From assembly GCF_018132105.1 (NCBI RefSeq), contig NZ_JWHL01000003.1, positions 124,001-188,000 on the forward strand: DNA of 64,000 nt, read 5' to 3'. The translations under genes and the position numbers were made by a program. Positions 1 to 64,000 of the stretch are shown piece by piece. Below the pieces are notes generated by a model, which made no database searches, was not told the origin of the DNA, and worked only from the letters and a program-made list of their open reading frames with translations. The stretch is from Methanocalculus chunghsingensis. Lineage in GTDB: Archaea > Halobacteriota > Methanomicrobia > Methanomicrobiales > Methanocorpusculaceae. Positions within the stretch are counted from its first letter, which is position 1; the number at the start of each line of letters is the position of its first letter.

Positions 1-525
1 CAGCCGAAAAACCGTATTGATGAGACGATTCTTCTGCCTGAGAGTGCAGGCACCAAAAAGATCGCGGTCTTGGGCAAGGGAGAGATTACTTCACAGGCGA
101 AAGAAGCGGGAGTTGATGTCATCATTGGCCCCGATGAGATTGAACGCCTGGGAGGTGCTCCACGTGAAGCCAGACAGGTTGCATGTGAGTACAACTTCTT
201 CCTTGCAGAGACTGCCGTTATGCCACTTGTTGGCCGATGGTTAGGTCCAAGACTTGGTCCACGCGGCAAGATGCCGATGCCTATCCCTCCAGGACAGGAT
301 ATCAGACCTATCGTTGAGCGTCTGCGTGGTTCCATCAGGGTCCGAACAAAGGATAAGATGAGTTTCTCGGCGAAGGTAGGGACGACAGAGATGTCGCCTG
401 AACAGATAACCGAAAATATCAACACTATCCTGAAGAGAGTTGAGGCAAGCCTGGATCAGGGGCCACAGAATATCCGCTCGGTCTTCGTCAAGACGACGAT
501 GGGCCCTGCAGTGAGGGTGATCTAG
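1..525 (+). CDS. rpl1: 50S ribosomal protein L1, 5'-partial
   Basis: This is the C-terminal 174 residues of ribosomal protein L1, which forms the mobile L1 stalk, helps release deacylated tRNA from the E site, and in archaea and bacteria can repress its own mRNA. The frame is open from the first base of the window, so the start lies upstream. The conserved L1 stretch GPRLGPRGKMPMP is present, followed by the usual VGTTEMSPEQI segment. The TAG stop abuts the ATG of L10, and L12 follows, which is the standard archaeal L1-L10-L12 order. L11 would be expected just outside the window. Confidence 0.97.
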   Translation, partial: QPKNRIDETILLPESAGTKKIAVLGKGEITSQAKEAGVDVIIGPDEIERLGGAPREARQVACEYNFFLAETAVMPLVGRWLGPRLGPRGKMPMPIPPGQDIRPIVERLRGSIRVRTKDKMSFSAKVGTTEMSPEQITENINTILKRVEASLDQGPQNIRSVFVKTTMGPAVRVI

Positions 526-1374
526 ATGGCAGTGTACACACGCCACCTTCCTCAGTGGAAGCGGGACGAGATTGAAGCGGTGAAGAAGAACGTAGAGGAG
601 TATGGCCTTGTGGGTCTCATTGACACATACGGCATTCCCGCTACACAGTTCCAGCAGATTCGTCGGAACCTCCGGGGTACCACAGAGATTAAAGTGATGC
701 GAAACACGCTCATTGAGCATGCGTTCACAGAACTTGGTGGTCACTTTGAGGAGCTGAAAGAGCATATCACCGGCCACTCTGCACTGATCTTCACAAACGA
801 CAATCCCTTCAGGCTCTTTAAAGCCCTTGAGCAGACGAAGACGAAGCGTACCGCCAAAGCTGGCGAGATCGCTCCTGAGGATATCGTTGTTGCAAAAGGA
901 CCAACCAGCTTTAGGCCAGGTCCGATTGTCAGTGAGCTCCAGCAGGCAGGCATTCCTGCGACCATCGAAAGTGGTAAGGTCAAGATCCGTGAGACGAAGA
1001 CGATTGTAAAGGCTGGAGAGCCTATCGACCGCAAGCAGGTCGGTATTCTTGCAAAACTCGGTGTTGCACCGATGGATGTTGGTATCTCCCTTCACGTCGC
1101 TCTGTATCAGGATCAGTTGTACCTCCCCGATGTACTTGGCATTGACGAGACCGAATATTATAACAAGCTCGTTCTTGCTGTCCAGCAGGCATTCAATCTC
1201 TCGGTTAATGCAGCCTATCCGACTGCGTTTACCATCGAGACGATCATTGGAAAGGCTGTCCGCGATGCACGCGGTCTCGGTATAGAGGCTGCTATCTATG
1301 AGAAGGCTGTCATTGATGACATCATCTCAAAGGCATACAGACAGATGAACACAATCAAAGCATTAGTAGAATAG
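526..1374 (+). CDS. rpl10: 50S ribosomal protein L10 (P0)
   Basis: This 282-residue protein is the base of the ribosomal stalk: it binds 23S rRNA (with L11) and carries dimers of L12, recruiting translation GTPases. The N-terminal rRNA-binding domain and the long helical region for L12 binding are both visible. It starts immediately after the L1 stop and ends 10 bases before L12. The protein stops after the helical region and lacks the acidic hinge and conserved C-terminal tail found on longer archaeal P0 proteins. Here that tail occurs only on L12. Such short forms are known to me from related methanogens, so this is probably normal and not a truncation. Confidence 0.95.
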   Translation: MAVYTRHLPQWKRDEIEAVKKNVEEYGLVGLIDTYGIPATQFQQIRRNLRGTTEIKVMRNTLIEHAFTELGGHFEELKEHITGHSALIFTNDNPFRLFKALEQTKTKRTAKAGEIAPEDIVVAKGPTSFRPGPIVSELQQAGIPATIESGKVKIRETKTIVKAGEPIDRKQVGILAKLGVAPMDVGISLHVALYQDQLYLPDVLGIDETEYYNKLVLAVQQAFNLSVNAAYPTAFTIETIIGKAVRDARGLGIEAAIYEKAVIDDIISKAYRQMNTIKALVE

Positions 1375-1384
1375 GTGACGAATT

Positions 1385-1693
1385 ATGGAGTATATCTACG
1401 CTGCTCTCTTATTGCACTCTGCAGAAAAACCAATTGAGGAAGAATCCGTCCAGGCAGTTCTCTCTGCCGCAGGTATCGCTGTTAACGAATCCCGTGTGAA
1501 GGCACTCATCGCCGCCCTTGATGGCGTTGATGTTGAGGAAGCCATCAGCAAGGCAGCCGCTGCACCAGTAGCCGCCGCCGCAGCAGCACCTGTTGCCGCC
1601 GCAGCAGCACCTGCTGAAGAGGAAGAAGAAGAAGAGAAGAAGGAAGAGGAAGAAGAGTCCGGAATGGCCGGCCTTGGTGCCCTCTTCGGCTAA
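1385..1693 (+). CDS. rpl12: 50S ribosomal protein L12 (P1)
   Basis: This 102-residue stalk protein binds L10 as dimers and contacts elongation factors. The N-terminal helical dimerisation domain (about 1-58) is followed by an alanine-rich hinge (about 59-77), a glutamate/lysine run (about 78-92) and the universal archaeal/eukaryotic tail [11 protein letters not shown]. It is the last gene of the L1-L10-L12 operon, and a T-rich run follows the stop at once. Nothing is unusual about it; the low-complexity hinge is typical of the family. Confidence 0.97.
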
Positions 1694-1708
1694 TTTTTTT
1701 TATTTTCG
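1694..1708 (+). terminator. T-rich terminator of the L1-L10-L12 operon
   Basis: Eight T residues follow the L12 stop directly and a further four come shortly after. Archaeal RNA polymerase terminates at such U-tracts without needing a hairpin. The next gene is convergent, which fits termination here. Confidence 0.7.
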
Positions 1709-1782
1709 TACGTTTTCTCCCCAACCGACACAGTCGTTTCCTTTTGTTCAGTTGATCAGATGCTGATCATTTCAGGGGATAA

Positions 1783-2394
1783 TCAGACAGCCGTCTTCTG
1801 AGATGTGACGATCAGTTCGGTTTCGGCAATCTTCGTGCAGAGGTCCTTTCTTTTTCTTACCGGCCACAGGTCATAGAGGAAAAACTGGACCGGCCTCCAG
1901 AGTGCGACCCACCCGATGATGATCAGCGACTCTGCGATAAGCTCAGCGAGGGATCCCTGTTCAAAGATCTCATTTGCATGCTGGCTGATCGTCAGACAGA
2001 AGAAGAGGAAGAGGATGCCGATCATCATATTCTTCCGTTCCCGTTTCATCTGAACCGAGAGGGAGTGTTCGGCAAGCTCTCTGAGATAGAGGAAATGGTT
2101 CTTCACTGCCCTTCTCATATTCTCCGTCACCTCATGGGAGATGAGTTCAACAGGAAGATAGATGATGATCCTGACTTTCTGGTCGGGCGGGATCTCTTCA
2201 AACCAGGAGTAGATGTACTCTTCTGCATCCGGGTCGAGTTCTTTTTCATAAAATGGAGCAGGATCAAGGGTATTATAGAGCTGCATCACTTTTGAGATTT
2301 TCAGCTCAACGAGGGCTACCTCATCGGGATTATCGGGAGGATCTCCAAACTCCCTGATCTCCGGCTCATACTCGCGTGGATCCATACATCTCAT
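1783..2394 (-). CDS. Small membrane protein of unknown function
   Basis: I do not recognise the family. From the chosen start it has 203 residues: a soluble, acidic N-terminal region of about 120 residues rich in Asp, Glu and Pro, then two hydrophobic segments (about 124-137 and 152-166) and a short basic/charged tail. The start at 2394 overlaps the hypF stop as ATGA and has GGGAGG just upstream, so it is preferred over an upstream in-frame ATG at 2433 that would overlap hypF by 43 bases. It is probably translated with hypF, but a role in hydrogenase maturation cannot be concluded from this alone. Confidence 0.75.
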   Translation of the reverse strand: MRCMDPREYEPEIREFGDPPDNPDEVALVELKISKVMQLYNTLDPAPFYEKELDPDAEEYIYSWFEEIPPDQKVRIIIYLPVELISHEVTENMRRAVKNHFLYLRELAEHSLSVQMKRERKNMMIGILFLFFCLTISQHANEIFEQGSLAELIAESLIIIGWVALWRPVQFFLYDLWPVRKRKDLCTKIAETELIVTSQKTAV

Positions 2395-4622
2395 CGCCTC
2401 CCGGCCATGATCGTCTGGCCATACGAGATACAACCATCTCCAAGAGGATATTCTGTATTGATGATCGGTGTAATGCCATGATCGCTCAGTTCAGAGCAGA
2501 TGGTTCTCCGGATCATTCTGTTATAGCAGACGCCTCCGGAGAGGGCGGCCTTCATGATCCCATTCTCTTCTGCTGCAAGAACAGCCAGGTGGGCGATCCC
2601 TCGAGCAAGGTTATGCTGAAACGAGGCTGCGATATCTGCAACCCCACGTCTCCGTACCATTGGCAACTCACTGGTGTATGGGAGGTATTCAGTCAATGCC
2701 TTCTCCATGAGATGGGTTGTCAGGAGGGTTGCAGTGCCTCCGGAGTCATGGATGATGATCTCCCAGTCCGTGGGGCTTCCCTGGGCAGCTGCCGCCTCGA
2801 GGCGCATTGCCGGTTCGCCATCATATGTCCGTTCACGGCAGAGGCCGAGGAGGGCCGAGGCCGCATCGAGCACCCTCCCGGTGCTTGTTGTTGTGGTGGT
2901 GTTAAATCGCCTCTCTACCTGGTGGGCGAGGGCTGAGAGGGCAACATCATTCCACCCACGGGCTTTCAGAAGATCAAGGATCTCATCCCTCTGGATGATG
3001 CCATAGAGCATCCGCTCGGGATGGCGTGTCGCTGTGTCGCCTCCCGGCATCAGGACCTCCTCAAGGTGTCCGACACGTGCATATTCGGGGACCTTCCCTG
3101 CAAAGATCTCTCCACCCCAGACCGTTTGGTCATCCCCGTAGCCGACCCCGTCGATGGCAATACCGATACATTCCTCCACAGTGGCTGCAGCTATATGTGC
3201 CCGGTGATGCTGGACAGGGATAAGATCTGCTCCAAGCTCTTCTGCAAGGTTCTTTGCATACCGTGTTGAGAGGAACTGGGGGTGGGCATCACAGGCGATG
3301 ATCTCCGGGGTGATGCCGGTGAGGGTACGAAGGCGGTCGACGGTCTCTTCAAGGTACCGGAGCGTTGGTGGATTTCTGATATTGCCGATATGCGGTGAGG
3401 TGATACAGATACCGTCATTGTAGATGGTTGCGTTGGCGTTCAGTTCAGGGCCGACGGCAAGAATCGCCTTCTCTCCAAGATCAACTCTGCTCCTCTTCGG
3501 GGCCATGCCGCGAGAGAGGCGGATGATGAGCCCGTCACGGACGACCGAGTCGTCACAACGGTTCATAATCTCCCGGTTATGTGTGAGGAAGTACTCAACA
3601 GTGCCGCGGAGACGGGACATCGCCTGGTCTATCTCGGTGATCATCGGATCGCCTGGTGAATTGGCGCTCGTCATCACGAGGAGAGGAGACGTGAGGTGTG
3701 AGAAGAGGAGATGATGCAGGCCGGTGTAGGGGAGCATCACCCCGATGGTATGGAGGTTTGAGATCGTCTCATGGGCTGAATGATCCCTCTTCTCCAGGAC
3801 GACGATTGGTCTTGCCGGACTCCTGAGAATCTCTGCATCTTCGGGATGGATGATGGTCATCTCCTCGGCGATATCATACTCTGCCATGATGGCGAGCGGC
3901 TGTTCTGTTCTGCCAAGAAGTGATTTGAGCCGTTCTGCCGCGGATTCTATACATGCGATATGAAAGCCGCCAATCCCGCGGATCGCAAGAATTTTTCCGG
4001 CATCAAGGAGCTCTGCTGCTCTCTGTATGGTATCAGTATCAGTGAGACTGTTCCCATCCCGGTCCATAAGCGTGAGCGTCGGCCCGCACCTCGCACAGGC
4101 GATAGTCTGGGCATGGTGTCGCCTGAGGAGTGGATTTGTATACTCCCCCTCGCAGATCGGGCATGGCGGAAAAAGGTCCATCGTCGTCCGTATCCGATCA
4201 TACGGGAGCGCGCGGATGATGCTGTATCGGGGGCCGCAATCGACGCACGATGTCGCCCAGTACCTCGAATAATGCCCCCCCTTCTCAGATATATCCGCGA
4301 TACAATGCTCGCATATGGCGACATCAGGCGGTATGAGTCCGGTCAGGTTACCAGGGCCGCTCTCCAGGATACGAAAATCATCAGCTATCACTCCTTCGAG
4401 TGGATATACAAGAAAATCGTCGATACCCGAGAGCCGGGGACCGATCCGGATCTTTCGGAGAAATTCATCGAACTTCTCTCCCTCGGCATGAATGATAACT
4501 TCACTGCCGAGGTTCGTCACTGATCCATGTATGCCAAGCGATCTCGCAGCAGCGTACACGAAAGGGCGGAATCCGACTCCCTGGACGATCCCGCGGATAA
4601 TAATTGTGCCCGATCTCCGCAT
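2391..4622 (-). CDS. hypF: Carbamoyltransferase HypF
   Basis: HypF uses carbamoyl phosphate and ATP to carbamoylate the C-terminal cysteine of HypE, supplying the CN ligands of [NiFe]-hydrogenase active sites. The 743-residue protein has the full domain order: acylphosphatase-like domain (about 1-90, with GVGFRPFVY), two CxxC pairs of the HypF zinc fingers (CEHC...CVDC, then CPIC...CARC), a YrdC-like nucleotide-binding domain, and a Kae1-like C-terminal domain with the metal-binding HHRAH motif. The length matches the family. It is divergent from the regulator at 4679 with a gap of only 56 bases. No other hyp gene is in the window, so the rest of the pathway must lie elsewhere. Confidence 0.96.
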   Translation of the reverse strand: MRRSGTIIIRGIVQGVGFRPFVYAAARSLGIHGSVTNLGSEVIIHAEGEKFDEFLRKIRIGPRLSGIDDFLVYPLEGVIADDFRILESGPGNLTGLIPPDVAICEHCIADISEKGGHYSRYWATSCVDCGPRYSIIRALPYDRIRTTMDLFPPCPICEGEYTNPLLRRHHAQTIACARCGPTLTLMDRDGNSLTDTDTIQRAAELLDAGKILAIRGIGGFHIACIESAAERLKSLLGRTEQPLAIMAEYDIAEEMTIIHPEDAEILRSPARPIVVLEKRDHSAHETISNLHTIGVMLPYTGLHHLLFSHLTSPLLVMTSANSPGDPMITEIDQAMSRLRGTVEYFLTHNREIMNRCDDSVVRDGLIIRLSRGMAPKRSRVDLGEKAILAVGPELNANATIYNDGICITSPHIGNIRNPPTLRYLEETVDRLRTLTGITPEIIACDAHPQFLSTRYAKNLAEELGADLIPVQHHRAHIAAATVEECIGIAIDGVGYGDDQTVWGGEIFAGKVPEYARVGHLEEVLMPGGDTATRHPERMLYGIIQRDEILDLLKARGWNDVALSALAHQVERRFNTTTTTSTGRVLDAASALLGLCRERTYDGEPAMRLEAAAAQGSPTDWEIIIHDSGGTATLLTTHLMEKALTEYLPYTSELPMVRRRGVADIAASFQHNLARGIAHLAVLAAEENGIMKAALSGGVCYNRMIRRTICSELSDHGITPIINTEYPLGDGCISYGQTIMAGRR

Positions 4623-4678
4623 GGATTATCAATAAGGTTATAGAATTACAGAGCAATATAGTACACAGGGTTTTTTCA

Positions 4679-5194
4679 GTGACAGACCATCCGAAGACTA
4701 AAATTGTAAGTGACCCGGTGGAGTTAGTTCCTCTCCTTGTTACTTTTAACAACTCTGGATATAAAGTTGTGTATGAGATGCTCTCAAAGTCATGGGTGAC
4801 GGAAGAGGAACTCTGCGAACATCATAATCGCGAGTGCATCAATACCTGCCTGAAGATGCTCAAAAAGGGGAATCTCATTGAGGAGCAGTGGCGCACAGTC
4901 CCCGGTAAGAAGCCCGAAAAGGAGTACAGGGTAAATTATCTCAAATTCAGGGCGAACTTCCAGTGTTCAATGGAAGATCTCGTCTCAATGCTCTATATAT
5001 CAACATCAAACGATGAATCGCTCAGAGATCTCTCGGATAAAATAATGGGTGAGGTGACATCCGGAAATACCTCAATAGGAGAGATTGCGCGCAAGGTTGG
5101 AGTCAAGCCCATCTATGTCAAGGGAATTGCAAAGCGCCTCCCCGCATTTGATGTGCGGGGGCAGGGGTTGATCCTTCTTGAAGGGGACCGATAA
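4679..5194 (+). CDS. ArsR-like winged-helix transcriptional regulator
   Basis: This 171-residue protein appears to be a DNA-binding regulator. An N-terminal winged-helix-like segment (about 12-80) contains a basic wing (VPGKKPEKEY), and the C-terminal part carries a second HTH-like segment (IGEIARKVGVKP). The GTG at 4679 is chosen because the family-like sequence begins there; an in-frame ATG at 4604 would run into the hypF start region. The stop overlaps the start of the next regulator by 17 bases, so the two are probably cotranscribed with the downstream helicase. The ligand and targets are unknown. Confidence 0.75.
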   Translation: MTDHPKTKIVSDPVELVPLLVTFNNSGYKVVYEMLSKSWVTEEELCEHHNRECINTCLKMLKKGNLIEEQWRTVPGKKPEKEYRVNYLKFRANFQCSMEDLVSMLYISTSNDESLRDLSDKIMGEVTSGNTSIGEIARKVGVKPIYVKGIAKRLPAFDVRGQGLILLEGDR

Positions 5195-5984
5195 CGATCC
5201 TCTTGGTACCCTGCTTCGGAGCAAGCGGGAGACGACACGGTTCCAGGTGCTGGTTGAGGTGGCCGAGCATCAGCCATCTGTCCGGCAGCAGGAGATCGCT
5301 GAGAAGCTTGGGGTAACCCCACAGGCGATCTCTGAGTATATCCGTGATCTCTCCGATGATGGTCTCATCAGTGCTGAAGGGCGCGGGCGGTATGCCGTTA
5401 CCCGGAAGGGGATCGAGTGGGTTCTTCAGAGTGCGGAACAGCTTGAGAGCTATGCCCGGCATGTACGGCGCGATATCATTCAGCAGGTTGCAGTATGGGC
5501 TGCCCTTGCAGCTGAGGATCTGAAGAAAGGGGATGAGGTCGGGGTCTTCATGAAGAAGGGCCTTCTTTATGCCGGTAAGGAGCCACAGGCTGCGATGGGT
5601 GTTGTCATCTCGGATGTCCGGAAAGGGAGCGATGTCGGTGTCGCCCGGCTGAATGGAATCATCGATCATACTGAGGGATCGATCTGTGTCTGCAAGGTCC
5701 CCCGCATCGAACGTGGGGGTTCTGCCGTGATTGAACAGGAGAAGCTCTTCCGGATCGTCCAGAAGGCCGAGATCGTCGGTGCTGTCGGCCTTGAGGCATA
5801 CATGGCGCTGAAGAAGGCCGGTATCAGATCCGATATGTTCTATGGTGCCCGGGAAGGGGTGATCGAGGCTGCATTCCACGGGTTAACCTGTGCCATCCTC
5901 ATCGTCGATTCTGAATTTACCGATTTCATCAAACGGCTGGAGACTGCCGGCCTTTCGTATGCGATCCATGATCTGGCGGCCTGA
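5178..5984 (+). CDS. Winged-helix regulator with uncharacterised C-terminal domain
   Basis: The 268-residue protein has an N-terminal MarR-like winged helix (about 15-75; QQEIAEKLGVTPQAIS is the recognition segment) and a roughly 170-residue C-terminal domain with alternating beta strands and helices that I recognise only as an archaeal conserved domain (DUF7839-like, from memory). The start is TTG at 5178, overlapping the preceding gene by 17 bases; no ATG lies near the N-terminus. It sits directly before a COG1202-type helicase. The C-terminal domain could sense a small molecule, but nothing in the sequence names it. Confidence 0.75.
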   Translation: MKGTDNDPLGTLLRSKRETTRFQVLVEVAEHQPSVRQQEIAEKLGVTPQAISEYIRDLSDDGLISAEGRGRYAVTRKGIEWVLQSAEQLESYARHVRRDIIQQVAVWAALAAEDLKKGDEVGVFMKKGLLYAGKEPQAAMGVVISDVRKGSDVGVARLNGIIDHTEGSICVCKVPRIERGGSAVIEQEKLFRIVQKAEIVGAVGLEAYMALKKAGIRSDMFYGAREGVIEAAFHGLTCAILIVDSEFTDFIKRLETAGLSYAIHDLAA

Positions 5985-5993
5985 TAGTCAATC

Positions 5994-8018
5994 ATGAGCG
6001 CCATAATCCTCCCGTGGAAGAAGGCTTACCGGATCATCTTTTATGATGACCGAAAGATCCGGCATATCGGCACCGTCTCCCTCACCAGGACGACGAAGGG
6101 GATTCGCCCGGATGAGTTTATGATCCGGCGGCCGGGGGCATCCCATCTTCAGAAGACACCGACAAAAGATCTTCTTATTGCACTCCGCCAGGGGAGTATC
6201 CATCTGACATCGAGAGATCCACAGATGGAGGAGTTTCTGAAGAATCTTCAGATACCATTCGAATTTACCAGTCTCTGCCGGATCTGCATGCTTGAGGATC
6301 GTGTCACCCCGCTTGAGAAGGAGACCTCTATCCGGTGTGGCCGCGAGCATATCTGTCCGGAATGTGCACGGAAAGAGCTCTCCCGGGAGCTCTCCCATCT
6401 CCGGAAACTTGGTAAAAAAACGCGGAATTACATTGAGGATCTCCTGATGGAGCATCGTGATCTTGAGGCGGTGCTGGCGATCATCCAGCCGGAGAGTCCT
6501 GATATGAAGAGGAGCCTCTATGACAGGGTCGAGGCTCACCCGGTGGAGAAAAGAGATCGCCTCGATGAACTCCCTGTACCCAGGGCGTTCCTTGATGTTG
6601 CCGGGGTGGAGACCCTTATGCCCGCCCAGCAGCTTGCCGTTGAAGGCGGTCTCCTCTTTGGAAAACATCAGCTCGTCGTTGCAGCTACTGCAAGTGGGAA
6701 GACCTTCATCGGTGAGATGGCAGGTTTCAAGAATCTCCTCGAAGGGAGGGGGCGGCTTCTCTTCCTTGTTCCCCTTGTTGCGCTGGCGAACCAGAAGTAC
6801 GAACGGTTCAGCGAACGCTATAAGAATATCGCCAGTGTCTCCCTATCGACAGGGGTATCCCGGCTCAATCTCCCTGAGACCCGTTCGGTTGCCCGCAGGG
6901 ACGCCGGTTCCGATATCATCGTGGGAACCTACGAGGGCGTGGATAATATCCTCAGGAGAGGTCGGCGGCTTCGGTCGATCGGTACAATCGTCATTGATGA
7001 GGTGCAGATGCTTGAGGATCCCGAGCGGGGCCATCGCCTTGACGGGATGATCGCCCGGTTGAAGCATGTCGCCCCGAAGGCCCAGTTCATCTATCTCTCA
7101 GCGACGATCGGGGCTCCTCATCTCCTTGCAAAAAAGCTGAATGCACACCTTGTCACGTATGCCGAACGTCCTGTGCCACTCGATCGCCATCTCCTCTTTG
7201 TTGAACGTGACGCAAAGATCCCAACAATCAAACGGCTTGTCTTTGAAGAGTTTGGGAAGAAGTCCTCAAAAGGGTACAAAGGTCAGACGATCATCTTTAC
7301 CAATGCACGTGCACGATGCCATCAGGTCGCCGAGGCGATCGGTCCCCGTGCCGCTCCCTATCACGCCGGCCTCACCGCACAGGAGCGGCGGGATATCGAG
7401 TCGAAGTTTGCAAAGGGAAAGATCGCAGCGGTCGTCACAACGGCGGCCCTCGCCGCCGGTGTCGATTTCCCTGCATCCCAGGTTATATTCGATGCGCTGG
7501 CGATGGGGATCGAATGGCTCACCGTTCAGGAGTTCCATCAGATGATGGGCCGGGCCGGTCGGCCTGACTTCCATGATGCCGGCAGGGTTGTCATCCTTGC
7601 TGAACCGGGGGGGTCATACTCCCGTGAATCGAAGGTGACTGAGGAGGAGATTGCGCTCCGGCTCCTTAAAGGAATCATGGAGGAGGTCGCTCCGTTCTAT
7701 GGGATGGAAGAGAGCAGCGAAGAATATGCTGCCAATGCCGTCGTCGCTCGTGGTATCGAGGGTGATCTCGAGCTGATGAACGAAAAGATGGTCGGCACCC
7801 TTGAGGATGCTCTTCCTGAGATGGAGAAGCATGGGATCGTCCATCGACGAGGCGGGGTGATCGAGCTGTCGCCGTTTGGACGGGTGATGGCCGAGCATTT
7901 CATCGGTATCGAGCGGTTGATGCGGATCCGGAAGCTCGTCCGGAAGGTTGAGGATCCCATGATGATCCTCGCGGATCTCGAATGTAAGACCGATGATGAG
8001 GAGAAGAAGAGGCGTTAA
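5994..8018 (+). CDS. Archaeal superfamily II helicase, COG1202 type
   Basis: This 674-residue ATP-dependent helicase probably acts in DNA repair or recombination. Its N-terminal 200 residues carry a four- or five-cysteine zinc site (C95, C98, C115, C121, C124) characteristic of the archaeal COG1202 group. The helicase core follows: Walker A ATASGKT (231-237), motif II DEVQ (335-338), motif III SAT (369-371) and motif VI MMGRAGRP (about 518). The DEVQ motif separates it from DEAD-box RNA helicases and relates it to the Hel308/Ski2-like group, but it lacks Hel308's usual N-terminal layout. It follows two regulator genes and overlaps the convergent neighbour by 4 bases. Confidence 0.88.
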   Translation: MSAIILPWKKAYRIIFYDDRKIRHIGTVSLTRTTKGIRPDEFMIRRPGASHLQKTPTKDLLIALRQGSIHLTSRDPQMEEFLKNLQIPFEFTSLCRICMLEDRVTPLEKETSIRCGREHICPECARKELSRELSHLRKLGKKTRNYIEDLLMEHRDLEAVLAIIQPESPDMKRSLYDRVEAHPVEKRDRLDELPVPRAFLDVAGVETLMPAQQLAVEGGLLFGKHQLVVAATASGKTFIGEMAGFKNLLEGRGRLLFLVPLVALANQKYERFSERYKNIASVSLSTGVSRLNLPETRSVARRDAGSDIIVGTYEGVDNILRRGRRLRSIGTIVIDEVQMLEDPERGHRLDGMIARLKHVAPKAQFIYLSATIGAPHLLAKKLNAHLVTYAERPVPLDRHLLFVERDAKIPTIKRLVFEEFGKKSSKGYKGQTIIFTNARARCHQVAEAIGPRAAPYHAGLTAQERRDIESKFAKGKIAAVVTTAALAAGVDFPASQVIFDALAMGIEWLTVQEFHQMMGRAGRPDFHDAGRVVILAEPGGSYSRESKVTEEEIALRLLKGIMEEVAPFYGMEESSEEYAANAVVARGIEGDLELMNEKMVGTLEDALPEMEKHGIVHRRGGVIELSPFGRVMAEHFIGIERLMRIRKLVRKVEDPMMILADLECKTDDEEKKRR

Positions 8019-8617
8019 GGCGAACCCTCTTTTCGCTCTTTCCCGATCTCTTCGATCTGCCGCCTGCACTCCTCCATAAGTGAGGGATATCTCTTTCCAA
8101 TTGCAATAAGTGTCTTCTTCTTCAGCAGGCGGTACGCCTCCGCCTTTCCAACCTTCCGATAGAGCTCATCAATATGGTCATCGTACCTGGTGAGATTGTG
8201 GCGGGCATAATTTACCATGATCCTCTGAAGAAAACGGGGATCCGAGGTGGTTGAGGCCGGCTCATAATCGTCATGATCCCGCATGATATGAAAGTCATTA
8301 TAGGACTCGATGGCGTTTTTACGGATATTCCCGTCATCATCGATATTGATCTCAATCCTGCTGACAAGACTGAGGAGTGTCGATCGCTTCGTTGCAGCCC
8401 CTTTCTTTGCTCCAAGCTTTCGCCTTCGTGCCTTCTCAAAAGCTTCAATGAATGCATCTGATCCTTCAGTCTCATGAATCCGATCGGGGGCATAGAGCTT
8501 CATCGGGGCCGCCTTTGCAAAGATCGGGTTCTTCCTGATCGCATCCGGCTCAGGGGCAAAGAGCTGGATCAGTTTTGCCGTCCATCCCCGTTTCAGGAGA
8601 TCCGACTGTGTGTACAT
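8015..8617 (-). CDS. Uncharacterised protein, RGWT...PMKLY family
   Basis: The 200-residue protein has no known function. Its start resembles a widespread, mostly bacterial, uncharacterised family that I recall by an N-terminal RGWT motif, a following NP pair and a PMKLY segment; all three occur here (RGWT at about residue 11). A basic central region (KARRRKLGAKKGAATK) is followed by a mostly helical charged C-terminal half. The ATG at 8617 places the family motif near the N-terminus; ATG at 8659 and GTG at 8674 are possible longer starts. The 3' end overlaps the helicase stop by 4 bases in convergent orientation. Confidence 0.7.
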   Translation of the reverse strand: MYTQSDLLKRGWTAKLIQLFAPEPDAIRKNPIFAKAAPMKLYAPDRIHETEGSDAFIEAFEKARRRKLGAKKGAATKRSTLLSLVSRIEINIDDDGNIRKNAIESYNDFHIMRDHDDYEPASTTSDPRFLQRIMVNYARHNLTRYDDHIDELYRKVGKAEAYRLLKKKTLIAIGKRYPSLMEECRRQIEEIGKERKEGSP

Positions 8618-8655
8618 CCTTGTATTGCTCTTCCCGATCTCCGGCTTATCTGCCT

Positions 8656-8940
8656 TCATCCTTCGTATCCACACTGCCCTGATCGCGGGGAGTTGGCCAC
8701 CGGCAGGGACATCTCCTCCTCACATTCATCAACCCTCTTCAATGTCGCCCTCTTCCTGATGAGGAGAAGGATCCAGTATTGGGGCTGATACTTCCCCTGG
8801 AACATGACAAGCCATGATAGATTATCCGGCTCCTCCTACCGCTGGGTTCTGAGCATCCTGATGATCTCATTCCTTGCTTTGCGTTTCGTCGTCCCGGTAT
8901 TCCCAATGAGGCAGTGGCCGGGGTACGTACGTTGAACCAT
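8656..8940 (-). pseudogene. Decayed gene, pRiA4b ORF-3-like zinc-finger protein (remnant)
   Basis: One minus-strand frame of 94 codons from an ATG at 8940 to a TGA at 8656 is interrupted by a single in-frame TAG at 8838-8836. On both sides it looks coding: YPGHC near the start, then after the TAG a stretch containing WLVMFQGKYQPQYW and ATLKR. From memory this matches the N-terminus of a prokaryotic family with a YPGHC..C zinc finger, an RH...C pair and a following PxYW...ATLxxLD domain (often called pRiA4b ORF-3 family). The second zinc-finger cysteine and the later histidine/cysteine are lost and the protein ends about 25 residues after ATLKR, so it is best read as a broken, 3'-truncated remnant. 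Confidence 0.5.
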
Positions 8941-9068
8941 ACAGATGATCAGCTATCATGGAAGATAAAGATCATTATCTCTGATTCTGTAGCAGTCAGG
9001 GTAAGAACCGGATAGAATTGGGATGAGCCGGGAGAGGGGAGATTCCCCCCTTCGGTGTAGATTTGAGT
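8941..9068. other. Intergenic sequence without a recognised gene
   Basis: Together with the decayed gene this forms a roughly 450-base gap between coding genes. A short GGGGA/TCCCC hairpin near 9036-9048 lies just downstream of the PH-domain gene on the minus strand and could help end its transcript. Nothing else is visible. Confidence 0.4.
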
Positions 9069-9662
9069 TTACCGCTTCTCTTCGATCCGCCCGAGTATCG
9101 CACGAATCTGCCGGAGTTCATCGACCACCGGATCAGATGCCGGGCCCGACGTTCCATCTCCGCCGGACTCTGTTGCGATGGCCGGCCCTGTTCTGACATA
9201 GCTCATAATCAGTTCCCGAAGCTCCTCAGGCTCTGCAATCCCGTTGAGCTGGAGTTCAGCATGTGGTTGTGCCGAGTACCCGGCGGTCTGAATCTTCAGC
9301 GAAGAGATACCAAAGATCCGCATTACAGGCCCCTGCGTGATATCGATATTTGTGATCCGTGAATAGGGGACGATTCCTGTCTGTCGGAACCATACCCCCC
9401 TTCTCCAGGTGATCTCGGTCCGTGTCAGCTCGTACCTGATGGTCTCATAGTAGAGGGGAATCCAGTAGAGGACGAAGATGAGAGTACCGATGATCGGGAC
9501 GGATATGACGATCCCACCCATTCCCTGGAAGAGGGCAACTGCCCCAAGACAGAAGAAGATGGCCGGAATGGCAACAATTGAAAAGATCAGGAAGTAATAC
9601 TTTTTCAGCTCGGTGATCGGAAAGAAGGTCTCTCCAATGCGATACGGGGCACGATCTGGCAT
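9069..9662 (-). CDS. PH domain-containing membrane protein (YdbS-like)
   Basis: The 197-residue protein has two adjacent transmembrane segments (about 22-44 and 50-71) followed by a bacterial-type PH domain (bPH2/DUF304, about 73-150) with the typical R-L-T-R-x-E...R-x-G strands and VPYSRITNID. The C-terminal tail is charged and probably disordered or helical. The start ATG at 9662 gives the usual short N-terminus before the first membrane segment; the frame remains open upstream to 9860 but that extension is not family-like. The function of YdbS-like proteins is poorly known; membrane-envelope roles are suggested for bacterial relatives. Confidence 0.82.
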   Translation of the reverse strand: MPDRAPYRIGETFFPITELKKYYFLIFSIVAIPAIFFCLGAVALFQGMGGIVISVPIIGTLIFVLYWIPLYYETIRYELTRTEITWRRGVWFRQTGIVPYSRITNIDITQGPVMRIFGISSLKIQTAGYSAQPHAELQLNGIAEPEELRELIMSYVRTGPAIATESGGDGTSGPASDPVVDELRQIRAILGRIEEKR

Positions 9663-9715
9663 ACATTCAGATGGTCGTTTGCAGTATAAAGGAATTCTGC
9701 AGGAAAAAAAGAATA

Positions 9716-10093
9716 TTATCGATCTGCCCAGAGGAGATGGATATTGCAGTATTCCCGGGCCTTCACCGGCTCTTCGTCCGTCTCGAAGTAGGCGGTCGGG
9801 GCCATCCCCTGCTTGAGATACGCCCGGTGGATACAATCCTTTGTCTGGAGCTCGATCCACTCGATATAATGGTTTTCCTCCATCGGATGCGGGGTCGATC
9901 CGACGGTCACAAGGTAGCCCTTCCCGGATCGTTCGATGATCGGGACATGCTTCTCGGTCGTCTTGTCGGCAGTCTGCTCAGAGAGGAGTTCCATCTCTTT
10001 TCCGCAGCAGACGAGCTTTCCGTTTCCACTGTGCATCACGCCGGTGATATTCCCACAGACGCCGCATTTGTATATCTCATGAATGTGTGTCAT
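9716..10093 (-). CDS. dfx: Desulfoferrodoxin (superoxide reductase)
   Basis: This 125-residue enzyme reduces superoxide to hydrogen peroxide without making oxygen, taking electrons from rubredoxin. The N-terminal desulforedoxin domain has its four iron ligands C10, C13, C29 and C30. The catalytic domain keeps the histidines H49, H69 and H75 and the C116/H119 pair near the C-terminus, as well as the E47-K48 pair next to the active site. It is the third gene of an operon with rubredoxin and FprA, which would supply electrons and remove oxygen. Both iron centres are intact, so it is a 2Fe-type superoxide reductase. Confidence 0.96.
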   Translation of the reverse strand: MTHIHEIYKCGVCGNITGVMHSGNGKLVCCGKEMELLSEQTADKTTEKHVPIIERSGKGYLVTVGSTPHPMEENHYIEWIELQTKDCIHRAYLKQGMAPTAYFETDEEPVKAREYCNIHLLWADR

Positions 10094-10128
10094 GGCATCA
10101 TCTCAAAATACGCTTACAGAGAGCCCTT

Positions 10129-11307
10129 CTACGAGGACTCTGCATGCTTCTCCCTGATTGTCCGTGCAAGCTGTTTCAGTGCGGTGATATCCTTCTCAAC
10201 CGCCTGTCCCTTCACATAGACCGGGTCGAGGATCTCACACTTCAGTGGGGCGATCATATCGCTGATCTGCTTCACCGTCTTCCCTCCCCAGCCAAACGAT
10301 CCGATGACTGTTGCATACTTCGCCTTCGGCTTGATGGCTGCTGTCAGGTATGCTGCATGTACCGCAAGCGGATGGGCACCGAAGAGGACGGTTGGTGTTG
10401 CAATGATGATCGTCTGGGCTTCAACGAGAGCCATTGCGAGAAGGCCGGTATCGCTCTGGGTGAGATCGAACCGCTCAACATGGACTCCTTCTGCGATGAG
10501 GGCATTGGAGAGGATATCAACCATCTTTTTGGTGCTTCCATGCATTGTGACATAGGCGATGACGGCAGTATTCTTCGGTGCACCTGTCGCCCACTCCCGG
10601 TAATACCCGAGGATCAGTGATGGGTTGTCATAGAGGGGACCATGGCTCGGTGCGATGATCGAGATGTCAAGTCCTTCGATGAGATCAAGGTACCCTCCGA
10701 TACTGCCGGCAAAGGGCATCATAATCTCGGCATAATACCTCTTCGCCGACTCGTAGAGCCGTTCGGGATCATGGATAAAGAGATCTGATGTGGCGAGGTG
10801 TGATCCAAGGAAGTCCCCGGTAAAGAGGACGTTATCCTCAACGACCTGCGTCAGCATCGTATCTGGCCAGTGAACCCAGGGGGTGAGGTGGAAGCGGAGT
10901 GTCTTCCCACCGAGATCGAGGGTCTGCTGATCCTCAATAACCATGATTCTGCAGTCTTCGATCCCGAAGAACTCAATTAAGAGCTCTCTGCATTTTCCAT
11001 TCGTTACCACCATCGAACCCGGATAGAGATCAAGGATGAGTGGGAGGCAGCCGGAATGATCCTGTTCGGCATGGTTGATGACGACATAGTCCAGCGTATT
11101 GATCTTTTCTGTCATCAGGTTGGTGACAAGCTCCATCTCCATCTCTTCATCAACGGTATCGATGAGAGCGGTCTTGTCGGCTCCCTGTACCAGATAGGCA
11201 TTGTAACTGGTACCCTTCGGTGTCGGAACCAGGGCATCAAAGAGACGGCGATCCCAGTCAATTGCTCCAATCCAGGAGATTCCATCTGTTATCTTTCGGA
11301 CGACCAA
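10129..11307 (-). CDS. fprA: Type A flavoprotein FprA (F420H2 oxidase / flavodiiron protein)
   Basis: This 392-residue flavodiiron protein reduces oxygen to water; in methanogens the electrons come from F420H2. The N-terminal metallo-beta-lactamase-like domain has the diiron ligands H79, E81, D83 and H84 (HAEQDH). The C-terminal flavodoxin domain binds FMN (about residues 250-392; VTMHGSTKKM is the phosphate loop). The start is TTG at 11307, with GGAG nine bases upstream and six bases after the rubredoxin stop. It is flanked by rubredoxin and superoxide reductase on one transcript, so the three form an oxygen-defence unit. Confidence 0.95.
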   Translation of the reverse strand: MVVRKITDGISWIGAIDWDRRLFDALVPTPKGTSYNAYLVQGADKTALIDTVDEEMEMELVTNLMTEKINTLDYVVINHAEQDHSGCLPLILDLYPGSMVVTNGKCRELLIEFFGIEDCRIMVIEDQQTLDLGGKTLRFHLTPWVHWPDTMLTQVVEDNVLFTGDFLGSHLATSDLFIHDPERLYESAKRYYAEIMMPFAGSIGGYLDLIEGLDISIIAPSHGPLYDNPSLILGYYREWATGAPKNTAVIAYVTMHGSTKKMVDILSNALIAEGVHVERFDLTQSDTGLLAMALVEAQTIIIATPTVLFGAHPLAVHAAYLTAAIKPKAKYATVIGSFGWGGKTVKQISDMIAPLKCEILDPVYVKGQAVEKDITALKQLARTIREKHAESS

Positions 11308-11313
11308 TGCGGG

Positions 11314-11451
11314 TCACTCCTTCTTCACAAAGAGGGCTTTGCGTGCTGCACAGACCGGACAGACCCATGTCTCGGGGAGCTCTTCAAATGGCGTTCCTTC
11401 CTTCTCTGCGTCATATACATGCCCACAGATTGTACATTTCCATGAATCCAT
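11314..11451 (-). CDS. rub: Rubredoxin
   Basis: This 45-residue electron carrier has one iron bound by two CxxC pairs, CTIC (6-9) and CPVC (31-34). It lacks the last few residues of typical 52-residue rubredoxins but keeps the fold motifs [11 protein letters not shown] and PETWVCPVC. The ATG at 11451 is chosen because AGGAGA lies six bases upstream; an ATG at 11457 sits directly on that ribosome binding site. It is the first gene of the operon with FprA and superoxide reductase and probably feeds electrons to them. Confidence 0.95.
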
Positions 11452-11516
11452 CTTCATTCTCCTTTGGTATCTCCTTATGCAGAAAAAAAGGATAATGGTT
11501 GTGATCGTACATCTCT

Positions 11517-12035
11517 TTATTCGAGATAATATGTATGGAAGAACCAAAACGACCGGTTCCTCCTTACGGCAACCGCGATTCTATAGAGCCTGATGATCTC
11601 GATCATCAGATCGATCCGGGAACTATACCTCTCCGGGATCATCTGGTTGAACCGCTCTTTGGTGATCCGATCTGTTGATGAGCTGTACCTGATCCCAAGT
11701 ATTGAGGAGGCTTTTTTGTCAAGGCCTGCAAGATACCACCCCTCGATCTCTTTGATGACGATGATGATCTTCTGCTCATCAAGTTCGCGGTACCTGCTCA
11801 TCAGGACCCTCTTCTTCGCCTTGACCGACCGCTTATGATCGATATCCGCGACCAAGAGATAGTCATCCCCCATCGCCCCGATTCCCCGGATGAACCCGTC
11901 CACCCGGATATACTTCATACCGGCATAGCCGATCATCCGGATATCATCATATCCTTCCTGCAGGTGCTCCCTGAGAACCCCTTCAAAAAATCTGATGTCA
12001 TCCGGCCCTTCACAGAAGATGTAGAGGCGATTCAT
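11517..12035 (-). CDS. TOPRIM-like protein, DUF4276/DUF4435 type
   Basis: The 172-residue protein looks like a small TOPRIM nuclease-type partner of an ATPase. It opens with a hydrophobic strand ending in CEGPDD (E9 as the candidate catalytic glutamate), then has VADIDH (D64 and D66) and IEGWYLAG (E98), in the order expected of DUF4276/RloB-like TOPRIM proteins. The start overlaps the stop of the upstream ATPase as ATGA, so the two are translationally coupled. That pairing recalls AbiL, PARIS and OLD-type anti-phage systems, in which the ATPase senses infection and the TOPRIM protein cuts nucleic acid. This role is inferred from architecture only. Confidence 0.7.
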
Positions 12036-13270
12036 AGCCCGAGCAGGTTCTGGATATAGAGCTCTTCGATACCAACCTCATTTTTGAGGAAGGTTCGGAC
12101 CTCTTCACGGAGGGCAGGCCTCACAACCTGTGAGAACCCATCCTTGTCCCTGGATATAAGCAGGATGTCCTCGACATCCGCATATCGTACGATCCCCGGG
12201 TTATGGGTGGTGATAAGGATCTGTTTGCCTGATGCGGCATCCGCCACCATCGAGACGACTTTGGCGATGAGGTAGGGATGGATATTCTTTTCAGGCTCTT
12301 CGATGATGATGAAGGGCTTCTCCTCAAAGTAGAGGGCTACGATGAGGTTGATGACATTGATCGTCCCATCCGATATCACCGAGGAGGGGAGGGTCAGATC
12401 ATTTCCATACCTCTCGGTGATGGTAAAGTATACCGAACTGTCCATGAACCTCCTGATATCGATATCCTGGATGAAGGGGAGGAGATCATGCATCAGGTTG
12501 GCAAGCCGCCTCTTTTTGATGGGATCTGCAAGGATCGTCCGGAGAACCAGTGCAAGGTTCGATCCATCCTCTTCGAGATCACTTCTGCCGGTGAGCGGTA
12601 TCGCCTTCCTCGGTGATCGCGGATCAAAGTCATAGATGGCAATATCAGAGAAGAACCGCTGAAATCCGGGCAGGGGAACAAGAAGAGGATTTTCGATGAG
12701 GAGCGTCCCGGGCCGTGGTGTATTGTCCTGAAGGTACGGCGGGATGATATCAGAGATCTCAATGGTAACCCCTTCCGGTGTCCTGAGATCATAGACGACA
12801 CCATCATCCTTCCGGATAATCAGGAGCTCACCGTCTCCCCGGCTATCTGCATCTGACTCCGGGCTGCATGAACACGCGAGCCGGAGTGTATCAGAGACTA
12901 TCTCATAAGCATCATCCCTGATGAGGAGGCTAAAACGGTACTCTATCTCACTGAAGGTAAGGGTATGCCGTCTTCCCTCTGTATCACGGACCCCGGAGAG
13001 GACCCCGAGATTATTTTCAAATATAACTCCAAGCTCGGTCGGTGTATCCTTTGGGAAGCTGGCATTTCTGATGAACTCAGCACCCCCCTGCATTGATATT
13101 GCGTTTCCAATGCCATGCCGTGCGATATCACGGAAGAACCGGAGTATTCTGATGAAGTTCGTCTTTCCGGCGGCATTTGTTCCGATCAGGATATTGTACG
13201 TATCAAGATCCACCACAAGGTCAGAGAAGCTCTTGAAGTTTTTACATGCAACCTGTTGTATCCTCATCAT
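12032..13270 (-). CDS. AAA ATPase, OLD/AriA-like (AAA_15/AAA_21)
   Basis: The 412-residue protein is an ABC/SMC-like ATPase. Its N-terminus resembles RecF-type proteins (FKSFSDL) with Walker A GTNAAGKT at 30-37. A long middle domain follows, then Walker B with paired glutamates (FIIIEE, 320-325) and a switch histidine in LITTHNPG. It has no fused TOPRIM domain; that function is supplied by the next gene, which overlaps by 4 bases. Split ATPase plus TOPRIM pairs are typical of AbiL and PARIS defence systems. Upstream lies a 62-base gap to TspO on the same strand. Confidence 0.8.
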   Translation of the reverse strand: MMRIQQVACKNFKSFSDLVVDLDTYNILIGTNAAGKTNFIRILRFFRDIARHGIGNAISMQGGAEFIRNASFPKDTPTELGVIFENNLGVLSGVRDTEGRRHTLTFSEIEYRFSLLIRDDAYEIVSDTLRLACSCSPESDADSRGDGELLIIRKDDGVVYDLRTPEGVTIEISDIIPPYLQDNTPRPGTLLIENPLLVPLPGFQRFFSDIAIYDFDPRSPRKAIPLTGRSDLEEDGSNLALVLRTILADPIKKRRLANLMHDLLPFIQDIDIRRFMDSSVYFTITERYGNDLTLPSSVISDGTINVINLIVALYFEEKPFIIIEEPEKNIHPYLIAKVVSMVADAASGKQILITTHNPGIVRYADVEDILLISRDKDGFSQVVRPALREEVRTFLKNEVGIEELYIQNLLGL

Positions 13271-13332
13271 CGGCTCCTTTCATTGCATCTGGCTGAACCC
13301 GGATATATCTTTCTCTCAAAAAAGGGGGAAAT

Positions 13333-13827
13333 TCAGGGGTTGAGGATATAGATGGATGCATTCAGGAGCGTTGCAAAGGTGACCCAGCCAAGGTACGGGA
13401 TGTTGAGGAGGGCTGCTGTGCGTGAGATACGGTTGAATGCGATGATCATCCAGAGGATCATACCCCAGAGAGGGATGATACAGATGAGGCCAAGGAGCGG
13501 GGATGGAATCCCGAAGAAGAGGAATGACCAGATTCCATTTAAAAAGAGCTGGCCTGCAAATATCCCGGTTGCAATCCTGACATCACGTCTCTCCCACCCG
13601 AATCTGAGTATCAGAAAGAGTGATATCCCCATCAGGATATAGAGTATCGTCCATGCAGGACCAAAGAGCCAGTCAGGTGGGGTGAACCAGGGTTTGGCAA
13701 TCGTCCGGTACCAGCCGGTGACATTGGCTGCTGTTGCAATACTTCCGATGAATCCCGCTGAGAGTGGAATAAGGATACACCCGATGAGAAGCACCGCATC
13801 GCGTGCAAACTGTTTGTTGAAAGCCAT
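13333..13827 (-). CDS. tspO: TspO/MBR family protein
   Basis: This 164-residue membrane protein has five predicted transmembrane segments and the tryptophan-rich TspO signatures WYRTIAKPWFTPPDW and GPAWTILYILMG. The family binds porphyrins and other tetrapyrroles or sterols and is linked to stress and tetrapyrrole handling; in a methanogen that could concern haem-like or F430-related compounds, but this is speculation. The ATG at 13827 is preferred because GGAGGAGA lies eight bases upstream; a longer in-frame start at 13854 lacks this. It follows mntP on the same strand with a 90-base gap. Confidence 0.93.
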   Translation of the reverse strand: MAFNKQFARDAVLLIGCILIPLSAGFIGSIATAANVTGWYRTIAKPWFTPPDWLFGPAWTILYILMGISLFLILRFGWERRDVRIATGIFAGQLFLNGIWSFLFFGIPSPLLGLICIIPLWGMILWMIIAFNRISRTAALLNIPYLGWVTFATLLNASIYILNP

Positions 13828-13917
13828 ACCGGTATCTCCTCTCCGTTTAAGCAAAAAGGTTTCCCCTTCCTGCCTGTTGACAGGTACCCGAACCGTCCGG
13901 TGGTGCTTTTGGAGAGA

Positions 13918-14478
13918 TCAGAAAAAAATCCCTTCGATAAGAATTCTGGCGCCGATACCAATGAGGATGATACCGCCAAGAAGCTCAACACGCCCACCGA
14001 GATACCTGCCAAAATGCCGTCCGGCCATGATACCGGCGATGCAGACACCGAAGGTAACGATGCCGATGACGAGGGCGGCAGAGAGGATCGGGATCTCAAG
14101 CAGAGAAAAGGTGACACCGACAGCGAGGGCATCTATGCTCGTTGCAACTGAAAGGATGAGTAGTATAGAAAAAGAAGCAATACCCGGTCTCTTTTCCTCT
14201 TCCTTTTCATATACTGCCTCGTAGATCATCTTCCCCCCGATAACAGCCAGGAGAAGAGATGCGACCCAGTGATCATATGGGGCGATGATCTCAGATCCCG
14301 CCTCCCCGATCAGGTACCCGATGATCGGCATCCCTCCCTGAAATATTCCAAAGAAGAAGGCTGCCCTGATCCCGTAATACCAGAATTGTTCTTTGAGGGT
14401 AGACCCGGCTGCTATCGAGACGGCGCAGGAGTCCATCGCAAGGGCGATGGCGATGAGAAAGAGTGTAATTCCGTTCAC
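13918..14478 (-). CDS. mntP: Manganese efflux protein MntP
   Basis: This 186-residue protein belongs to the MntP (DUF204) family, which exports Mn2+ across the membrane. Six transmembrane segments and the two family signatures with acidic residues, AMDSCAVSIAAG and SIDALAVGVTF, are present and related by internal repetition. The start is GTG at 14478 and overlaps the TGA of the HEAT-repeat gene as GTGA, so the pair is coupled. No yybP-ykoY-type riboswitch, which often controls bacterial mntP, is visible because the gene starts inside another coding region. Confidence 0.93.
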   Translation of the reverse strand: MNGITLFLIAIALAMDSCAVSIAAGSTLKEQFWYYGIRAAFFFGIFQGGMPIIGYLIGEAGSEIIAPYDHWVASLLLAVIGGKMIYEAVYEKEEEKRPGIASFSILLILSVATSIDALAVGVTFSLLEIPILSAALVIGIVTFGVCIAGIMAGRHFGRYLGGRVELLGGIILIGIGARILIEGIFF

Positions 14479-17400
14479 TGTTGGTTGCCTCTGCGCAGGA
14501 TCCGATCACAGACTCCCTGGATCATCTTCCTTCCCATCGGATCTGCCGTTGCGGACTCATCCTTCAGGGCGGGAAGAGCCTCCTCTCCCATCTCGAAGAG
14601 TGCATCTGCACAGACCTTTCGAATCAGGGTATATTCATCAGAAAGACCCTTGATGAGAGGGGGAATCGCAGTGGGATCTCCGGTCCTGCCGAGTGCCCGT
14701 GCCGCCCCCATCCTGATATCCTCATCCGGATCAGCGAGTGCGTCGATGAGAATCGGAACTGCAACGGATCCCTCTGCTGACATCTCATTCCAGCGCCCCT
14801 GGGCAAAAAGGAACTGTGCCCTGGCTTCACCATCACCCGGAGTCCATCCGATCTCTTTCAATGCATCGGCTGCCCCGGACCGGACATCCTTCACGGGATC
14901 AGAGAGTGCAGAAACGAGCGACTGTATTGCTGCATCCTCCATTCCTGCAAGAGCTTCAGCCGATGCGGAACGGACACTGAAATCCTCATCCCCGAGCTTC
15001 TGAATGAGTGGAGCTACCGCCGTTGGATCACCGATATAGCCTATCGCCCGGATGGCTGCTACCACGACATCGGGATCATCATCGGTGAGAAGCCCGGTGA
15101 GTGCGGAAACAGCTCTTGGATCCATAGAGATGCCGAGTGACTCAGCAGCTGCTATCCGGATACGGTAGTCCCTGTCAGTGAGCATCCGGATAAGAGGATC
15201 TATCGTCTGGGGATCTCCGATCTTTCCAAGAAGGAGTGCGACGGTGATTCTTGTATCTCTTCCACCGTCCCTCAGTAATGTCAGCAGCTCTTCAACGGCC
15301 GGCCCTCTGATCTCTGCCAGAATCTCTGCAGCCGTTGCCCGTTGTTCCCGGTTTCCTTTGAGAAGAATCTCGATCAGGGGTGAGACGGCGGCTGCCCCCC
15401 TGAGGACGAGCTCCTGTGCGGATTGGATCTGTGCCTCCTTATTGCCGCTGAGGAGATCCTGTATCAGGGGTATGATATCTTTGGCGGATTCGACATCCGA
15501 CTGCTTGGATGACCGATTAATGCCTCTGTCATCAACTCTTCCGATATCTCCCCCCCCAAGCAGGATCTCTGCCTTCTCGCTGATGACCGGATCCGGATCT
15601 GCAGAGGCGTGTTCAATGAGATACCTTGCATTCTCTCCAATATCCGCAAGGATCAGAAGAGCGGCAAGCTTCTCCTCACGGCTGCCGGCAGCCAGTATCT
15701 CTTCGAGAGGGCGGATAACGGCAACATCGAATCGTTTCAGTGCTTCAATAGCTGCAGCTCTGACACCCGCATTATCACTTCCAAGAAGGTTGACCAGATG
15801 TGGGATCGCCCTCTGATCGCCTATCTCTCCGAGTGCTTCTGCCGCTCCCCGCCGGATCTCATCTGACGGTCCGTTCAGGGTGGCAACCAGATTCTCCACT
15901 GCAGGTCTGCCTATCCGGCCAAGAGCAATGACTGCCTCCCTCTTCACATCTGCCTTCAGATCAGGGAGGCAGGTGATCAGAGGTGATATTGCATCGGTAC
16001 TTCGTAGTTTTCCAAGCGACCTTGCCGCCATGGCACGCACGGCTCCTTCACCATCAGCAAGAAGAGGGAGAAGATACCTGGCAGCAGATGGTTCTCCAAT
16101 CTCGCCGATCATCTCTGCCGCCGCTGCACGAACCGGTGGCGACGTATCTGAGAGCGCCCCTATCAGAACCGGGAGGGCCGGTGGGCCGATGGTGAGGAGG
16201 GCGTCAAGGGCGATGAGACGGCTCTCTTCATCTCCCTCACTGAGTACACGGAGGAGGGCATTGATCAACGGCTCGGCCTGCTCATCGATCTTCTCAGGTG
16301 TGGCAGATCCGATGCCCGCGAGCTTCTCATGGACTGCCGGATCGATCTTCTGAATCACTCTTTGGATCTTAACAAATTTCTTCTCAGGAAAGAGTGCTAC
16401 CCTCTCCGTTTCATCATTATCTTCACCCTTATCAGGCTTCTCTTCCGGTTTCTCCTCCGAAACCGCTCTCCTCTCCTCTCCCGTACCCTGGTCCATCCTC
16501 TTCAGCTGAATTTTTTCATCAGGTGATCGGTTCTTCTTTGAGAGATCGATCGATCCGGCTCCCCGGCTTTTTTCCTGTTTTGTATCCCCTTCTTCATCCC
16601 GGTTTCCGGGCCTGAGCGGACGAAAGACCCGGTCGCTCTTTCCAAGCGAGGTGAGAAGTTCTCCTGCACCATTTCGTATCCTGATATCGGGGCTGCTGAG
16701 TGCTTCTTCAAGCGGACCGATTGAATACCTGGCGAGACTTCTGAGCGACTCTGAGATCCCTTTTCTAACGCTGTAATAATCATCTCTGAGAGTGTCGATT
16801 AACGGTGGAACTGCGGCTCTTCCGATGGCTGCGACCTTCTCCCACTGTTCGGTTGCAATGAAGTACCGTGCCCGCCCGGTATCGTTTGCTGGATACCATC
16901 CGAGCCGATCAAGGCTTGATGCCGCCTCCATCCTGACGCTGTAATACTCATCCTCCAATGCGGTGACGAGGCGTGGAATCGCACGTACGTCCCCGATTGC
17001 ACCCAGCGCCTCAGCCGCCGCCGTCCGGACATTTCCATCCTTATCTGAGAGTATTCCAAGGAGCGGGGCTATAGCCTCGCTGTCACCGAGATTTCCCAGT
17101 GTCCGTGCGGCATTGACCCTGGAGACATAGTAATCATCATCGAGAAGCCTGATCAGGATTGGAACTGCTGCACGCCGGAATCGCTGCAGATCCTTCCATT
17201 GCCCAAGTGCGATCAGTCGTGCAGCCGCCTCACTCTCGCTCTCCGGGCTGATACGTATTGCATCAAGTGCCTGTGCAGCCCCCCTCCGGGATCGATACGA
17301 CGGGCTGAAGAGACCTTCTCTGAGGAAAGGCGCATTATTTGATCCGATATGGACGAGGGTTGCGATGATAAGCTCGCTCTTCTCTTCTTCAATATGATGG

Positions 17401-17750
17401 AGGCACTCAATAAGAGGTGCAGCAGCGGGTGTTCCAATCGAGGCAAGTGCTGCGGCGGCATATTCTCTCTTCCGCCCATCTTCCTTTATCAGAATTCTCA
17501 TGAGATGAGGGATGGCCGGGGATTCGATCCGGTTGAGGACAAGCGCAGCACAGGAGCGCCTCTTCTCATCCTGATCCACAGCAGCAGCTATAACCCCGGG
17601 CAGGGCTCCGGGCATCAGGCTCATCAGGGCAGAGACGGAATTTTCCCGTATCTGTGAATCGGGGGATTCACATGCCCTGATCAGCCCATCAACATCTCCG
17701 CGTTCTTTGAGTTTTTCTATATTGGGGCGAAAAATGTCGAATAATCCCAT
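14475..17750 (-). CDS. Large HEAT-repeat (PBS-lyase-like) protein
   Basis: The 1091-residue protein is built almost wholly of HEAT/PBS-lyase-like repeats of about 31 residues, each of the form D...VR..AA.ALG.IGD..A...L. An N-terminal array (about 25-372) and a long C-terminal array (about 485-1085) flank a charged, low-complexity linker (about 375-480) rich in Glu, Lys and Asp. A variant unit with W.P...AR...A...W......G..AVP.LI recurs near residues 170, 285 and 985. Such solenoids scaffold protein complexes; no catalytic domain, signal peptide or membrane segment is visible. It overlaps mntP by 4 bases. Confidence 0.85.
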   Translation of the reverse strand: MGLFDIFRPNIEKLKERGDVDGLIRACESPDSQIRENSVSALMSLMPGALPGVIAAAVDQDEKRRSCAALVLNRIESPAIPHLMRILIKEDGRKREYAAAALASIGTPAAAPLIECLHHIEEEKSELIIATLVHIGSNNAPFLREGLFSPSYRSRRGAAQALDAIRISPESESEAAARLIALGQWKDLQRFRRAAVPILIRLLDDDYYVSRVNAARTLGNLGDSEAIAPLLGILSDKDGNVRTAAAEALGAIGDVRAIPRLVTALEDEYYSVRMEAASSLDRLGWYPANDTGRARYFIATEQWEKVAAIGRAAVPPLIDTLRDDYYSVRKGISESLRSLARYSIGPLEEALSSPDIRIRNGAGELLTSLGKSDRVFRPLRPGNRDEEGDTKQEKSRGAGSIDLSKKNRSPDEKIQLKRMDQGTGEERRAVSEEKPEEKPDKGEDNDETERVALFPEKKFVKIQRVIQKIDPAVHEKLAGIGSATPEKIDEQAEPLINALLRVLSEGDEESRLIALDALLTIGPPALPVLIGALSDTSPPVRAAAAEMIGEIGEPSAARYLLPLLADGEGAVRAMAARSLGKLRSTDAISPLITCLPDLKADVKREAVIALGRIGRPAVENLVATLNGPSDEIRRGAAEALGEIGDQRAIPHLVNLLGSDNAGVRAAAIEALKRFDVAVIRPLEEILAAGSREEKLAALLILADIGENARYLIEHASADPDPVISEKAEILLGGGDIGRVDDRGINRSSKQSDVESAKDIIPLIQDLLSGNKEAQIQSAQELVLRGAAAVSPLIEILLKGNREQRATAAEILAEIRGPAVEELLTLLRDGGRDTRITVALLLGKIGDPQTIDPLIRMLTDRDYRIRIAAAESLGISMDPRAVSALTGLLTDDDPDVVVAAIRAIGYIGDPTAVAPLIQKLGDEDFSVRSASAEALAGMEDAAIQSLVSALSDPVKDVRSGAADALKEIGWTPGDGEARAQFLFAQGRWNEMSAEGSVAVPILIDALADPDEDIRMGAARALGRTGDPTAIPPLIKGLSDEYTLIRKVCADALFEMGEEALPALKDESATADPMGRKMIQGVCDRILRRGNQQ

Positions 17751-17809
17751 AGCTGTCTCTTCCCGTGATAATTTAGTAGGATATTCTGCCAGAAAAGTCT
17801 GCCTGATCA

Positions 17810-17822
17810 GAAAAAAGTGTTT
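17810..17822 (-). terminator. T-tract after the 2-oxoacid oxidoreductase operon
   Basis: On the minus strand the sequence downstream of korB reads ACTTTTTTCTG, with six T residues about 55 bases after the stop. It separates korB from the HEAT-repeat gene on the same strand and is a plausible archaeal terminator. Confidence 0.5.
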
Positions 17823-17871
17823 GTGAATTTGGATCTTCTTTATCTCCTCGAAAGAGGGGACGAGTATCCGT

Positions 17872-18711
17872 TTATCTCTTCGCTATCGCTCTTTGGATCA
17901 GTCCGGTTCGATCGATCTCTCCTTCCTTCCCTGCAAGGATCCTCTCTTCAAAGGTCGGGGCATCTCGCGAATAAAGGATGCCTAATGGAATCCTCCCCTC
18001 TCCGGAATAATTCCATTCCCGGACAAGGACTTCAGCTGCCCGCCGGTCTTCAGGGTCATTCCCTTCCAGACGGTAAACATGATCGTCATAACAGGTGTGA
18101 ACATCATAGAACGTGGCGCAGACCTGCAGCACCTCGACAAATGAGAATCCCTTGTGCTGGATTGCAGCCTTCAGCACCTCTTCCATCCCCTTCTTATCCC
18201 GTGAATACGAGCGGGCAATGAACGTCGCTCCTGCAGAGAGCATCAGATCGAGCGGATTGAAGGGATCTTCCTTCACCCCTTCCGGTGTTGACTTCCCTGC
18301 AAAACCGGGTGGTGAGGTCGGGGTGTACTGGCCGGTTGTCAGGCCGTACACCCTGTTGTCATGAATGATGACGGTGATGTCAACATTCCTCTTTGCCGCA
18401 AATATCAGGTGATCGAGCCCTTCTGCATAGGCATCGCCATCCCCTGCGGAACAGATGATGGTGAGGTCCGGGTTGCCCAGTGATATCCCGGTTGCTACCG
18501 GAATAGCCCTTCCATGGATCGCATAGAAGCTGTTCGTCTGCATATAGTCGGCGATCTTTGCATGGCATCCGATACCGGAGACGATGACCGCCTCCTCGCG
18601 AGGGATACCGAGATCGGAGAGGACACTCTTTATTGCATGCTGGATGGTGAAATTACCACATCCCGGACACCAGGTATTCTGTGTCTGGCTGATATACTCT
18701 GCTCCCTTCAT
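17872..18711 (-). CDS. korB: 2-oxoacid:ferredoxin oxidoreductase, beta subunit
   Basis: The 279-residue beta subunit binds thiamine pyrophosphate and a [4Fe-4S] cluster in enzymes that convert 2-oxoacids and CoA to acyl-CoA, CO2 and reduced ferredoxin, or the reverse. It shows WCPGCGN (C15, C18) near the N-terminus, the TPP/Mg2+ motif GDGDAYAEG (90-98) with the N119 partner, and the LTTGQYTPTSPPG loop. It overlaps the alpha subunit by 4 bases. The alpha subunit carries the gamma domain, the layout of 2-oxoglutarate and related oxidoreductases; the actual substrate cannot be fixed from sequence reading alone. No ferredoxin-like delta gene is adjacent. Confidence 0.9.
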   Translation of the reverse strand: MKGAEYISQTQNTWCPGCGNFTIQHAIKSVLSDLGIPREEAVIVSGIGCHAKIADYMQTNSFYAIHGRAIPVATGISLGNPDLTIICSAGDGDAYAEGLDHLIFAAKRNVDITVIIHDNRVYGLTTGQYTPTSPPGFAGKSTPEGVKEDPFNPLDLMLSAGATFIARSYSRDKKGMEEVLKAAIQHKGFSFVEVLQVCATFYDVHTCYDDHVYRLEGNDPEDRRAAEVLVREWNYSGEGRIPLGILYSRDAPTFEERILAGKEGEIDRTGLIQRAIAKR

Positions 18712-20342
18712 TCTATCACCTCCCTGATGATACCTTCAAGTTCATCGATTGTAAATGGACGTCCATTGACTGATCGGATGTTTCTGTCAGCTGTATAGCC
18801 AAACCGTTGGATAAGCGACGCGAGCTGGCCGGTGGCGTTCTCCTCAACGATGATGATCTCTTCTGCTTCATGGAGTGCTTCTGCAAACTGCATGATCGGG
18901 AATGGTTCAAGGACGATCGGCCGGACAACCCGGAGAGAGAGGCGTTCACCCACCTCGCGGCAGGCTTCTCCTGTTGACCCAAAGCAGATGACAGCAATTG
19001 GTGCATCCGAAATACCATCAACCCTGACACAGCCATACAGCCCCATCTCATTATCCAGGGTTGCCCCTTTTCGTATCAGCTTGACCATTGCAGCTGCGGC
19101 TTTCCTCGGCTCTTCTGTTGTGATTCCGTCCTCATCATGGGTATAGGAGTTCACCTTGACGACATTTCCAGGAACCGGCGGGAACCGGAGTGGTGAGATG
19201 CCATTATCGGTGGTGCAGTACCGCCTGTATATCCCCTCCCGGTAGTGTGTTGATGGCGAGGGTATCGGAAAATCCGGGTCGATATCGGTTGATGCCGGGT
19301 GTTCCCCGAGATTTTTGTCTGAGAGGATGAATGTCGGGCACTGGAACTGCCATGCGAGATGGACGGCACGGGCAGACCACTCATATGCCTCATTCGTCGT
19401 GCCCGGAGCGATGACGATGCGTGGAAACTCGCCATGGCCTGCATGAAGGACAAAGCCGAGATCCGCCTGTGAGGAATAGGTCGGCATCCCGGTTGAGGGT
19501 CCCGGCCGCATCGCCATCACGATGACAACAGGTATTTCAGCCATTCCTGCAAGCGATACCCCTTCATTCATGAGGCAGAACCCTCCACCCGAGGTTCCTA
19601 CGGCAACCCGCTTCCCTGCATACGACAGCCCAAGCGCCATCGTGATGACGGCGATCTCATTTTCCGGATGGACGACGATGAGCGGGCTATCCCTGGCAAG
19701 ATCGGCCATGGTGTGAAGGATCGAGGAGGAGGGCGTCATTGGATAGGATACATATGCGTCCAGTCCCCCCCGGATAAGACCGAGTGCAATCGCATCGTTT
19801 CCGGTCATGACAGGCGACTCCTGGGGAGTTTTTATCTCTACGGATCTCCCCTCTCTGCTCTCATGGTAGCCACGGAGAGCCAGGCGGATATTCTCTTCCG
19901 CACGCGATCCAAACTCACGCCGGATCGCCTCTTCCATGATCTCCCGTGGAATTCCGGCTGCACGGCAGAACGCACCGATGATAACGGTATTTCGTGCGAT
20001 TGGTGACGCATTCTCCTCTTTGATGATGCTGGATGCAGGTACGCCTATCCCTTCGGCTTTGGCTACATCTGTGTCATACACGATGATTTCTATACCCGTA
20101 TGGCGTCGGATCGTCTCCTGATCCATGGCACAGAGGAAGTCCGGGCGGCGGGCGATACCTCCGCAATCCTTCTCGGCTGCACGGATCGTCGCAAAATTAT
20201 GCCCTCCGCGGATGAGCGACGGGTAATCATAGTACATATACACCCGGTATCCAAGCAGGCCCGCAATCCTTGCGAGGAGGAGACCGCCTCTGTTGATCCC
20301 CTCCCCCGCCTGACCACCAATAGAAACAGTAAATTCTGACAT
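18708..20342 (-). CDS. korA: 2-oxoacid:ferredoxin oxidoreductase, fused gamma-alpha subunit
   Basis: The 544-residue protein joins an N-terminal gamma domain (about 1-180, starting VSIGGQAGEGINRGG) to an alpha domain (about 185-544) with the conserved YPMTPSSS and GTSGGGFCLMNEG motifs. Together with korB it would form the (gamma-alpha)2beta2 enzyme found in archaea and anaerobic bacteria. In a methanogen with an incomplete TCA cycle, 2-oxoglutarate synthesis or breakdown or branched-chain 2-oxoacid use are the likeliest roles. It starts one base into the fdhD stop (TAATG) and overlaps korB by 4 bases, so it lies within one operon. Confidence 0.9.
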   Translation of the reverse strand: MSEFTVSIGGQAGEGINRGGLLLARIAGLLGYRVYMYYDYPSLIRGGHNFATIRAAEKDCGGIARRPDFLCAMDQETIRRHTGIEIIVYDTDVAKAEGIGVPASSIIKEENASPIARNTVIIGAFCRAAGIPREIMEEAIRREFGSRAEENIRLALRGYHESREGRSVEIKTPQESPVMTGNDAIALGLIRGGLDAYVSYPMTPSSSILHTMADLARDSPLIVVHPENEIAVITMALGLSYAGKRVAVGTSGGGFCLMNEGVSLAGMAEIPVVIVMAMRPGPSTGMPTYSSQADLGFVLHAGHGEFPRIVIAPGTTNEAYEWSARAVHLAWQFQCPTFILSDKNLGEHPASTDIDPDFPIPSPSTHYREGIYRRYCTTDNGISPLRFPPVPGNVVKVNSYTHDEDGITTEEPRKAAAAMVKLIRKGATLDNEMGLYGCVRVDGISDAPIAVICFGSTGEACREVGERLSLRVVRPIVLEPFPIMQFAEALHEAEEIIIVEENATGQLASLIQRFGYTADRNIRSVNGRPFTIDELEGIIREVIE

Positions 20343-21079
20343 TATTCCCTCCTTTTTTCAAGACCGATAACACGTTCAGGATGAGTATAGACCGTAAACC
20401 GCCCTTCCCTGGTGAAGCAGATGAGCGTAATACCTGCCGCCTTCGCGGTCGCGATCCCTTGATCTGTTGATGCTGCCCTCGATACGATGATCGGAATCCC
20501 GGCATTTGCCACTTTGCCGACCATACCCGATGGCTGCCTTCCTGTACAGCCGATGACACAGCGGGATAGCGGGAGTTTGTTTAAGACCGCATGTCCTACG
20601 ACCTTGTCAACAGAGTTGTGCCTCCCGATATCCTCACATCGTATCGCCATCTCATCATCGTAAAAGAGAACCGAAGCATGGAGTGCCCCTGTCTTCAGCC
20701 AGGCATCTGAATCGATAGCAGCCCTGACATCCAGGATCTTCTCCGGGGCGATCTGCTGCCCTGATTCGACCATGCGTGGAGTGAGCCTGTTTGAGTACCC
20801 GCCCGAGGATTCGAGGGTTGCCTGGTACTCCCCGGTTACCGGGGCCTCGACATAGATCCTGTCATCACAGACAGTCACCTCTTTGATACGATCTGCAATC
20901 CCTGAACAGATGATGAATCCGGCTCCAAGCTCTCTGAGGTGATCATCGGATGCAACCATCGTCAGGAGCTCCTCATTATTCAGATAGAGTGTAAAGGTGT
21001 CTTCACAGACGATCTGATCCTCAATCGTCGTGAATACCTCATTTTTATAGAGGATCCCGGTCTGTTGTATGAGCCTCAT
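20342..21079 (-). CDS. fdhD: FdhD-like sulfurtransferase (formate dehydrogenase accessory)
   Basis: FdhD passes sulfur from a cysteine desulfurase to the molybdenum or tungsten cofactor of formate dehydrogenase. The 245-residue protein has the conserved TGALHAS, CEDIGRHNSVDKVVG and TGRQPSGMV segments, so the fold is clear. The region that in bacterial FdhD carries the sulfur-relay CxxC reads SSGGYSN here (91-97), with no cysteine. Either archaeal FdhD uses another route or the protein acts mainly as a cofactor-binding chaperone. It overlaps cutA by 4 bases, and iscS/iscU are upstream on the same operon. ATG at 21079 is chosen; an upstream start at 21109 would overlap cutA more. Confidence 0.9.
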   Translation of the reverse strand: MRLIQQTGILYKNEVFTTIEDQIVCEDTFTLYLNNEELLTMVASDDHLRELGAGFIICSGIADRIKEVTVCDDRIYVEAPVTGEYQATLESSGGYSNRLTPRMVESGQQIAPEKILDVRAAIDSDAWLKTGALHASVLFYDDEMAIRCEDIGRHNSVDKVVGHAVLNKLPLSRCVIGCTGRQPSGMVGKVANAGIPIIVSRAASTDQGIATAKAAGITLICFTREGRFTVYTHPERVIGLEKRRE

Positions 21080-21405
21080 CCCGAAACCTCCGCCCTCACC
21101 CAGGAACAATACCTGGGATCCCCGTCTTTTACCGGAAGGGCAAGTATCTCCGGTACATCATAGGGATGTATCTCCCTGAGGCGCCTGAATGTCTCCTCTC
21201 TTCTGCCGGTCGTTGTCTTGCAGATCAGGAGCATCTCATCTTCAACCTGCACCTCCCCCTCCCATCTGAAGACTGAGCGGATCTCCTGGATGTTGACGCA
21301 TGCAACAAAGCGCTCATCGACAAGTATCCGGGCGATTGAATCGGCTTTTTCAGCCGGAGCAGTGCATAGTATCAGTTCAATTTCTTCTCCATTCACGTGC
21401 ATCAT
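21076..21405 (-). CDS. cutA: CutA-like divalent-cation tolerance protein
   Basis: The 109-residue protein matches CutA1, a stable trimer with a ferredoxin-like fold that binds copper and other ions and whose role remains unclear. The family core is present: a first strand ending in CTAPAEKA, then ACVNIQEIRSVFRWEGE and HPYDVPEILALPV. Methionines at 21405 and 21402 are both plausible starts, just 37 bases after iscU; the frame stays open far upstream over iscU but that part is not CutA-like. It overlaps fdhD by 4 bases and lies between iron-sulfur assembly and redox genes. Confidence 0.9.
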   Translation of the reverse strand: MMHVNGEEIELILCTAPAEKADSIARILVDERFVACVNIQEIRSVFRWEGEVQVEDEMLLICKTTTGRREETFRRLREIHPYDVPEILALPVKDGDPRYCSWVRAEVSG

Positions 21406-21442
21406 ACCAACAGATGCAGTCGGGGTTAAAAAAGATTCGGTA

Positions 21443-21871
21443 TTAGTCGGTCCCGCAGCCACTGCATCCGGCGCAGCTCCCCTCCCCCTCTTCCCAGGGC
21501 TCAAGCCCCATCTTCTCGAGATAATTGTTGATTGCGGCGTGTATCGCCTCTTCAGCAAGAACCGAGCAGTGGAGTTTCTGTGGGGGGAGCCCTTCAAGTG
21601 CCTCAGCCACGGCTTTGTTTGAGATCTCCCATGCCTCCTCAAGGGTCTTTCCTTTGATCATCTCCGTTGCCATCGATGAGGATGCAACAGCTGCTCCGCA
21701 TCCGAAGGTCTGAAATGATGCATCTTCAATGACATTATCATGAATTTTGAGGAATATCCGCATGATATCGCCACATTTCTGGTTACCGACCTCACCGATG
21801 CCGTCAGCATCGGGTATCTCCCGCTGGTTCCGGGGGTTGTTGAAATGATCCATCACTGTCTCTGAGTACAT
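21443..21871 (-). CDS. iscU: Iron-sulfur cluster scaffold IscU
   Basis: IscU assembles [Fe-S] clusters from sulfur delivered by the cysteine desulfurase. The 142-residue protein starts with the classic MYSETVMDHFNNPRN and keeps all cluster ligands: C33 with D35, C58 and C102. An extra C-terminal tail with four residues CAGC and a following C is added beyond the standard domain; its purpose is unknown. ATG at 21871 is chosen because GGTG lies six bases upstream and the family N-terminus begins here, although a GTG at 21880 overlaps the iscS stop as GTGA. Confidence 0.95.
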   Translation of the reverse strand: MYSETVMDHFNNPRNQREIPDADGIGEVGNQKCGDIMRIFLKIHDNVIEDASFQTFGCGAAVASSSMATEMIKGKTLEEAWEISNKAVAEALEGLPPQKLHCSVLAEEAIHAAINNYLEKMGLEPWEEGEGSCAGCSGCGTD

Positions 21872-21876
21872 ACGCT

Positions 21877-23058
21877 TCACCTTGTTCGCAGTTCTTTTGG
21901 CGTTAATGGTGACATATCCCTGAGTCGCTGTACGACCGTTGGAACGACCCCAAGGACATAGTCTATATCTGCTTCTGTCGTCTCCTCGCCAAGTGTCAGG
22001 CGTAGTGATCCATGGGCCTGTTCATGAGGAAGGCCGCAGGCGAGGAGCACATGGGAGGGATCAAGAGAGGCGGAGGTACAGGCGCTCCCTGTTGATGCCG
22101 CAATCCCGTTGGCATCAAGGAGGAGGAGGATCGATTCTCCCTCGATATAGTCGAAGATGATGTTGACATTGTTTGGGAGCCGTTCGGTGGGATGGCCGTT
22201 GAGCCTGCTCTTTGGGATCGTCAGAAGCCCGTCAATGAGTCTTTTCCGGAGCTTTTTCATCCTCTCAGCCTTCTCCGACATCATTGCGGCTGCACGCTCG
22301 ATAGCCGCACCGAGGCCGACGATTCCGGGGACATTTTCGGTACCCGCCCGCCGCCTCTGCTCCTGCGCACCTCCATACAGAAGGGGATCGATCCGCAGGC
22401 CACGCCGGATAAAGAGTGCTCCCACTCCCTTTGGTCCGCCGAACTTATGTGCTGAGATGGAGAGGAGATCAACATTCATCGTTCTCACATCGACAGGAAT
22501 CTGGCCGATAGCCTGGACTGCATCGCTATGGAAGATAATCTTATGCGATCGTGCAATCTCTCCGATCTTCTGAACAGGCTGAATGGTCCCGATCTCATTG
22601 TTTGCAAGCATCACCGAGATGAGGATGGTATCGGGTCTGATCGCCTCCTCAACACTCTCCGGAGATACCATTCCGTACTCATCGACGGGAAGATATGTGA
22701 TCTCAAACCCCTCTTTTTCAAGTGCCTCGACGGTATGCAGGACAGCATGATGTTCAATTGCGGTTGTGATAATATGGCGCCCTTTCTTCCCATGCGCTGA
22801 TGCTATCCCGCGTATTGCCCAGTTATCAGACTCCGTCCCCCCGGATGTGAAGAAGATTTCCCTTTCATCTGCTCCAAGTGCTGCCGCGACCTTCCGGCGT
22901 GCCTCTTCTATCGCGGTGCGCGAGCTTCTGGCAATGCTATAGAGCGATGATGGATTCCCGAAATGCAAAGAGAAGTACGGGAGCATTGCGGAAACCACAT
23001 CCGGGTGTGTTCTGGTCGTGGCTGCATTATCCAGATAAATTTCATGTTTATTTTCCAT
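21877..23058 (-). CDS. iscS: Cysteine desulfurase (NifS/IscS)
   Basis: This 393-residue PLP enzyme takes sulfur from cysteine, giving alanine and an enzyme persulfide. It shows YLDNAATT near the N-terminus, SGGTESDN, the PLP lysine in SAHKFGGPKG and the catalytic cysteine loop STGSACTSAS. The start ATG at 23058 gives the usual short N-terminus; the frame is open upstream to 23355 but crosses the divergent dapL promoter region and is not family-like. It heads an operon with iscU, cutA, fdhD, korA and korB, so it can supply both cluster assembly and FdhD. Confidence 0.96.
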   Translation of the reverse strand: MENKHEIYLDNAATTRTHPDVVSAMLPYFSLHFGNPSSLYSIARSSRTAIEEARRKVAAALGADEREIFFTSGGTESDNWAIRGIASAHGKKGRHIITTAIEHHAVLHTVEALEKEGFEITYLPVDEYGMVSPESVEEAIRPDTILISVMLANNEIGTIQPVQKIGEIARSHKIIFHSDAVQAIGQIPVDVRTMNVDLLSISAHKFGGPKGVGALFIRRGLRIDPLLYGGAQEQRRRAGTENVPGIVGLGAAIERAAAMMSEKAERMKKLRKRLIDGLLTIPKSRLNGHPTERLPNNVNIIFDYIEGESILLLLDANGIAASTGSACTSASLDPSHVLLACGLPHEQAHGSLRLTLGEETTEADIDYVLGVVPTVVQRLRDMSPLTPKELRTR

Positions 23059-23169
23059 CTCAGCCCTCGTATCATAGTATCTTCCAATGGTGCAATAACC
23101 TTTTGTCAAGGGGAATATACCTTCCACATACGTGATTCTTAAGTACACCAAGGAAGAACAGTACCTCGT

Positions 23170-24318
23170 ATGTACGCAAAACGCCTTGACAACCTTCCAC
23201 CCTATCTGTTTGCACGCATTGATGAGATGAAAGATGAAAAGAGGCGTGCCGGTGTAGATGTCATCGATCTCGGTGTTGGAGATCCTGATCTCCCGACACC
23301 ACCGCATATCGTCGAGACCCTCTGCACAGCTGCCCGTGACCCGGCGAACCATCATTATCCATCATATCTTGGTCTTCCGACGTACCGGGAAGCAGTTGCG
23401 TCATGGTACAAAGGACGTTTTGGTGTCACCGCTGATCCGAAGAGTGAAGTGATCACCCTTATTGGTTCAAAAGAGGGGATCGCCCATGTTCCGGAGGCAT
23501 TCGTCAATCCCGGCGATGTCGTCCTTGCAACCGATCCCGGATACCCGGTCTATAAGACCTCGACCCTCTTTGCGGAAGGTATCTGCCATCCCCTCCCTCT
23601 CCTTGAAGAGAATGGCTTCCTCCCGGATCTTGCATCAATTCCAAAGGATATTCTCGAGAAGACGAAACTCTTCTTCTTTGGATACCCGAACAACCCGACA
23701 TCAGCCATCGCTCCTCTCTCGTTCTTCAACGAGGTCGTTGAGTTTGCACGGGAAAACAATATCGTCGCCGTCCATGACAATGCCTACTCTGAGATAACCT
23801 TTGACGGATATACTGCCCCTTCGTTCCTTGAGGCAGATGGTGCATTTGAGGTTGGAATCGAGATGCATTCACTCTCAAAGACCTACAATATGACAGGATG
23901 GCGTCTTGGAATGGCTGTTGGAAACAAGGAGATCATCGCCGGTCTCGGCAGGGTCAAGACCAACATCGACTCAGGTGCTTTCGATGCGGTTCAGCTTGCC
24001 GGTGTCACTGCCCTTACCGGACCTCAGACCTGTGTCGCCGAGGCATGCAGCATCTACCAGGAGCGGCGTGACGTCCTTGTCAAAGGACTTCGCAGTCTCG
24101 GATATGAGGTTCAGGCTCCGAAGGCAACCTTCTATGTCTGGCTGAAGGTGGATGACTCGATGGCGTTTGCCGCCCGCCTCCTCGATGAGGCCGGGATTGT
24201 CGCAACACCCGGCGTCGGGTTTGGGGCGAGTGGTGACGGGTATGTCAGGTTTGCCATCACCCGGTCTGTTGAGCGGATCACCGAGGCGGTAGGCCGTATG
24301 GAGGGGATGAGGCGATGA
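23170..24318 (+). CDS. dapL: LL-diaminopimelate aminotransferase
   Basis: This 382-residue class I/II aminotransferase makes LL-diaminopimelate from tetrahydrodipicolinate and glutamate, bypassing the succinyl and acetyl routes of lysine synthesis. It has the fold-type I motifs GVGDPDLPTP near the N-terminus, DPGYPVYKTST, the YPNNPTSA loop, the PLP lysine in SLSKTYNMTGWRLG and a C-terminal arginine in the substrate-binding region. Substrate specificity is supported mainly by coupling to lysA, which overlaps it by 4 bases. A generic aspartate aminotransferase is the alternative. It is divergent from iscS with a 111-base gap. Confidence 0.88.
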   Translation: MYAKRLDNLPPYLFARIDEMKDEKRRAGVDVIDLGVGDPDLPTPPHIVETLCTAARDPANHHYPSYLGLPTYREAVASWYKGRFGVTADPKSEVITLIGSKEGIAHVPEAFVNPGDVVLATDPGYPVYKTSTLFAEGICHPLPLLEENGFLPDLASIPKDILEKTKLFFFGYPNNPTSAIAPLSFFNEVVEFARENNIVAVHDNAYSEITFDGYTAPSFLEADGAFEVGIEMHSLSKTYNMTGWRLGMAVGNKEIIAGLGRVKTNIDSGAFDAVQLAGVTALTGPQTCVAEACSIYQERRDVLVKGLRSLGYEVQAPKATFYVWLKVDDSMAFAARLLDEAGIVATPGVGFGASGDGYVRFAITRSVERITEAVGRMEGMRR

Positions 24319-25616
24319 CCCTCCGACTCCCCGCCCATCTCTCCATAAGAAATGGCCATCTGGTAACCGGGAAGCATGATCTCGTCGATCTGGCAGAACG
24401 CTATGGAACACCCCTGTATGTCATCAATGAAGATCATATCGTCTCTAATTTCGAACGGTTCCAGTCAGCCCTGGCCAGCTACTACCCCGGAGTTCAGATC
24501 CTCTATGCAGCCAAAGCAAATGGTAACCTTGCCGTTCTCCGTGCACTTGCCAGAAAAGGTGCAGGTGCCGATGTCTTCTCCTCAGGTGAACTGACCCTCG
24601 CCCTTCGTGCAGGGATGAAGCCTGAACGCCTCCTCTTCAATGGCACCTCAAAATCAACGGATGATCTCAGGCTTGCGGTTGAGAGTGGTGTTCGTGTATC
24701 CATCGACTCCATTGATGAACTCAATCAGCTCTCAAAGATCGCATCTGAAGCGAAGAAGACGGTTCCTATCGCATTCCGGGTGAATCCTGCACTTGAGGTG
24801 CCGACACACCCAAAGATCGCAACAGGCCTTGCAACAACGAAGTTTGGAATACCTGCCGGCGAGATCATCGCTGCATATGCGGCAGCACGTGATGCACCCT
24901 ATGTCATTCCCGTCGGGATGCACTGCCATATTGGATCACAGATCCTTGATGTTGAACCATTTGCCCGTGCCGCTGCTGTAATGGCGGATCTTGCAGGTGA
25001 GGTGACCGCGCTTGGCGTTACGCTCGAGTTCATCGATCTCGGCGGCGGCCTTGGTGTGCCGTACCACCGTGAGACTGATGTTGCTCCGACACCGGAAGAG
25101 TATGCAGCCGCCGTCATGCCTGTCTTTGTTGAAGGGATGATGAAACACGGGATCTCACCACAGCTCTGGGTCGAGCCGGGCCGATGGCTCCTTGCGGAGT
25201 CGACGGTTCTCCTCACCAGGGTCAACTCGGTGAAGCGTGCTTTTAAGACGTTCGCGAATGTCGATGCAGGTTTCAACCTTCTCCTACGGCCTGCAATGTA
25301 TGACTCATGGCATGAGGTGATCATGGCAAACAAGGCGGACCAGCCGGGTGAAGAGAAGGTGACGGTCGCAGGTCCCATCTGTGAGACCGGAGACATCATC
25401 GCAGAGGATCGCCTCCTGCCGGAACCGGTCGCAGGCGATCTCATTGCGATTCTTGACACCGGAGCATACGGGTATGCCATGGCATCCCAGTATAATGGAC
25501 GGCCGCGATCTCCTGAGGTGATGGTAAAGGGAGATCATGCCGAGCTTGTCCGACGGGGCGAGACGATCGATGATCTCTGTGCTACGATGCTGATCCCTTC
25601 ATGGCAGCAGGAGTGA
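24315..25616 (+). CDS. lysA: Diaminopimelate decarboxylase
   Basis: The 433-residue enzyme carries out the last step of lysine synthesis, decarboxylating meso-diaminopimelate. The alanine-racemase-like TIM barrel holds the PLP lysine in YAAKANGN, followed by HCHIGSQI and DLGGGLG, and the C-terminal beta domain contains CETGD and GAYGYAMASQYN. The length matches the family. It overlaps dapL by 4 bases and precedes the RPA gene by 10 bases, so the lysine genes and the recombination genes may share a transcript. Confidence 0.96.
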   Translation: MTLRLPAHLSIRNGHLVTGKHDLVDLAERYGTPLYVINEDHIVSNFERFQSALASYYPGVQILYAAKANGNLAVLRALARKGAGADVFSSGELTLALRAGMKPERLLFNGTSKSTDDLRLAVESGVRVSIDSIDELNQLSKIASEAKKTVPIAFRVNPALEVPTHPKIATGLATTKFGIPAGEIIAAYAAARDAPYVIPVGMHCHIGSQILDVEPFARAAAVMADLAGEVTALGVTLEFIDLGGGLGVPYHRETDVAPTPEEYAAAVMPVFVEGMMKHGISPQLWVEPGRWLLAESTVLLTRVNSVKRAFKTFANVDAGFNLLLRPAMYDSWHEVIMANKADQPGEEKVTVAGPICETGDIIAEDRLLPEPVAGDLIAILDTGAYGYAMASQYNGRPRSPEVMVKGDHAELVRRGETIDDLCATMLIPSWQQE

Positions 25617-25626
25617 GAGGTTCTCT

Positions 25627-26916
25627 GTGAGGTTTCATTACGCCCTCGTTGATGATATCCTCAGCAGAGAGGAGTTTGATCGTCTTGTCGAGGAGAAGGC
25701 CGCTTTATATGGTGGTGCCATTGATGAGACGGCAGCCGCCCTTCTCGTCGTTGAGGATATCGGCAGGGCCCATCAGAAGATAGGATCGATCACCCCCTCC
25801 CCCTCTCTTGTCTCCCTCTATGGCAGGGTGATGCGTCTCACCGAACCCAAAGAGTTTACCCGTGATGACGGCTCAGTCGGATGTGTCGCCAGGGTCGAAC
25901 TCGCCGATGAGACAGGAAGTATCATCCTCGTCCTCTGGGATGAAAAAGCGGCGGGTATTCATGAAGTCGGGACAGGTACTGTCCTTGAGGTGATCGGGCG
26001 TCCGAAGGAAGGAAAAAAAATCGAGATTCATGGCCTTGCCGTCCGTGTCACCGGTGTTGAGATCCATGTTCCGGTACAGAAAGAGTCCTCCCTCCCCTCC
26101 GAAGCTGATATCGATGCACGAATTCTCGCGATCCAGCCACCACGAGCCTTCGTTCGGAGAGATGGGGGTGAAGGAATCATCTGCGAGGCGATCATCGGGG
26201 ATCCGACAGGCTCAGCGCGGCTTCTTGGCTGGGATTCCACCCTCTTTGATACCCTCCGCGAGGGTGCATCTGTCAGGATAACCGGTGCAAAGCGTCGTTC
26301 GACGGATGATGGTGTCGAGTATCTCCTTGACGAGGGATCAGCGATCATTCCGCTTGATAACGAAATTGGTCTCCTCCTGACTCCGCCGGGTGAGGTGATG
26401 GATAAAGGCGTCTACTCTGTTCGTGGTCAGATCACCACCGTCCATCCGGCCCGCCCCTTCACCACACGGAAGGGGGATGCTTCATGGGTTCGGAATCTCT
26501 TTATTGACGGCCCGCTCAGGATTGTGATCTGGGGTGAGCGGGCGAGGGATCCGTTCTTCCCTGGTGAGATGATTGAGGTTTACAATGCATCGGCACGACT
26601 GAACCGTTATGGTGATGTGGAATTATCTGTCGGTTTTGGGAGTGCCATCAGCGTTATCCCGAACCTTTCCTGTGATGTTCAGATTGAAGGGGTGATCGTC
26701 CTATCTCCTGAAGGGGTTGCTTTCGCTGCTGACGGGAATCTCTATATTCCTGAATCAAAAGACCTAATGATCGCCGGACGATACCGGTTGAAAGGGAGGC
26801 TTTCTGGTGTACGACTCTCTGTTGATGAGGCCGAGCTCATCGTCACCGATCCCAGGGATCTCGGGGCTCGTGCAGATGAACTTGTTTCACTTTCACCCCC
26901 TGCTGTCAGGTATTGA
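25627..26916 (+). CDS. Replication protein A-like ssDNA-binding protein
   Basis: The 429-residue protein binds single-stranded DNA. At least three OB folds can be seen: about 60-150 (SLYGRVMRLTEPKEF... ending LVLWDE), about 165-250 (ARILAIQPPRAFVRR... ARLLGWD) and about 260-345 (VRGQITTVHPARPF... IVIWGE). No C-terminal zinc finger is present, unlike many euryarchaeal RPAs. The start is GTG at 25627, ten bases after lysA. It lies just upstream of radA, matching its role in presenting ssDNA to the recombinase. Confidence 0.87.
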   Translation: MRFHYALVDDILSREEFDRLVEEKAALYGGAIDETAAALLVVEDIGRAHQKIGSITPSPSLVSLYGRVMRLTEPKEFTRDDGSVGCVARVELADETGSIILVLWDEKAAGIHEVGTGTVLEVIGRPKEGKKIEIHGLAVRVTGVEIHVPVQKESSLPSEADIDARILAIQPPRAFVRRDGGEGIICEAIIGDPTGSARLLGWDSTLFDTLREGASVRITGAKRRSTDDGVEYLLDEGSAIIPLDNEIGLLLTPPGEVMDKGVYSVRGQITTVHPARPFTTRKGDASWVRNLFIDGPLRIVIWGERARDPFFPGEMIEVYNASARLNRYGDVELSVGFGSAISVIPNLSCDVQIEGVIVLSPEGVAFAADGNLYIPESKDLMIAGRYRLKGRLSGVRLSVDEAELIVTDPRDLGARADELVSLSPPAVRY

Positions 26917-26971
26917 TAACCTCTCCCTGAGAATATCAGATCATATCTCAGCACAGGAGTAAGAAGATATT

Positions 26972-27946
26972 ATGTCATTAATAGAACTGGAAGATGTCCC
27001 GGGTATCGGTCCTGCAAGTGCAGAGCGGCTTCGTGAAGCCGGATATTGCACGGTGGAGAGTATCGCCACCGCTACAACAGCTGATCTTGCCGAGGCTGCA
27101 GAACTTGGTGAGGCGACTGCAAAAAAGATCATCAAGGGCGCACGGGAGATCGCCGATATCGGTGGCTTCAAGACCGGAACGGATGTCCTTATCAAGAGGC
27201 AGGATGTACGAAAACTCAGGTCATTTGTTCCTGAGTTCGATGAGCTCCTTGGCGGAGGGATCGAGACCCAGGCGATCACCGAGCTCTATGGGGAATTTGG
27301 ATCCGGAAAGAGCCAGATCGTCCATCAGATGGCGGTTAACTGCCAGCTTCCTGAAGAGTGTGGCGGCCTGGCAGGGAGCTGTCTCTATATCGATACTGAA
27401 AATACCTTCCGGCCTGAACGTATCACCCAGATGGTGGAGGGGCTTTTGGTCGACTGTGAGGTGGGAACCCCTGCCGAGTTCCTTGAGAATATCCATATTG
27501 CACGGGCACACACCTCGGATCACCAGATGCTCCTCATCGATAGCGCGCGGGATCTTGCAAATGAGAAGAGGGATACAGATAAACCTATCCGGCTTATTAT
27601 CGTTGATTCACTCACCAGCCACTTCCGTGCAGAGTATGCGGGGCGGGGGACACTTGCACCACGACAGCAGAAACTGAACCGCCATATGCACGAACTCTTC
27701 AAGCTCGTCGATGAGCATAATGCAGTCGCCCTCGTCACCAATCAGGTTATGTCAAACCCCGGTGTCTTCTTTGGAGATCCGACAAAGCCGATTGGTGGAA
27801 ATATCGTTGGTCATTCGGCGACATTCCGGCTTTACCTGAGGAAGAGCAAGGCTGGCAAAAGGATTGCACGGCTCGTTGACAGCCCGAACCTCCCTGAAGG
27901 CGAAGCAACCTTCATGGTTGAGAAGGCAGGAATAAAACCGTGTTAA
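26972..27946 (+). CDS. radA: DNA repair and recombination protein RadA
   Basis: This 324-residue archaeal RecA/Rad51 homologue forms filaments on ssDNA and catalyses strand exchange. It has the N-terminal helix-hairpin-helix domain (about 1-60, [11 protein letters not shown]), the polymerisation motif region near residue 85, Walker A GEFGSGKS (107-114), and the Walker B strand [11 protein letters not shown]. The length matches the family. It follows the RPA gene and overlaps the next gene by 7 bases. No intein is present. Confidence 0.97.
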
Positions 27947-28632
27947 AGGCCCTTGTCTGTGATATTGACGGCACATTGACCGATGAGAACCGAAGGATCA
28001 ATACCCGTGCGATCGAGACGATCCGCCTCCTCCTGGATAGGGACATCCCGGTCGTTCTTGCTTCCGGGAATACCATCTGCTTTCTTGATGCAGTTGCCCG
28101 GATGATCGGGACGGGTGGTGCAGCCATCGGTGAAAACGGAGGGGTATTTCAGACCGGCTATGATGGCGATCCTGTTGTGACGGGTGACCGTTCGATCTGC
28201 CTTCTGGCTTATGATCGCCTCTCATCCCATTTTGGAGATCAGGGGAAGAATCTCATTCCGTACAGCATGCATCTTCGATATGCGGATGTTGCATTTGCAA
28301 AGACTATCCCGGCAGGGGAGGTCAGGGATGTCCTGGCCGATATGCCGGTGAAGGTGATCGACACCGGATTTGCAATCCATCTTCAGTCGCCCGGTGTTTC
28401 GAAGGGGACCGCGCTTAAGGAACTTGCTCCGCTCCTCTCCCTCTCTCCGGAAGATTTCCTCGCTATCGGAGACTCGGATAATGATATTGAGATGCTGGAA
28501 TCTGCGGGGTATGGAATGACGATGAAAAATGGAACTGCCGGTCTGAAAAAAGTTGCTGATTGTATTATCGAGCGCTCTTATGGTGATGGTTTCTCTGATG
28601 GAGTTTTATCTGCCCTTGAACGCTTTCTATAA
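27940..28632 (+). CDS. pgp: Phosphoglycolate phosphatase (archaeal HAD family)
   Basis: The 230-residue enzyme belongs to the Cof-type HAD phosphatases. Motif I is [11 protein letters not shown], and the C-terminal catalytic part contains the lysine in SKGTALKEL and the acidic motif [12 protein letters not shown]. The size and cap type match archaeal phosphoglycolate phosphatase (as in Thermoplasma TA0175). Phosphoglycolate could arise from oxygen damage to DNA ends or from RuBisCO oxygenation. The start is GTG at 27940, 7 bases inside radA. Another HAD phosphatase specificity cannot be excluded. Confidence 0.87.
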
Positions 28633-28637
28633 TCTGA

Positions 28638-28886
28638 TTATCTGAGCATATACCGGTCAACAACGATATAGTCCTTTATATCCTTCACTGCTTCAAACGG
28701 GACGAGCATGCAGTTGTTATCCAGCTTATAGCTTGAGGCATCAAACCCGGCTTCGGGCAGCACGACCAGGTTGATCACCTGACCACTGTCAACATCAATC
28801 ATAATATTTTTTAGTTGCCCGATCACCTTGCCATCACTACTCATGATCTTCTTCCGCCGAAGCGTACGAGCAAAAGCCAAAGTCAT
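28638..28886 (-). CDS. PRC-barrel domain protein
   Basis: This 82-residue protein is a single PRC-barrel, the small beta-barrel found in photosynthetic reaction-centre H subunits and RimM. The pattern is clear: GKVIGQLKNIMIDVDSGQV followed by a hydrophobic strand and a VPFEAVKDIKDYIVV end. Free-standing archaeal PRC-barrels are thought to bind other proteins; some have been linked to cell division. A good TATA box lies about 26 bases upstream of the ATG, so the mRNA has little or no leader. Confidence 0.88.
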   Translation of the reverse strand: MTLAFARTLRRKKIMSSDGKVIGQLKNIMIDVDSGQVINLVVLPEAGFDASSYKLDNNCMLVPFEAVKDIKDYIVVDRYMLR

Positions 28887-28906
28887 AGAAAGATGGTTGG
28901 TTGATA

Positions 28907-28918
28907 AGTATATAAATT
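28907..28918 (-). promoter_or_regulatory. TATA box of the PRC-barrel gene
   Basis: On the minus strand the sequence reads ATTTATATACTT, centred about 26 bases from the start codon. This matches the archaeal box A and predicts a leaderless or very short-leader transcript. Confidence 0.6.
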
Positions 28919-28944
28919 ATTCTCATTTTTCCAAAAAGAAGAAG

Positions 28945-29823
28945 TTACAGGGTGGGAAAGACCCGGATAATATCAGACTGGGTGAGGATGCCGACCGGCT
29001 TTCCATCCTCGACAACGATCAGCCTTCCGATCTCACGCTCTTTAAACCTGCGTATCACCTCATACAACCTGGTATCTCCATCAGCCTCGATAACTTCATG
29101 GGTCATTACGGTACTGATGGGAGTATCGAGGGGAAGGTTGCGATCAATTGCCTTGATGATATCTGTCAGGGTGACAATGCCGATGAGCTCCTCCCCCATG
29201 ATGACCGGGGCTCCATGAATTTTGTGCCTGTTGCAGATGGTTATCGCTTCATGAATTGATGTTTCTGGTGCCATACTGATGAGGGGAGCGCTCATATAGT
29301 GGCGGATCGACTTCTTTGGGAGTGATGTCATCTCGGATATTGAGATAAGAAGCGCGCCCTGAATCTCATCCCTGCCGAAGACCTCACCGCGGATCATCAG
29401 TTTGTTCACAGGTGTCGGGCCGATGGTAATCTCTTCTCCGATTGCGAAATTTCTGACATTACCTATTATCCTGATCAGGGAGTGGCAGAGATCCGGGTGG
29501 CAGAGGGTGGTAAAGTCTATCTCTGTCACTTTAATCCCCTTTATCACCTCCCCGTCTTTTTTTATTGTCACCTCAGCCTCATCATCTGTCGGCTTAATAT
29601 TCAGCTCCTTATATGCCTCTGCGGTTGGATGATACCCGCCTTTTGGCCCCGGAACTCCGTCAACAAGGCCAAGGGCTTTTAAAGCCTGCATCTGGTTTCG
29701 AACAGTTCCCGGATTTCGTTTTATGATATTTGCGATGTCATCTCCTTTCACGGGATGAGAATGTTGATGATAGAGGGAGATTAATGTAATAAGAATATCT
29801 TTCTGGATGAGTGAGAGATCCAT
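28945..29823 (-). CDS. HTH regulator with two CBS domains
   Basis: The 292-residue protein has an N-terminal winged helix (about 1-70, with NIIKRNPGTVRNQMQALKAL), a central beta-rich region with two cysteines (LCHPDLC), and a C-terminal CBS pair (about 170-225 and 235-292; each ending in a GI-[VL]-T-x-[ST]-DII pattern). CBS pairs bind AMP, ATP or S-adenosyl compounds and would couple DNA binding to energy state. It is divergent from the NOG1-type GTPase over a 49-base AT-rich gap. Targets are unknown. Confidence 0.87.
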   Translation of the reverse strand: MDLSLIQKDILITLISLYHQHSHPVKGDDIANIIKRNPGTVRNQMQALKALGLVDGVPGPKGGYHPTAEAYKELNIKPTDDEAEVTIKKDGEVIKGIKVTEIDFTTLCHPDLCHSLIRIIGNVRNFAIGEEITIGPTPVNKLMIRGEVFGRDEIQGALLISISEMTSLPKKSIRHYMSAPLISMAPETSIHEAITICNRHKIHGAPVIMGEELIGIVTLTDIIKAIDRNLPLDTPISTVMTHEVIEADGDTRLYEVIRRFKEREIGRLIVVEDGKPVGILTQSDIIRVFPTL

Positions 29824-29833
29824 AATGATTGTT

Positions 29834-29857
29834 CATTTATATACAAATAAATAGCTT
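29834..29857. promoter_or_regulatory. Shared divergent promoter region
   Basis: The 49-base gap between the CBS regulator and the NOG1-type GTPase contains overlapping AT boxes. TTTATATA at 29836-29843 lies about 33 bases before the GTPase ATG. On the minus strand TATTTATT at about 29847-29855 lies about 28 bases before the regulator ATG, which would give a nearly leaderless mRNA. The boxes overlap, so the two genes probably compete for TBP or are co-controlled. Confidence 0.5.
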
Positions 29858-29872
29858 GGGGATACGTCGCTG

Positions 29873-30850
29873 ATGTTTGATACAATACCAACCGTTCCGA
29901 CGGCAGATGAAGTACTCGACAGGAGTTTTCGCCGTGCGGCAAAGAAGATGCGCAAAAAGAACAATAAAGATCGAGCCAATGAAGAGTTTGTCAGAGCGAT
30001 CACCCAGGCGGTTCATGATAAACTGGTGGCGATCATCCAGTCATTCCCTGAATTTCATACTCTCCCCCCGTTCTATCGGGATCTTGTCGACATCCTCTTT
30101 GATATCGAGGAGATGAGAAAGGCATTTGGCGCTGTCGGCTGGGCGGCATGGCACACCCGTGATAAAGGCAAGGAGATCGCAAAGACGATGCGCCATACTC
30201 CTGACAGCCTTGCCGCACGTAAACAGGCAGTGGCACGGATCGCTTCGATGGTTCACCAGATCGATAAGGATCTCAGGTTTTTAAATGATGCACGCAACAT
30301 CCTCCGGAAACTTCCGGTCGTCTCACCGGATGAGTTTACGGTCGTCATCGCCGGGTATCCGAATGTCGGAAAGAGCTCTTTCATCAGGCTCGTCTCAACA
30401 GCGACCCCCGAGGTGGCATCATATCCGTTCACCACAAAAGGGGTCGTTGTCGGTCACCGCCAGGTGACCCGACGGGAGAGGATACAGTTCATCGACACAC
30501 CTGGTATCCTGGATACTGCCGGGCGAACCGAGAGGAACCGGATCGAGCGGCAGGCCCTTAACGCCCTCATCTATGTTGCAGATCTCATCATCTTTATCAT
30601 CGATGCCAGTGCCCATTGCGGCTATGATCTTGAGACACAGGAACTGCTTCTTGAGGAGGTCAGGGAGCTGGCGAAGGTCCCGGTCATCGTCGTTGCCAAC
30701 AAATCGGATTTGGCCCGTTATGAAGGGGTTTTGAATATGTCAACAGTGACAGGAGAGGGGGTTGAGGAGGTTCTGGAGGCCGCTCTTAAAGAACGAACAC
30801 CCACGACCACTCCGATACCAGCATACACCCTGCCAGAAAACCAAGAATAA
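29873..30850 (+). CDS. NOG1/Obg-family GTPase
   Basis: The 325-residue protein has an N-terminal helical domain (about 1-150) and a GTPase domain with G1 GYPNVGKSS (161-169), G3 DTPG (208-211) and G4 NKSD. The order matches archaeal proteins related to eukaryotic Nog1, which acts in 60S subunit assembly. Its last 65 bases overlap the convergent presenilin-type gene. The C-terminal residues in this overlap (Thr/Pro-rich) are probably less constrained. Confidence 0.9.
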   Translation: MFDTIPTVPTADEVLDRSFRRAAKKMRKKNNKDRANEEFVRAITQAVHDKLVAIIQSFPEFHTLPPFYRDLVDILFDIEEMRKAFGAVGWAAWHTRDKGKEIAKTMRHTPDSLAARKQAVARIASMVHQIDKDLRFLNDARNILRKLPVVSPDEFTVVIAGYPNVGKSSFIRLVSTATPEVASYPFTTKGVVVGHRQVTRRERIQFIDTPGILDTAGRTERNRIERQALNALIYVADLIIFIIDASAHCGYDLETQELLLEEVRELAKVPVIVVANKSDLARYEGVLNMSTVTGEGVEEVLEAALKERTPTTTPIPAYTLPENQE

Positions 30851-31688
30851 CCCCTCCGTTTAATGGTGGAAGCCCTGCCTGTGGTTTTCCGGAAAAGACC
30901 ATTGTAAGGAGGACGAAAAGCCCGACAAAGGTTCCGGCGGCAGCTCCAATCGCCGGAACAGGGCTTTCGAGAAAGGTGAATGCAGAAACAACAAGAATTG
31001 CAGGCATGATTGCATCTCCCATACCCATAAGAAATGTGCTCCTCTCTTTTTTCTTCCCTTCCTCTGCAGGTGGGGGAGATATCTTCTCATATGTGCCGGT
31101 GAAATGTCGATCCTTTGGTATAATAAACAGGATTGGCATCTTCTGCTCCATCACCCCTTCGGCAAGCGTGATCATATGCTTTGTCCGGTAGACTGAGATG
31201 GCATCATAGATGGCAAGGGCCGCGAGCAGGATGATCACCGGCATGATCGCAAGCGAGGCACCAAAGATTGCCGCGACACCAGAGGCGAGGATAATGCCGA
31301 GCGCGTCGATGACATACCATCGGGGGTACCTGTAGAGGAGCCCGATGGAGACTCCTGCAAAGAGGATGGCACCAGGTATGGTGATGATATCATCTCCGAA
31401 AACGTGGTGGAGGATCGCAGAATAGACATAGATGTAGGTGAGGAAGATTGACCCACCGATGATCAGACTGATCAGATTCTGTTTTGCCGCGCGTATGAGG
31501 AGAAGAAGGATGGCGGTGAATGTCAGGAGAATGGCAAGGAAAATGAAGGGATTTGCCATTGAATCGGGATCCTCAAATGCGGTTAATCCTGCACCTTCAA
31601 CAGGTCCGGCAAGAAGTACTCCACCGATGATAACGGCGAGGAGGATGATCGGCATGCCGATGATAGCAGGTAGATTTTGCTGATCCAT
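30786..31688 (-). CDS. Presenilin-type intramembrane aspartyl protease (A22, PSH)
   Basis: The 300-residue membrane protein has about nine hydrophobic segments and both catalytic motifs of GxGD proteases: YD (Y161-D162) and GMGD (222-225). A PPL motif (274-276) stands in for the family's PAL signature. A soluble loop between the catalytic segments (about 180-220) is charged. Archaeal homologues cleave transmembrane helices; the natural substrate here is unknown. The C-terminus overlaps the NOG1-type gene by 65 bases on the other strand. Confidence 0.9.
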   Translation of the reverse strand: MDQQNLPAIIGMPIILLAVIIGGVLLAGPVEGAGLTAFEDPDSMANPFIFLAILLTFTAILLLLIRAAKQNLISLIIGGSIFLTYIYVYSAILHHVFGDDIITIPGAILFAGVSIGLLYRYPRWYVIDALGIILASGVAAIFGASLAIMPVIILLAALAIYDAISVYRTKHMITLAEGVMEQKMPILFIIPKDRHFTGTYEKISPPPAEEGKKKERSTFLMGMGDAIMPAILVVSAFTFLESPVPAIGAAAGTFVGLFVLLTMVFSGKPQAGLPPLNGGVILGFLAGCMLVSEWSWVFVL

Positions 31689-31743
31689 AAGAGTCTGCTC
31701 CGGATAGGTAGCTTAATTATTATGGTTCTTCTTATGGTAAAAC

Positions 31744-32055
31744 ATGGACGCTCGTGATTCTCTCTGGGATGGTATCCTCATCGTCGTGCTGGTCCTCTCG
31801 ACACTGATGCTCGTCCTCCGGCTCTGGCAGGATATTACTATCGTGGTCGCAGCAACGCTGATGATGCTCTCACTGGGAGGTCTCTTCTTCTCACTCGGAT
31901 TAAAGATTCGGCGTTTGGAAGAGAGTATCATCTCCCGGGAAAGGACAATGCGGGTAAATCTTGAAGAGATCTCTTCAAGCCTCAGCCGCAAGCATGAACG
32001 CATTATTGAACAACTTGGTGTGATCGTCGATGGTATGAACCGCCGGTACCGCTAA
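31744..32055 (+). CDS. Small membrane protein with coiled-coil tail
   Basis: I do not recognise this 103-residue protein. It has two hydrophobic segments (about 10-27 and 32-53) followed by a cytoplasmic-like, charged helical tail with heptad-like spacing (about 55-100). It lies 11 bases upstream of the flap endonuclease gene and is probably cotranscribed with it. A functional link to DNA repair is not shown by the sequence. Confidence 0.7.
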   Translation: MDARDSLWDGILIVVLVLSTLMLVLRLWQDITIVVAATLMMLSLGGLFFSLGLKIRRLEESIISRERTMRVNLEEISSSLSRKHERIIEQLGVIVDGMNRRYR

Positions 32056-32066
32056 CGGATCCATAT

Positions 32067-33077
32067 ATGGGAGTACCTATTCGTCCTCTCCTTGAAGGGT
32101 ACCGCCATCCCGTCGGGTGGGAGGAGCTTAAAGGAGTGGCAGCCATCGATGCACATAATGCACTCTATCAGTTTATCTCGATCATTCGACAGCCTGATGG
32201 AACCCCGTTGAAGGATACAGAAGGAAGAATTACCTCCCATCTCTCGGGAATCCTCTTCCGGACTGCACATCTCCTTGAGAAGGAGATCAGCCCTGTCTAT
32301 ATCTATGACGGTTCTCCACCGGATCTTAAGCAGAAGACCATATCAGAGAGGCGCGAGGTGCGTGAAGCCGGGCAGGCGAACTGGGAGGATGCTCTGAGAC
32401 GGGGTGACACCGAGGCCGCGTATCGTGCAGCTATGGCCTCGTCCCGGATCGATCATGCGATCATCGGGAGCAGTCAGCGGCTTCTGGATGCACTTGGCAT
32501 CCCCTGGATGCAGGCCCCCTCTGAAGGTGAGGCTCAGTCTGCAGCACTCATCGAATCCGGAGTAGCGACCTACTCGGTCTCACAGGATTATGACTCACTT
32601 CTCTTTGGAGCATCGGTTCTTGTCAGAAACCTTACCGTCTCCGGGAAGCGGCGAATACGGGGGAAGCAGCAGACGATCTCTCCTGAGCGGATATATCTCC
32701 CCGAGCTCCTGGATGGCCTTTCGATGACAAGGGAGATGCTGATTGATATCGCTATCCTCGTCGGAACCGACTTCAACGATGGGATCTATGGGATAGGCCC
32801 GAAGAAGGCCGAGAAGATTGTTCGTGAAGGACGATTTGATGAGGTGCTCAGGGAGAAGGATCCGGCATTTGATCCCGATCCCGTCCGGGAGTTCTTCCTC
32901 TCCCCCCCGGTCACCAGAGAGTATCGGCCGGAATGGCGACCCCCGGATCCGGAGGGTGTGAGGGAGATGCTGATCGAGGAGTATGGCTTCTCTGCTGATC
33001 GCATCTCAGGAGTACTGGAGCGGATTGCCCCTTCCCGCTCATCTTCCGGCCAGAAGCGCCTTGATCAATGGTTCTGA
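32067..33077 (+). CDS. fen: Flap endonuclease 1
   Basis: This 336-residue structure-specific nuclease removes 5' flaps during Okazaki fragment processing and repair. The N-terminal nuclease region has AIDAHNALYQF (D28) and the internal region keeps PSEGEAQSA and SQDYDSLLFG with their metal-binding acids, followed by GTDFNDGIYGIGPKKA (helix-two-turn-helix). The C-terminal end QKRLDQWF is a PCNA-binding PIP box. All expected elements are present. Confidence 0.96.
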   Translation: MGVPIRPLLEGYRHPVGWEELKGVAAIDAHNALYQFISIIRQPDGTPLKDTEGRITSHLSGILFRTAHLLEKEISPVYIYDGSPPDLKQKTISERREVREAGQANWEDALRRGDTEAAYRAAMASSRIDHAIIGSSQRLLDALGIPWMQAPSEGEAQSAALIESGVATYSVSQDYDSLLFGASVLVRNLTVSGKRRIRGKQQTISPERIYLPELLDGLSMTREMLIDIAILVGTDFNDGIYGIGPKKAEKIVREGRFDEVLREKDPAFDPDPVREFFLSPPVTREYRPEWRPPDPEGVREMLIEEYGFSADRISGVLERIAPSRSSSGQKRLDQWF

Positions 33078-33116
33078 TACAATAAGGCTGAATAAAACCA
33101 AAAGCAACTATCAACT

Positions 33117-34073
33117 ATGACACCCGACGAGTATCATATCGCGCTATCAGAATCAACCACCCCGCTCATCATCGGGGTTGCGGGGGATAGTGGTTCCGGA
33201 AAGACGACATTTACTAATCTCATCCGGGTTATCCTTGGGCCATCGGTTGTCGGAACGATCACCCTCGACGACTACCACAGATATGATCGGGAGGAGCGTG
33301 CAGAGAAGAGGATCACCCCCCTCCATCCGGATGCAAATCGCTTCGATCGTCTCGCCTCTGATCTTGCCGATCTCCGATCAGGAAAGGTGATATCCAAGCC
33401 CGTCTACAACCATGAGACCGGCACCTTTGATCCGGAGGTTCGGTTTGCTCCCCGGAACATCATTATCATCGAAGGACTGCACCCCCTCTTCAATGAGGAG
33501 CTGCGATCATTAATTGATATCTCGATCTATGTTGATCCCGATGATGATGTCAAATTTGCATGGAAGCTCAGGCGTGATGTCGGGGATCGGGGCTACCGCC
33601 GTGAGGAGGTTCTTGCAGAAATCGAGGAGAGAAAGCCTGATTTTGAAAAATACATCGCTTTCCAACGGAAATACGCAGATATAATCATCAGGATCGAGGA
33701 GAGCAGCTGCGCTTTGCCCGATGATTCCTCACTCTACAGGGTATCTCTTCTCCAGGCTATCCCGGTTGGTTGTGTCCCTGCGGTTCCGTTTACCCTTGAT
33801 CTCGCACGGATCCTCCCGTGTGCAGACGGGCCTTTCAGCATCGGATCAGGTGAGGTGATGCTTGATGACCGCCGGCTCTCCTCACTGACTCTTGATGGGT
33901 ATCTCCCTTTCGGCTTCGCCCGTTCACTTGAGGAGAGTATCGAGGAGCAGACCACAATATGCGCTCTCCCTTTCTTCCCGGGGAGAACGATCACCCCGAC
34001 GAACGTGGTTGCTCTCCTCATTGCGTGGCGTATCATCTGCAGGCGATGTTCTCTCACCGAAGAGCCGTTCTGA
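33117..34073 (+). CDS. prk: Archaeal-type phosphoribulokinase
   Basis: The 318-residue kinase has P-loop GDSGSGKTTF (23-32), the acceptor region LDDYHRYDR, and a HPDANRFD segment typical of phosphoribulokinase/uridine kinase proteins. It resembles the archaeal phosphoribulokinase characterised in Methanospirillum hungatei, which makes ribulose 1,5-bisphosphate for the reductive hexulose-phosphate pathway. A uridine kinase-like role is the alternative. No RuBisCO or hexulose-phosphate gene is nearby. The gene sits between fen and trkH, 39 bases after fen. Confidence 0.82.
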   Translation: MTPDEYHIALSESTTPLIIGVAGDSGSGKTTFTNLIRVILGPSVVGTITLDDYHRYDREERAEKRITPLHPDANRFDRLASDLADLRSGKVISKPVYNHETGTFDPEVRFAPRNIIIIEGLHPLFNEELRSLIDISIYVDPDDDVKFAWKLRRDVGDRGYRREEVLAEIEERKPDFEKYIAFQRKYADIIIRIEESSCALPDDSSLYRVSLLQAIPVGCVPAVPFTLDLARILPCADGPFSIGSGEVMLDDRRLSSLTLDGYLPFGFARSLEESIEEQTTICALPFFPGRTITPTNVVALLIAWRIICRRCSLTEEPF

Positions 34074-34113
34074 CCGGTGAATCTATTTACGCTCAACCGT
34101 ACTATCTGATACA

Positions 34114-35577
34114 ATGGATCGGTGGGAGCACTTCCTGGTCATCGCCCGTGATCTCGGGGGCATCCTTCAGTTTATGGGGTTTGCCTCTTCGGCCCCTCTC
34201 CTGATCACAGCATATTATCATGAGTGGGATGTTCTTTTGGCGATGGCGATCGTTCCCATCATCTTCTTCCTCACCGGCAGTCTCCTCAGGAATGCGCCAC
34301 CTTCAAATAAGCAGGCACGCCTCTCGGTCTCTCTCAGCTCTGTTGCTGTTGTCTGGCTCTTTGCAGCTATTATCAGTGCACTCCCGTTCCATCTTACCCT
34401 TGGAATGCCCTATCTTGACTGTGTCTTTGAGGCGATGTCCGGATGGACGACGACAGGCCTGACCATGATCAGCGGACTGGATGATCTTCCAAAGACACTC
34501 CTCTTCTGGCGATCCTTTATGCAATGGATGGGGGGTATCGGGATTGTTGCTTTTACTATCGCAATGGTCAATCGATCTGGCCTTGTTCAGAGGGGGATGT
34601 ACCGATCTGAGGCACGATCAGAATCTTTCCTGCCAAGTGTCGTTGATACCGGGGTCTATATGTGGAAGATCTATATTGTTCTGACACTCGCCGGAATCGG
34701 ACTGTTGCTCTTCTCCGGTGTGGGTCTCTGGGATGCGCTGAATCTTTCTCTGGTCGCGATTGCGACAGGCGGGTTTACGATGTATGATGCAGGCATCGCA
34801 CATTATGATAATTATCTGATGGAGCTCCTTCTCATCCCCATCATGATCGCAGGCGCTCTTCCATTCAAACTCTATTTTCTCCTCTATTCAAAGAAAGTCT
34901 TTGCTTTTGTCCGGGATCGCCAGGCAGCCCTGCTCCTTGCCATCATTGGGTGCGGTCTTCTCTTCATCACATCTGATCTCATCTATCAGAGTGGTCTTCC
35001 TGCATCAGATGCCATTCGCTATGGTCTCTTTATGTCTGTATCTGCTGCGACGACCACAGGGTTTCAGAATACCGATCCCGGGCTCTGGCCGAGTGCGACC
35101 ATCCTCTTCCTCTCAGCCATGATGATCATCGGAGGGTCGGCCGGGAGTACTGCCGGGGGCCTGAAACTTGAACGTGTGGTGATCTGTTATGAGGGTCTCA
35201 TATGGTGGTTCCGGCGCATCTTCATCTCCGGACGGGCGATTATTCCTTTCCGGCATGAAGGCCGGAGCATACCGAAGATGGTCGCGGAGTATGAGGTCTC
35301 AAAGAATATGCTGATCATCGTACTCTACTTCATCATCGTCTTCGCAAGCACCGTATTCATCCTCTTTTTTGAAGGTGCTGGATATGATACCAGTCATGTC
35401 ATCTTCGATGTCATCACAGCCGCCTGCAATAATGGGATCAGTACCGGCCATGTCTCTGCGGATATGTCGGCAATCTCCAAGATCTTCTTTATTCTCCTGA
35501 TGTGGATCGGGCGGCTTGAGGTGATCCCGGTCATCGTTCTCTTCATGGGCATTCTGAAAGGATTTGACCGGGCGTGA
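34114..35577 (+). CDS. trkH: Potassium uptake protein TrkH
   Basis: The 487-residue integral membrane protein is the ion-conducting subunit of a Trk/Ktr potassium transporter. Its fourfold M-P-M repeats are visible, with selectivity-filter-like segments such as MSGWTTTGLTM, VAIATGGFTMYD, SAATTTGFQNTD and ACNNGISTG. The C-terminus ends in the conserved GRLEVIPV segment. No trkA (NAD-binding regulator) gene is adjacent; it must be elsewhere if used. Confidence 0.94.
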   Translation: MDRWEHFLVIARDLGGILQFMGFASSAPLLITAYYHEWDVLLAMAIVPIIFFLTGSLLRNAPPSNKQARLSVSLSSVAVVWLFAAIISALPFHLTLGMPYLDCVFEAMSGWTTTGLTMISGLDDLPKTLLFWRSFMQWMGGIGIVAFTIAMVNRSGLVQRGMYRSEARSESFLPSVVDTGVYMWKIYIVLTLAGIGLLLFSGVGLWDALNLSLVAIATGGFTMYDAGIAHYDNYLMELLLIPIMIAGALPFKLYFLLYSKKVFAFVRDRQAALLLAIIGCGLLFITSDLIYQSGLPASDAIRYGLFMSVSAATTTGFQNTDPGLWPSATILFLSAMMIIGGSAGSTAGGLKLERVVICYEGLIWWFRRIFISGRAIIPFRHEGRSIPKMVAEYEVSKNMLIIVLYFIIVFASTVFILFFEGAGYDTSHVIFDVITAACNNGISTGHVSADMSAISKIFFILLMWIGRLEVIPVIVLFMGILKGFDRA

Positions 35578-35607
35578 GGTTGACAATCATTGTGGAGTTA
35601 TCACAAG

Positions 35608-35620
35608 TTCTATACTCTTT
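35608..35620 (+). promoter_or_regulatory. Possible promoter of the nitrogenase-like operon
   Basis: A TATA-like box (CTATACTC) lies about 28 bases upstream of the NifH-like ATG, in a 63-base gap after trkH. The position suits archaeal initiation but the match is moderate. Confidence 0.35.
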
Positions 35621-35640
35621 TACACCCAACCTCAACAGTA

Positions 35641-36456
35641 ATGAGACAGATTGCCCTCTATGGGAAGGGCGGTATCGGGAAATCGACGACTTCGGCGAAT
35701 CTCTCGGCTGCATGGGCTGAAAAAGGGCTGGATCTCCTTCAGATAGGATGTGATCCAAAACATGACAGCACCCGGATGCTGATGAACGGGCGTGTGATCC
35801 CGACGGTCCTCGATGTGATTCGTGAGAAGCAGAAGGACATATCCGTATCGGATATCGTCTTCACCGGATACCGGGGTGTCCGGTGTGTTGAAGCCGGAGG
35901 ACCTGAACCGGGAATCGGATGCGCTGGCAGGGGTATTATCGCGACGTTCCAGCTCCTTGAGAAGCTTGGGGCCCTCAAGGGCGATCTCATCGTTTATGAT
36001 GTCCTTGGTGATGTTGTCTGCGGTGGATTTGCAATGCCGATGAGAGAAGGATACGCAGAAGAGATCTATCTTGTCACATCAGGCGAGCTGATGTCCCTCT
36101 ATGCGGCAAATAATATCGCAAAGGCAATTGCCCGCCTCAGCGCCAATAAGAGGAGCAGTGTCCGACTTGGCGGAGTGATCGGCAATGGAAAGAATATTGT
36201 CGATGAGGAGGATCTCGTCAGTGAATTTGCTGAAAGTATCGGATCCCGCATGATTACATTCATCCCCAGATCCCCGACGGTCCAGCAGGCCGAGCTGAAC
36301 AAGAAGACGGTTGTCGAATATGCCCCGGAATCTTCTCAGGCGGAAGTGTACCGGCGCTCTGCTGATATTATTCTTCAGAATACGACATTCCATATCCCAA
36401 CACCACTCTCGATGGATGATCTTGAATCACTCGCATACCGATATCTCAAGGAATGA
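35641..36456 (+). CDS. NifH-like ATPase (nitrogenase-type iron protein)
   Basis: The 271-residue protein is a homodimeric MgATP-dependent reductase that passes electrons from its [4Fe-4S] cluster to a component-1 partner. It has P-loop GKGGIGKS (8-15), the cluster cysteines C94 (in GIGCAGRG) and C127 (in VVCGGF), and R97 in the segment that is ADP-ribosylated in some NifH. The switch segment reads CDPKHDST; the histidine is typical of BchL-type proteins, whereas NifH has alanine. ATG at 35641 begins the family sequence; the frame upstream is not NifH-like. It is followed by two NifD/NifK-like genes, so it probably serves them. Confidence 0.92.
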
Positions 36457-37465
36457 AGGGTGCACCTTAACCGGTGTCCTCTCTGTCACCTGTTTTTTGC
36501 AGGATGCCGTCACGGTGATACATGGTCCGACCGGCTGCACCCATCATAACGCCTCACTTCTCCATGCATCACTTGCCGAGAACGACTGTTTTGATATACC
36601 CCTCCTTGTATCAAGCAATGTCAGCGAAGAGGAGGTGATCTTCGGCGGTGAGGGGGCACTGATGCAGGCGATCCGCTCTGCAGAATCCTACAACCCATCC
36701 CTCATCTGTGTCGTCTCCACCTGTATCGCAGAGACCATCGGTGATGATACAGCCGCTGTCTGCAGGGAGTCACGGGGTGTTCCGGTTGTCCATATTCCGG
36801 GATCCGGGTTTCTTGGTGGTGGCTTCTCTGATGGAATACAGAATGCACTCATGAGCCTGATGGATCTCTCGTCCCCTGATCTCCATTCCACTGAGGAAGG
36901 TGTGATGATCGTCGGTGAGAAGAATCTTGAATATGAGGCGGAGGAGAACTATGCTGAAGTTGCCCGCCTCCTCTCCCTCCTCGATATCGACTCAGGCCTC
37001 AGGTTCGTCCGGAGGATGCCCGCGGGAGACTGTTCCCGGATCAGTTCCGCCCGCTACGCAATCCTGCGCGATCCCTCACTTGATCCGATAGGATCTGCTC
37101 TCTCTTCCCGTTTTGGAACCGAGATCATTTCTGGTTTCCCCCTCGGGCTGGAGGGGAGTCTCCGGTTCCTCCGTCAGGCAGGGGATATGGCGGGAATAGA
37201 CGCTCTTCCTGCGATCCGGGATGAGGAAGGGATGCAGGATGATCTTGTGGCGACATTTTCTGATCTTGCAGGTATTTCAGTCTCGATTAATACTTCTATG
37301 GCCGATCCTGGTGTTCTCCAGGTTGCACGTACGGTCATGGACTCACTCGGTATGGTAGAGGAAGACCCGGGAATCCCCCTCCCTCTCCCGTTTGATCCAC
37401 CCGTCGGAACCACCGGTGTCCGGAGGATGCTCCAGAGCTGGCGGAGGGGTATTTCACGTGCCTGA
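36416..37465 (+). CDS. Nitrogenase component 1-like protein, NifD/NifE-like
   Basis: The 349-residue protein resembles the catalytic-type subunit of nitrogenase-like reductases. Cysteines occur at the three P-cluster positions: C16 (GC.LTG), C41 (HGPTGC) and C103 (STC before IGDD). A further cysteine, C206 in [11 protein letters not shown], lies where NifD/NifE have their cofactor-binding cysteine (an inferred alignment). The protein is about 130 residues shorter than NifD and lacks its usual C-terminal part. The only usable start is ATG at 36416, which overlaps the NifH-like gene by 41 bases. The substrate is unknown. Confidence 0.83.
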
Positions 37466-38570
37466 ATGTATCAATCCCATCTGGCCATGTGCCCTGACAG
37501 GGGCTGTCGCGTTTCTTGCCGGTTATACCGGGATATCTGTGGTGATTCACGGGTCGAGCGGCTGTTATTATTATCCAAAATCCCTCATCAGAACCCCTCT
37601 CTTCGGTTCGTTCATTCTGCACGATGAGGTCGTCTTCGGAACCGGAGAACGGCTTCGATCAGTTGTTGCAGAGGTTTCAAAAAGGGGGGGGCGGGTCGCG
37701 GTTGTCAACTCCTGTGTTCCTGCCCTGATGGGTGAGGATCTCGCCCCGTATCTTGATGGGTATTCTGCTCTCTTCGTTGATGCACCAGGATTTCTAGGGG
37801 GGGTCGAGACAGGCTATCGTATCGCCGGAGAGACGCTGATGGGAGAGGCGGCAATAACCGGAGATGGAGCGAATATCGGGGGTGTCTGCCTTCTTGATCC
37901 CTTCTGGCGGGGTAATCTGCATGAAGCAAGGAGAATGCTTGCACGTGCCGGTATTCCCGTCGGGACAGTTGTCGCAGCTGATCATATTAAGGCTGTCTCT
38001 CATGCCTCCCCTCTGACGGTGATGGTCAATCCTGATTATCCCGCGATTATTGGCGAGGATTCCGGGTCACTCCTCGGCATATCATCATGCAGCGATACGA
38101 TCATGCGGGTTTCGGAGAGGGTACCCGGTGCGGATCCCTCCCCTCTTCTTGATGAATGCAGACTTGCTGAGGAGCGTGCTATCACCGCCTGTGAGAAATA
38201 TCTGAGGCGGCACGATCCCCCGGTTGCCGCCATCGCCGCACAGGCAGGATACGCTTCGTTCTTTGGTGAAATCCTGACAACGTATCTTGGAGCCGACTCT
38301 CCGCTCATCCTTCCAAGAAATGACTCTTCTGGTGTGGCTGTCACGGATTATGCCACAATCGCCGATGCTCTCTCCTCTGATGAATATACGCTTATCCTTG
38401 GATCAAGCTATGAGCATCAGATGCAGCCCTGTGCAGCATTCGTTGGTATCACCCCTCCACAGAGGGGAAGGGTGATCCTTGGAAGCCCGCCCCTTGCAGG
38501 TAGTGAAGGGATGCTCAACGGGGTTGAGATGATCCTTAACGCCTGCATGGACCGGAAGAAAAAAGTCTGA
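37458..38570 (+). CDS. Nitrogenase component 1-like protein, NifK/NifN-like
   Basis: The 370-residue protein is the likely partner of the preceding NifD-like protein. The three P-cluster-position cysteines are C11 (WPCALTGA), C36 (HGSSGC) and C86 (VVNSC before MGEDL), giving with the other subunit a full set of six. HGSSGCYYYP matches the NifK pattern HGSQGC. It starts at GTG 37458 with GGAGGGG about nine bases upstream and overlaps the previous gene by 8 bases. It is the last gene of the operon; a hairpin follows. Confidence 0.83.
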   Translation: MPECINPIWPCALTGAVAFLAGYTGISVVIHGSSGCYYYPKSLIRTPLFGSFILHDEVVFGTGERLRSVVAEVSKRGGRVAVVNSCVPALMGEDLAPYLDGYSALFVDAPGFLGGVETGYRIAGETLMGEAAITGDGANIGGVCLLDPFWRGNLHEARRMLARAGIPVGTVVAADHIKAVSHASPLTVMVNPDYPAIIGEDSGSLLGISSCSDTIMRVSERVPGADPSPLLDECRLAEERAITACEKYLRRHDPPVAAIAAQAGYASFFGEILTTYLGADSPLILPRNDSSGVAVTDYATIADALSSDEYTLILGSSYEHQMQPCAAFVGITPPQRGRVILGSPPLAGSEGMLNGVEMILNACMDRKKKV

Positions 38571-38585
38571 TTTGATCCGGTGTGA

Positions 38586-38606
38586 GAGACGGGATGGCCC
38601 CGTCTC
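38586..38606. terminator. Hairpin between convergent genes
   Basis: A perfect 8-bp inverted repeat (GAGACGGG and CCCGTCTC) with a 5-base loop lies between the ends of the NifK-like gene and the betaine-binding-protein gene. It has no T-tract, so it may only slow or end transcription from either side or protect 3' ends. Confidence 0.4.
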
Positions 38607-38626
38607 CGTTACCGGTATGATCCTGT

Positions 38627-39502
38627 TCAGCCGTGAAGCCAGTAGTTGACCTTGTCAGGGTTGGCTGCAATCCATGCCTGGGCGGCTTCCTTGTCAGGGA
38701 CACCGTCTTCAATGGCAGTCATAACTTCTGCAATGTCATCGCCGGTCCACTCGAACCGTTCGATGATGGCATATGCTTCAGGCTGGTCCTCTTTGAGTCC
38801 GAGACGGGCGATAGTGACGACATCTTCAGCATCGCCATAGACACCCTTTGGATCATCAAGGAACTTTAGGTCCCAGCGGCCGAACTTCCAGTGTGGAGCC
38901 CATCCGGTGACGACGACCCACTCCTCGCTGTTGATGGCTGATCGAAGTTCAGCTGCCATGCCTGCACCGCTGCTTGCAACAAGCTCATAATCGAGATCGT
39001 ACTCTTCAATGGCGTTCTCTGTTGCAGTCATAATTCCTGCGCCAGGGTCGATTCCGATGATCTTTCCATCAAAGTTCTCCACAACGCCGTTCATCTCCTC
39101 AATGGAGTCGATAGTGACGTATGCAGGTACGACAAGACCGATACGTGCTTCTCCTTTGATATTCTCGTTTACGTAGTCGAGATCATCTCCATACTCCTCC
39201 CAGTATGTTGCGTGGGTGAAGGGGAGCCATGCTGTCGTGGTGACGTCAATATCGCCCCGGGCAAGACCTGCATAGAGTGGCCCTGCATCCACACCCATGA
39301 TCGTTACATCATATCCTGCTTCTTCAAGGACCTCTCCGAGGACATGTGAACTGGCAATGGCACAGTCCCAGGTGACCAGCCCGATGGTAATCTCTTTTGC
39401 AGGCTCAGCAGGTGTCTCATCAACACATCCTGTTACAAGGACTGCTGAGAAGAGTATAAGCCCTATGATAAGGGGAATAAATGTTCGTTTTGTAATCATC
39501 AT
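38627..39502 (-). CDS. opuAC: Glycine betaine ABC transporter, substrate-binding lipoprotein
   Basis: The protein of about 291 residues captures compatible solutes outside the membrane for the OpuA/ProU-type transporter. A signal peptide with hydrophobic core ends in a lipobox-like LVTGC, so it is probably membrane-anchored. The mature part has the OpuAC fold, with aromatic residues for a betaine cage (such as TWDCA, TAWLPFTH, GWAPHWKF). ATGs at 39502 and 39499 both fit the GGTGA site upstream; ATG at 39514 is also possible. A TATA box 60-80 bases upstream suggests its own promoter in addition to the operon's. Confidence 0.93.
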   Translation of the reverse strand: MMITKRTFIPLIIGLILFSAVLVTGCVDETPAEPAKEITIGLVTWDCAIASSHVLGEVLEEAGYDVTIMGVDAGPLYAGLARGDIDVTTTAWLPFTHATYWEEYGDDLDYVNENIKGEARIGLVVPAYVTIDSIEEMNGVVENFDGKIIGIDPGAGIMTATENAIEEYDLDYELVASSGAGMAAELRSAINSEEWVVVTGWAPHWKFGRWDLKFLDDPKGVYGDAEDVVTIARLGLKEDQPEAYAIIERFEWTGDDIAEVMTAIEDGVPDKEAAQAWIAANPDKVNYWLHG

Positions 39503-39570
39503 TTCACCATCCATCCCGGTTCATTCGTTGGGATAAATAAAAGTCTATAGAGACCGATACTGCTTTTGAG

Positions 39571-39585
39571 ATTAATATATTAAAA
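39571..39585 (-). promoter_or_regulatory. TATA box upstream of the betaine-binding protein gene
   Basis: On the minus strand the sequence reads TTTTAATATATTAAT in the 101-base gap after the permease gene. A second promoter here would raise binding-protein levels above those of the membrane subunits, which is common for ABC importers. Confidence 0.5.
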
Positions 39586-39603
39586 AAGTTGGTGGGTATC
39601 TTT

Positions 39604-40449
39604 TTATTTGATGAGGTTCTGGGTGATCCGATCAAGGATAATGGCGATGATGACAATGGCAAGTCCTGCCTCAAACCCCATCGCGATATTAACCCTCTGA
39701 ATCCCGACGAGAACCTGGTATCCCAGACCTCCTGCGCCGATCATCGATGCGATGACGACCATCGAGAGGGCGAGCATGATACACTGGTTCACACCTGCCA
39801 TGATCGTCGGGAGTGCCACAGGCAGCTGCACCTTGATCAGTTTCTGGCGGGGAGTGGCACCGAAGGCATCGGAGACCTCGATCAGTTCGGTTGGAATCTG
39901 ACGAATACCGAGATTTGTCAGCCTGATTGCAGGCGGCATCGCAAAGACGACTGTTGCAATCATACCCGGAACATTACCGAGACTGAAGAAGATAACTGCC
40001 GGAACGAGATACACGAACGCCGGCATCGTCTGCATAAAGTCGAGGAGAACCCTGACAACAGCATTGATGGAGTCACTGTTTGCCGCAAGGATGCCGATCG
40101 GTATCCCGATAAGCAGAGCAATAATGGTTGATGCAAGGACGAGTGCGAGTGTCATCATCGCATGATCCCAGAGCTGAAGATTCCATATCAGGAGCAGTCC
40201 GATAAAGCTGAGTATTGCTAGTTTGTGATCCTTCCGTGTGACAAAATAGACGATGATCGCAAGAATCGGGATGAAGATCTCCGGTGGCAGGAACATAAGA
40301 ATTTCCTGAAATCCGTTTAAGAGGTACCGTAGTACTGCGGTAATTCCATCAAGGAGCCACCCGAGATTGGCCTCAATCCAGTCGACGAGATCTGATACGA
40401 ATGCCCCGACAGGGATCTTCGGGAGATCAATTCCAATATTAAGCGACAA
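39604..40449 (-). CDS. opuAB: Glycine betaine ABC transporter, permease
   Basis: The 281-residue membrane permease has an N-terminal hydrophilic stretch, then about six transmembrane segments and the ABC-permease EAA-like loop (DAFGATPRQKLIKVQLPVALP). This loop docks on the ATPase. The start is uncertain: TTG at 40449 has AAAGGAGAG at a good distance, whereas the TTG at 40473 and GTG at 40458 do not. The start overlaps the ATPase gene by 11 bases. The annotated 5' end therefore rests on the ribosome binding site. Confidence 0.9.
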   Translation of the reverse strand: MSLNIGIDLPKIPVGAFVSDLVDWIEANLGWLLDGITAVLRYLLNGFQEILMFLPPEIFIPILAIIVYFVTRKDHKLAILSFIGLLLIWNLQLWDHAMMTLALVLASTIIALLIGIPIGILAANSDSINAVVRVLLDFMQTMPAFVYLVPAVIFFSLGNVPGMIATVVFAMPPAIRLTNLGIRQIPTELIEVSDAFGATPRQKLIKVQLPVALPTIMAGVNQCIMLALSMVVIASMIGAGGLGYQVLVGIQRVNIAMGFEAGLAIVIIAIILDRITQNLIK

Positions 40450-41659
40450 TTGGTTCACTCTCCTTTCGGGCAAGTGCAGAGAGGACCGATCCTCTCACAA
40501 TGATCCCCTTGAGTCTGTTATCATCATCCATCACCGCAAGCGGAAGTTTTGCTTCAGCAATCATCGGAATGATATCTGCAAGCGGTGTAGTCAGATGAAC
40601 CTGTGGAACGTCAGTTGTGACTATCCCTTCGAGGGTTGTATGATCATTCTTCACCGCCTCGACGACATCGTCGATGGTTACTATCCCTTTCAGAATACGG
40701 TGCTGTGTCACCACAAAGAGGTTTGAGATCCCATATTCTTTCATCAGCCTGGCAGCCAGGCGTGGACCGCTTTTGCAGGAGATGATCGGATCAGCCTTCT
40801 TCATCACATCCTGTGCTGTCAGTACCCGGGTCATATCAACATCGGCGACGAAACGCTCAACATATTCATTGCTGGGGTTCATCAGGATCTCTTCAGCAGT
40901 TCCGATCTGAATGATCTTTCCATCCTTCATGAGTGCGATCCGGCTTCCGACCTTCAGGGCTTCATCAAGATCATGGGTGACAAAGATGATCGTCTTGCTC
41001 AGCCTTTGCTGGAGATCTATCAGCTCGTCCTGCATATCACGACGGATAAGTGGATCAAGGGCACTGAATGCCTCATCCATCAGGAGAATGTCTGCATCGC
41101 TTGCGAGTGCGCGTGCAAGGCCCACCCGCTGCTTCATTCCTCCTGAGAGCTGATCCGGCATGCTCTCCTCATAGCCGGCAAGTCCAACGAGCTTGATCGC
41201 CTCTGCGGCTTTTGTATGCCGCTCTGGAATGTCAATCCCCTGGATCTCAAGACCGAAGGCGACGTTATCGATGATCGTCCGGTGCGGCAGCAGGGCAAAG
41301 TTCTGAAAGATCATTCCGAGCTGCTGCCTGCGAATCTTCCGCATCTCCTCATCGTCCATTCCGACGATATCTCTTCCATTTATGATGATGCTTCCCTCAG
41401 TCGGCTCGATAAGACGGTTTAAGCATCGGAGAAGAGTTGACTTTCCACATCCTGAAAGCCCCATTAAGACGAATATCTCACCTTTGTATACCTCAAAAGA
41501 GTTATTGTCAAGACCTACTGTCAGCCCGGTCTTTTCAAAGATCTCCGGCTTTTTTTTCCCTTCTTTCAGCATCTGAACTCCTTTTTCGGGTTTACTGCCA
41601 AAAACCTTGTACAAATTTTTTACTTCTATCTGTATCTCCGGGGTTTCTTCTTCGTCCAT
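40439..41659 (-). CDS. opuAA: Glycine betaine ABC transporter, ATP-binding protein
   Basis: The 406-residue ATPase powers betaine uptake. It has Walker A GLSGCGKST, the signature LSGGMKQRVGLARAL and Walker B LLMDEAFSALDP. The C-terminal third carries two CBS domains, which in OpuA sense ionic strength and control transport. ATG at 41659 has GGAGG seven bases upstream and starts the family sequence; the longer frame to 41707 does not. It is first in the opuAA-AB-AC operon. Confidence 0.95.
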   Translation of the reverse strand: MDEEETPEIQIEVKNLYKVFGSKPEKGVQMLKEGKKKPEIFEKTGLTVGLDNNSFEVYKGEIFVLMGLSGCGKSTLLRCLNRLIEPTEGSIIINGRDIVGMDDEEMRKIRRQQLGMIFQNFALLPHRTIIDNVAFGLEIQGIDIPERHTKAAEAIKLVGLAGYEESMPDQLSGGMKQRVGLARALASDADILLMDEAFSALDPLIRRDMQDELIDLQQRLSKTIIFVTHDLDEALKVGSRIALMKDGKIIQIGTAEEILMNPSNEYVERFVADVDMTRVLTAQDVMKKADPIISCKSGPRLAARLMKEYGISNLFVVTQHRILKGIVTIDDVVEAVKNDHTTLEGIVTTDVPQVHLTTPLADIIPMIAEAKLPLAVMDDDNRLKGIIVRGSVLSALARKESEPIVA

Positions 41660-41968
41660 AGTAGTGCCTCCATAAATGTCTTCTTCCGGTGGGTACAGTG
41701 GTTTCACCCTCCCTCCGGAACTGAATCTGGATGATAAAATAATATGTTCTTATGGCTTCTGTCTCAAAAACCTTCCTGCCTTAGTACCCTTGTATAAATC
41801 CCTAATAGCTGTTTGGGTCATGAAATGATTCTATTCGTGAGGTAATATTGTAAAAAACCAGTCTTCGCCTGAGGATCTTCTGCAGCCCGGGCGATAGCAG
41901 CCTTTCTGTCGGATTGAAACGGGTATTGACAAAGGCTTTAGGGTTATGGTGCTTATATTGATATCAAT
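41660..41968. other. Intergenic region between opuAA and a membrane FKBP-like gene
   Basis: This 309-base divergent region holds no gene that I can see. On the minus strand, TTTATACA at about 41792-41799 and TATTTTATC-like sequence near 41735-41745 are possible TATA boxes for opuAA. A GGATTGAAAC sequence at 41911-41920 resembles the end of a CRISPR repeat but occurs only once. A G+C-rich patch lies near 41875-41900 without an obvious structure. Confidence 0.5.
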
Positions 41969-42664
41969 ATGGCACAGCAGAAGAAGAAAAAGAAGGCAGA
42001 ACCGATCAACTGGACAAAGATTGGAGCGATATCCATCGCCATACTCTTTGCTGCAATGATGGCGCTCTCTCTTCTTGGTACCGGGTGGATAGGCGGACTT
42101 CGTGCAATTCAGCCTGGCGATGGTGTTGTTATCGATTATACAATATATAATGGTGAAGGAATACCTGTTCTGACCACTTCCGATCTGGTCATGGCAGATG
42201 CAGAGGGGGATGGTGTTTTTGTCTATCTATCAGGGCCGATTCAGGTGACTGCAGGGTATGCTCCGGCAGATGACACTATTGCCATTCCTCACCAGTATGG
42301 TGGTATCTCTCCGTTTGCACTCTTCAGAACAGAGTTTAAGGCGATAACTGATTCCGTCATCGGACATCGTGAACGTGACCGGGTCACCGTTCCATTTACC
42401 TTTGAGGATCCTGATGCCCCGCTTACCAGGGAGATGACCCTTGAACAGTTTGAAGGAATAGGCGGCGATTTTGAGACAGTACAGATTGGCGATCTTGTTC
42501 CTCTCGGATTTGCGGACTCTCCAACGATAGCTCTTGATGATATTGAGCCGGATGTCATGACGCGGTTTGCCTATGTGACAGCTATGACCGATGAGACGAT
42601 TACGCTCAGATATGGGTATTCACATGCCGTCGTCACGATACAATCTGTAAGAGCGGCATCATAG
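41969..42664 (+). CDS. Membrane-anchored FKBP-like protein
   Basis: The 231-residue protein starts with a lysine-rich stretch (QQKKKKK) followed by one transmembrane segment (about 18-40), so it is anchored with most of the chain outside the membrane. The outer part opens with a strand pattern like slyD/FKBP peptidyl-prolyl isomerases (IQPGDGVVIDYT) and ends with a beta-rich segment. Several FKBP active-site residues are not clear, so isomerase activity is uncertain. A small thioredoxin-like gene follows 41 bases downstream. Confidence 0.65.
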   Translation: MAQQKKKKKAEPINWTKIGAISIAILFAAMMALSLLGTGWIGGLRAIQPGDGVVIDYTIYNGEGIPVLTTSDLVMADAEGDGVFVYLSGPIQVTAGYAPADDTIAIPHQYGGISPFALFRTEFKAITDSVIGHRERDRVTVPFTFEDPDAPLTREMTLEQFEGIGGDFETVQIGDLVPLGFADSPTIALDDIEPDVMTRFAYVTAMTDETITLRYGYSHAVVTIQSVRAAS

Positions 42665-42705
42665 AACCAATACTTTTTTCATCTTCACCACGAAGAATCT
42701 CCATC

Positions 42706-42966
42706 ATGGCAGTGAAGATTCTCTCCTTTTACCAGGATGGGTGTATGGGGTGCCTTGAACAGGACCCTATTAACGATCAGATTGAAGAGGCGTTATCAGT
42801 TACCATCGAATCGATTGATGCAAAATCGAGCCCTGAATATATAAGTGAGTATAAACTCAGGGTGACGCCGACGACGGTCATTATTTCAGATGGAGCCGTC
42901 GTCGAGAAGTTTGAGGGTGTTCTTCATCGTGAGGAGTTTGAAGAACTCGTTAAAAAATACTTATGA
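42706..42966 (+). CDS. Thioredoxin-family protein, CMGC active site
   Basis: This 86-residue thioredoxin fold protein has the active-site motif CMGC (13-16) and the cis-proline strand RVTPTTVI. The spacing is shorter than that of bacterial thioredoxins and resembles small archaeal thioredoxins/glutaredoxins. It probably reduces disulfides in partner proteins. It lies downstream of the membrane FKBP-like gene and its end overlaps the convergent zinc-finger gene by 6 bases. Confidence 0.88.
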   Translation: MAVKILSFYQDGCMGCLEQDPINDQIEEALSVTIESIDAKSSPEYISEYKLRVTPTTVIISDGAVVEKFEGVLHREEFEELVKKYL

Positions 42967-43533
42967 CCGCTCACCATAGATCCGCTTTATAAAACGGGCC
43001 TCTGCATAGGAACCTGGTTTTCTGACAACCTGCCCATCCCTCATTTTTATTCGGGTTACACGGAACTGACGTCCTCCGACCTCTGTGATCTCTCCGATGG
43101 TATAAGCAGTCTCGCCATCAACGCCTTCATAGAGCGGTATCGTTGTTGCTCCTTTATGGAGTGATGCACGGATGATGACCGTATCGATAACCCTTGTCCA
43201 GAGGCAGGTGATCTCCTTTGCGGATGCTCTCCTTCGCCGGGCCGGTCCAACTTCTATTCCTGTCACTTCGACACCAAAGGCATCGTCTCCGACATCTGCA
43301 ACGAATGTGTCCCCGATGTTCACCAGATCATCATCTGAGAGTTCTATGGTCCCTTTGTTTGATTCTGCTTCATTACTGACGATCGCAGGGATCTCAAGTA
43401 CGGCAGGAAACGTAATAGTGGTTCGGTGTATGTGATCACACTCACAACAACGTACTGTGGCGGGTGATCCATCACGAACGATATCGTGATCGGTCTCCTC
43501 TTCACAACCCGGGCATCTGATCGATATCGACAT
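42961..43533 (-). CDS. HVO_0476-type zinc-finger protein
   Basis: The 190-residue protein has an N-terminal zinc finger with two cysteine pairs (CPGC and CCEC, residues 8-11 and 29-32) and a beta-rich, conserved middle domain of archaeal DUF-type (HVO_0476 family). The basic patch GPARRRRASAKE might bind nucleic acid. The molecular role is unknown. It is convergent with the thioredoxin-like gene (6-base overlap) and divergent from the DUF371 gene. Confidence 0.82.
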   Translation of the reverse strand: MSISIRCPGCEEETDHDIVRDGSPATVRCCECDHIHRTTITFPAVLEIPAIVSNEAESNKGTIELSDDDLVNIGDTFVADVGDDAFGVEVTGIEVGPARRRRASAKEITCLWTRVIDTVIIRASLHKGATTIPLYEGVDGETAYTIGEITEVGGRQFRVTRIKMRDGQVVRKPGSYAEARFIKRIYGERS

Positions 43534-43566
43534 GCTCTATAGGTGGTACATAGAGACTCATAAACG

Positions 43567-43995
43567 ATGGAGATCAGGGAAGTCATACAGTGCCGGGGCC
43601 ATGCCAATGTCACCGGTCGTCATCCGACGACATTTATGATCACGACTGAAGAAGAGATGACCCTTAACGGCGATTGTATTATTGGTATTTCAGCAGACAA
43701 ATCTCTCCATGACCTTTCAGATGCTTTCTCCGATCTTCTCTCTGATGACAGGACGATTCTGCGAACAATACTGGTGGCTGAAGGTATCGCCTGCGAGATT
43801 CGGTCAGAGGGATCTGCTCAGATGGCGCTTGATCACCCGACAGATCTCGTCTGGAGGAGGAGCGATTACGTCTGCGGCCGTACAATAGGTATCCGGTCGA
43901 ATTACGTGGCGCGCACTCTTCCGAAGGGGCTGATAGAGGCGCTCTCCTCTGGTGCCCTGATGGAGGTCACCCTTATCGCAGAAAGGATGGATTAA
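43567..43995 (+). CDS. DUF371 family protein
   Basis: The 142-residue protein matches the archaeal DUF371 family, recognisable by the N-terminal GHANVTGRHPTTFMIT and the C-terminal region with a conserved DYVCGRTIGIRSN segment. It appears beta-rich and soluble, with no signal peptide. The function is unknown. It is divergent from the HVO_0476-type gene and ends 4 bases before the convergent xseB. Confidence 0.85.
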   Translation: MEIREVIQCRGHANVTGRHPTTFMITTEEEMTLNGDCIIGISADKSLHDLSDAFSDLLSDDRTILRTILVAEGIACEIRSEGSAQMALDHPTDLVWRRSDYVCGRTIGIRSNYVARTLPKGLIEALSSGALMEVTLIAERMD

Positions 43996-43999
43996 CCAT

Positions 44000-44182
44000 C
44001 TACTCTTCTGTAATCTCAAGTATTCGCAGTTCTGCCTGCGACAGGAATGATTCGCATCGATTGATAAGATCAATACCATCCTTATACAGCCTGATGCTCT
44101 CGTCAAGGGGTGTATCAGGATCTTCAAGCTTTCGTGCAATCTCACGGAGTCGTTTTACCATCTCTTCATACGTCTCTGTCAT
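44000..44182 (-). CDS. xseB: Exonuclease VII small subunit
   Basis: This 60-residue helical protein assembles around the large subunit of exonuclease VII, which degrades ssDNA from either end. The family pattern is clear: a first helix ending EIARKLEDPDTPLDES, then IRLYKDGIDLINRC and a short end. It overlaps xseA by 17 bases. Exonuclease VII is a bacterial enzyme, so its presence in an archaeon points to gene transfer. Confidence 0.92.
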   Translation of the reverse strand: MTETYEEMVKRLREIARKLEDPDTPLDESIRLYKDGIDLINRCESFLSQAELRILEITEE

Positions 44183-45410
44183 CTTCTACCTCGGTAATCG
44201 TTGCTTCTGCCTCTCCATCTGAGAAGTAGATTGTCACAGCATCGCCCCTCTTCAGTTCAGCAGCTGATCTGATCAATTCGCCTTCGGCAAAGAGGAGTGT
44301 ATACCCCCGTCTGAGAGGTGCCCGGCTGTCTGCGGCACGGATTTGTGCTGTAAGATGCTTAAGCTCCTTCTTCTCAGTCTGAAGACGGATGGCTATCCCA
44401 CGTTGAAGTCGTTCAAGCAGGTCTGAGGAGGTCTGTTTCATATCACTGAGCCGCCGCTCGATTCTCCTGCTGATGATCCGCAGCCTGAGATCCTCAAGAT
44501 CGTTTCTATACCTCTCTATCCGATCAAGAAGGAGCGTCTGCATGGCTCCCTTCTTATCCTGAAGCTCGATAAGGAGCTGTGCCCGGTCAGTGACGACGAG
44601 CTCGGCAGCGGCAGATGGTGTCGGGGCTCTTACATCGCTTGCAAGGTCCGAGAGGGTAACATCCACCTCATGGCCGATGGCTGAGATGATCGGCGTGTGG
44701 CAGGCAGCAATTGCATGGATGACATCCGGGTGATTAAAGCAGAAGAGATCTTCAAAACTTCCTCCGCCACGTGCAATGATGATCACATCCACACCCCCGT
44801 CGAGACGGGTAATCGCAGCGGAGATATCGATATGAGCGTACTCACCCTGGACCTGTGTCGGTGAAAGGATCAGATCGACCGGGAACCTTCGTGAAAGAAT
44901 ATTTCTGATATCCTGGAGGACTGCCCCGGTTCTGGAGGTGACGACCCCGATCCGGGAAGGGTAGGGGGGGAGAGGCAATTTTTTGGATTCAAGGAAACAT
45001 CCTTCCTTCGCAAGTTCCTGTCTCCATCGTTCAAGAAGGAGGTATTTTTCCCCGGCTCCTGCATGGATGAGCCCATCACCGATAAACTGTGTCTTTCCGT
45101 AGGGGGGATAGTGATCGATGTAACCGGTGACGATAACATCCATTCCGTTCTCAGGAGGGGGCTTGACCTGCTGTGCTGCCCGCCGCCAAATCACGCAGTC
45201 AATTGCTGCATCCCCATTCTCTCCTCTGTCAGAAAGTGAAAAGTACATATGGCCTGATGAGTGGAGGCGGTAATTGGTCACCTCACCTCTGACACGCACT
45301 CCCCGAAGGTCTGGTGTGTCAAGCCTCTCTCTGATGATGCGGGATAGATCGATGACGGAGAGGATCTCGGGTTCTTCCGATACAAGGGTCGCCTGTTCGC
45401 CACCGGGCAT
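44166..45410 (-). CDS. xseA: Exonuclease VII large subunit
   Basis: The 414-residue catalytic subunit has the N-terminal OB fold (about 15-110, with GEVTNYRLHSSGHMYFSL) and a catalytic domain that keeps RIGVVTSRTGAVLQDI, the ARGGGSFEDL motif and HEVDVTLSDLASDVRAPTPSAAAE. The C-terminal helices and beta-barrel end follow. All signature motifs for activity are present. It is followed by xseB in the usual order. Its neighbours are archaeal, so the pair seems to have been acquired and kept. Confidence 0.94.
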   Translation of the reverse strand: MPGGEQATLVSEEPEILSVIDLSRIIRERLDTPDLRGVRVRGEVTNYRLHSSGHMYFSLSDRGENGDAAIDCVIWRRAAQQVKPPPENGMDVIVTGYIDHYPPYGKTQFIGDGLIHAGAGEKYLLLERWRQELAKEGCFLESKKLPLPPYPSRIGVVTSRTGAVLQDIRNILSRRFPVDLILSPTQVQGEYAHIDISAAITRLDGGVDVIIIARGGGSFEDLFCFNHPDVIHAIAACHTPIISAIGHEVDVTLSDLASDVRAPTPSAAAELVVTDRAQLLIELQDKKGAMQTLLLDRIERYRNDLEDLRLRIISRRIERRLSDMKQTSSDLLERLQRGIAIRLQTEKKELKHLTAQIRAADSRAPLRRGYTLLFAEGELIRSAAELKRGDAVTIYFSDGEAEATITEVEDDRDV

Positions 45411-45447
45411 AGGAATCTATTTGTGCCGGGATGTGAAGAATCTGCGT

Positions 45448-46305
45448 ATGGTCCGGCTTGGTGCTTCAAGCATGTTCTTTCATGAGTATGCACTTGAACA
45501 TGTCTTTTCAGCTATTGTTGCATCAGGTCTTGATACGATTGAATTCTGGCTTGAAACTCCCTCGTTCTGGACGACCGGCCGGAGGCTGGAGAACCTTGAG
45601 GTGGTGATCGCAGACTATCCATCACTCTCCCCGATCACCGTTCATGCCCCTGTCCTTGATCTGAATCCGGTCTCGATCAACCCTGAAGTCGCCACTGTAT
45701 CGGTTGAGTCTGCCTGCTCCGCCATCCGGATTGCGGAGCATCTGGGGGCCACGGTCATTACCATCCACCCGGGCAGGAGAACGGCGAAGCGACCTCCCAG
45801 CAGGGCCGATATGGATCGGTTTGAACTTTATATGGAGGCTGTCGAGCGGGTTTCCGGGGGTCTCTCTGTCGCTGTTGCGGTAGAGAATATGGAGCAAAAA
45901 ATCAACGCTCTTCTGACAACCCCTGAGTCTGTCCGGAGCGTGCTGGATGAGTATCCACGCCTCTCCTTTACTTTCGATTATGCTCATGCCCTGATGAGCG
46001 GACACTCCTTTCCTGATGATTTTCTCTCACTCTGTGGGGATCGCCTCGTCAATGTTCATGCAAGTGACGGATCGGCATCATCCATGCATCACCCCCTTGG
46101 TCGGACAGGTGGCATGAATGATCTTGCCGGGTTATTAGGGAGATACGGATACGACGGACCAGTAATTTTTGAAATAGAAGATCTCAGCTTCCCTGAGGCA
46201 CCGGGGTATGATGAAAAGATTGCCATCCTCTCCAGGGAAGCGAATTATTTTCGGGAAGCATGGCACAAACAGGTATATTTATCATTTCTTAACTCCAGAG
46301 AATGA
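45448..46305 (+). CDS. Sugar phosphate isomerase/epimerase-like TIM-barrel protein
   Basis: The 285-residue protein is an AP-endonuclease-2/xylose-isomerase-like TIM barrel. The first strand (MVRLGASSMFF), TIHPGRRT, VAVENME, and FTFDYAHAL segments carry the usual metal-binding His, Glu and Asp residues, and HASDG and the final FEIED complete the set. Substrate cannot be named; sugar or inositol catabolism or DNA repair are family roles. ATG at 45448 is chosen; the frame upstream runs antisense over xseA and is not family-like. Confidence 0.82.
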   Translation: MVRLGASSMFFHEYALEHVFSAIVASGLDTIEFWLETPSFWTTGRRLENLEVVIADYPSLSPITVHAPVLDLNPVSINPEVATVSVESACSAIRIAEHLGATVITIHPGRRTAKRPPSRADMDRFELYMEAVERVSGGLSVAVAVENMEQKINALLTTPESVRSVLDEYPRLSFTFDYAHALMSGHSFPDDFLSLCGDRLVNVHASDGSASSMHHPLGRTGGMNDLAGLLGRYGYDGPVIFEIEDLSFPEAPGYDEKIAILSREANYFREAWHKQVYLSFLNSRE

Positions 46306-46364
46306 TTACACGAAGCAACCATGAACGATAATCCACATAAGGTGTTAGACAGGGGTGATAGTTG

Positions 46365-47645
46365 ATGGCGGCTGATGCACTTCATTTCATCCTCTTTTTT
46401 ATCTGCCTCTTCTTATCTGGTTTCTTCTCCGGATCCGAGGTTGCCCTGATAGCAATCAACAGGGCAAAAGTACGGACACTTCTTATTGAAGGGAACAGGA
46501 GTGCTCTTGCACTTGCCAAACTCAAGGAGAATACCGATCATCTTCTGATAACGATCCTGATAGGAAATAATGTTGTCAACGTCTCAGCAGCAACCCTGGC
46601 AACGGCGATTGCTATTGATTACTTCGGTGATGCAGGAGTTGGCATCGCAACCGGTGTCGTCGTCATCCTGATGCTCGTCATCGGGGAGATCGGGCCAAAG
46701 ACCTACGCTTCAAAGCGTGTTGACTCCTTTGCCCTCCTGGTCGCCCGTCCGATTTTATTTCTTGAAAAGATCCTAACTCCGGTTCTCTGGCTGAATGATG
46801 TTATTCGCAAGATCCATGCCGCGGATGATGGTTCATATCATCAGGAGGTTACAGAAGAGGAGATTAAGGAATGGATCGATGTCGGTGAAGAGACAGGGGC
46901 AATAGAAGAAAATGAACGCGAGATGCTCTTCTCGGTCTTCCGATTCGGGGATACGACTGCACGTGTTGTGATGACCCCACGGTTGGATGTGGTCATGATT
47001 GATGACACTAAAAATCTTGAGGAGACGCTGGATATCTTTCATGAGACTGGATTTTCCCGGATTCCTGTCTATCATAAACAGAAAGAGAATATTATCGGTA
47101 TTCTTAATGTGAAAGATGTATTCAGGGCAGTTCACTCCGGAGAATCCGATACAGAAATCCCTGATATCATTCATGAGGCGTACTTTGTCCCGGAATCCAA
47201 AAAGATCGATGATCTGCTCAGGGAGCTTCAGTTTAAACAGACCCATATTGCGATCATCCTTGATGAATATGGGAGCTTTGCAGGCGTTGTCACGATAGAG
47301 GATATCCTTGAGGAACTCGTCGGTGATATCCTTGATGAGTTCGATACCGAAGAAGAGGAGATTCAGAATCTTGGCGATGGCATCTATATGATCGATGCCC
47401 AGGCCTGGGTTGAGGATGTTAATGAGGTCCTTGAAGCTCCCCTTCCCCTTGAGCCTGACTCCTATGAGACGGTCGGGGGACTTGTCTTCACCCATCTCGG
47501 CCATATCCCCCATCTTGGCGAATCCTTTGAGATACCTGAAATATCTGCCCGTCTCATCGTTACACAGATGCGGGGACGGCAGATTCTGAAGGTGAAACTC
47601 ATCTTTAAAAAGAAACCTGATGATAGCGAATCCTTAACGATATGA
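46365..47645 (+). CDS. CNNM/HlyC-type transporter (DUF21-CBS-CorC)
   Basis: The 426-residue protein has the three expected parts: an N-terminal DUF21 domain with four membrane segments (about 5-145, with SGFFSGSEVALIA), a CBS pair (about 200-320) and a C-terminal CorC/HlyC domain (about 340-415). The family is linked to Mg2+ (and possibly Na+) transport and resistance to metals. ATG at 46365 lies directly after a TTG that is not needed. The stop overlaps the purN start as ATGA. Confidence 0.92.
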   Translation: MAADALHFILFFICLFLSGFFSGSEVALIAINRAKVRTLLIEGNRSALALAKLKENTDHLLITILIGNNVVNVSAATLATAIAIDYFGDAGVGIATGVVVILMLVIGEIGPKTYASKRVDSFALLVARPILFLEKILTPVLWLNDVIRKIHAADDGSYHQEVTEEEIKEWIDVGEETGAIEENEREMLFSVFRFGDTTARVVMTPRLDVVMIDDTKNLEETLDIFHETGFSRIPVYHKQKENIIGILNVKDVFRAVHSGESDTEIPDIIHEAYFVPESKKIDDLLRELQFKQTHIAIILDEYGSFAGVVTIEDILEELVGDILDEFDTEEEEIQNLGDGIYMIDAQAWVEDVNEVLEAPLPLEPDSYETVGGLVFTHLGHIPHLGESFEIPEISARLIVTQMRGRQILKVKLIFKKKPDDSESLTI

Positions 47646-48277
47646 GCAACCCATACTACGGTATGAAACGCATCGTCATGCTTGCATCCGGAAGGGGATC
47701 CAACTTCCTGGCAGTCGCCTCTGCAATTGCAGAGGGGAAGATTGCCGGACGGTGTGTCGGGCTCATCGTCGATCGAACCGGAACACCTGCCGCTGTGAGG
47801 GCAGAGAGCCAGAAGATCCCGGTTACCACAATCAACTATCAGGATTTCCAGTCGAGGGATGAATATGAGGCTGCACTTTCTGCAGCTCTCAGATCAATGA
47901 ATCCTGATCTGATCGTACTTGCGGGTTACATGAGGATTCTGGGCTTTTCCATCATCAGGGAGAACGCGGGAAGGATCATAAACATCCATCCCTCCCTCCT
48001 TCCTTCATTTGCCGGACTGAATGCACATCGTCAGGCAATTGAGTATGGTGTCCGGGTATCCGGCTGCACGGTGCATTTTGTGGATGAGGGTACGGATACC
48101 GGTCCGATCATCCTTCAGCGCTGTTGTGCTGTTAATGAAGATGATGACGAATCAACCCTCTCTGATCGAATCCTCGCGCTTGAGCATGAGGCTCTGCCCG
48201 AGGCTGTCTCCCTCTTCTGTGAGGGGCGCCTGAAGATCGATGGAAGGCGGGTCTTTATCTCTGAAGAAGCAGAATAA
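47642..48277 (+). CDS. purN: Phosphoribosylglycinamide formyltransferase
   Basis: The 211-residue enzyme transfers a formyl group from 10-formyl-tetrahydrofolate (or a tetrahydromethanopterin equivalent in methanogens) to GAR in purine synthesis. It has the nucleotide-binding ASGRGSNF, LAGYMRI and the active-site region INIHPSLLPSF and HFVDEGTDTGPI, which together give the catalytic Asn-His-Asp triad. Methanogens often use formate-dependent PurT instead, so a folate-type PurN is worth noting. It starts within the stop of the CNNM gene. Confidence 0.94.
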   Translation: MSNPYYGMKRIVMLASGRGSNFLAVASAIAEGKIAGRCVGLIVDRTGTPAAVRAESQKIPVTTINYQDFQSRDEYEAALSAALRSMNPDLIVLAGYMRILGFSIIRENAGRIINIHPSLLPSFAGLNAHRQAIEYGVRVSGCTVHFVDEGTDTGPIILQRCCAVNEDDDESTLSDRILALEHEALPEAVSLFCEGRLKIDGRRVFISEEAE

Positions 48278-48302
48278 AAACGGCTTTTCCGGTGTGGATG
48301 GT

Positions 48303-48629
48303 ATGGCAGAGAAAGTTCGTCCGGGAAATGGGAAACGGATCGCACGAGAACGTATAGATATTCTCTTTGCAGAGGCATCCAGATGGGTGCATGAGGATAC
48401 TGGCCGTGCAGAACGGTGCATTGCTCTGGCACGACGCATTGCTATGAAACAGAGATTGAGAATGCCGAAACGATACAGGAGGCAGTTCTGTCGCACATGC
48501 TATGGATACCTGGTACCGGGCCGGACTGCCCGGATAAGGATTCAGCATGGAAAGGTGATTGTAACCTGCCTCCTCTGTCGTGATCAGAGACGCTATCCGG
48601 TGGTGAGGGAGTATAACGGAAAAGTATGA
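48303..48629 (+). CDS. rnp4: Ribonuclease P protein component 4 (Rpr2)
   Basis: The 108-residue protein is an archaeal RNase P subunit that helps process tRNA 5' ends. An N-terminal helical part is followed by a zinc ribbon with C63, C66, C89 and C92 (CRTC and CLLC). The ATG at 48303 starts the family sequence; the in-frame ATG at 48240 extends back into purN. It begins a cluster of translation genes. Confidence 0.92.
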   Translation: MAEKVRPGNGKRIARERIDILFAEASRWVHEDTGRAERCIALARRIAMKQRLRMPKRYRRQFCRTCYGYLVPGRTARIRIQHGKVIVTCLLCRDQRRYPVVREYNGKV

Positions 48630-48666
48630 TACATCAGCCATCCAGACGTTAAAACCGACAATCTGG

Positions 48667-48855
48667 GTGGGAAAACAGGGGATCACACCTGAGGTTACTC
48701 AGGAGATCCGCTCACAGCTTGAAGTCAGAAAGATCATTAAAGTGAAGTGGCTGAAGAATGCCTCAATCGATCCCGAGGCGATCGTTGAAGGGACTGGTGG
48801 GATTATTGTTGCCACCCGTGGCCGGATGATGGTAATTGCAAGGAAGAGAGGATAA
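48667..48855 (+). CDS. YhbY/CRS1-YhbY family RNA-binding protein, start uncertain
   Basis: The protein has the YhbY RNA-binding fold: VGKQGITPEV, IRSQLEVRKIIKVK and a TGGIIVATRGRMMVIA end. Members bind RNA, mainly in ribosome assembly. The first usable start codon in frame is GTG at 48667, giving 62 residues, but clear YhbY sequence (about 12 residues: TSAIQTLKPTIW) continues upstream to 48631, beyond which no ATG, GTG or TTG occurs before a stop. The true start is therefore missing, or there is a one-base indel near the rnp4 stop at 48627-48631. Confidence 0.75.
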   Translation: MGKQGITPEVTQEIRSQLEVRKIIKVKWLKNASIDPEAIVEGTGGIIVATRGRMMVIARKRG

Positions 48856-48875
48856 CTCCTTCTCATCCGGAACCT

Positions 48876-48888
48876 CGAAATTTATATC
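48876..48888 (+). promoter_or_regulatory. BRE and TATA box of the S19e operon
   Basis: CGAAA followed by TTTATATC forms a good archaeal BRE-TATA pair. Initiation would fall near 48908, leaving a leader of about 39 bases before the S19e ATG. Confidence 0.65.
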
Positions 48889-48946
48889 AATAGAGCCAGC
48901 TTATAAGTAAAGACTGTTAGTGAAACACAGCAGTGAGGAAAAGACC

Positions 48947-49396
48947 ATGACTACAGTATTTGATGTCCCGGCCGATCTCCTCATCAGGAAGGTTGCTCTG
49001 GATCTTAAGGAGAAACCCGAGATCCAGGCACCTGAATGGGCGGAGTATGTGAAGACGGGAGTTCATAAAGAGATGCCCCCAGAGAACACCGACTGGTGGT
49101 ATTTCCGCGCAGCAGCAGTTCTGCGCCGTGTATATGTCGACGGCCCTGTCGGCGTTGAGAGACTTCGGAGTGTCTATGGCGGAGCCCAGAACCGGGGTTC
49201 CAGACCCTCCCGCTTCAGAAAAGGGAGCGGATCAATCGCCCGGAAGATCTTCCAGCAGCTTGAGGCTGCAGGTCTTCTCGAGAAGGCAACCGGTGGCCGG
49301 AAGGTATCACCCGCAGGCCGCTCATTCCTTGACCGGGCTGCATACAGTCTTAAAACAGAGACTGTCGAGAAGGCCCCTGGCCTTGCAAAGTACTGA
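48947..49396 (+). CDS. rps19e: 30S ribosomal protein S19e
   Basis: The 149-residue protein is an archaeal/eukaryotic small-subunit ribosomal protein needed for subunit maturation. Typical S19e blocks are present: [32 protein letters not shown] and a C-terminal LTxx-like [13 protein letters not shown] at 48947 is chosen because it begins family sequence and has GAGGAAAAG upstream; the ATG at 48920 adds nine unconserved residues. It precedes the PDCD5-type gene, a usual archaeal pairing. Confidence 0.96.
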
Positions 49397-49408
49397 GGTG
49401 ACGATTCC

Positions 49409-49747
49409 ATGGGAGACGATGAGTTAGCCGAACTCCGGCAGCGCAGGCTTGCACAGCTTCAGCAACAACAGCAGAGTGAGGAGCATGAGGCCGAACGCCA
49501 GCGTCAGGTCGAACAGCAGGTTCAGATGGTGCTCATGCAGGTTCTTGAACCTGAAGCACGTGAGCGGCTTAATACCATCAAGCTGACAAAACCCGACTTT
49601 GCACGTGCTGTAGAGCAGCAGCTTGTCATGCTGGCCCAACAGGGTCGCCTCTCCAGTAAACAGAAGATCACTGATGCACAGCTTAAACAGCTCCTTGCAC
49701 AACTGGTGCCGCAGAAGAAAGACTTCAAAATCCGAAGGGTAGGATGA
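49409..49747 (+). CDS. PDCD5-family DNA-binding protein
   Basis: This 112-residue helical protein belongs to the archaeal family related to human PDCD5. A glutamine-rich N-terminal helix is followed by the compact triple-helix core (LMQVLEPEARERLNTIKLTKPDFARAVEQ) and ends in DFKIRRVG. The archaeal function is not settled; DNA binding has been proposed. Its place after rps19e is well conserved. The stop overlaps the next start by 4 bases. Confidence 0.94.
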   Translation: MGDDELAELRQRRLAQLQQQQQSEEHEAERQRQVEQQVQMVLMQVLEPEARERLNTIKLTKPDFARAVEQQLVMLAQQGRLSSKQKITDAQLKQLLAQLVPQKKDFKIRRVG

Positions 49748-50358
49748 AGGTTGGAATGCTCTACAGTGGTGGTAAGGATAGTAGCCTTGCCGCAATCCTG
49801 TTATCACGGGATTATTCAGTAGAGCTTGCGACGTTTGTCTTTGATCCGATGCGGGAGGTTTCACAGGTCGCGGCGGCGGCAGAGGCTCTGGGATTACCCT
49901 GGAGAAAAATGACCTTTGCGCCAGGTTTCATTGATGAGATCATCGGGATACTGAATCGGTGTGGGTATCCAAACGAGGCTATCAATGAGATCCACCGACG
50001 GTCCCTCTGTGTTCTTGCACAGGAATATGAGGTGGTCGCCGATGGTACCCGGTTTCTGGACCGGGTCCCTATGCTGACACCAGCGGAAGTGCAGAGCTTC
50101 GAAGACAGGACGGGGGTCTCATATATACGCCCCCTTCTTGGATTTGGCAGGCGTGAGATTGAACGACTGGTGAATCGTATGTTCGCCGTCGTCTATGGTG
50201 AGACGTCACAGATACAGAATGGTGATTACGAACGTGAGATCCGCGATGAGATGACCCTGCGTGGCATCGACTGGTCGGGGATCTTTCCGAAGAATCATCA
50301 GCAGTCTCTCGTCACCGGGAGAATAGAACTAACAGATCAGGTTGGTGAATACCAATGA
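49744..50358 (+). CDS. PP-loop ATP pyrophosphatase (ATPase of the N-type family)
   Basis: The 204-residue protein has the PP-loop SGGKDS (8-13) near the N-terminus and a following domain typical of adenine-nucleotide alpha-hydrolases. Family members activate substrates by adenylation, for instance in tRNA modification or diphthamide synthesis. A separate conserved region occurs near [12 protein letters not shown] and [10 protein letters not shown]. It sits between PDCD5 and L39e and overlaps both by 4 bases, so a role in translation is likely but the substrate is unknown. Confidence 0.83.
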
Positions 50359-50507
50359 GTAAGCTGACAAAAGGCCGAAAGATTCGAATGGCGAAAGCCG
50401 CCCAGCAGAACCGGAGAGTTCCGTCATGGGTCATGATCAAGACGAAGCGTGCGGTTGTATCACATCCAAAGCGACGCAACTGGAGACGCAGTACTCTGAA
50501 GGTGTAG
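50355..50507 (+). CDS. rpl39e: 50S ribosomal protein L39e
   Basis: This 50-residue, very basic protein lines the ribosomal exit tunnel. The sequence begins [15 protein letters not shown] and ends [11 protein letters not shown] with a central [12 protein letters not shown], all typical of L39e. It overlaps the PP-loop gene by 4 bases and precedes L31e by 3 bases. It is short enough to be missed by length-filtered gene finders. Confidence 0.97.
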
Positions 50508-50510
50508 GCA

Positions 50511-50774
50511 ATGGTTGAGGCAGTAAAGGAACAGATATATAATATTCCGCTCAGGGATGCAAAGCGTGCCCCAAAGTGGAAGCGTTCAAAAGTTGCCATC
50601 AAGGATATCAGAACATTCCTTGAGAAGCATATGAAGGCAGAGGACGTCAAACTGGATCGGAATATCAACGAGAAGGTCTGGGAGCGCGGAAGCCAGAAAC
50701 CCCCACGCATGATTCGCGTTCGTGCAATGAAGTTTTCTGACGGCCAGGTACAGGCAGAACTTGCCGGAGAGTAA
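50511..50774 (+). CDS. rpl31e: 50S ribosomal protein L31e
   Basis: The 87-residue protein sits at the exit-tunnel rim where factors dock. The family elements [24 protein letters not shown] are split here into shorter conserved parts ([15 protein letters not shown] and [14 protein letters not shown]), followed by [14 protein letters not shown]. The gene follows L39e directly and is followed one base later by eIF6, as in many archaea. Confidence 0.96.
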
Positions 50775-50775
50775 C

Positions 50776-51438
50776 ATGAAATATACCCTGTCCCTCGATG
50801 GCGATCCAAATATCGGGGTCTATGCCCGCGCATTTGAAGAGTTTGTCATCCTCCCTGAGACCGTCCCTGACAGCTTTGCTGAAGCAGTAGCAGAAGCCCT
50901 TGATGTTGAGGTTGTCCGGATGTTTCTGCAAGGTACATCCATCATCGGATCTCTCATTACTGGAAACAGCCATGGAATGGTGGTCTCCGGGATGATCAGC
51001 CCGGAGGAGCGCAGTCGGCTCGAGGAGTACGGGGAGGTCATGCTTCTGGATGAGACGATGAATGCCGCGGGGAATGTCATCCTTGTCAATGATGAATTTG
51101 CCCTCGTTCACCCTGAGATGCCGGTAAAGCTGATGGATCGGATCAGTGAATTCCTCAAGGTTCCTGTTGAGCGAATGCAGATCGCCGGGATACCTACTGT
51201 AGGAATGGCATCGGTTGTGACGAACAAAGGTGTTCTCCTCTCTCCACGAGCGACACAACATGAGATTGACCGGGTCGAGGCACTCACCTCGCTTCCGGTC
51301 GGATGTGGATCTGTCAATATGGGTTCAATTCTTGTGGGCACCGGGGTGATTGCAAACTCAAAAGGTTTCATCGCCGGTGGTGCAACGACAGGATTTGAGC
51401 TTGGACGGATGGAAGATGTCTTAGGATTACTACGGTGA
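50776..51438 (+). CDS. eif6: Translation initiation factor eIF6
   Basis: The 220-residue anti-association factor binds the large subunit and prevents premature joining. It is a five-fold pentein; repeating GN/G-T and LLSP-like strands can be followed along the chain, such as VSGMISPEE, NEFALVHPEM-like repeats and VGTGVIANSKGFIAG. ATG at 50776 is chosen as it starts family sequence with GGAG upstream. It belongs to the L39e-L31e-eIF6-L18Ae string. Confidence 0.96.
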   Translation: MKYTLSLDGDPNIGVYARAFEEFVILPETVPDSFAEAVAEALDVEVVRMFLQGTSIIGSLITGNSHGMVVSGMISPEERSRLEEYGEVMLLDETMNAAGNVILVNDEFALVHPEMPVKLMDRISEFLKVPVERMQIAGIPTVGMASVVTNKGVLLSPRATQHEIDRVEALTSLPVGCGSVNMGSILVGTGVIANSKGFIAGGATTGFELGRMEDVLGLLR

Positions 51439-51443
51439 GATGA

Positions 51444-51635
51444 ATGGAGTTAACAGAGTTTGAAGTGAGTGGTGCTGTTAAGATCGGTGATTCCTGGAAA
51501 CCATATACCAAGGTCATCGGTGCACCAAACGAGGTACAGGCGAGAGAGCGCATTTATACGCTGATCGGTAGCAAACACCGCCTCGAGCGAAGATTAATCA
51601 AAATTGAAAGCATAAAGAGTGTCAATGCAGAGTAA
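51444..51635 (+). CDS. rpl18a: 50S ribosomal protein L18Ae (LX)
   Basis: The 63-residue archaeal LX protein is a short version of eukaryotic L18a/L20. It begins MELTEFEVSGAVKIGD and continues with WKPYTKVIGAPNE, then RERIYTLIGSKHRLER. It ends inside the prefoldin alpha start region (11-base overlap from the ATG at 51625). The placement after eIF6 is typical. Confidence 0.95.
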   Translation: MELTEFEVSGAVKIGDSWKPYTKVIGAPNEVQARERIYTLIGSKHRLERRLIKIESIKSVNAE

Positions 51636-52080
51636 TACCCGTACTCCGACACCTGAGCAGGAGTTCCAGACACTCCAGATGTATCTCAGTGAGTTTAACC
51701 AGCAGATCGAGCTCTTTTCCCAGCAGCTCCAGATGGTTGAACAGGCACGGATGGAATCTGCTGCCGCCATTGAGAGCCTGAAGGGGCTGAAAGGGACGAC
51801 TGATGCAATCACTCTCCTTCCAATAGGTTCCGGTGCAGCCATTCATGCCCGTGTCATCGATCCTGATGCTGTCATCGTCAGCATCGGGTCGGGGGTTTCC
51901 GTGAAAAAATCTAATGATGAAGCGGTCACCTACCTCTCTGATCGGATCAGTGAAATGGAGGCACAGGGGAGACGCCTTGCTGAGACAATAGGGAAACTTC
52001 AGAGTCAGGCAGCAGAGGTTGGAAGACGCCTTGACCAGCTGTATCAGGCAGGTCAGGTCCAGTCCCAGGGCCGGAGCTGA
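51625..52080 (+). CDS. pfdA: Prefoldin subunit alpha
   Basis: Prefoldin holds unfolded chains and passes them to the thermosome. The 151-residue alpha subunit has two long coiled-coil helices (about 12-55 and 105-145) joined by beta hairpins with LLPIGSGAAIHARV and VIVSIGSGVSVKK. ATG at 51625 is chosen; a GTG at 51619 is also possible. It lies between L18Ae and ftsY, the standard archaeal order. Confidence 0.95.
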   Translation: MQSNTRTPTPEQEFQTLQMYLSEFNQQIELFSQQLQMVEQARMESAAAIESLKGLKGTTDAITLLPIGSGAAIHARVIDPDAVIVSIGSGVSVKKSNDEAVTYLSDRISEMEAQGRRLAETIGKLQSQAAEVGRRLDQLYQAGQVQSQGRS

Positions 52081-52089
52081 TCGGGGAGT

Positions 52090-53244
52090 ATGTTTGAAGG
52101 TCTCAGGAATAAACTGAGGGATGTCCGAAACAGGCTTGGTGCTTCCATCGAGGAGCATGCCCGGCCTCTTGACGATTCCCCGTCAGTAACCGCATCTGAT
52201 GAAATAATCGCTCCTGCACCTGCGGAAGATTCTGCACCTGCTGATACCCTGTTGCATGAAGCGATATCTGATGATATTCCTCCTGCACCCGCTCCTGAAA
52301 AGGGTGGTGCATCTGCAAAGCAGCGATGGTCTGAAGAGACGGAACAACCCGTACAAAAGGCCGGCTTTTTTCAGAAGTTCAAAACCCTTGTTACCGAACG
52401 CGAGTTTATTCTGACCGAGAAGGATGTTGCTGACCCGCTCTTTGATCTTGAGATGGTTCTGCTCGAATCTGATGTTGCACTCCCGGTGACCGATGCGATT
52501 ATCGCTCATATGAAGGCGTCTCTTGTCGGTACGAACCGGAAAATCCGCCAGGATCCCGGTAAGATTGTCAGCGATGCACTCAGAGACGCTCTCCGTGAGG
52601 TTCTCGGTGAAGGCCTTGATATCTCGGCATATATCCGGTCACATGAGCGGCCGGTGAAGATCCTCTTCACGGGTGTTAATGGAACCGGAAAGACGACCTC
52701 TATTGCAAAGGTTGCCGATCTCCTTAAAAGAGAGGGCTTTTCCGTCGTCATTGGAGCCGGAGATACCTATCGGGCCGGGGCAATCGAACAGATACAGGTT
52801 CATGCTGATCGCATTGGCGTGCGGCTCATCCACCATCAGGAGGGTGCCGATCCATCTGCCGTCCTCTTTGATACGGTTGAGTACGCACGGGCGCATCAGA
52901 TGGATGTTGTCCTTGCCGATACCGCAGGCAGGTTTCATAACCGGGCAAACCTTATGAGTCAGCTTGAGAAGATCAGGCGGGTTATAAAACCGGATCTCAT
53001 CCTGTATGTCGATGAGGCGACGGCAGGAAATGACGCTGTTGTGCGAGCGGCCGAATTTGACCGGACCGTCGGAGCTGATGGTGTGATACTGACAAAGGCA
53101 GATATGGATCCCAAGGGTGGAGCTGCCATATCCATCGCCTATACTATCGGAAAACCACTCGTCTTCCTCGGGGTTGGCCAGGAATACTCAGATATACAAC
53201 CATTTACACCTGATCTCATCCTCAATGAGATCCTGGGGGACTGA
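52090..53244 (+). CDS. ftsY: Signal recognition particle receptor FtsY
   Basis: This 384-residue GTPase receives ribosome-nascent chain complexes at the membrane by pairing with Srp54. An acidic/alanine-proline N-terminal region (about 25-90) precedes the NG domain: helical N domain (about 95-185), P-loop GVNGTGKTT (195-203), DTAGR and TKADMD. It precedes srp54 by 7 bases, so the receptor and its partner are coexpressed. Confidence 0.96.
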   Translation: MFEGLRNKLRDVRNRLGASIEEHARPLDDSPSVTASDEIIAPAPAEDSAPADTLLHEAISDDIPPAPAPEKGGASAKQRWSEETEQPVQKAGFFQKFKTLVTEREFILTEKDVADPLFDLEMVLLESDVALPVTDAIIAHMKASLVGTNRKIRQDPGKIVSDALRDALREVLGEGLDISAYIRSHERPVKILFTGVNGTGKTTSIAKVADLLKREGFSVVIGAGDTYRAGAIEQIQVHADRIGVRLIHHQEGADPSAVLFDTVEYARAHQMDVVLADTAGRFHNRANLMSQLEKIRRVIKPDLILYVDEATAGNDAVVRAAEFDRTVGADGVILTKADMDPKGGAAISIAYTIGKPLVFLGVGQEYSDIQPFTPDLILNEILGD

Positions 53245-53251
53245 TTAACCG

Positions 53252-54577
53252 ATGCTTGATTCTCTCTCCACATCTCTCAAAGATGCCGTTAAAAAGCTTG
53301 CAGGCAAGGCTGTTGTTGACAGGGCAGCTGTCGAAGAGCTGATACGTGATCTCCAGCGGGCGCTCATCCAGTCTGATGTCAATGTCAAACTTGTGATGCA
53401 GCTCTCCCAGTCAATCAAGAAGCGTGCCCTTGAAGAGGAGCTTCCAAAAGGGATGGGAGTGAAGGATCATGTCCTTCGAATCGTCTACCAGGAACTCGTC
53501 TCCCTGATGGGTCCTGAGACCGAGCTGGAGCTCAAGCCCCAGAAGATCCTGATGGCGGGTCTGCAGGGGTCCGGCAAGACGACAACGACAGGCAAACTAT
53601 GCCGGTATCTTCAGCGGAAAGGGATGAAGGTTGGAGCAATCTGCTGTGACAACTTCCGGCCTGGTGCCTTTGTTCAGCTTCAGACACTCTGCAAAAAGAT
53701 TAATGTCCCAATCTATGGTGATCCAAACGAGAAGGATGCCCTGACGATTGTCAGAAATGGTCTCTCAGCACTTCGTGATGTCGAGGTTATCATCGTCGAT
53801 ACTGCCGGCCGCCATGCCCTTGAAGATGATCTCATCGATGAAATCATGCAGATCAACGACGCGGTTAAGCCGACGCATCGGTGGCTTGTCATCGATGCGG
53901 CCCTTGGTCAGGGAGCGCGTGATCAGGCGAAGAGGTTCCATGAGGCCATTGGTATTGATGGGGTCATCATCACAAAGATGGATGGAACAGCCAAAGGTGG
54001 CGGCGCCCTCTCGGCTGTTGCTGAGACGGGATCGGGTATTGTCTTCATTGGTTCAGGCGAGACGATCGATGATCTCGAACGGTTCGATCCTGATGGATTC
54101 ATCTCACGGCTGCTCGGGATGGGGGATCTCCGTGCTCTGGTTGAACGGGCTGAAGAAGTGATCGAGAGTGATGATCTCGATGTCAATGCAATGATGAAGG
54201 GGAAGTTTACCCTTCGTGATATGTACAAACAGCTTGAAGCCCTCAATAAGATGGGTCCTCTCAAACAGGTCCTCTCAATGCTGCCCCTTGGTAATATGAA
54301 TCTCCCCGGGGAGGTCTATGATGTCACCTCGGTGAAGATGCAGCGGTACCGGGTGATGATGGACTCCATGACGGATGCAGAGCTTGATGATCCGTCTGTT
54401 CTTGGAACATCCCGTATTCACCGGATTGCCTATGGTTCCGGATCGTCAGTTGACCAGGTCCGGGAGCTGATAAAATATTATAAGATGATGCAGAAAGCGT
54501 TGAAAGGCTTCAAGGGAGGAGGGCGCTTCTCTATGAACCGGATGATGAAGCAGTTTGGCGGTGACAAGCTTGGATAG
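53252..54577 (+). CDS. srp54: Signal recognition particle protein Srp54
   Basis: The 441-residue GTPase binds signal sequences and 7S RNA. It has the N domain (about 1-95), the G domain with P-loop GLQGSGKTT (103-111), DTAGRH and [10 protein letters not shown], and the methionine-rich M domain (about 300-441) with helix-turn-helix for 7S RNA and signal binding. The length is normal. The gene ends the ribosome/secretion cluster, and the next gene is convergent, 2 bases away. Confidence 0.97.
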
Positions 54578-54579
54578 CC

Positions 54580-54903
54580 TCAGCACCGGCACAGTCTTTT
54601 AATATCCATAAAGGCTTCATCAGTCAGCCTTCCCTTCTTTGAGAGTATCTTTCGTATTGGTACCCATGTCTGATGTGTGGTGAGGATATAGCTCTCATCG
54701 AATAGGTCAAGACCCCCCTCCTTAAAATCATCGAGATCGATCCTGATCGACGGGATCCTGTCTGCAGGCCTGCTTGTACAGGGCACAAGGAGGAGCTGGT
54801 TATCGGCGGCCGAGAGGACGATCGCCGGCCTGTTTTTGCTTCCCCTCCCATCATGGAACGGAAATGGTGCTATGACGACATCACGTGGATTATAGGTTCC
54901 CAT
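54580..54903 (-). CDS. PemK/MazF-like protein
   Basis: The 107-residue protein has the start of MazF/PemK toxins (PRDVVIAPFPFHDGRGSKNRPAIVLS) and the following beta strands. MazF-type toxins cleave mRNA. No antitoxin gene adjoins it: the 120 bases upstream have no clear coding sequence. Either the antitoxin is elsewhere or the protein is not a toxin. ATG at 54903 has GGAGA five bases upstream; a start at 54933 is possible. Confidence 0.8.
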   Translation of the reverse strand: MGTYNPRDVVIAPFPFHDGRGSKNRPAIVLSAADNQLLLVPCTSRPADRIPSIRIDLDDFKEGGLDLFDESYILTTHQTWVPIRKILSKKGRLTDEAFMDIKRLCRC

Positions 54904-55022
54904 TGTCTCTCCTGTATGGATCTCTGCATCCATACCTCTCCATATCATTAAGCGCCTGTCCATCAATATAATTAGGCTATACATTCCTGTTTTGTGGCAC
55001 AAACACCCTTCAGGAGTCCAGT

Positions 55023-55598
55023 GTGGAACAAATTATGCGACGGTTTGCAATTATCGGCCACCGTGCCGTCACGGATCCGGGCTTTTCGCTCAATGATATG
55101 CCCGGAAGTGCAGGGAGGATGGATGTCCTCTGCCGCTGTGTGAATGCCTCCTTCTTCCTCTCCCATGATCTGAGACGGGATGTTGAGTGTTACCTCATTC
55201 TCAAAGGCGGAGAGGAGATGACTGTCCGTTTCTCCGGAGAGAGGGTCAGATCACTTAATCCTGATGAACGGAGTAGTGGAGCCCTCATCAAAAAGGCCCT
55301 TGCAAAGCCTTGTGGCGAAGAGTTTACCGAATCATCTCCCGGTGTATCGATACGGCGTGGCGGCCTTCGAAAGCTCCTTACAGAATACTCCTTTGCCATA
55401 CTCGATGAAGGGGGTGCCGATATCCGTTCTGCAGGTATGATTCCTGAAAACCTCCTCCTCTCTGATCATCAGAACTTCACCGAAGAGGAGGATATACTGG
55501 TTGCGGATCTTCCGCGCATCTCTGTCGGGCCAAAGGTCCTCCATGCCGATCATACGATCACCGTTGTCCTCAATGAAGTGGATCGGAGGGGATTGTAA
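55023..55598 (+). CDS. trmY: tRNA (pseudouridine54-N1)-methyltransferase TrmY
   Basis: The 191-residue SPOUT methyltransferase makes N1-methylpseudouridine at tRNA position 54. It has RFAIIGHRA, GSAGRMDVLCRC and the C-terminal knotted region LPRISVGPKVLHADHTI that binds S-adenosylmethionine. The GTG at 55023 has GGAG six bases upstream, so it is preferred to the ATG at 55035. It overlaps pus10 by 1 base (TAATG); Pus10 makes the substrate pseudouridine 54, so the two genes act in sequence. Confidence 0.94.
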   Translation: MEQIMRRFAIIGHRAVTDPGFSLNDMPGSAGRMDVLCRCVNASFFLSHDLRRDVECYLILKGGEEMTVRFSGERVRSLNPDERSSGALIKKALAKPCGEEFTESSPGVSIRRGGLRKLLTEYSFAILDEGGADIRSAGMIPENLLLSDHQNFTEEEDILVADLPRISVGPKVLHADHTITVVLNEVDRRGL

Positions 55599-56839
55599 TG
55601 GATCTCCTCTCTTTAACCGGCCGTATTCTTGAGTATGGACCGATCTGTGATCACTGTCTCGGCCGCCTCTTTGCAAAGCGATCATTTGGCATCTCAAATG
55701 ATGAACGGGGGCATGCCCTCAGGTTGAGCCATGCACTTGCAGAGAATCAACGTTTCTCACCCTATGAACGCGGCACCTGTAGCGTCTGTATGGATCTCTT
55801 CACTGAGATTGATGTATGGGCTGAGCGTGTTGCGGCTGCTCTTGCGGGTATCGATCATGAGACCTTCGTCATCGGGACGCGTGTCCCTCCCATGATCGCG
55901 GAATCCGAGGAGATGCTCTGGAGTGATTTCTCCTTACCTGATCCCGAACCTCTCAAATCGGAGATGAACCGGGAGGTCGGAAAAGCGGTTGCCAGGATAA
56001 CCGGAAAGCGGGGAGAGACGAAGAATCCTGAGGTGACCATCATCCTCAATATCCCTGAAGAGATTGTTGAGGTTCAGATCGCTCCGGTCTTCTTTTATGG
56101 GAGATATAGAAAACTTGAGCGTGGTATCCCACAGACTCACTGGGACTGTCGCGCATGCCGTGGTTCCGGCTGTGATCTCTGCGGGGGCTCGGGGAAGCAG
56201 TATCCCGATTCCGTCGAAGAGCTCATCGGGAGGCCGGCTGTAGAACTCTTCAGGGCAGAGGGGGCTCTCCTGCATGGAGCTGGCCGGGAAGATATCGATG
56301 CGCTGATGGTCGGATCCGGGCGTCCTTTCATCATGGAGGTACTCTCTCCAACCCATCGCGGCGTTGATCTCAAGGCCCTTGAGTCAGCTATCAATCATTC
56401 AGCGAATGGCAGGGTTGAGGTATCGATTGAGCGATGGAGTGCACGGCGGGAGGTGGAAACTCTTAAATCGCACAAAGCGCATAAGACATACAGGATTCTG
56501 GTCGATATTGACGGCCATACATCTCTGGATGAGGTCAGAAAAGCCCTGGATGCCCTGAATGGGGCAGTTATCCATCAACGCACCCCCCGCCGTGTTGCAC
56601 ATCGGAGGGCGGACCTTGTCAGGGAGCGCATGGTCGTTCAGATCGAGTGTCTGGGTGTAGAGAATGGCCGGTACCTGATCGAAGTGGTCGGGGAGGCTGG
56701 TCTTTACATCAAAGAGCTCATATCAGGAGATGGCGGGAGGACAACCCCCAGCCTCTCAGAGATCCTCGGTATACCTGCACTGGTGGTGACACTTGATGTC
56801 ACCTCGGTGGAGGGTATGCCTGAGAATGGAGACGAATAA
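55598..56839 (+). CDS. pus10: tRNA pseudouridine synthase Pus10
   Basis: The 413-residue enzyme makes pseudouridine at tRNA positions 54 and 55. The N-terminal THUMP-related part has CxxC pairs (C17/C20 and CSVC) for zinc, a central part has CRACRGSGCDLCGG, and the catalytic part has the Asp in REDIDALMVGSGRPF, followed by the KRxKTYRILV-like strand. It follows trmY as TAATG and precedes L21e by 2 bases. Confidence 0.95.
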   Translation: MDLLSLTGRILEYGPICDHCLGRLFAKRSFGISNDERGHALRLSHALAENQRFSPYERGTCSVCMDLFTEIDVWAERVAAALAGIDHETFVIGTRVPPMIAESEEMLWSDFSLPDPEPLKSEMNREVGKAVARITGKRGETKNPEVTIILNIPEEIVEVQIAPVFFYGRYRKLERGIPQTHWDCRACRGSGCDLCGGSGKQYPDSVEELIGRPAVELFRAEGALLHGAGREDIDALMVGSGRPFIMEVLSPTHRGVDLKALESAINHSANGRVEVSIERWSARREVETLKSHKAHKTYRILVDIDGHTSLDEVRKALDALNGAVIHQRTPRRVAHRRADLVRERMVVQIECLGVENGRYLIEVVGEAGLYIKELISGDGGRTTPSLSEILGIPALVVTLDVTSVEGMPENGDE

Positions 56840-56841
56840 TC

Positions 56842-57135
56842 ATGGCACTACATAACGGTCCACGGAAGAAGACGCGATATAAGTTCAAGAAAGCACTCAG
56901 AGCACGTGGTCTCCCACCGGTGACCTCTGTCATTCAGCAGTTTGACGAGGGGCAGAAGGTTCACATTGTTGTGGAACCAAGTATCCACAAAGGGATGCCT
57001 CACCGAAGGTTCCATGGTAAGACCGGAACGGTTATCGGTCAGCGGGGTCAGGCATGGGTCCTTGAGATCAAAGACGGAAACGCAACGAAGACCGTCATTG
57101 CACGACCACAACATCTAAAAGCTCAAAAATATTAA
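56842..57135 (+). CDS. rpl21e: 50S ribosomal protein L21e
   Basis: This 97-residue protein binds 5S rRNA/23S rRNA near the central protuberance. It shows GPRKKTRYKFKK at the start, HIVVEPSIHKGMPHRRFHGKTG and GQRGQAWVLEI, the standard L21e blocks. It starts 2 bases after pus10 and is followed by rpoF and DUF655, a common archaeal order. Confidence 0.97.
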   Translation: MALHNGPRKKTRYKFKKALRARGLPPVTSVIQQFDEGQKVHIVVEPSIHKGMPHRRFHGKTGTVIGQRGQAWVLEIKDGNATKTVIARPQHLKAQKY

Positions 57136-57158
57136 TTAGACGTAATCTGGTGATTGTC

Positions 57159-57509
57159 ATGAAAGTTAAGGCACTTATTAGCGAGGAGAGGGTTACCCTT
57201 CCGGAGATCCGTGAAGAACTTCTCAGGATTGAGGCTACACGCCTGGAGTCCGGTAAAGAGATGTCCTACGAGCTGAAGAAGAGCATCGAACATGTCAATC
57301 ACCTCGCAAAAATCTCGTCGGAAGCTTCAAAAGAGCTTGTCTCTGAACTGCTGGGTCTTGAGAAGATGAAACCGGATATTGCATACCGGATCACAAATCT
57401 CATGCCCGTCAACAGAGATGAGCTCCGTGCTATTTATGCAAAGGAACGCTTTACGCTGACTACTGAAGAGCTTGATTCGATCCTTGATCTCGTTTCATCA
57501 AAACGGTGA
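57159..57509 (+). CDS. rpoF: RNA polymerase subunit Rpo4 (RpoF)
   Basis: The 116-residue subunit pairs with Rpo7 on the polymerase stalk. It is mostly helical with the HRDC-like C-terminal domain (LMPVNRDELRAIYAKERF near the end). ATG at 57159 is chosen with GGTGATT upstream; GTG at 57150 is possible. L21e upstream and DUF655 downstream are the standard neighbours. Confidence 0.95.
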   Translation: MKVKALISEERVTLPEIREELLRIEATRLESGKEMSYELKKSIEHVNHLAKISSEASKELVSELLGLEKMKPDIAYRITNLMPVNRDELRAIYAKERFTLTTEELDSILDLVSSKR

Positions 57510-57521
57510 GGTGATTTGAGC

Positions 57522-58082
57522 ATGAGGGCAGAGAAGAAAGAGAGTCAAGCGTTAGCGATTGATGTACTGCAACACGGGTATGCTGATGATCCCCGTCCGA
57601 TTATAAAGCGCGAACCTGTGGTAATTGCAGTTGGTGTTGATCAGTTCAAACTTCTTGAGATCATCCCAAAGACTGTTAATGTGGATATTCATGAGATACT
57701 CTACATCGGTGATGGTGAACGTCCGAAGGTTGAACGTGTGAAAAGAAGGCTGAAATATGAGGAGCTGACATCAACCGCACGTCTTGAACTTCCCTTTGCA
57801 ATAGAGAAGATCGTCTCTCAGAATGAGGCACGTTTTGTTGAATTCTTTAACAAATCCGTTCCAATAAGTCTGAAGCTCCATATGCTCCACCTCCTTCCCG
57901 GAATTGGGAAGAAACTTCTCTCTGAGGTTCTCGAGGCACGCCAGAAGGCACCGTTCACAAGCTTTGATGATATCCGGAGCCGGATTAAGGCGATGCAACA
58001 TCCTGAGAGGATGATCGCTGAGCGCATTCTTGAGGAGATAATGGATCCGAGCGTCAAACACCATCTCTTCACATCACGATGA
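57522..58082 (+). CDS. DUF655 family putative RNA-binding protein
   Basis: This 186-residue archaeal protein has a beta-rich N-terminal OB-like part (about 10-90) with KTVNVDIHEILYIGDG, and a C-terminal helix-hairpin-helix domain (about 110-170; LPGIGKKLLSEVLEARQ and FTSFDDIRSRI). It likely binds RNA or DNA in translation. ATG at 57522 has GAGGTGAT upstream. It ends overlapping rsmA by 4 bases. Confidence 0.9.
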   Translation: MRAEKKESQALAIDVLQHGYADDPRPIIKREPVVIAVGVDQFKLLEIIPKTVNVDIHEILYIGDGERPKVERVKRRLKYEELTSTARLELPFAIEKIVSQNEARFVEFFNKSVPISLKLHMLHLLPGIGKKLLSEVLEARQKAPFTSFDDIRSRIKAMQHPERMIAERILEEIMDPSVKHHLFTSR

Positions 58083-58855
58083 GAGCCCGACTGGACCAGC
58101 ACTTTCTTGCAGATCCTTCCGCAGTAGAGCGGATCGCAGGCGCAGTTCCGGTGAACGGTCGCCGGGTACTTGAGATCGGTCCCGGCGGCGGCATTCTGAC
58201 ACGCGCCCTCCTTGAACGGGGGGCGACCGTCATCGCAGTTGAGATCGATAGTTCTCTTGTATCCGATCTGAAGATACTTTTCAGAGAAGAGATTGCTGCC
58301 GGCCGCCTTATCCTTGTTCATGGAGATGCGACCCGATGTCCTCTCCCTGCATTTGATATCGTCGTTGCCAACCTTCCTTACTCAGCCTCTTCTCCTATCA
58401 CATTCCGCCTTCTTTCGATCGGTTTTGAGGTTGCTGTCCTGATGTACCAGTGGGAGTTTGCGAGGCGCATGCTCACCCCGGCAGGTATGCCTGATACGAG
58501 CCGCCTTTCGGTGATGGTTCAGACCTATGCGAAGGTAAAACCTCTCCTTGAACTTCCTCCAGAGGCTTTCTCCCCGCCTCCCGAGGTCTGGTCCATGGTC
58601 GTCCGCATCACCCCGGCTGATCCCCCGATCCCTATCCAGGATAATACAGTCTATGCGGATCTTGTCCGGATGCTCTTTTCACACCGGAGAAAGACCGTCA
58701 GGAACTGCCTAAAATCTGCCCGGGGCATCTTTGGATCTGAGCGGATTGATCATCTCATTGGCAGCCTTGATGATACAACCCTTGCTTTGCGGCCGGAGAG
58801 GCTGCCTCTTCTGGCGTTTGCAGAGATGGCCAACATCCTTGCAGATGCAGAGTAA
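58079..58855 (+). CDS. rsmA: 16S rRNA dimethyladenosine transferase RsmA/Dim1
   Basis: The 258-residue enzyme dimethylates two adjacent adenosines near the 3' end of 16S rRNA. It begins RLDQHFLADPSA, has the S-adenosylmethionine loop EIGPGGGILTRAL and the catalytic NLPYS motif. The C-terminal helical domain and RKTVRNCLK follow. Its start lies in the DUF655 stop. Confidence 0.96.
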   Translation: MRARLDQHFLADPSAVERIAGAVPVNGRRVLEIGPGGGILTRALLERGATVIAVEIDSSLVSDLKILFREEIAAGRLILVHGDATRCPLPAFDIVVANLPYSASSPITFRLLSIGFEVAVLMYQWEFARRMLTPAGMPDTSRLSVMVQTYAKVKPLLELPPEAFSPPPEVWSMVVRITPADPPIPIQDNTVYADLVRMLFSHRRKTVRNCLKSARGIFGSERIDHLIGSLDDTTLALRPERLPLLAFAEMANILADAE

Positions 58856-58864
58856 TCATCTTCT

Positions 58865-59431
58865 ATGTCTCTCTATCATTCCGAGGTTTATTTCCCTGCA
58901 GAGGATACGCATCTCCTCCTTGAAGCGGCACGCCGGGTTCTCCGCCCGGGAGATCAGGTGCTTGAGATAGGGACGGGAAGCGGCGAGATCGCTGCAGGTC
59001 TCCTTCAGATGGCTGATCGGATTGTGGCAACAGATATCAATCCTCATGCCGCAGAGATGGCTTTTTCACGTGGGGTACCGGTCATCAGGACTGATCTCTT
59101 CTCAGGCCTCTCGGGGCGGTTTGATCTCATTATCTTCAATCCCCCGTATCTCCCGACTGTTGAAGAGGAGCGGATAGATGACTGGCTGGAATATGCACTT
59201 GATGGGGGAGAGGATGGAAGAAGGACAATTCAACGCTTCCTTGAGGTCGCTCCTGATCACCTGACCCTGCAGGGCAGGATTCTTCTCCTTGTCTCTTCTC
59301 TTACAGGCATTTCAGAAGTCTCATCCCTCTTCAGCAAAGCGGGAATGATCGCCTTTACTGTTGCAGAAGAAGTATGTGAAGGTGAAAATCTCGTAGTTCT
59401 CCTTGGTATGCGGGATCTCTGCCGGGTATAA
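58865..59431 (+). CDS. HemK2-like N5-glutamine methyltransferase
   Basis: The 188-residue S-adenosylmethionine methyltransferase has the EIGTGSGEIAAGLL loop and the NPPYLP motif of PrmC/Mtq2 proteins, which methylate the GGQ glutamine of release factors. No N-terminal PrmC domain is present, as in the archaeal/eukaryotic Mtq2 branch. It follows rsmA by 9 bases and closes the translation cluster. Confidence 0.91.
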   Translation: MSLYHSEVYFPAEDTHLLLEAARRVLRPGDQVLEIGTGSGEIAAGLLQMADRIVATDINPHAAEMAFSRGVPVIRTDLFSGLSGRFDLIIFNPPYLPTVEEERIDDWLEYALDGGEDGRRTIQRFLEVAPDHLTLQGRILLLVSSLTGISEVSSLFSKAGMIAFTVAEEVCEGENLVVLLGMRDLCRV

Positions 59432-59435
59432 GTTC

Positions 59436-60035
59436 TTATCCCTGTTCCGCCGGGCAGAACCGGCAAAGTGCGTACACAACCTCGTCCGCCCGATCCCGGA
59501 CAGGACAATAGATCACCCCCCCCTTCTTTTTCACCTGTAATCCTCCGGGAAAAGGGGTTCCGACCGGATGGACTGATTCATGAAGGACGAAGATTCGAAA
59601 GGCCGAGAGGAGGAAGTAGAGGAGTCTCCCCATCGGGGTCATATGTGCACCCCCCGCATGATCAGGTGAGAGGCATGCTTCTTGTATCATATGGCAGTAT
59701 GTCAGAAAAAGCACCTTATTGTGGAGAGGATCCTGTAAAGCTTTGATCTTCCCTTCCCTCTTCATCAGAAGAATCCTGTGGTATGTCCCAAATATCTGTT
59801 CTGATGTATGATCAGAGAGTCTTTCCCGATATTCCGGGGGCAGATTTCTGATCTCCTGCTTCAGGGCAGCTGCAATCTGCATCAGGTCATAGGGTGTGTA
59901 ATGATGCAGCTCCTCTGCGATCAAATCACCCAGGTCAGATTGCATCTCTGCCTTCATGAGGCGTGCTGTGACTGATTCGATCTCCTCTCTGACTCGCTCT
60001 CCTTTCAGTTTGAGTCTGCTACTACGCATGTGCAC
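59436..60035 (-). CDS. DUF2115 (UPF0305) family protein
   Basis: This 199-residue, largely helical protein belongs to a family found mainly in methanogens. It ends in a cysteine-containing block (IYCPVRDRADEVVYALCRFCPAEQG, in parts), which may bind metal or an iron-sulfur cluster with C upstream at QEAC. The function is unknown. GTG at 60035 has GGTGA six bases upstream; the ATG at 60029 is the alternative. It is convergent with the HemK2-like gene. Confidence 0.85.
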   Translation of the reverse strand: MHMRSSRLKLKGERVREEIESVTARLMKAEMQSDLGDLIAEELHHYTPYDLMQIAAALKQEIRNLPPEYRERLSDHTSEQIFGTYHRILLMKREGKIKALQDPLHNKVLFLTYCHMIQEACLSPDHAGGAHMTPMGRLLYFLLSAFRIFVLHESVHPVGTPFPGGLQVKKKGGVIYCPVRDRADEVVYALCRFCPAEQG

Positions 60036-60151
60036 TATTCTTCACCGCCTGTTCCGGAGAAATCATCTCATCGATCAACACTTCCTGTATCCGGGAATTG
60101 ATCTCTTATCATCCAAAGCATAGTATAGCTTGAAGGAGGATAAGTACACCG

Positions 60152-61408
60152 ATGGCCAGAGGATTGACTGTTGCTGAGAAGATATTCTCACGAAGATGTC
60201 ACAGGGAGAAGAAGGCTGGTGATGTCGTTATGGCGCCAATAGATGCCGCAATGATCCATGATATCACCGGACCCCTTGCTATCACCCAGTTTTGGGAGAT
60301 GGGGGGAGAACGCGTCTTTGATCCCGAGAAGATCATTCTCCTTTTCGATCACCAGATCCCTGCCGATTCCATTCCGGCTGCAAAAAATCATGTGATGATG
60401 CGGGCATTTGCCGAGGAGCAGGGGATCGTCAATTATGATCTTCGGGAAGGTGTCTGCCACCAGGTTGCTCTTGAGAAGGGGAGGGTTGCACCTGGTGATA
60501 TCGTTGTCGGGAGTGACTCACACACCTGCATGTATGGAGCTGTCGGGGCATTCGCAACCGGTATCGGCTCGACCGATATGGGATTTGCCCTGAAGTTCGG
60601 TGCCCTGTACTTCCGGGTTCCCGAGAGTATCAGGGTCGGAGCAGAAGGCCGGTTTGCATCCCGGGTCGGTCCCAAGGATCTTATCCTCAGGCTTACCGGT
60701 GATATCGGGGCAGATGGTGCCACCTATTGTGCGCTTGAGTTTGGTGGCTCAGCCTTTGAAGAGATGGATATGCCGGGCAGGATGACCTGCTGTAATATGG
60801 CAATTGAGATGGGTGGGAAGGCCGGGATAGTCCCCCCTGATGAGGTGACTCGAGCATATCTGAAGGAGCGGAGGTCATTTGATCCTGTCGAGCTCTCCCC
60901 TGATTCGGATGCAGTGTATCTTGATCAGCGGTCATATGATGTGTCTGATCTCTCACCACAGGTTGCCGTTCCCCATAATGTAGATAATGTCGTCTCCGTT
61001 GAGGAGGTTGCAGGGCGGAAGGTCGATCAGGTCTTCATCGGCTCCTGCACAAACGGAAGGTTTGAGGATATGCAGGAGGCTGCCGAGGTTCTTGGTAATG
61101 AGACCTTCTCTGATAAGGTGCGGGTGATCATCATCCCGGCATCCCGTGACGAGTATCTCAAGACCCTCCGTGCAGGGCTCATTGAACGGTTCGTCGAGGC
61201 AGGTGCCCTTGTCGAGGCACCCTGCTGTGGTCCGTGCATGGGTGGGGCATTCGGTCTCCTTGCACCGGGGGAGGTGTCCCTCTCGACATCCAACCGGAAC
61301 TTCCGGGGACGGCAGGGAAGTACGGAGGCAGAAGTCTACCTCTCGTCCCCGGCGACGGCGGCGGCAAGTGCTCTGTATGGGGAGATAACCGATCCAAGGG
61401 GGGTGTAA
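60152..61408 (+). CDS. leuC: 3-isopropylmalate/homoaconitate dehydratase, large subunit
   Basis: The 418-residue aconitase-family protein isomerises 2-substituted malates. Its [4Fe-4S] ligands are C299 (GSCTNG), C359 and C362 (CCGPC). It begins with the archaeal-type LeuC/HacA sequence [13 protein letters not shown]. In methanogens such proteins serve leucine, isoleucine (citramalate) or coenzyme B (homoaconitate) synthesis, and the assignment cannot be separated by eye. leuD follows with TAATG overlap and leuB follows that. SD GGAGG lies about 12 bases upstream of the ATG. Confidence 0.92.
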
Positions 61409-61902
61409 TGGCGATGCGTGTCTGGAAATTTGGCAACGATATCGATACGGATGCAATCATACCGGGTCGTTTTCTGACAATCTATGATGAAAAAGAGCTT
61501 GCATCATATGCGTTTGAGGGAACCCGCGATGAATTTTCAAAGGAGGCAGATGATGGGGATATCATCGTCGGCGGACGGAACTTTGGCTGCGGATCATCCC
61601 GCGAGCATGCCCCGCTTGCTATCCGTGGTGCCGGGGTCCGGGTGATCGTCGCAGAGTCGTTTGCAAGGATATTTTATCGAAACGCTATCAATACCGGACT
61701 TCTTCCTCTTGTTTGTGAAGATGCCGGGGCTATTAAAGATGGCGCAGAACTGATTGTACATACGGATGAAGGATACATTGAGTCGGCCGGGAAGCGATAC
61801 CCGATCGATCCTGTTCCGGAATTCCTTCTTGAAATTATTCAGGCGGGGGGCCTCGTTGCCTATGCACGGGCGCACCCGGAGGTGAAGACATGCACAGAGT
61901 AG
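61408..61902 (+). CDS. leuD: 3-isopropylmalate/homoaconitate dehydratase, small subunit
   Basis: The 164-residue swivel domain completes the dehydratase active site. It has DIDTDAIIPGRFLT near the N-terminus and the NFGCGSSREHAP motif. The loop between them reads FLTIYD, not the YLRT or YLVY loop described from Methanocaldococcus for homoaconitase and isopropylmalate isomerase, so the substrate stays open. ATG at 61408 overlaps the leuC stop; leuB overlaps its end by 13 bases. Confidence 0.92.
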   Translation: MAMRVWKFGNDIDTDAIIPGRFLTIYDEKELASYAFEGTRDEFSKEADDGDIIVGGRNFGCGSSREHAPLAIRGAGVRVIVAESFARIFYRNAINTGLLPLVCEDAGAIKDGAELIVHTDEGYIESAGKRYPIDPVPEFLLEIIQAGGLVAYARAHPEVKTCTE

Positions 61903-63008
61903 CACGTATAGATGGAGATGGAATCGGGCCTGAGATCATTGATGCAGGAGTAACAGTACTGGATGCCGCAGGGGAACGGTTCAACTTTGATATCGACTGG
62001 GTCAATTTTGATATTGGATCGGAGCGGTATCTCAGGACCGGGGAACTTCTGACTGAGGAAGATATCACCGGTCTTGAAACCTGTGATTCGATCTATTTTG
62101 GTGCATTAGGTGATGATCGTGTCAAACCTGGAATTATTGAGAAGGGTATCCTTCTTGCCCTCCGGTTCCATTTTGACCAGTATATCAACCTCCGTCCGAT
62201 CAAGCTTCTGGATGGCGTCACAACACCTCTTGCCAACAAGAAGCCGGAGGATATTGATTTCCTTGTTGTCAGGGAGAATACTGAGGACTTCTATGTCGGC
62301 ATCGGATCACGGTTTACGGGATCTGAGAAGACGAGCCTTGAGGTGATCCGCAACCTCTACTCGATCAAGTTCGGCATCGATGTTGAGAGTGATGCGACGG
62401 AGGTCGCCTATCAGATTGGCCTTATTACCCGGGAGGGTGCGGAACGGGTCATCAATTATGCCTTTGACCGGGCCCAGGAGAGGGATAAGAGCTGCACGTC
62501 GGTGGATAAGGCCAATGTCCTATCCGATATCTACGGTCTCTGGCGTGAGGTCTTCACCTCGGTTGCGGGCAGATATCCTGATGTCAAAACCGATTTCACC
62601 TTCGTTGATGCGGTGACGATGTGGTTTGTGAAGAATCCTGAATGGTTCGATGTTGTCGTCACGCCGAATATGTTTGGAGATATCATCACTGACCTTGGAG
62701 CGATGATCCAGGGCGGTCTTGGTCTCGCACCCGGTGGAAACATCAATCCTGATGGAATCTCAATGTTTGAACCGATTCATGGCTCTGCTCCGAAGTACAA
62801 AGGGATGAATATTGCCAATCCGCTTGCGACGATCTGGGCTGGCGCACTCCTGCTTGAGAATATCGGGGAGAAAGAAGCTGCTGATGCCGTCCTCAAAGGA
62901 ATCGAATCATCGATTCTTGCCGGCCATGTCACAAAAGATATGGGTGGAAGCCAGTCGACGAGCAGTGTCGGCGACTGGATTGCAAAACAGATCAGAACCG
63001 GCGCATAA
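61890..63008 (+). CDS. leuB: 3-isopropylmalate dehydrogenase family protein
   Basis: The 372-residue NAD(P)-dependent beta-decarboxylating dehydrogenase has [11 protein letters not shown] at the start, the substrate-binding [11 protein letters not shown] and the acidic DAVTMWFV and [12 protein letters not shown] segments. In methanogens the family includes LeuB and AksF (coenzyme B). The leuC-leuD-leuB order favours a dedicated chain-elongation pathway. GGAGGTGA lies 4 bases before the ATG. The end overlaps the convergent PEGA gene by 17 bases. Confidence 0.92.
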
Positions 63009-63672
63009 ATCCTGCTGTCAGAGAGGCTGCGATGATCCCTGCGATGATGATCGCAGGGGTCGGCGCACTCTGCTCCGGTGGTGTCGGAAGAGGTGATACC
63101 CGCATATCAGGAGTCGGGACTGGTGCGGCAGGTACCGGAGTGGTGAGTGGTGTGAGTTCTATTACCACACCGGTCGTCTGCCCTGAGGTAACGATAGCGT
63201 ACTCCTGATAACTGTAATATCCCTCTTTTTCTATCGTTATCAGGTGGAGGCCGAGGTCTGTCTGTGCAATAATGAGGCTTCCTTTTTCATCTGCCACTCC
63301 GGCATAGTTCTGATTCTGCAACACTACTGCTTCCGGGTGCGTGGTGATGACGATGTTCCCGGTATTTCGGAAAAGAGTTCCCATAGGTACAAGTGTTGGT
63401 TCAAGCCGGGCGGTTGAACCCGGTATTATGTAGGCGACCCCGTCCCAGTTCTGGTAATTTGGCTTTTTCAGGGAGATCCTGGTCAATCCAGGCCTGAGAT
63501 CGCTGATCGTAATGGGTGTATAGCCACGAAACTGGTTCGTGATATAGACCTCGACGTTGTCAGGGTCTGAGATGATCTCAATCGATCCCGTATCTGCTGC
63601 ATGGGCGGGTGAGATAAAGAGGAGGAGAGAGACCAGAACTGCCGCGATCAGGATGGACGTATTGATGTGCAT
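62992..63672 (-). CDS. PEGA domain surface protein
   Basis: The 226-residue protein is exported: a signal peptide (1-25, ending in AHA) is followed by two PEGA repeats (about 30-95 and 108-172; e.g. FRGYTPITISDL and YAGVADEKGSL), a proline-rich stalk (about 175-205) and a C-terminal membrane segment (about 207-222) with an arginine tail. It is probably anchored at the cell surface. Its role could be adhesion or cell-envelope structure. The end overlaps leuB by 17 bases. Confidence 0.83.
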   Translation of the reverse strand: MHINTSILIAAVLVSLLLFISPAHAADTGSIEIISDPDNVEVYITNQFRGYTPITISDLRPGLTRISLKKPNYQNWDGVAYIIPGSTARLEPTLVPMGTLFRNTGNIVITTHPEAVVLQNQNYAGVADEKGSLIIAQTDLGLHLITIEKEGYYSYQEYAIVTSGQTTGVVIELTPLTTPVPAAPVPTPDMRVSPLPTPPEQSAPTPAIIIAGIIAASLTAGFMRRF

Positions 63673-63693
63673 ACGTTCTGTAATGGTATTGAT

Positions 63694-64000
63694 CTAAATA
63701 ATGCTTCGTTGGGAAGGATAGGTGATGGTGATCCTGTCCTTCGTCTCTCTGATGCTGCCTCCTGTCAGTAAGAATGCCTGGATGAAGTACCGGATCGTCT
63801 GTTCATCGAGAACCGGGCGATCCGGTGTACAGGTTATGGTCACCTGGCTGCGATCAGGTGAGGTGATGGCGATCTCCATACCGTCGCACCCGGATGCCGC
63901 CGTCTCCTCAATGAGCCTCTGCATCGCCCTTCTGAACCGTCTTTTGTCCATCACGACATCAAGGGATGCTTCCTCCGATTGTATGGTGAGATAGCCCTGT
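63694..64000 (-). CDS. Unrecognised protein, 5'-partial
   Basis: The frame is open from the right edge of the window to the stop at 63694, giving at least 102 residues, so the start lies outside. The visible part is soluble: a basic helix (MDKRRFRRAMQRLIEE), then two beta-rich stretches around ITSPDRSQVTITC and SIRETKDRITITY. I do not recognise the family. An internal ATG at 63951 could start a shorter protein, but the upstream frame reads as coding. Confidence 0.6.
   Translation of the reverse strand, partial: QGYLTIQSEEASLDVVMDKRRFRRAMQRLIEETAASGCDGMEIAITSPDRSQVTITCTPDRPVLDEQTIRYFIQAFLLTGGSIRETKDRITITYPSQRSII

Follow-up and report, generated by a model that had tools for sequence, protein, structure and literature searches.

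What kind of machine do two overlapping genes of Methanocalculus chunghsingensis encode, one specifying an ATPase and the other a small TOPRIM-like protein, and is the pair a candidate anti-phage system, as the first-pass annotation proposed? The stretch of DNA analysed, here called the window, is 64,000 nucleotides long and belongs to contig C33 of genome G000. Below, A stands for the ATPase gene or protein and T for the TOPRIM gene or protein. The features are as follows.

12032..13270, minus strand: A, an ABC/AAA_21 ATPase of 412 aa with Walker A, signature, Walker B, D-loop and H-loop residues (from the open reading frame, profiles, alignment and model)
11517..12035, minus strand: T, a free-standing TOPRIM protein of 172 aa with E9/D13, D64/D66, E96/E98 and K126 and a helical C-terminal part (from the open reading frame, alignment and model)
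13302..13309, minus strand: TATA-box-like GATATATC, ~35 bases upstream of the start codon of A, possibly its own promoter (by eye)
11483..11489, minus strand: a run of seven T bases (coding strand) directly 3′ of gene T, a possible terminator (by eye)

A (13270..12032) and T (12035..11517) share 4 bases, 12032-12035, and both reading frames, with the 172 residues of T, are as first annotated. The TATA-like box before A and the T-run after gene T, elements judged by eye, suggest that the pair may be a separate transcription unit. Its neighbours in the window are TspO, MntP, a rubredoxin-like ORF, an FprA-like flavoprotein and desulfoferrodoxin, and the original remark that no known defence gene adjoins it holds good. 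The last three of these neighbours form an oxygen-defence cluster downstream of T (9716-11547), and FprA adjoins the pair in genera g1 (two of its genomes), g30, g34 and g35. At 14475-17750 lies the gene for a HEAT-repeat-like protein of 1091 aa, which evolves faster than most neighbours (83% identity and dN/dS 0.18 between G000 and G001). Among named records, those closest to T (66-70%) come from Methanocalculus, with one from Methanocorpusculaceae.

The ATPase, the TOPRIM protein and their relatives

A matches AAA_21 (E 5.7e-27) and also AAA_15. Its Walker motifs, taken at first sight to be intact, are so in almost all homologues: Walker A G30, G35 and K36, signature S300 and G302, Walker B E324-E325-P326, and H356 are kept in 58-60 of 60 aligned homologues, and the D-loop is conserved to the same extent. 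(Seven loci that are duplicates, fragments or unrelated, L044, L045, L046, L048, L049, L099 and L100, are absent from the alignments of both proteins; L007, L075 and L092 were in addition dropped from that of A.) The PADLOC HEC-01A model PDLC04176 is matched at E 2e-46 over positions 1-365 of its 371, the AriA model at 1.3e-27, AbiLi at 1.4e-26 and MAD3 at 6.5e-41, yet the 140.9 bits of the last are far below the NCBIfam equivalog cut-off of 420 bits. The structural model of A (pLDDT 88.0) aligns best with the heads of PtuA, SMC and Rad50 at Z 19-21; A fits ABC heads of this type, which indicates fold class and not function.

The residues by which T had been recognised as TOPRIM-like are conserved. 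E9, D64 and E98 are identical in 64/64 homologues, six of them from outside the order Methanomicrobiales, and the same is true of D13, E96 and K126. G10, D12, R15, F16, I97, W100, Y101, G104, E127, P134, N160 and S162 are likewise invariant. Residue 66, the second Asp of the DxD, is D in 59/64 and N in 5/64; all five sequences with N are the outside-order homologues L005-L009, and every aligned sequence from the order has D.

Class 1 OLD nucleases, class 2 (GajA) and class 3 (retron) have been distinguished, with PARIS proposed as class 4. The OLD proteins have in common with the pair an ABC ATPase and a TOPRIM domain with the E / DxD / xxE / K set; in classes 1-3 the two are in one chain, whereas A and T are two chains. 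The full metal-site set of the family (E, acid at +4, DxD, second-metal E, K) is present in T. In the available part of the description of Burkholderia pseudomallei OLD, the active site comprises E400/E404, D455/D457, T506/E508 and K562 (PMC6755086), which are paralleled in T by E9/D13, D64/D66, E96/E98 and K126, a pairing that beyond the E and the DxD is our own reading and not a structural superposition. On the same partial source, 55 residues separate the glutamate from the first aspartate in both proteins, while the helical part of T is much shorter, K126 being 28 residues past E98 where K562 of the B. pseudomallei protein is 54 past E508. Neither a UvrD-like helicase nor a reverse transcriptase was seen beside the pair in the window.

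The structural model of T (mean pLDDT 94.1, pTM 0.87) points in the same direction. Foldseek ranks 1-5 against the PDB are all OLD proteins, none of them reaching E <= 0.001. With VIA-align, Thermus scotoductus OLD gives Z 7.9 (134 residues), B. pseudomallei OLD 7.7 (153) and the GajA entries 6.0-7.5 (146-151), the alignments to OLD and GajA TOPRIM regions spanning 134-154 residues overall, and Z values below 8 may reflect a common arrangement. The top VIA-align row for T is PH0156 of Pyrococcus horikoshii (2p62; Z 8.4, 157 residues), but since it is titled hypothetical protein it does not help to identify T. Searching solved structures with the sequence of T turned up no informative match. 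AriB structures are absent among the Foldseek and VIA-align matches listed for T, an absence that excludes nothing. Residue pattern and predicted fold together support assigning T to the OLD-type TOPRIM nucleases, an assignment of fold class and not of function.

In profile comparisons, the T of the window matches PADLOC HEC-01B only at 4.6e-4 over a short partial stretch; among 39 T homologues searched, HEC-01B is matched by 38 (E <= 0.01, best 1.7e-9), AriB by 20 (best 8.6e-8) and mad4 by 15 (best 2.4e-6). Two families that had been put forward for checking did not claim it. The window's T shows no AriB or DUF4435 match up to E 10, and against Pfam DUF4276 (PF14103) it scores 13.8 bits (E 0.071) where the gathering threshold is 30.2 bits. 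Membership of DUF4276 is thus ruled out by the Pfam threshold; a remote kinship is retained, as the T profile aligns with a profile of 16 DUF4276 proteins over most of its length with an hhalign probability of 62. DUF4276, AriB and Mad4 are remote relatives of T.

Of catalogued kinds, HEC-01, a PADLOC candidate, is closest: it too consists of an ATPase and a small TOPRIM-like protein in two genes. The pairs of the order are however not embedded among defence genes, the 'embedded' criterion being here taken from the name. In the available part of PMC12988326, HEC stands for Hma-embedded candidate, and several HECs including HEC-06 were tested and are antiviral; HEC-01 is not named in that part. 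Searches of a limited literature collection returned no paper on HEC-01 with defence systems and none on DUF4276. PARIS (AriA with AriB) has the same split layout of ATPase and TOPRIM effector, but its effector is of the DUF4435 family. For MADS, the matches of A to MAD3 and of T homologues to mad4 have no methylation-system gene beside them in the window. For AbiL, A matches AbiLi, and AbiLii is not among the matches listed for T or its homologues.

Pairing, chromosomal sites and loss in place

T is matched in 99/232 Methanomicrobiales genomes (E <= 0.001), a patchy presence, for which a check had been proposed, and at a single place in each except G196, in which a decayed copy gives two split matches. 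It is in 62/135 near-complete genomes of the order and without a match in the other 73; the 133/232 unmatched genomes of the order include many that are incomplete. All eight genomes of the window's genus have T (one as a piece at a contig end), and among 25 of the sister genus there is one weak match. The A profile finds 94/232 genomes (E <= 1e-40), again with a single place in each except G161, where A is split over two frames with a stop. All 94 also have T. The five genomes with T only comprise three contig ends (G004, G036, G220), the decayed copy of G196 and the weak match of G018, which on our reading is unrelated. A distances and T distances show a correlation of 0.88. In the loci examined the two have separate best ORFs, as in the window, and across homologues a 4-base overlap is the commonest junction.

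Between G000 and G001, dN/dS is 0.10 for T and 0.11 for A, compared with 0.036-0.183 for twelve neighbours (the W-L046 row for A, thought to be a mispairing with another ATPase, was ignored), and both genes are under ordinary purifying selection. These values and the presence of T in all 94 genomes with A mean that the two are not chance ORFs. A phylum-wide T profile search gave 47/392 genomes, 7 of them outside the order. In one locus of family f4 (L081:7550-8131), a gene for a 193-aa protein shares 4 bases with the end of T. It has no Pfam match, and members of its cluster, c20, come after T in most g14 loci, in which the c20 protein is possibly a third component or regulator.

The pair occupies fixed chromosomal sites. 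(Neighbour gene names are our reading, some confirmed by profile.) In Methanocalculus (most clearly G000 and G001), g30 and g34 the genes run KorA-KorB ... TspO-A-T-FprA and, past FprA, include desulfoferrodoxin, joined in g30 and g34 by TrkH. In g24, g32, g37 and g40 the pair is near an ABC exporter, an ACT-domain protein and homoserine dehydrogenase, though not all three in each genus, and in families f2, f4 and f5 it is often near RibL-like and dihydropteroate-synthase-like genes. At least two neighbours are shared in 80/83 within-genus pairs of T loci, as against 16/45 for true DUF4276 genes, a control that still counted any partner ATPase as a neighbour. No anchor was obtained in this count for five T loci (L071, L085, L074, L096, L097) and one DUF4276 locus (L195), where a longer overlapping ORF had probably been picked.

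Loss at these sites can be followed in eleven g30 and g34 genomes that lack T but have FprA, ten of which retain neighbours from either flank. Nothing is left of the pair between the flanks in eight (G157, G139, G171, G173, G178, G183, G184 and G140). In G134 the scar covers query residues 18-94 of A and 147-173 of T, in G136 query residues 18-56 of A, and the sequence of G177 stops at a contig end. In G196, A and T are both decayed and adjoin FprA and desulfoferrodoxin; in G189, A is truncated. Two more g34 genomes have no FprA match. In close relatives, scars or decayed remains of the pair at the ancestral site by FprA (L172:9423-9789, L173:912-1028 and L099:6055-7148) are natural knock-outs.

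In a tree of A and T together (60 rows) each genus is one clade, with 17 label changes where 17 is the minimum, and family f6 is compatible with a single clade. Monophyly of the whole order is weakly rejected (p-AU 0.03), from which it follows that the form in f2, f4 and f5 may be a separate ancient entry. Genus monophyly was considered as proof of vertical descent and is weakened by the control: a tree of DUF4276 genes, with 10 changes against a minimum of 9, is nearly as genus-coherent, so that the tree alone fails to separate the behaviour of the pair from that of DUF4276. The case for vertical descent therefore rests on synteny and scars. The best reading of the pair in Methanomicrobiales is a single-copy resident operon, vertically inherited, dispensable and sometimes deleted in place.

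Defence genes, plasmids and phage

Within the order, 137 flank proteins from 18 loci were searched at E <= 1e-15 (L184 being dropped as the same locus as L007). The matches were to mad3 (six proteins, which we read as ordinary ABC ATPases), to HEAT-ARM (two) and, in one protein in G002, to the PADLOC candidate PDC-M19A; restriction or CRISPR matches were absent from these 137. The set from outside the order (84 proteins, 13 loci) was hand-chosen, with up to four genes per side; ten of its proteins were first picked as defence-like, and all 84 were then searched unselected as a check. It includes type IIG restriction enzymes in L181 and L185, a DNA methylase by the pair in L006, and Cas3 with a RAMP protein in L186. 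Restriction or CRISPR genes are accordingly beside the pair in 4/13 outside-order loci and 0/18 order loci (Fisher p 0.023), or 4/13 and 1/18 (p 0.13) if the PDC-M19A neighbour is counted as defence. The outside-order association with defence is modest.

With tblastn, T has no match in 72,556 plasmid and 50,697 phage records. One of the 13 outside-order loci is nonetheless on a viral contig: L187:6736-8528 (IMGVR_UViG_3300011829_000020) carries the pair at 33% and 38% in the same gene order, its ORFs overlapping by one base, and the contig encodes SSB and both terminase subunits. True DUF4276 (PF14103) genes are unlike T in being less syntenic, multi-copy and with plasmid relatives. They occur in 45/232 of the order's genomes, a single genome holding as many as four. 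G000 itself has two, outside the window on contig C33 (15880-16509 and 26117-26743), and the PF14103 search of that genome returned these two places, T not among them. One of the two proteins has relatives on 12 plasmids and none in phage records.

What the pair may do

Even chances are given to the reading that A and T form an ATP-gated two-metal TOPRIM nuclease module, carried as a resident operon and most likely serving intracellular surveillance against viruses or foreign nucleic acid. The two proteins would correspond to an OLD-like nuclease split in two, with HEC-01 closest to them and PARIS AriA/AriB and MADS Mad3/Mad4 further off. By extension from these three families, A would oligomerise on ATP and detect a trigger, and would restrain or license T, which would then nick or cut nucleic acid. 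A resident defence role is possible because outside-order relatives adjoin restriction or CRISPR genes and one is on a phage contig. Against it are the non-defence flanks in the order, and vertical inheritance and neighbour-like dN/dS are unusual for defence genes. Such a role had been held at the outset to sit badly with presence in nearly all members of the order beside the same neighbours, or with unconserved TOPRIM residues. The neighbours are indeed conserved within clades, but the pair is far from present in nearly all members and the residues are conserved.

The same single copy at conserved sites among metabolic genes would suit a domesticated housekeeping nuclease, an ATP-gated TOPRIM module recruited for processing of DNA ends, for repair or for RNA turnover; its presence throughout the window's genus and in 13 consecutive genome labels of g32, a dN/dS resembling that of metabolic neighbours and the absence of T from plasmid and phage records speak for it too. 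Against it, the pair is dispensable, missing from over half of the near-complete genomes and lost in place from several Methanoregula-like ones, and outside the order it has defence genes near it in four loci and a copy on a phage contig; we consider this account less likely than not. An antiviral role is the likelier of the two, though unproven. Strict co-occurrence, tight coupling and the mostly 4-base overlap could also be those of a module resembling a toxin and antitoxin, in which A restrains a toxic nuclease T and addiction keeps the pair; for PARIS, the available part of PMC12409363 has AriA keep the AriB effector sequestered. Repeated joint loss in place and decay of both genes mean that loss of the pair is tolerated, and a plasmid-free distribution is atypical of addiction modules, which makes this account improbable.

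Least credible, at odds that we put very low, is a recently acquired, mobile, island-borne anti-phage system. The patchiness of the pair in the order is in its favour, as are the restriction and CRISPR genes of the outside-order loci and the weak rejection of order monophyly, which may mean more than one ancient entry. It is disfavoured by the conserved neighbours of 80/83 within-genus pairs, the single copy, the lack of a defence island, two lost sites with scars and a tree in which all genera are single clades. In the window's organism itself a mobile defence island is rejected on synteny, single copy and flank content. Of the original proposal of an anti-phage system the type of machine is supported, with its OLD-like residues and fold and its HEC-01 matches; a mobile, island-borne setting in this organism is not.

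To our knowledge, most descriptions of paired ABC ATPase and TOPRIM proteins present them as mobile antiviral systems. A form fixed in place across genera, with losses in place, would mean that such modules can become resident in archaeal genomes, and close relatives with and without the pair are a natural comparison for testing what the module does. Defence profile libraries (PADLOC HEC-01) may miscount the resident pair as a mobile defence system. More tentatively, at less than an even chance, domestication in Methanomicrobiales turned a defence-type split OLD nuclease into a nucleic-acid surveillance or maintenance enzyme that is specific to the lineage and vertically inherited, and elsewhere, in other phyla and in a phage, the family has a defence-associated form. 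If domestication did take place, one family would hold both defence-associated and resident forms, and their common mechanism would be directly comparable.

Follow-up and report, generated by a model that had tools for sequence, protein, structure and literature searches.

A nitrogenase-like gene pair overlapping cfbC in Methanomicrobiales and its possible role as a CfbC-driven reductase

Which reaction might be served by a NifH-type ATPase whose gene overlaps that of one nitrogenase-like subunit, which in turn overlaps that of a second? The question is raised by a locus of Methanocalculus chunghsingensis, an organism of the order Methanomicrobiales with a genome of 2.13 Mb that is 99.5% complete. 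Among hydrogenotrophic methanogens this order is a major group, methane formation depends centrally on the synthesis of F430, and CfbC is the nitrogenase-type reductase component required to make F430. In the window, that is, the whole stretch of 64,000 nucleotides analysed here, three genes lie on the forward strand: H (35641..36456, 271 aa), a cfbC-type NifH ATPase/reductase; D (36416..37465, 349 aa), a NifE/NifD-like subunit; and K (37458..38570, 370 aa, with a GTG start), a NifK/NifN-like subunit. An earlier note on this DNA had recognised three reading frames here and described both partners as short, which we confirm, and had proposed that together they form a new, self-contained reductase system, which our results do not bear out.

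H and D share 41 nt (36416..36456) and D and K 8 nt (37458..37465), both on the forward strand. Such overlaps recur in 93 of 98 loci for H and D and in 77 of 83 for D and K, so that translation of the three genes is probably coupled. Some genomes of the Methanoculleus type have K divergent from H-D and about 2 kb away, as at L148:3803-9084, where K lies on the opposite strand. In some genomes K had been reported to contain stops; in three of them, which were read through, these proved to be natural stops at the C-terminus. Upstream of H lies a TrkH-type K+ transporter gene (34114..35577, +; PF02386), whose place is conserved in 40 of the 80 related loci and which has no evident functional link to the three genes. 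The other conserved neighbours of related loci, namely uridine-kinase-like, F420H2-oxidase-like, LeuBCD-like and MutS/MutL genes, likewise form no coherent pathway with it, and none in the loci compared points to a substrate for D and K. On the other side, convergent with the locus, the window carries an ordinary operon for a glycine-betaine-type ABC transporter (38627-41707, -; PF04069, PF00528, PF00005).

H is the only NifH-type protein of the genome

H belongs to the NifH family (PF00142, 364 bits) and passes the curated CfbC model NF033200 with 413.4 bits against a cut-off of 402, as do the CfbC proteins that other members of the phylum encode in their cfb clusters, while its 382 bits with the NifH model lie under that model's own cut-off. 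The CfbC cut-off is passed in 77 of the 80 Methanomicrobiales genomes, all at least 95% complete, that were surveyed for NifH and CfbC, and 56 of these 80 have exactly one NifH-type gene (E<=1e-40). Both cysteines of the [4Fe-4S] cluster, already picked out in the earlier note, are conserved across the order, C94 in 88 of 89 sequences and C127 in 89 of 89. The CDPKHDST switch, which had been likened to that of BchL, is not diagnostic, for both His and Arg occur at that place among members of the order. In phylogenetic trees the H proteins of Methanomicrobiales form a clade of their own (100/100), apart from the CfbC that another family of the phylum encodes in its cfb clusters, and a joint clade of the two is not rejected (p-AU 0.25). 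Judged by its sequence, H is CfbC.

In the whole genome, H is the one NifH-type gene, two further matches being weak and below the cut-off. The genome has three PF00148 genes, which are D, K and, on a different contig, a true cfbD; the latter, identified by its model, stands in a gene run that reads cfbA, cfbE, cfbD, cfbB (the other three names having been given from inspection of the sequences) and contains no cfbC. CfbD is present in one copy in every genome of the order among those listed. The separate cfbD that one would expect beside a novel system thus exists, while the separate cfbC does not, and the idea that H, D and K stand alone next to an independent CfbC has to be rejected. Since H is the sole NifH-type gene and CfbD is encoded once, elsewhere, H must also serve CfbD; we infer that the same CfbC is common to CfbD and the D/K pair.

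D and K compared with known nitrogenase-like proteins

Both partners fall in PF00148, D with 154 bits and K with 78 against a Pfam gathering score of 28.6, and no NCBIfam equivalog model comes near its cut-off for either, which agrees with their having been taken for an unassigned nitrogenase-like pair. The CfbD model TIGR03282, with a cut-off of 268.4, gives 52.6 bits for D and 22.7 for K; the nifE model gives 77 bits against 505, and the Bch models at most 47 against cut-offs of at least 324. When profiles are compared, the closest matches of D are a NifE-like family encoded by a single gene, the K-like proteins of group IV and NifE, the last being its best alignment among Nif subunits, with NifE-like sequence over about 300 residues; the closest matches of K are the K-like proteins of group IV. 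In the tree, in which the Bch rows are long branches that we do not trust, D and K constitute two separate lineages on long stems, each with 100% support and each outside Nif, CfbD and group IV. The backbone of the deep tree is unresolved, and the union of D and K in one clade is not rejected (p-AU 0.48). On this sequence evidence, neither D nor K is a CfbD, NifDK, NifEN, Bch or Mar/Isr protein. The literature searched contains no paper on the pair, which appears to be uncharacterised.

The three cysteines at P-cluster positions that the earlier note had seen in each partner are borne out across some 90 sequences of the order: C16, C41 and C103 of D are Cys in 88-90 of 91, invariant apart from gaps, and C11, C36 and C86 of K in 97 of 97, where C4 is also invariant. 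In alignments with NifDK, all six fall on its P-cluster cysteines. The cofactor cysteine that had been proposed for D, C206, must be discarded, since only 7 of 91 sequences have Cys there and the residue lies about 12 positions before the true site. The position of NifD C275 and NifE C250 is a gap in D beside Arg218, invariant in 91 of 91, in the motif Leu-Arg-(Glu/Asp), and no D sequence of the alignment has a Cys at the NifD Cys275 site. AlphaFold models suggest that both proteins would fold as component-1 subunits. That of K (pLDDT 91.2) matches whole NifK, VnfK and NifN chains with TM of about 0.8, whereas that of D (pLDDT 86.8) fits BchB, NifE and NifD less fully (TM 0.6-0.74), in keeping with its reduced third domain, and has chains of DPOR as its top PDB matches.

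How, then, does the locus compare with the systems already known? With CfbCD it shares its H, the length of D and K, which is similar to that of CfbD, and the lack of a nitrogenase cofactor site; yet CfbD is encoded elsewhere as a single protein that forms a homodimer and holds two of the three cluster cysteines, whereas D and K are two genes whose products hold three each. The suggestion that the pair differs from CfbD is thereby upheld. With NifDK and NifEN it shares the fold, the six cysteines as in NifDK and the NifE-like sequence of D, but D is shortened, has no cofactor cysteine and scores far below the nifE and nifD cut-offs. The genome, with its three PF00148 genes, falls short of the minimum nitrogenase set nifHDKENB, and the locus is, as had been observed, free of nifB, nifE and nifN, nifB being on another contig. 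BchNB and BchYZ are likewise heteromeric, NifH-driven reductases without a metal cofactor at the active site, and the predicted model of D resembles them; their sequences, however, are not close to D and K, and DPOR binds its cluster by three Cys and one Asp, the latter in BchB, where K has Cys. In MarHDK and IsrHDK of group IV the P-cluster cysteines are present and the K-like subunits provide the best profile match to K. MarD, however, holds an [8Fe-9S-C] cluster by Cys270 and His429 (PMC12552129), and D has no equivalent of this Cys; nor is there, among the neighbours examined, a radical-SAM partner gene beside the locus, unlike in Mar and Isr. The same general cysteine pattern as in D and K is found in the NifEN-like pairs of several phyla that have 3+3 Cys and no ligands for FeMoco, the 'yellow' clades of Dos Santos et al. 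2012 (PMC3464626). The Methanocorpusculum pair Mlab_1040/1039 described in the same work shows a 2+1 pattern and is therefore a different pair.

Two further kinds of nitrogenase-like genes were encountered in other genomes. The single-gene NifE-like family mentioned above has no K partner (L133:3486-4670(-), L134:3930-5159(-), L141:3858-5165(-), L144:3996-5183(-), L146:4504-5676(+)), keeps the three P-cluster cysteines as well as the cofactor cysteine, and could possibly be a homomeric L-cluster protein; it is absent from the host genome and lies a few kb from cfbD in L134 and L141. In five genomes (G332, G408, G053, G425 and G432), NifH-type matches fall within long reading frames (729-768 aa), which are consistent with fused NifH-NifE genes.

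Distribution of the pair and its natural loss

Among the sampled genomes of the phylum, the D and K lineages are found only in Methanomicrobiales. K is present in 81 of 83 sampled genomes of the order and absent from all 310 other genomes sampled in the phylum; the lowest score within the order is 389 bits, and the highest-scoring match below it, of whatever kind, is a NifE-like protein with 114 bits. In a scan of 84,980 species 137 relatives were retrieved, and the best 80 of these 137 have titles consistent with Methanomicrobiales. Of 61 near relatives, 57 have D, and the remaining four are drafts that are 73-91% complete. In a published comparison that included Methanospirillum hungatei JF-1, D and K are absent from the signature genes of the order (PMC2686161).

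Three near-complete genomes of the order (G188, G405 and G432) have neither D nor K while retaining CfbC and CfbD. In G188, TrkH, H and the usual downstream gene follow one another, D and K being missing, and CfbD is the sole PF00148 gene; in G405 and G432, which belong to another genus, the usual downstream gene directly follows H, and a direct search of G405 for K found no member of the K family. Because these genomes form one group within the H tree (97/94), the pair was likely lost once in their lineage. Their retention of CfbC and CfbD implies that D and K are dispensable for the synthesis of F430, and we reject as unlikely, on this genomic evidence, the notion that the pair is required for it.

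Possible functions of D and K

In functional terms, these observations create a puzzle: what would an order of methanogens do with a second partner for the CfbC on which its F430 synthesis depends? A reductase role is plausible from sequence features, and we lean, at a little under even chances, towards D and K being a heteromeric reductase that uses CfbC as its ATP-driven electron donor. The fuller description, a nitrogenase-family heteromer with complete 3+3 ligation of a P-cluster, no metal cofactor at the active site and a Fe protein shared with F430 synthesis, carrying out a reduction specific to Methanomicrobiales, is put forward more tentatively. What we infer here extends to the assembly of D with K, the use of CfbC, the type of cluster, the dependence on ATP, the redox role and the class of substrate. 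D and K would assemble as a heteromer of the component-1 type, probably D2K2, on which CfbC, made from the same overlapping genes, would dock as it does on CfbD and hydrolyse ATP. The [4Fe-4S] cluster of CfbC would hand its electrons to an Fe-S centre resembling the P-cluster, which the six conserved cysteines would hold where D meets K. From this centre the electrons would reach an organic substrate in D, at the position where nitrogenase holds its cofactor; this site would be lined by the invariant Arg218 and by Glu/Asp219, and the reduction of the third domain would have opened it. A carboxylated tetrapyrrole related to F430 or to corrins would by analogy be the most likely substrate, since the known members without a cofactor, CfbD and Bch, reduce tetrapyrroles and the invariant Arg would suit a carboxylated ligand; the profile comparison, in which D and K come closest to NifE and group IV proteins and not to CfbD or Bch, argues against deducing a tetrapyrrole from relatedness. 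The reaction would be an accessory one, because some genomes without the pair keep CfbC and CfbD.

The same features can be read differently. With the P-cluster cysteines kept, the cofactor site lost and the third domain shortened, the relay could be exposed, and D and K might pass electrons in an ATP-driven manner to another protein, such as a corrinoid protein or the activation system of methyl-CoM reductase (MCR), having no small-molecule substrate of their own; we consider this unlikely, given that Arg218 and the many other invariant residues of D point to a specific site that has been retained, and that no candidate partner gene is linked to the locus. The resemblance of D to NifE suggests instead a scaffold or insertase of the NifEN kind that would carry or trim the [8Fe-9S-C] L-cluster made by NifB, for instance within the MCR activation complex, with CfbC in the place of NifH. 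NifB is indeed present in 60 of 60 genomes of the order, the host included, and MCR activation employs three L-like clusters (PMC12176620). This reading, which we hold to be rather improbable, has to face the missing equivalent of NifE C250 in D, the six cluster cysteines of the pair in place of 3+1, and the existence of other methanogens and of three genomes of the order, at least one with NifB, that do without D and K.

A role other than catalysis could also account for the short third domain of D. That D and K are merely accessory to CfbC, which they would store, stabilise or regulate for CfbD, would accord with the overlap of their genes with cfbC and with their dispensability, and seems quite doubtful to us, for a role outside redox chemistry would hardly account for the complete conservation of six cluster cysteines in about 90 sequences. 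Cobalamin synthesis offers yet another candidate, since the reduction of cobalt-precorrin-6A by CbiJ is, like the reaction of DPOR, the reduction of a double bond in a tetrapyrrole, and CbiJ is missing from 90 of 90 genomes of the order tested. That D and K replace this enzyme is nevertheless most improbable: CbiJ (PF02571) is missing as well from 147 of 147 sampled genomes of the phylum, whereas K is absent from the part of the phylum outside the order, so that the two distributions do not match and the substitution has been rejected. M. jannaschii has CbiJ, and in the sampled genomes of the phylum some other enzyme presumably performs the reduction.

Pairs with 3+3 cysteines and without FeMoco ligands being known already (PMC3464626), the cysteine pattern of D and K is not new in general. 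New, as far as the literature surveyed shows, are the lineage of D and K throughout an order, the link between it and the only CfbC, the shortened form of D and the natural losses. If a CfbC-driven reductase is indeed what D and K form, CfbC in Methanomicrobiales would constitute a power source common to two reductases, and the pair, long left unassigned, would be a nitrogenase-like system open to direct testing, with its cysteine pattern and likely donor known and with genomes naturally devoid of D and K for comparison. In evolutionary terms, D and K bear on the order in which the P-cluster and the cofactor were gained or lost in the evolution of nitrogenase.
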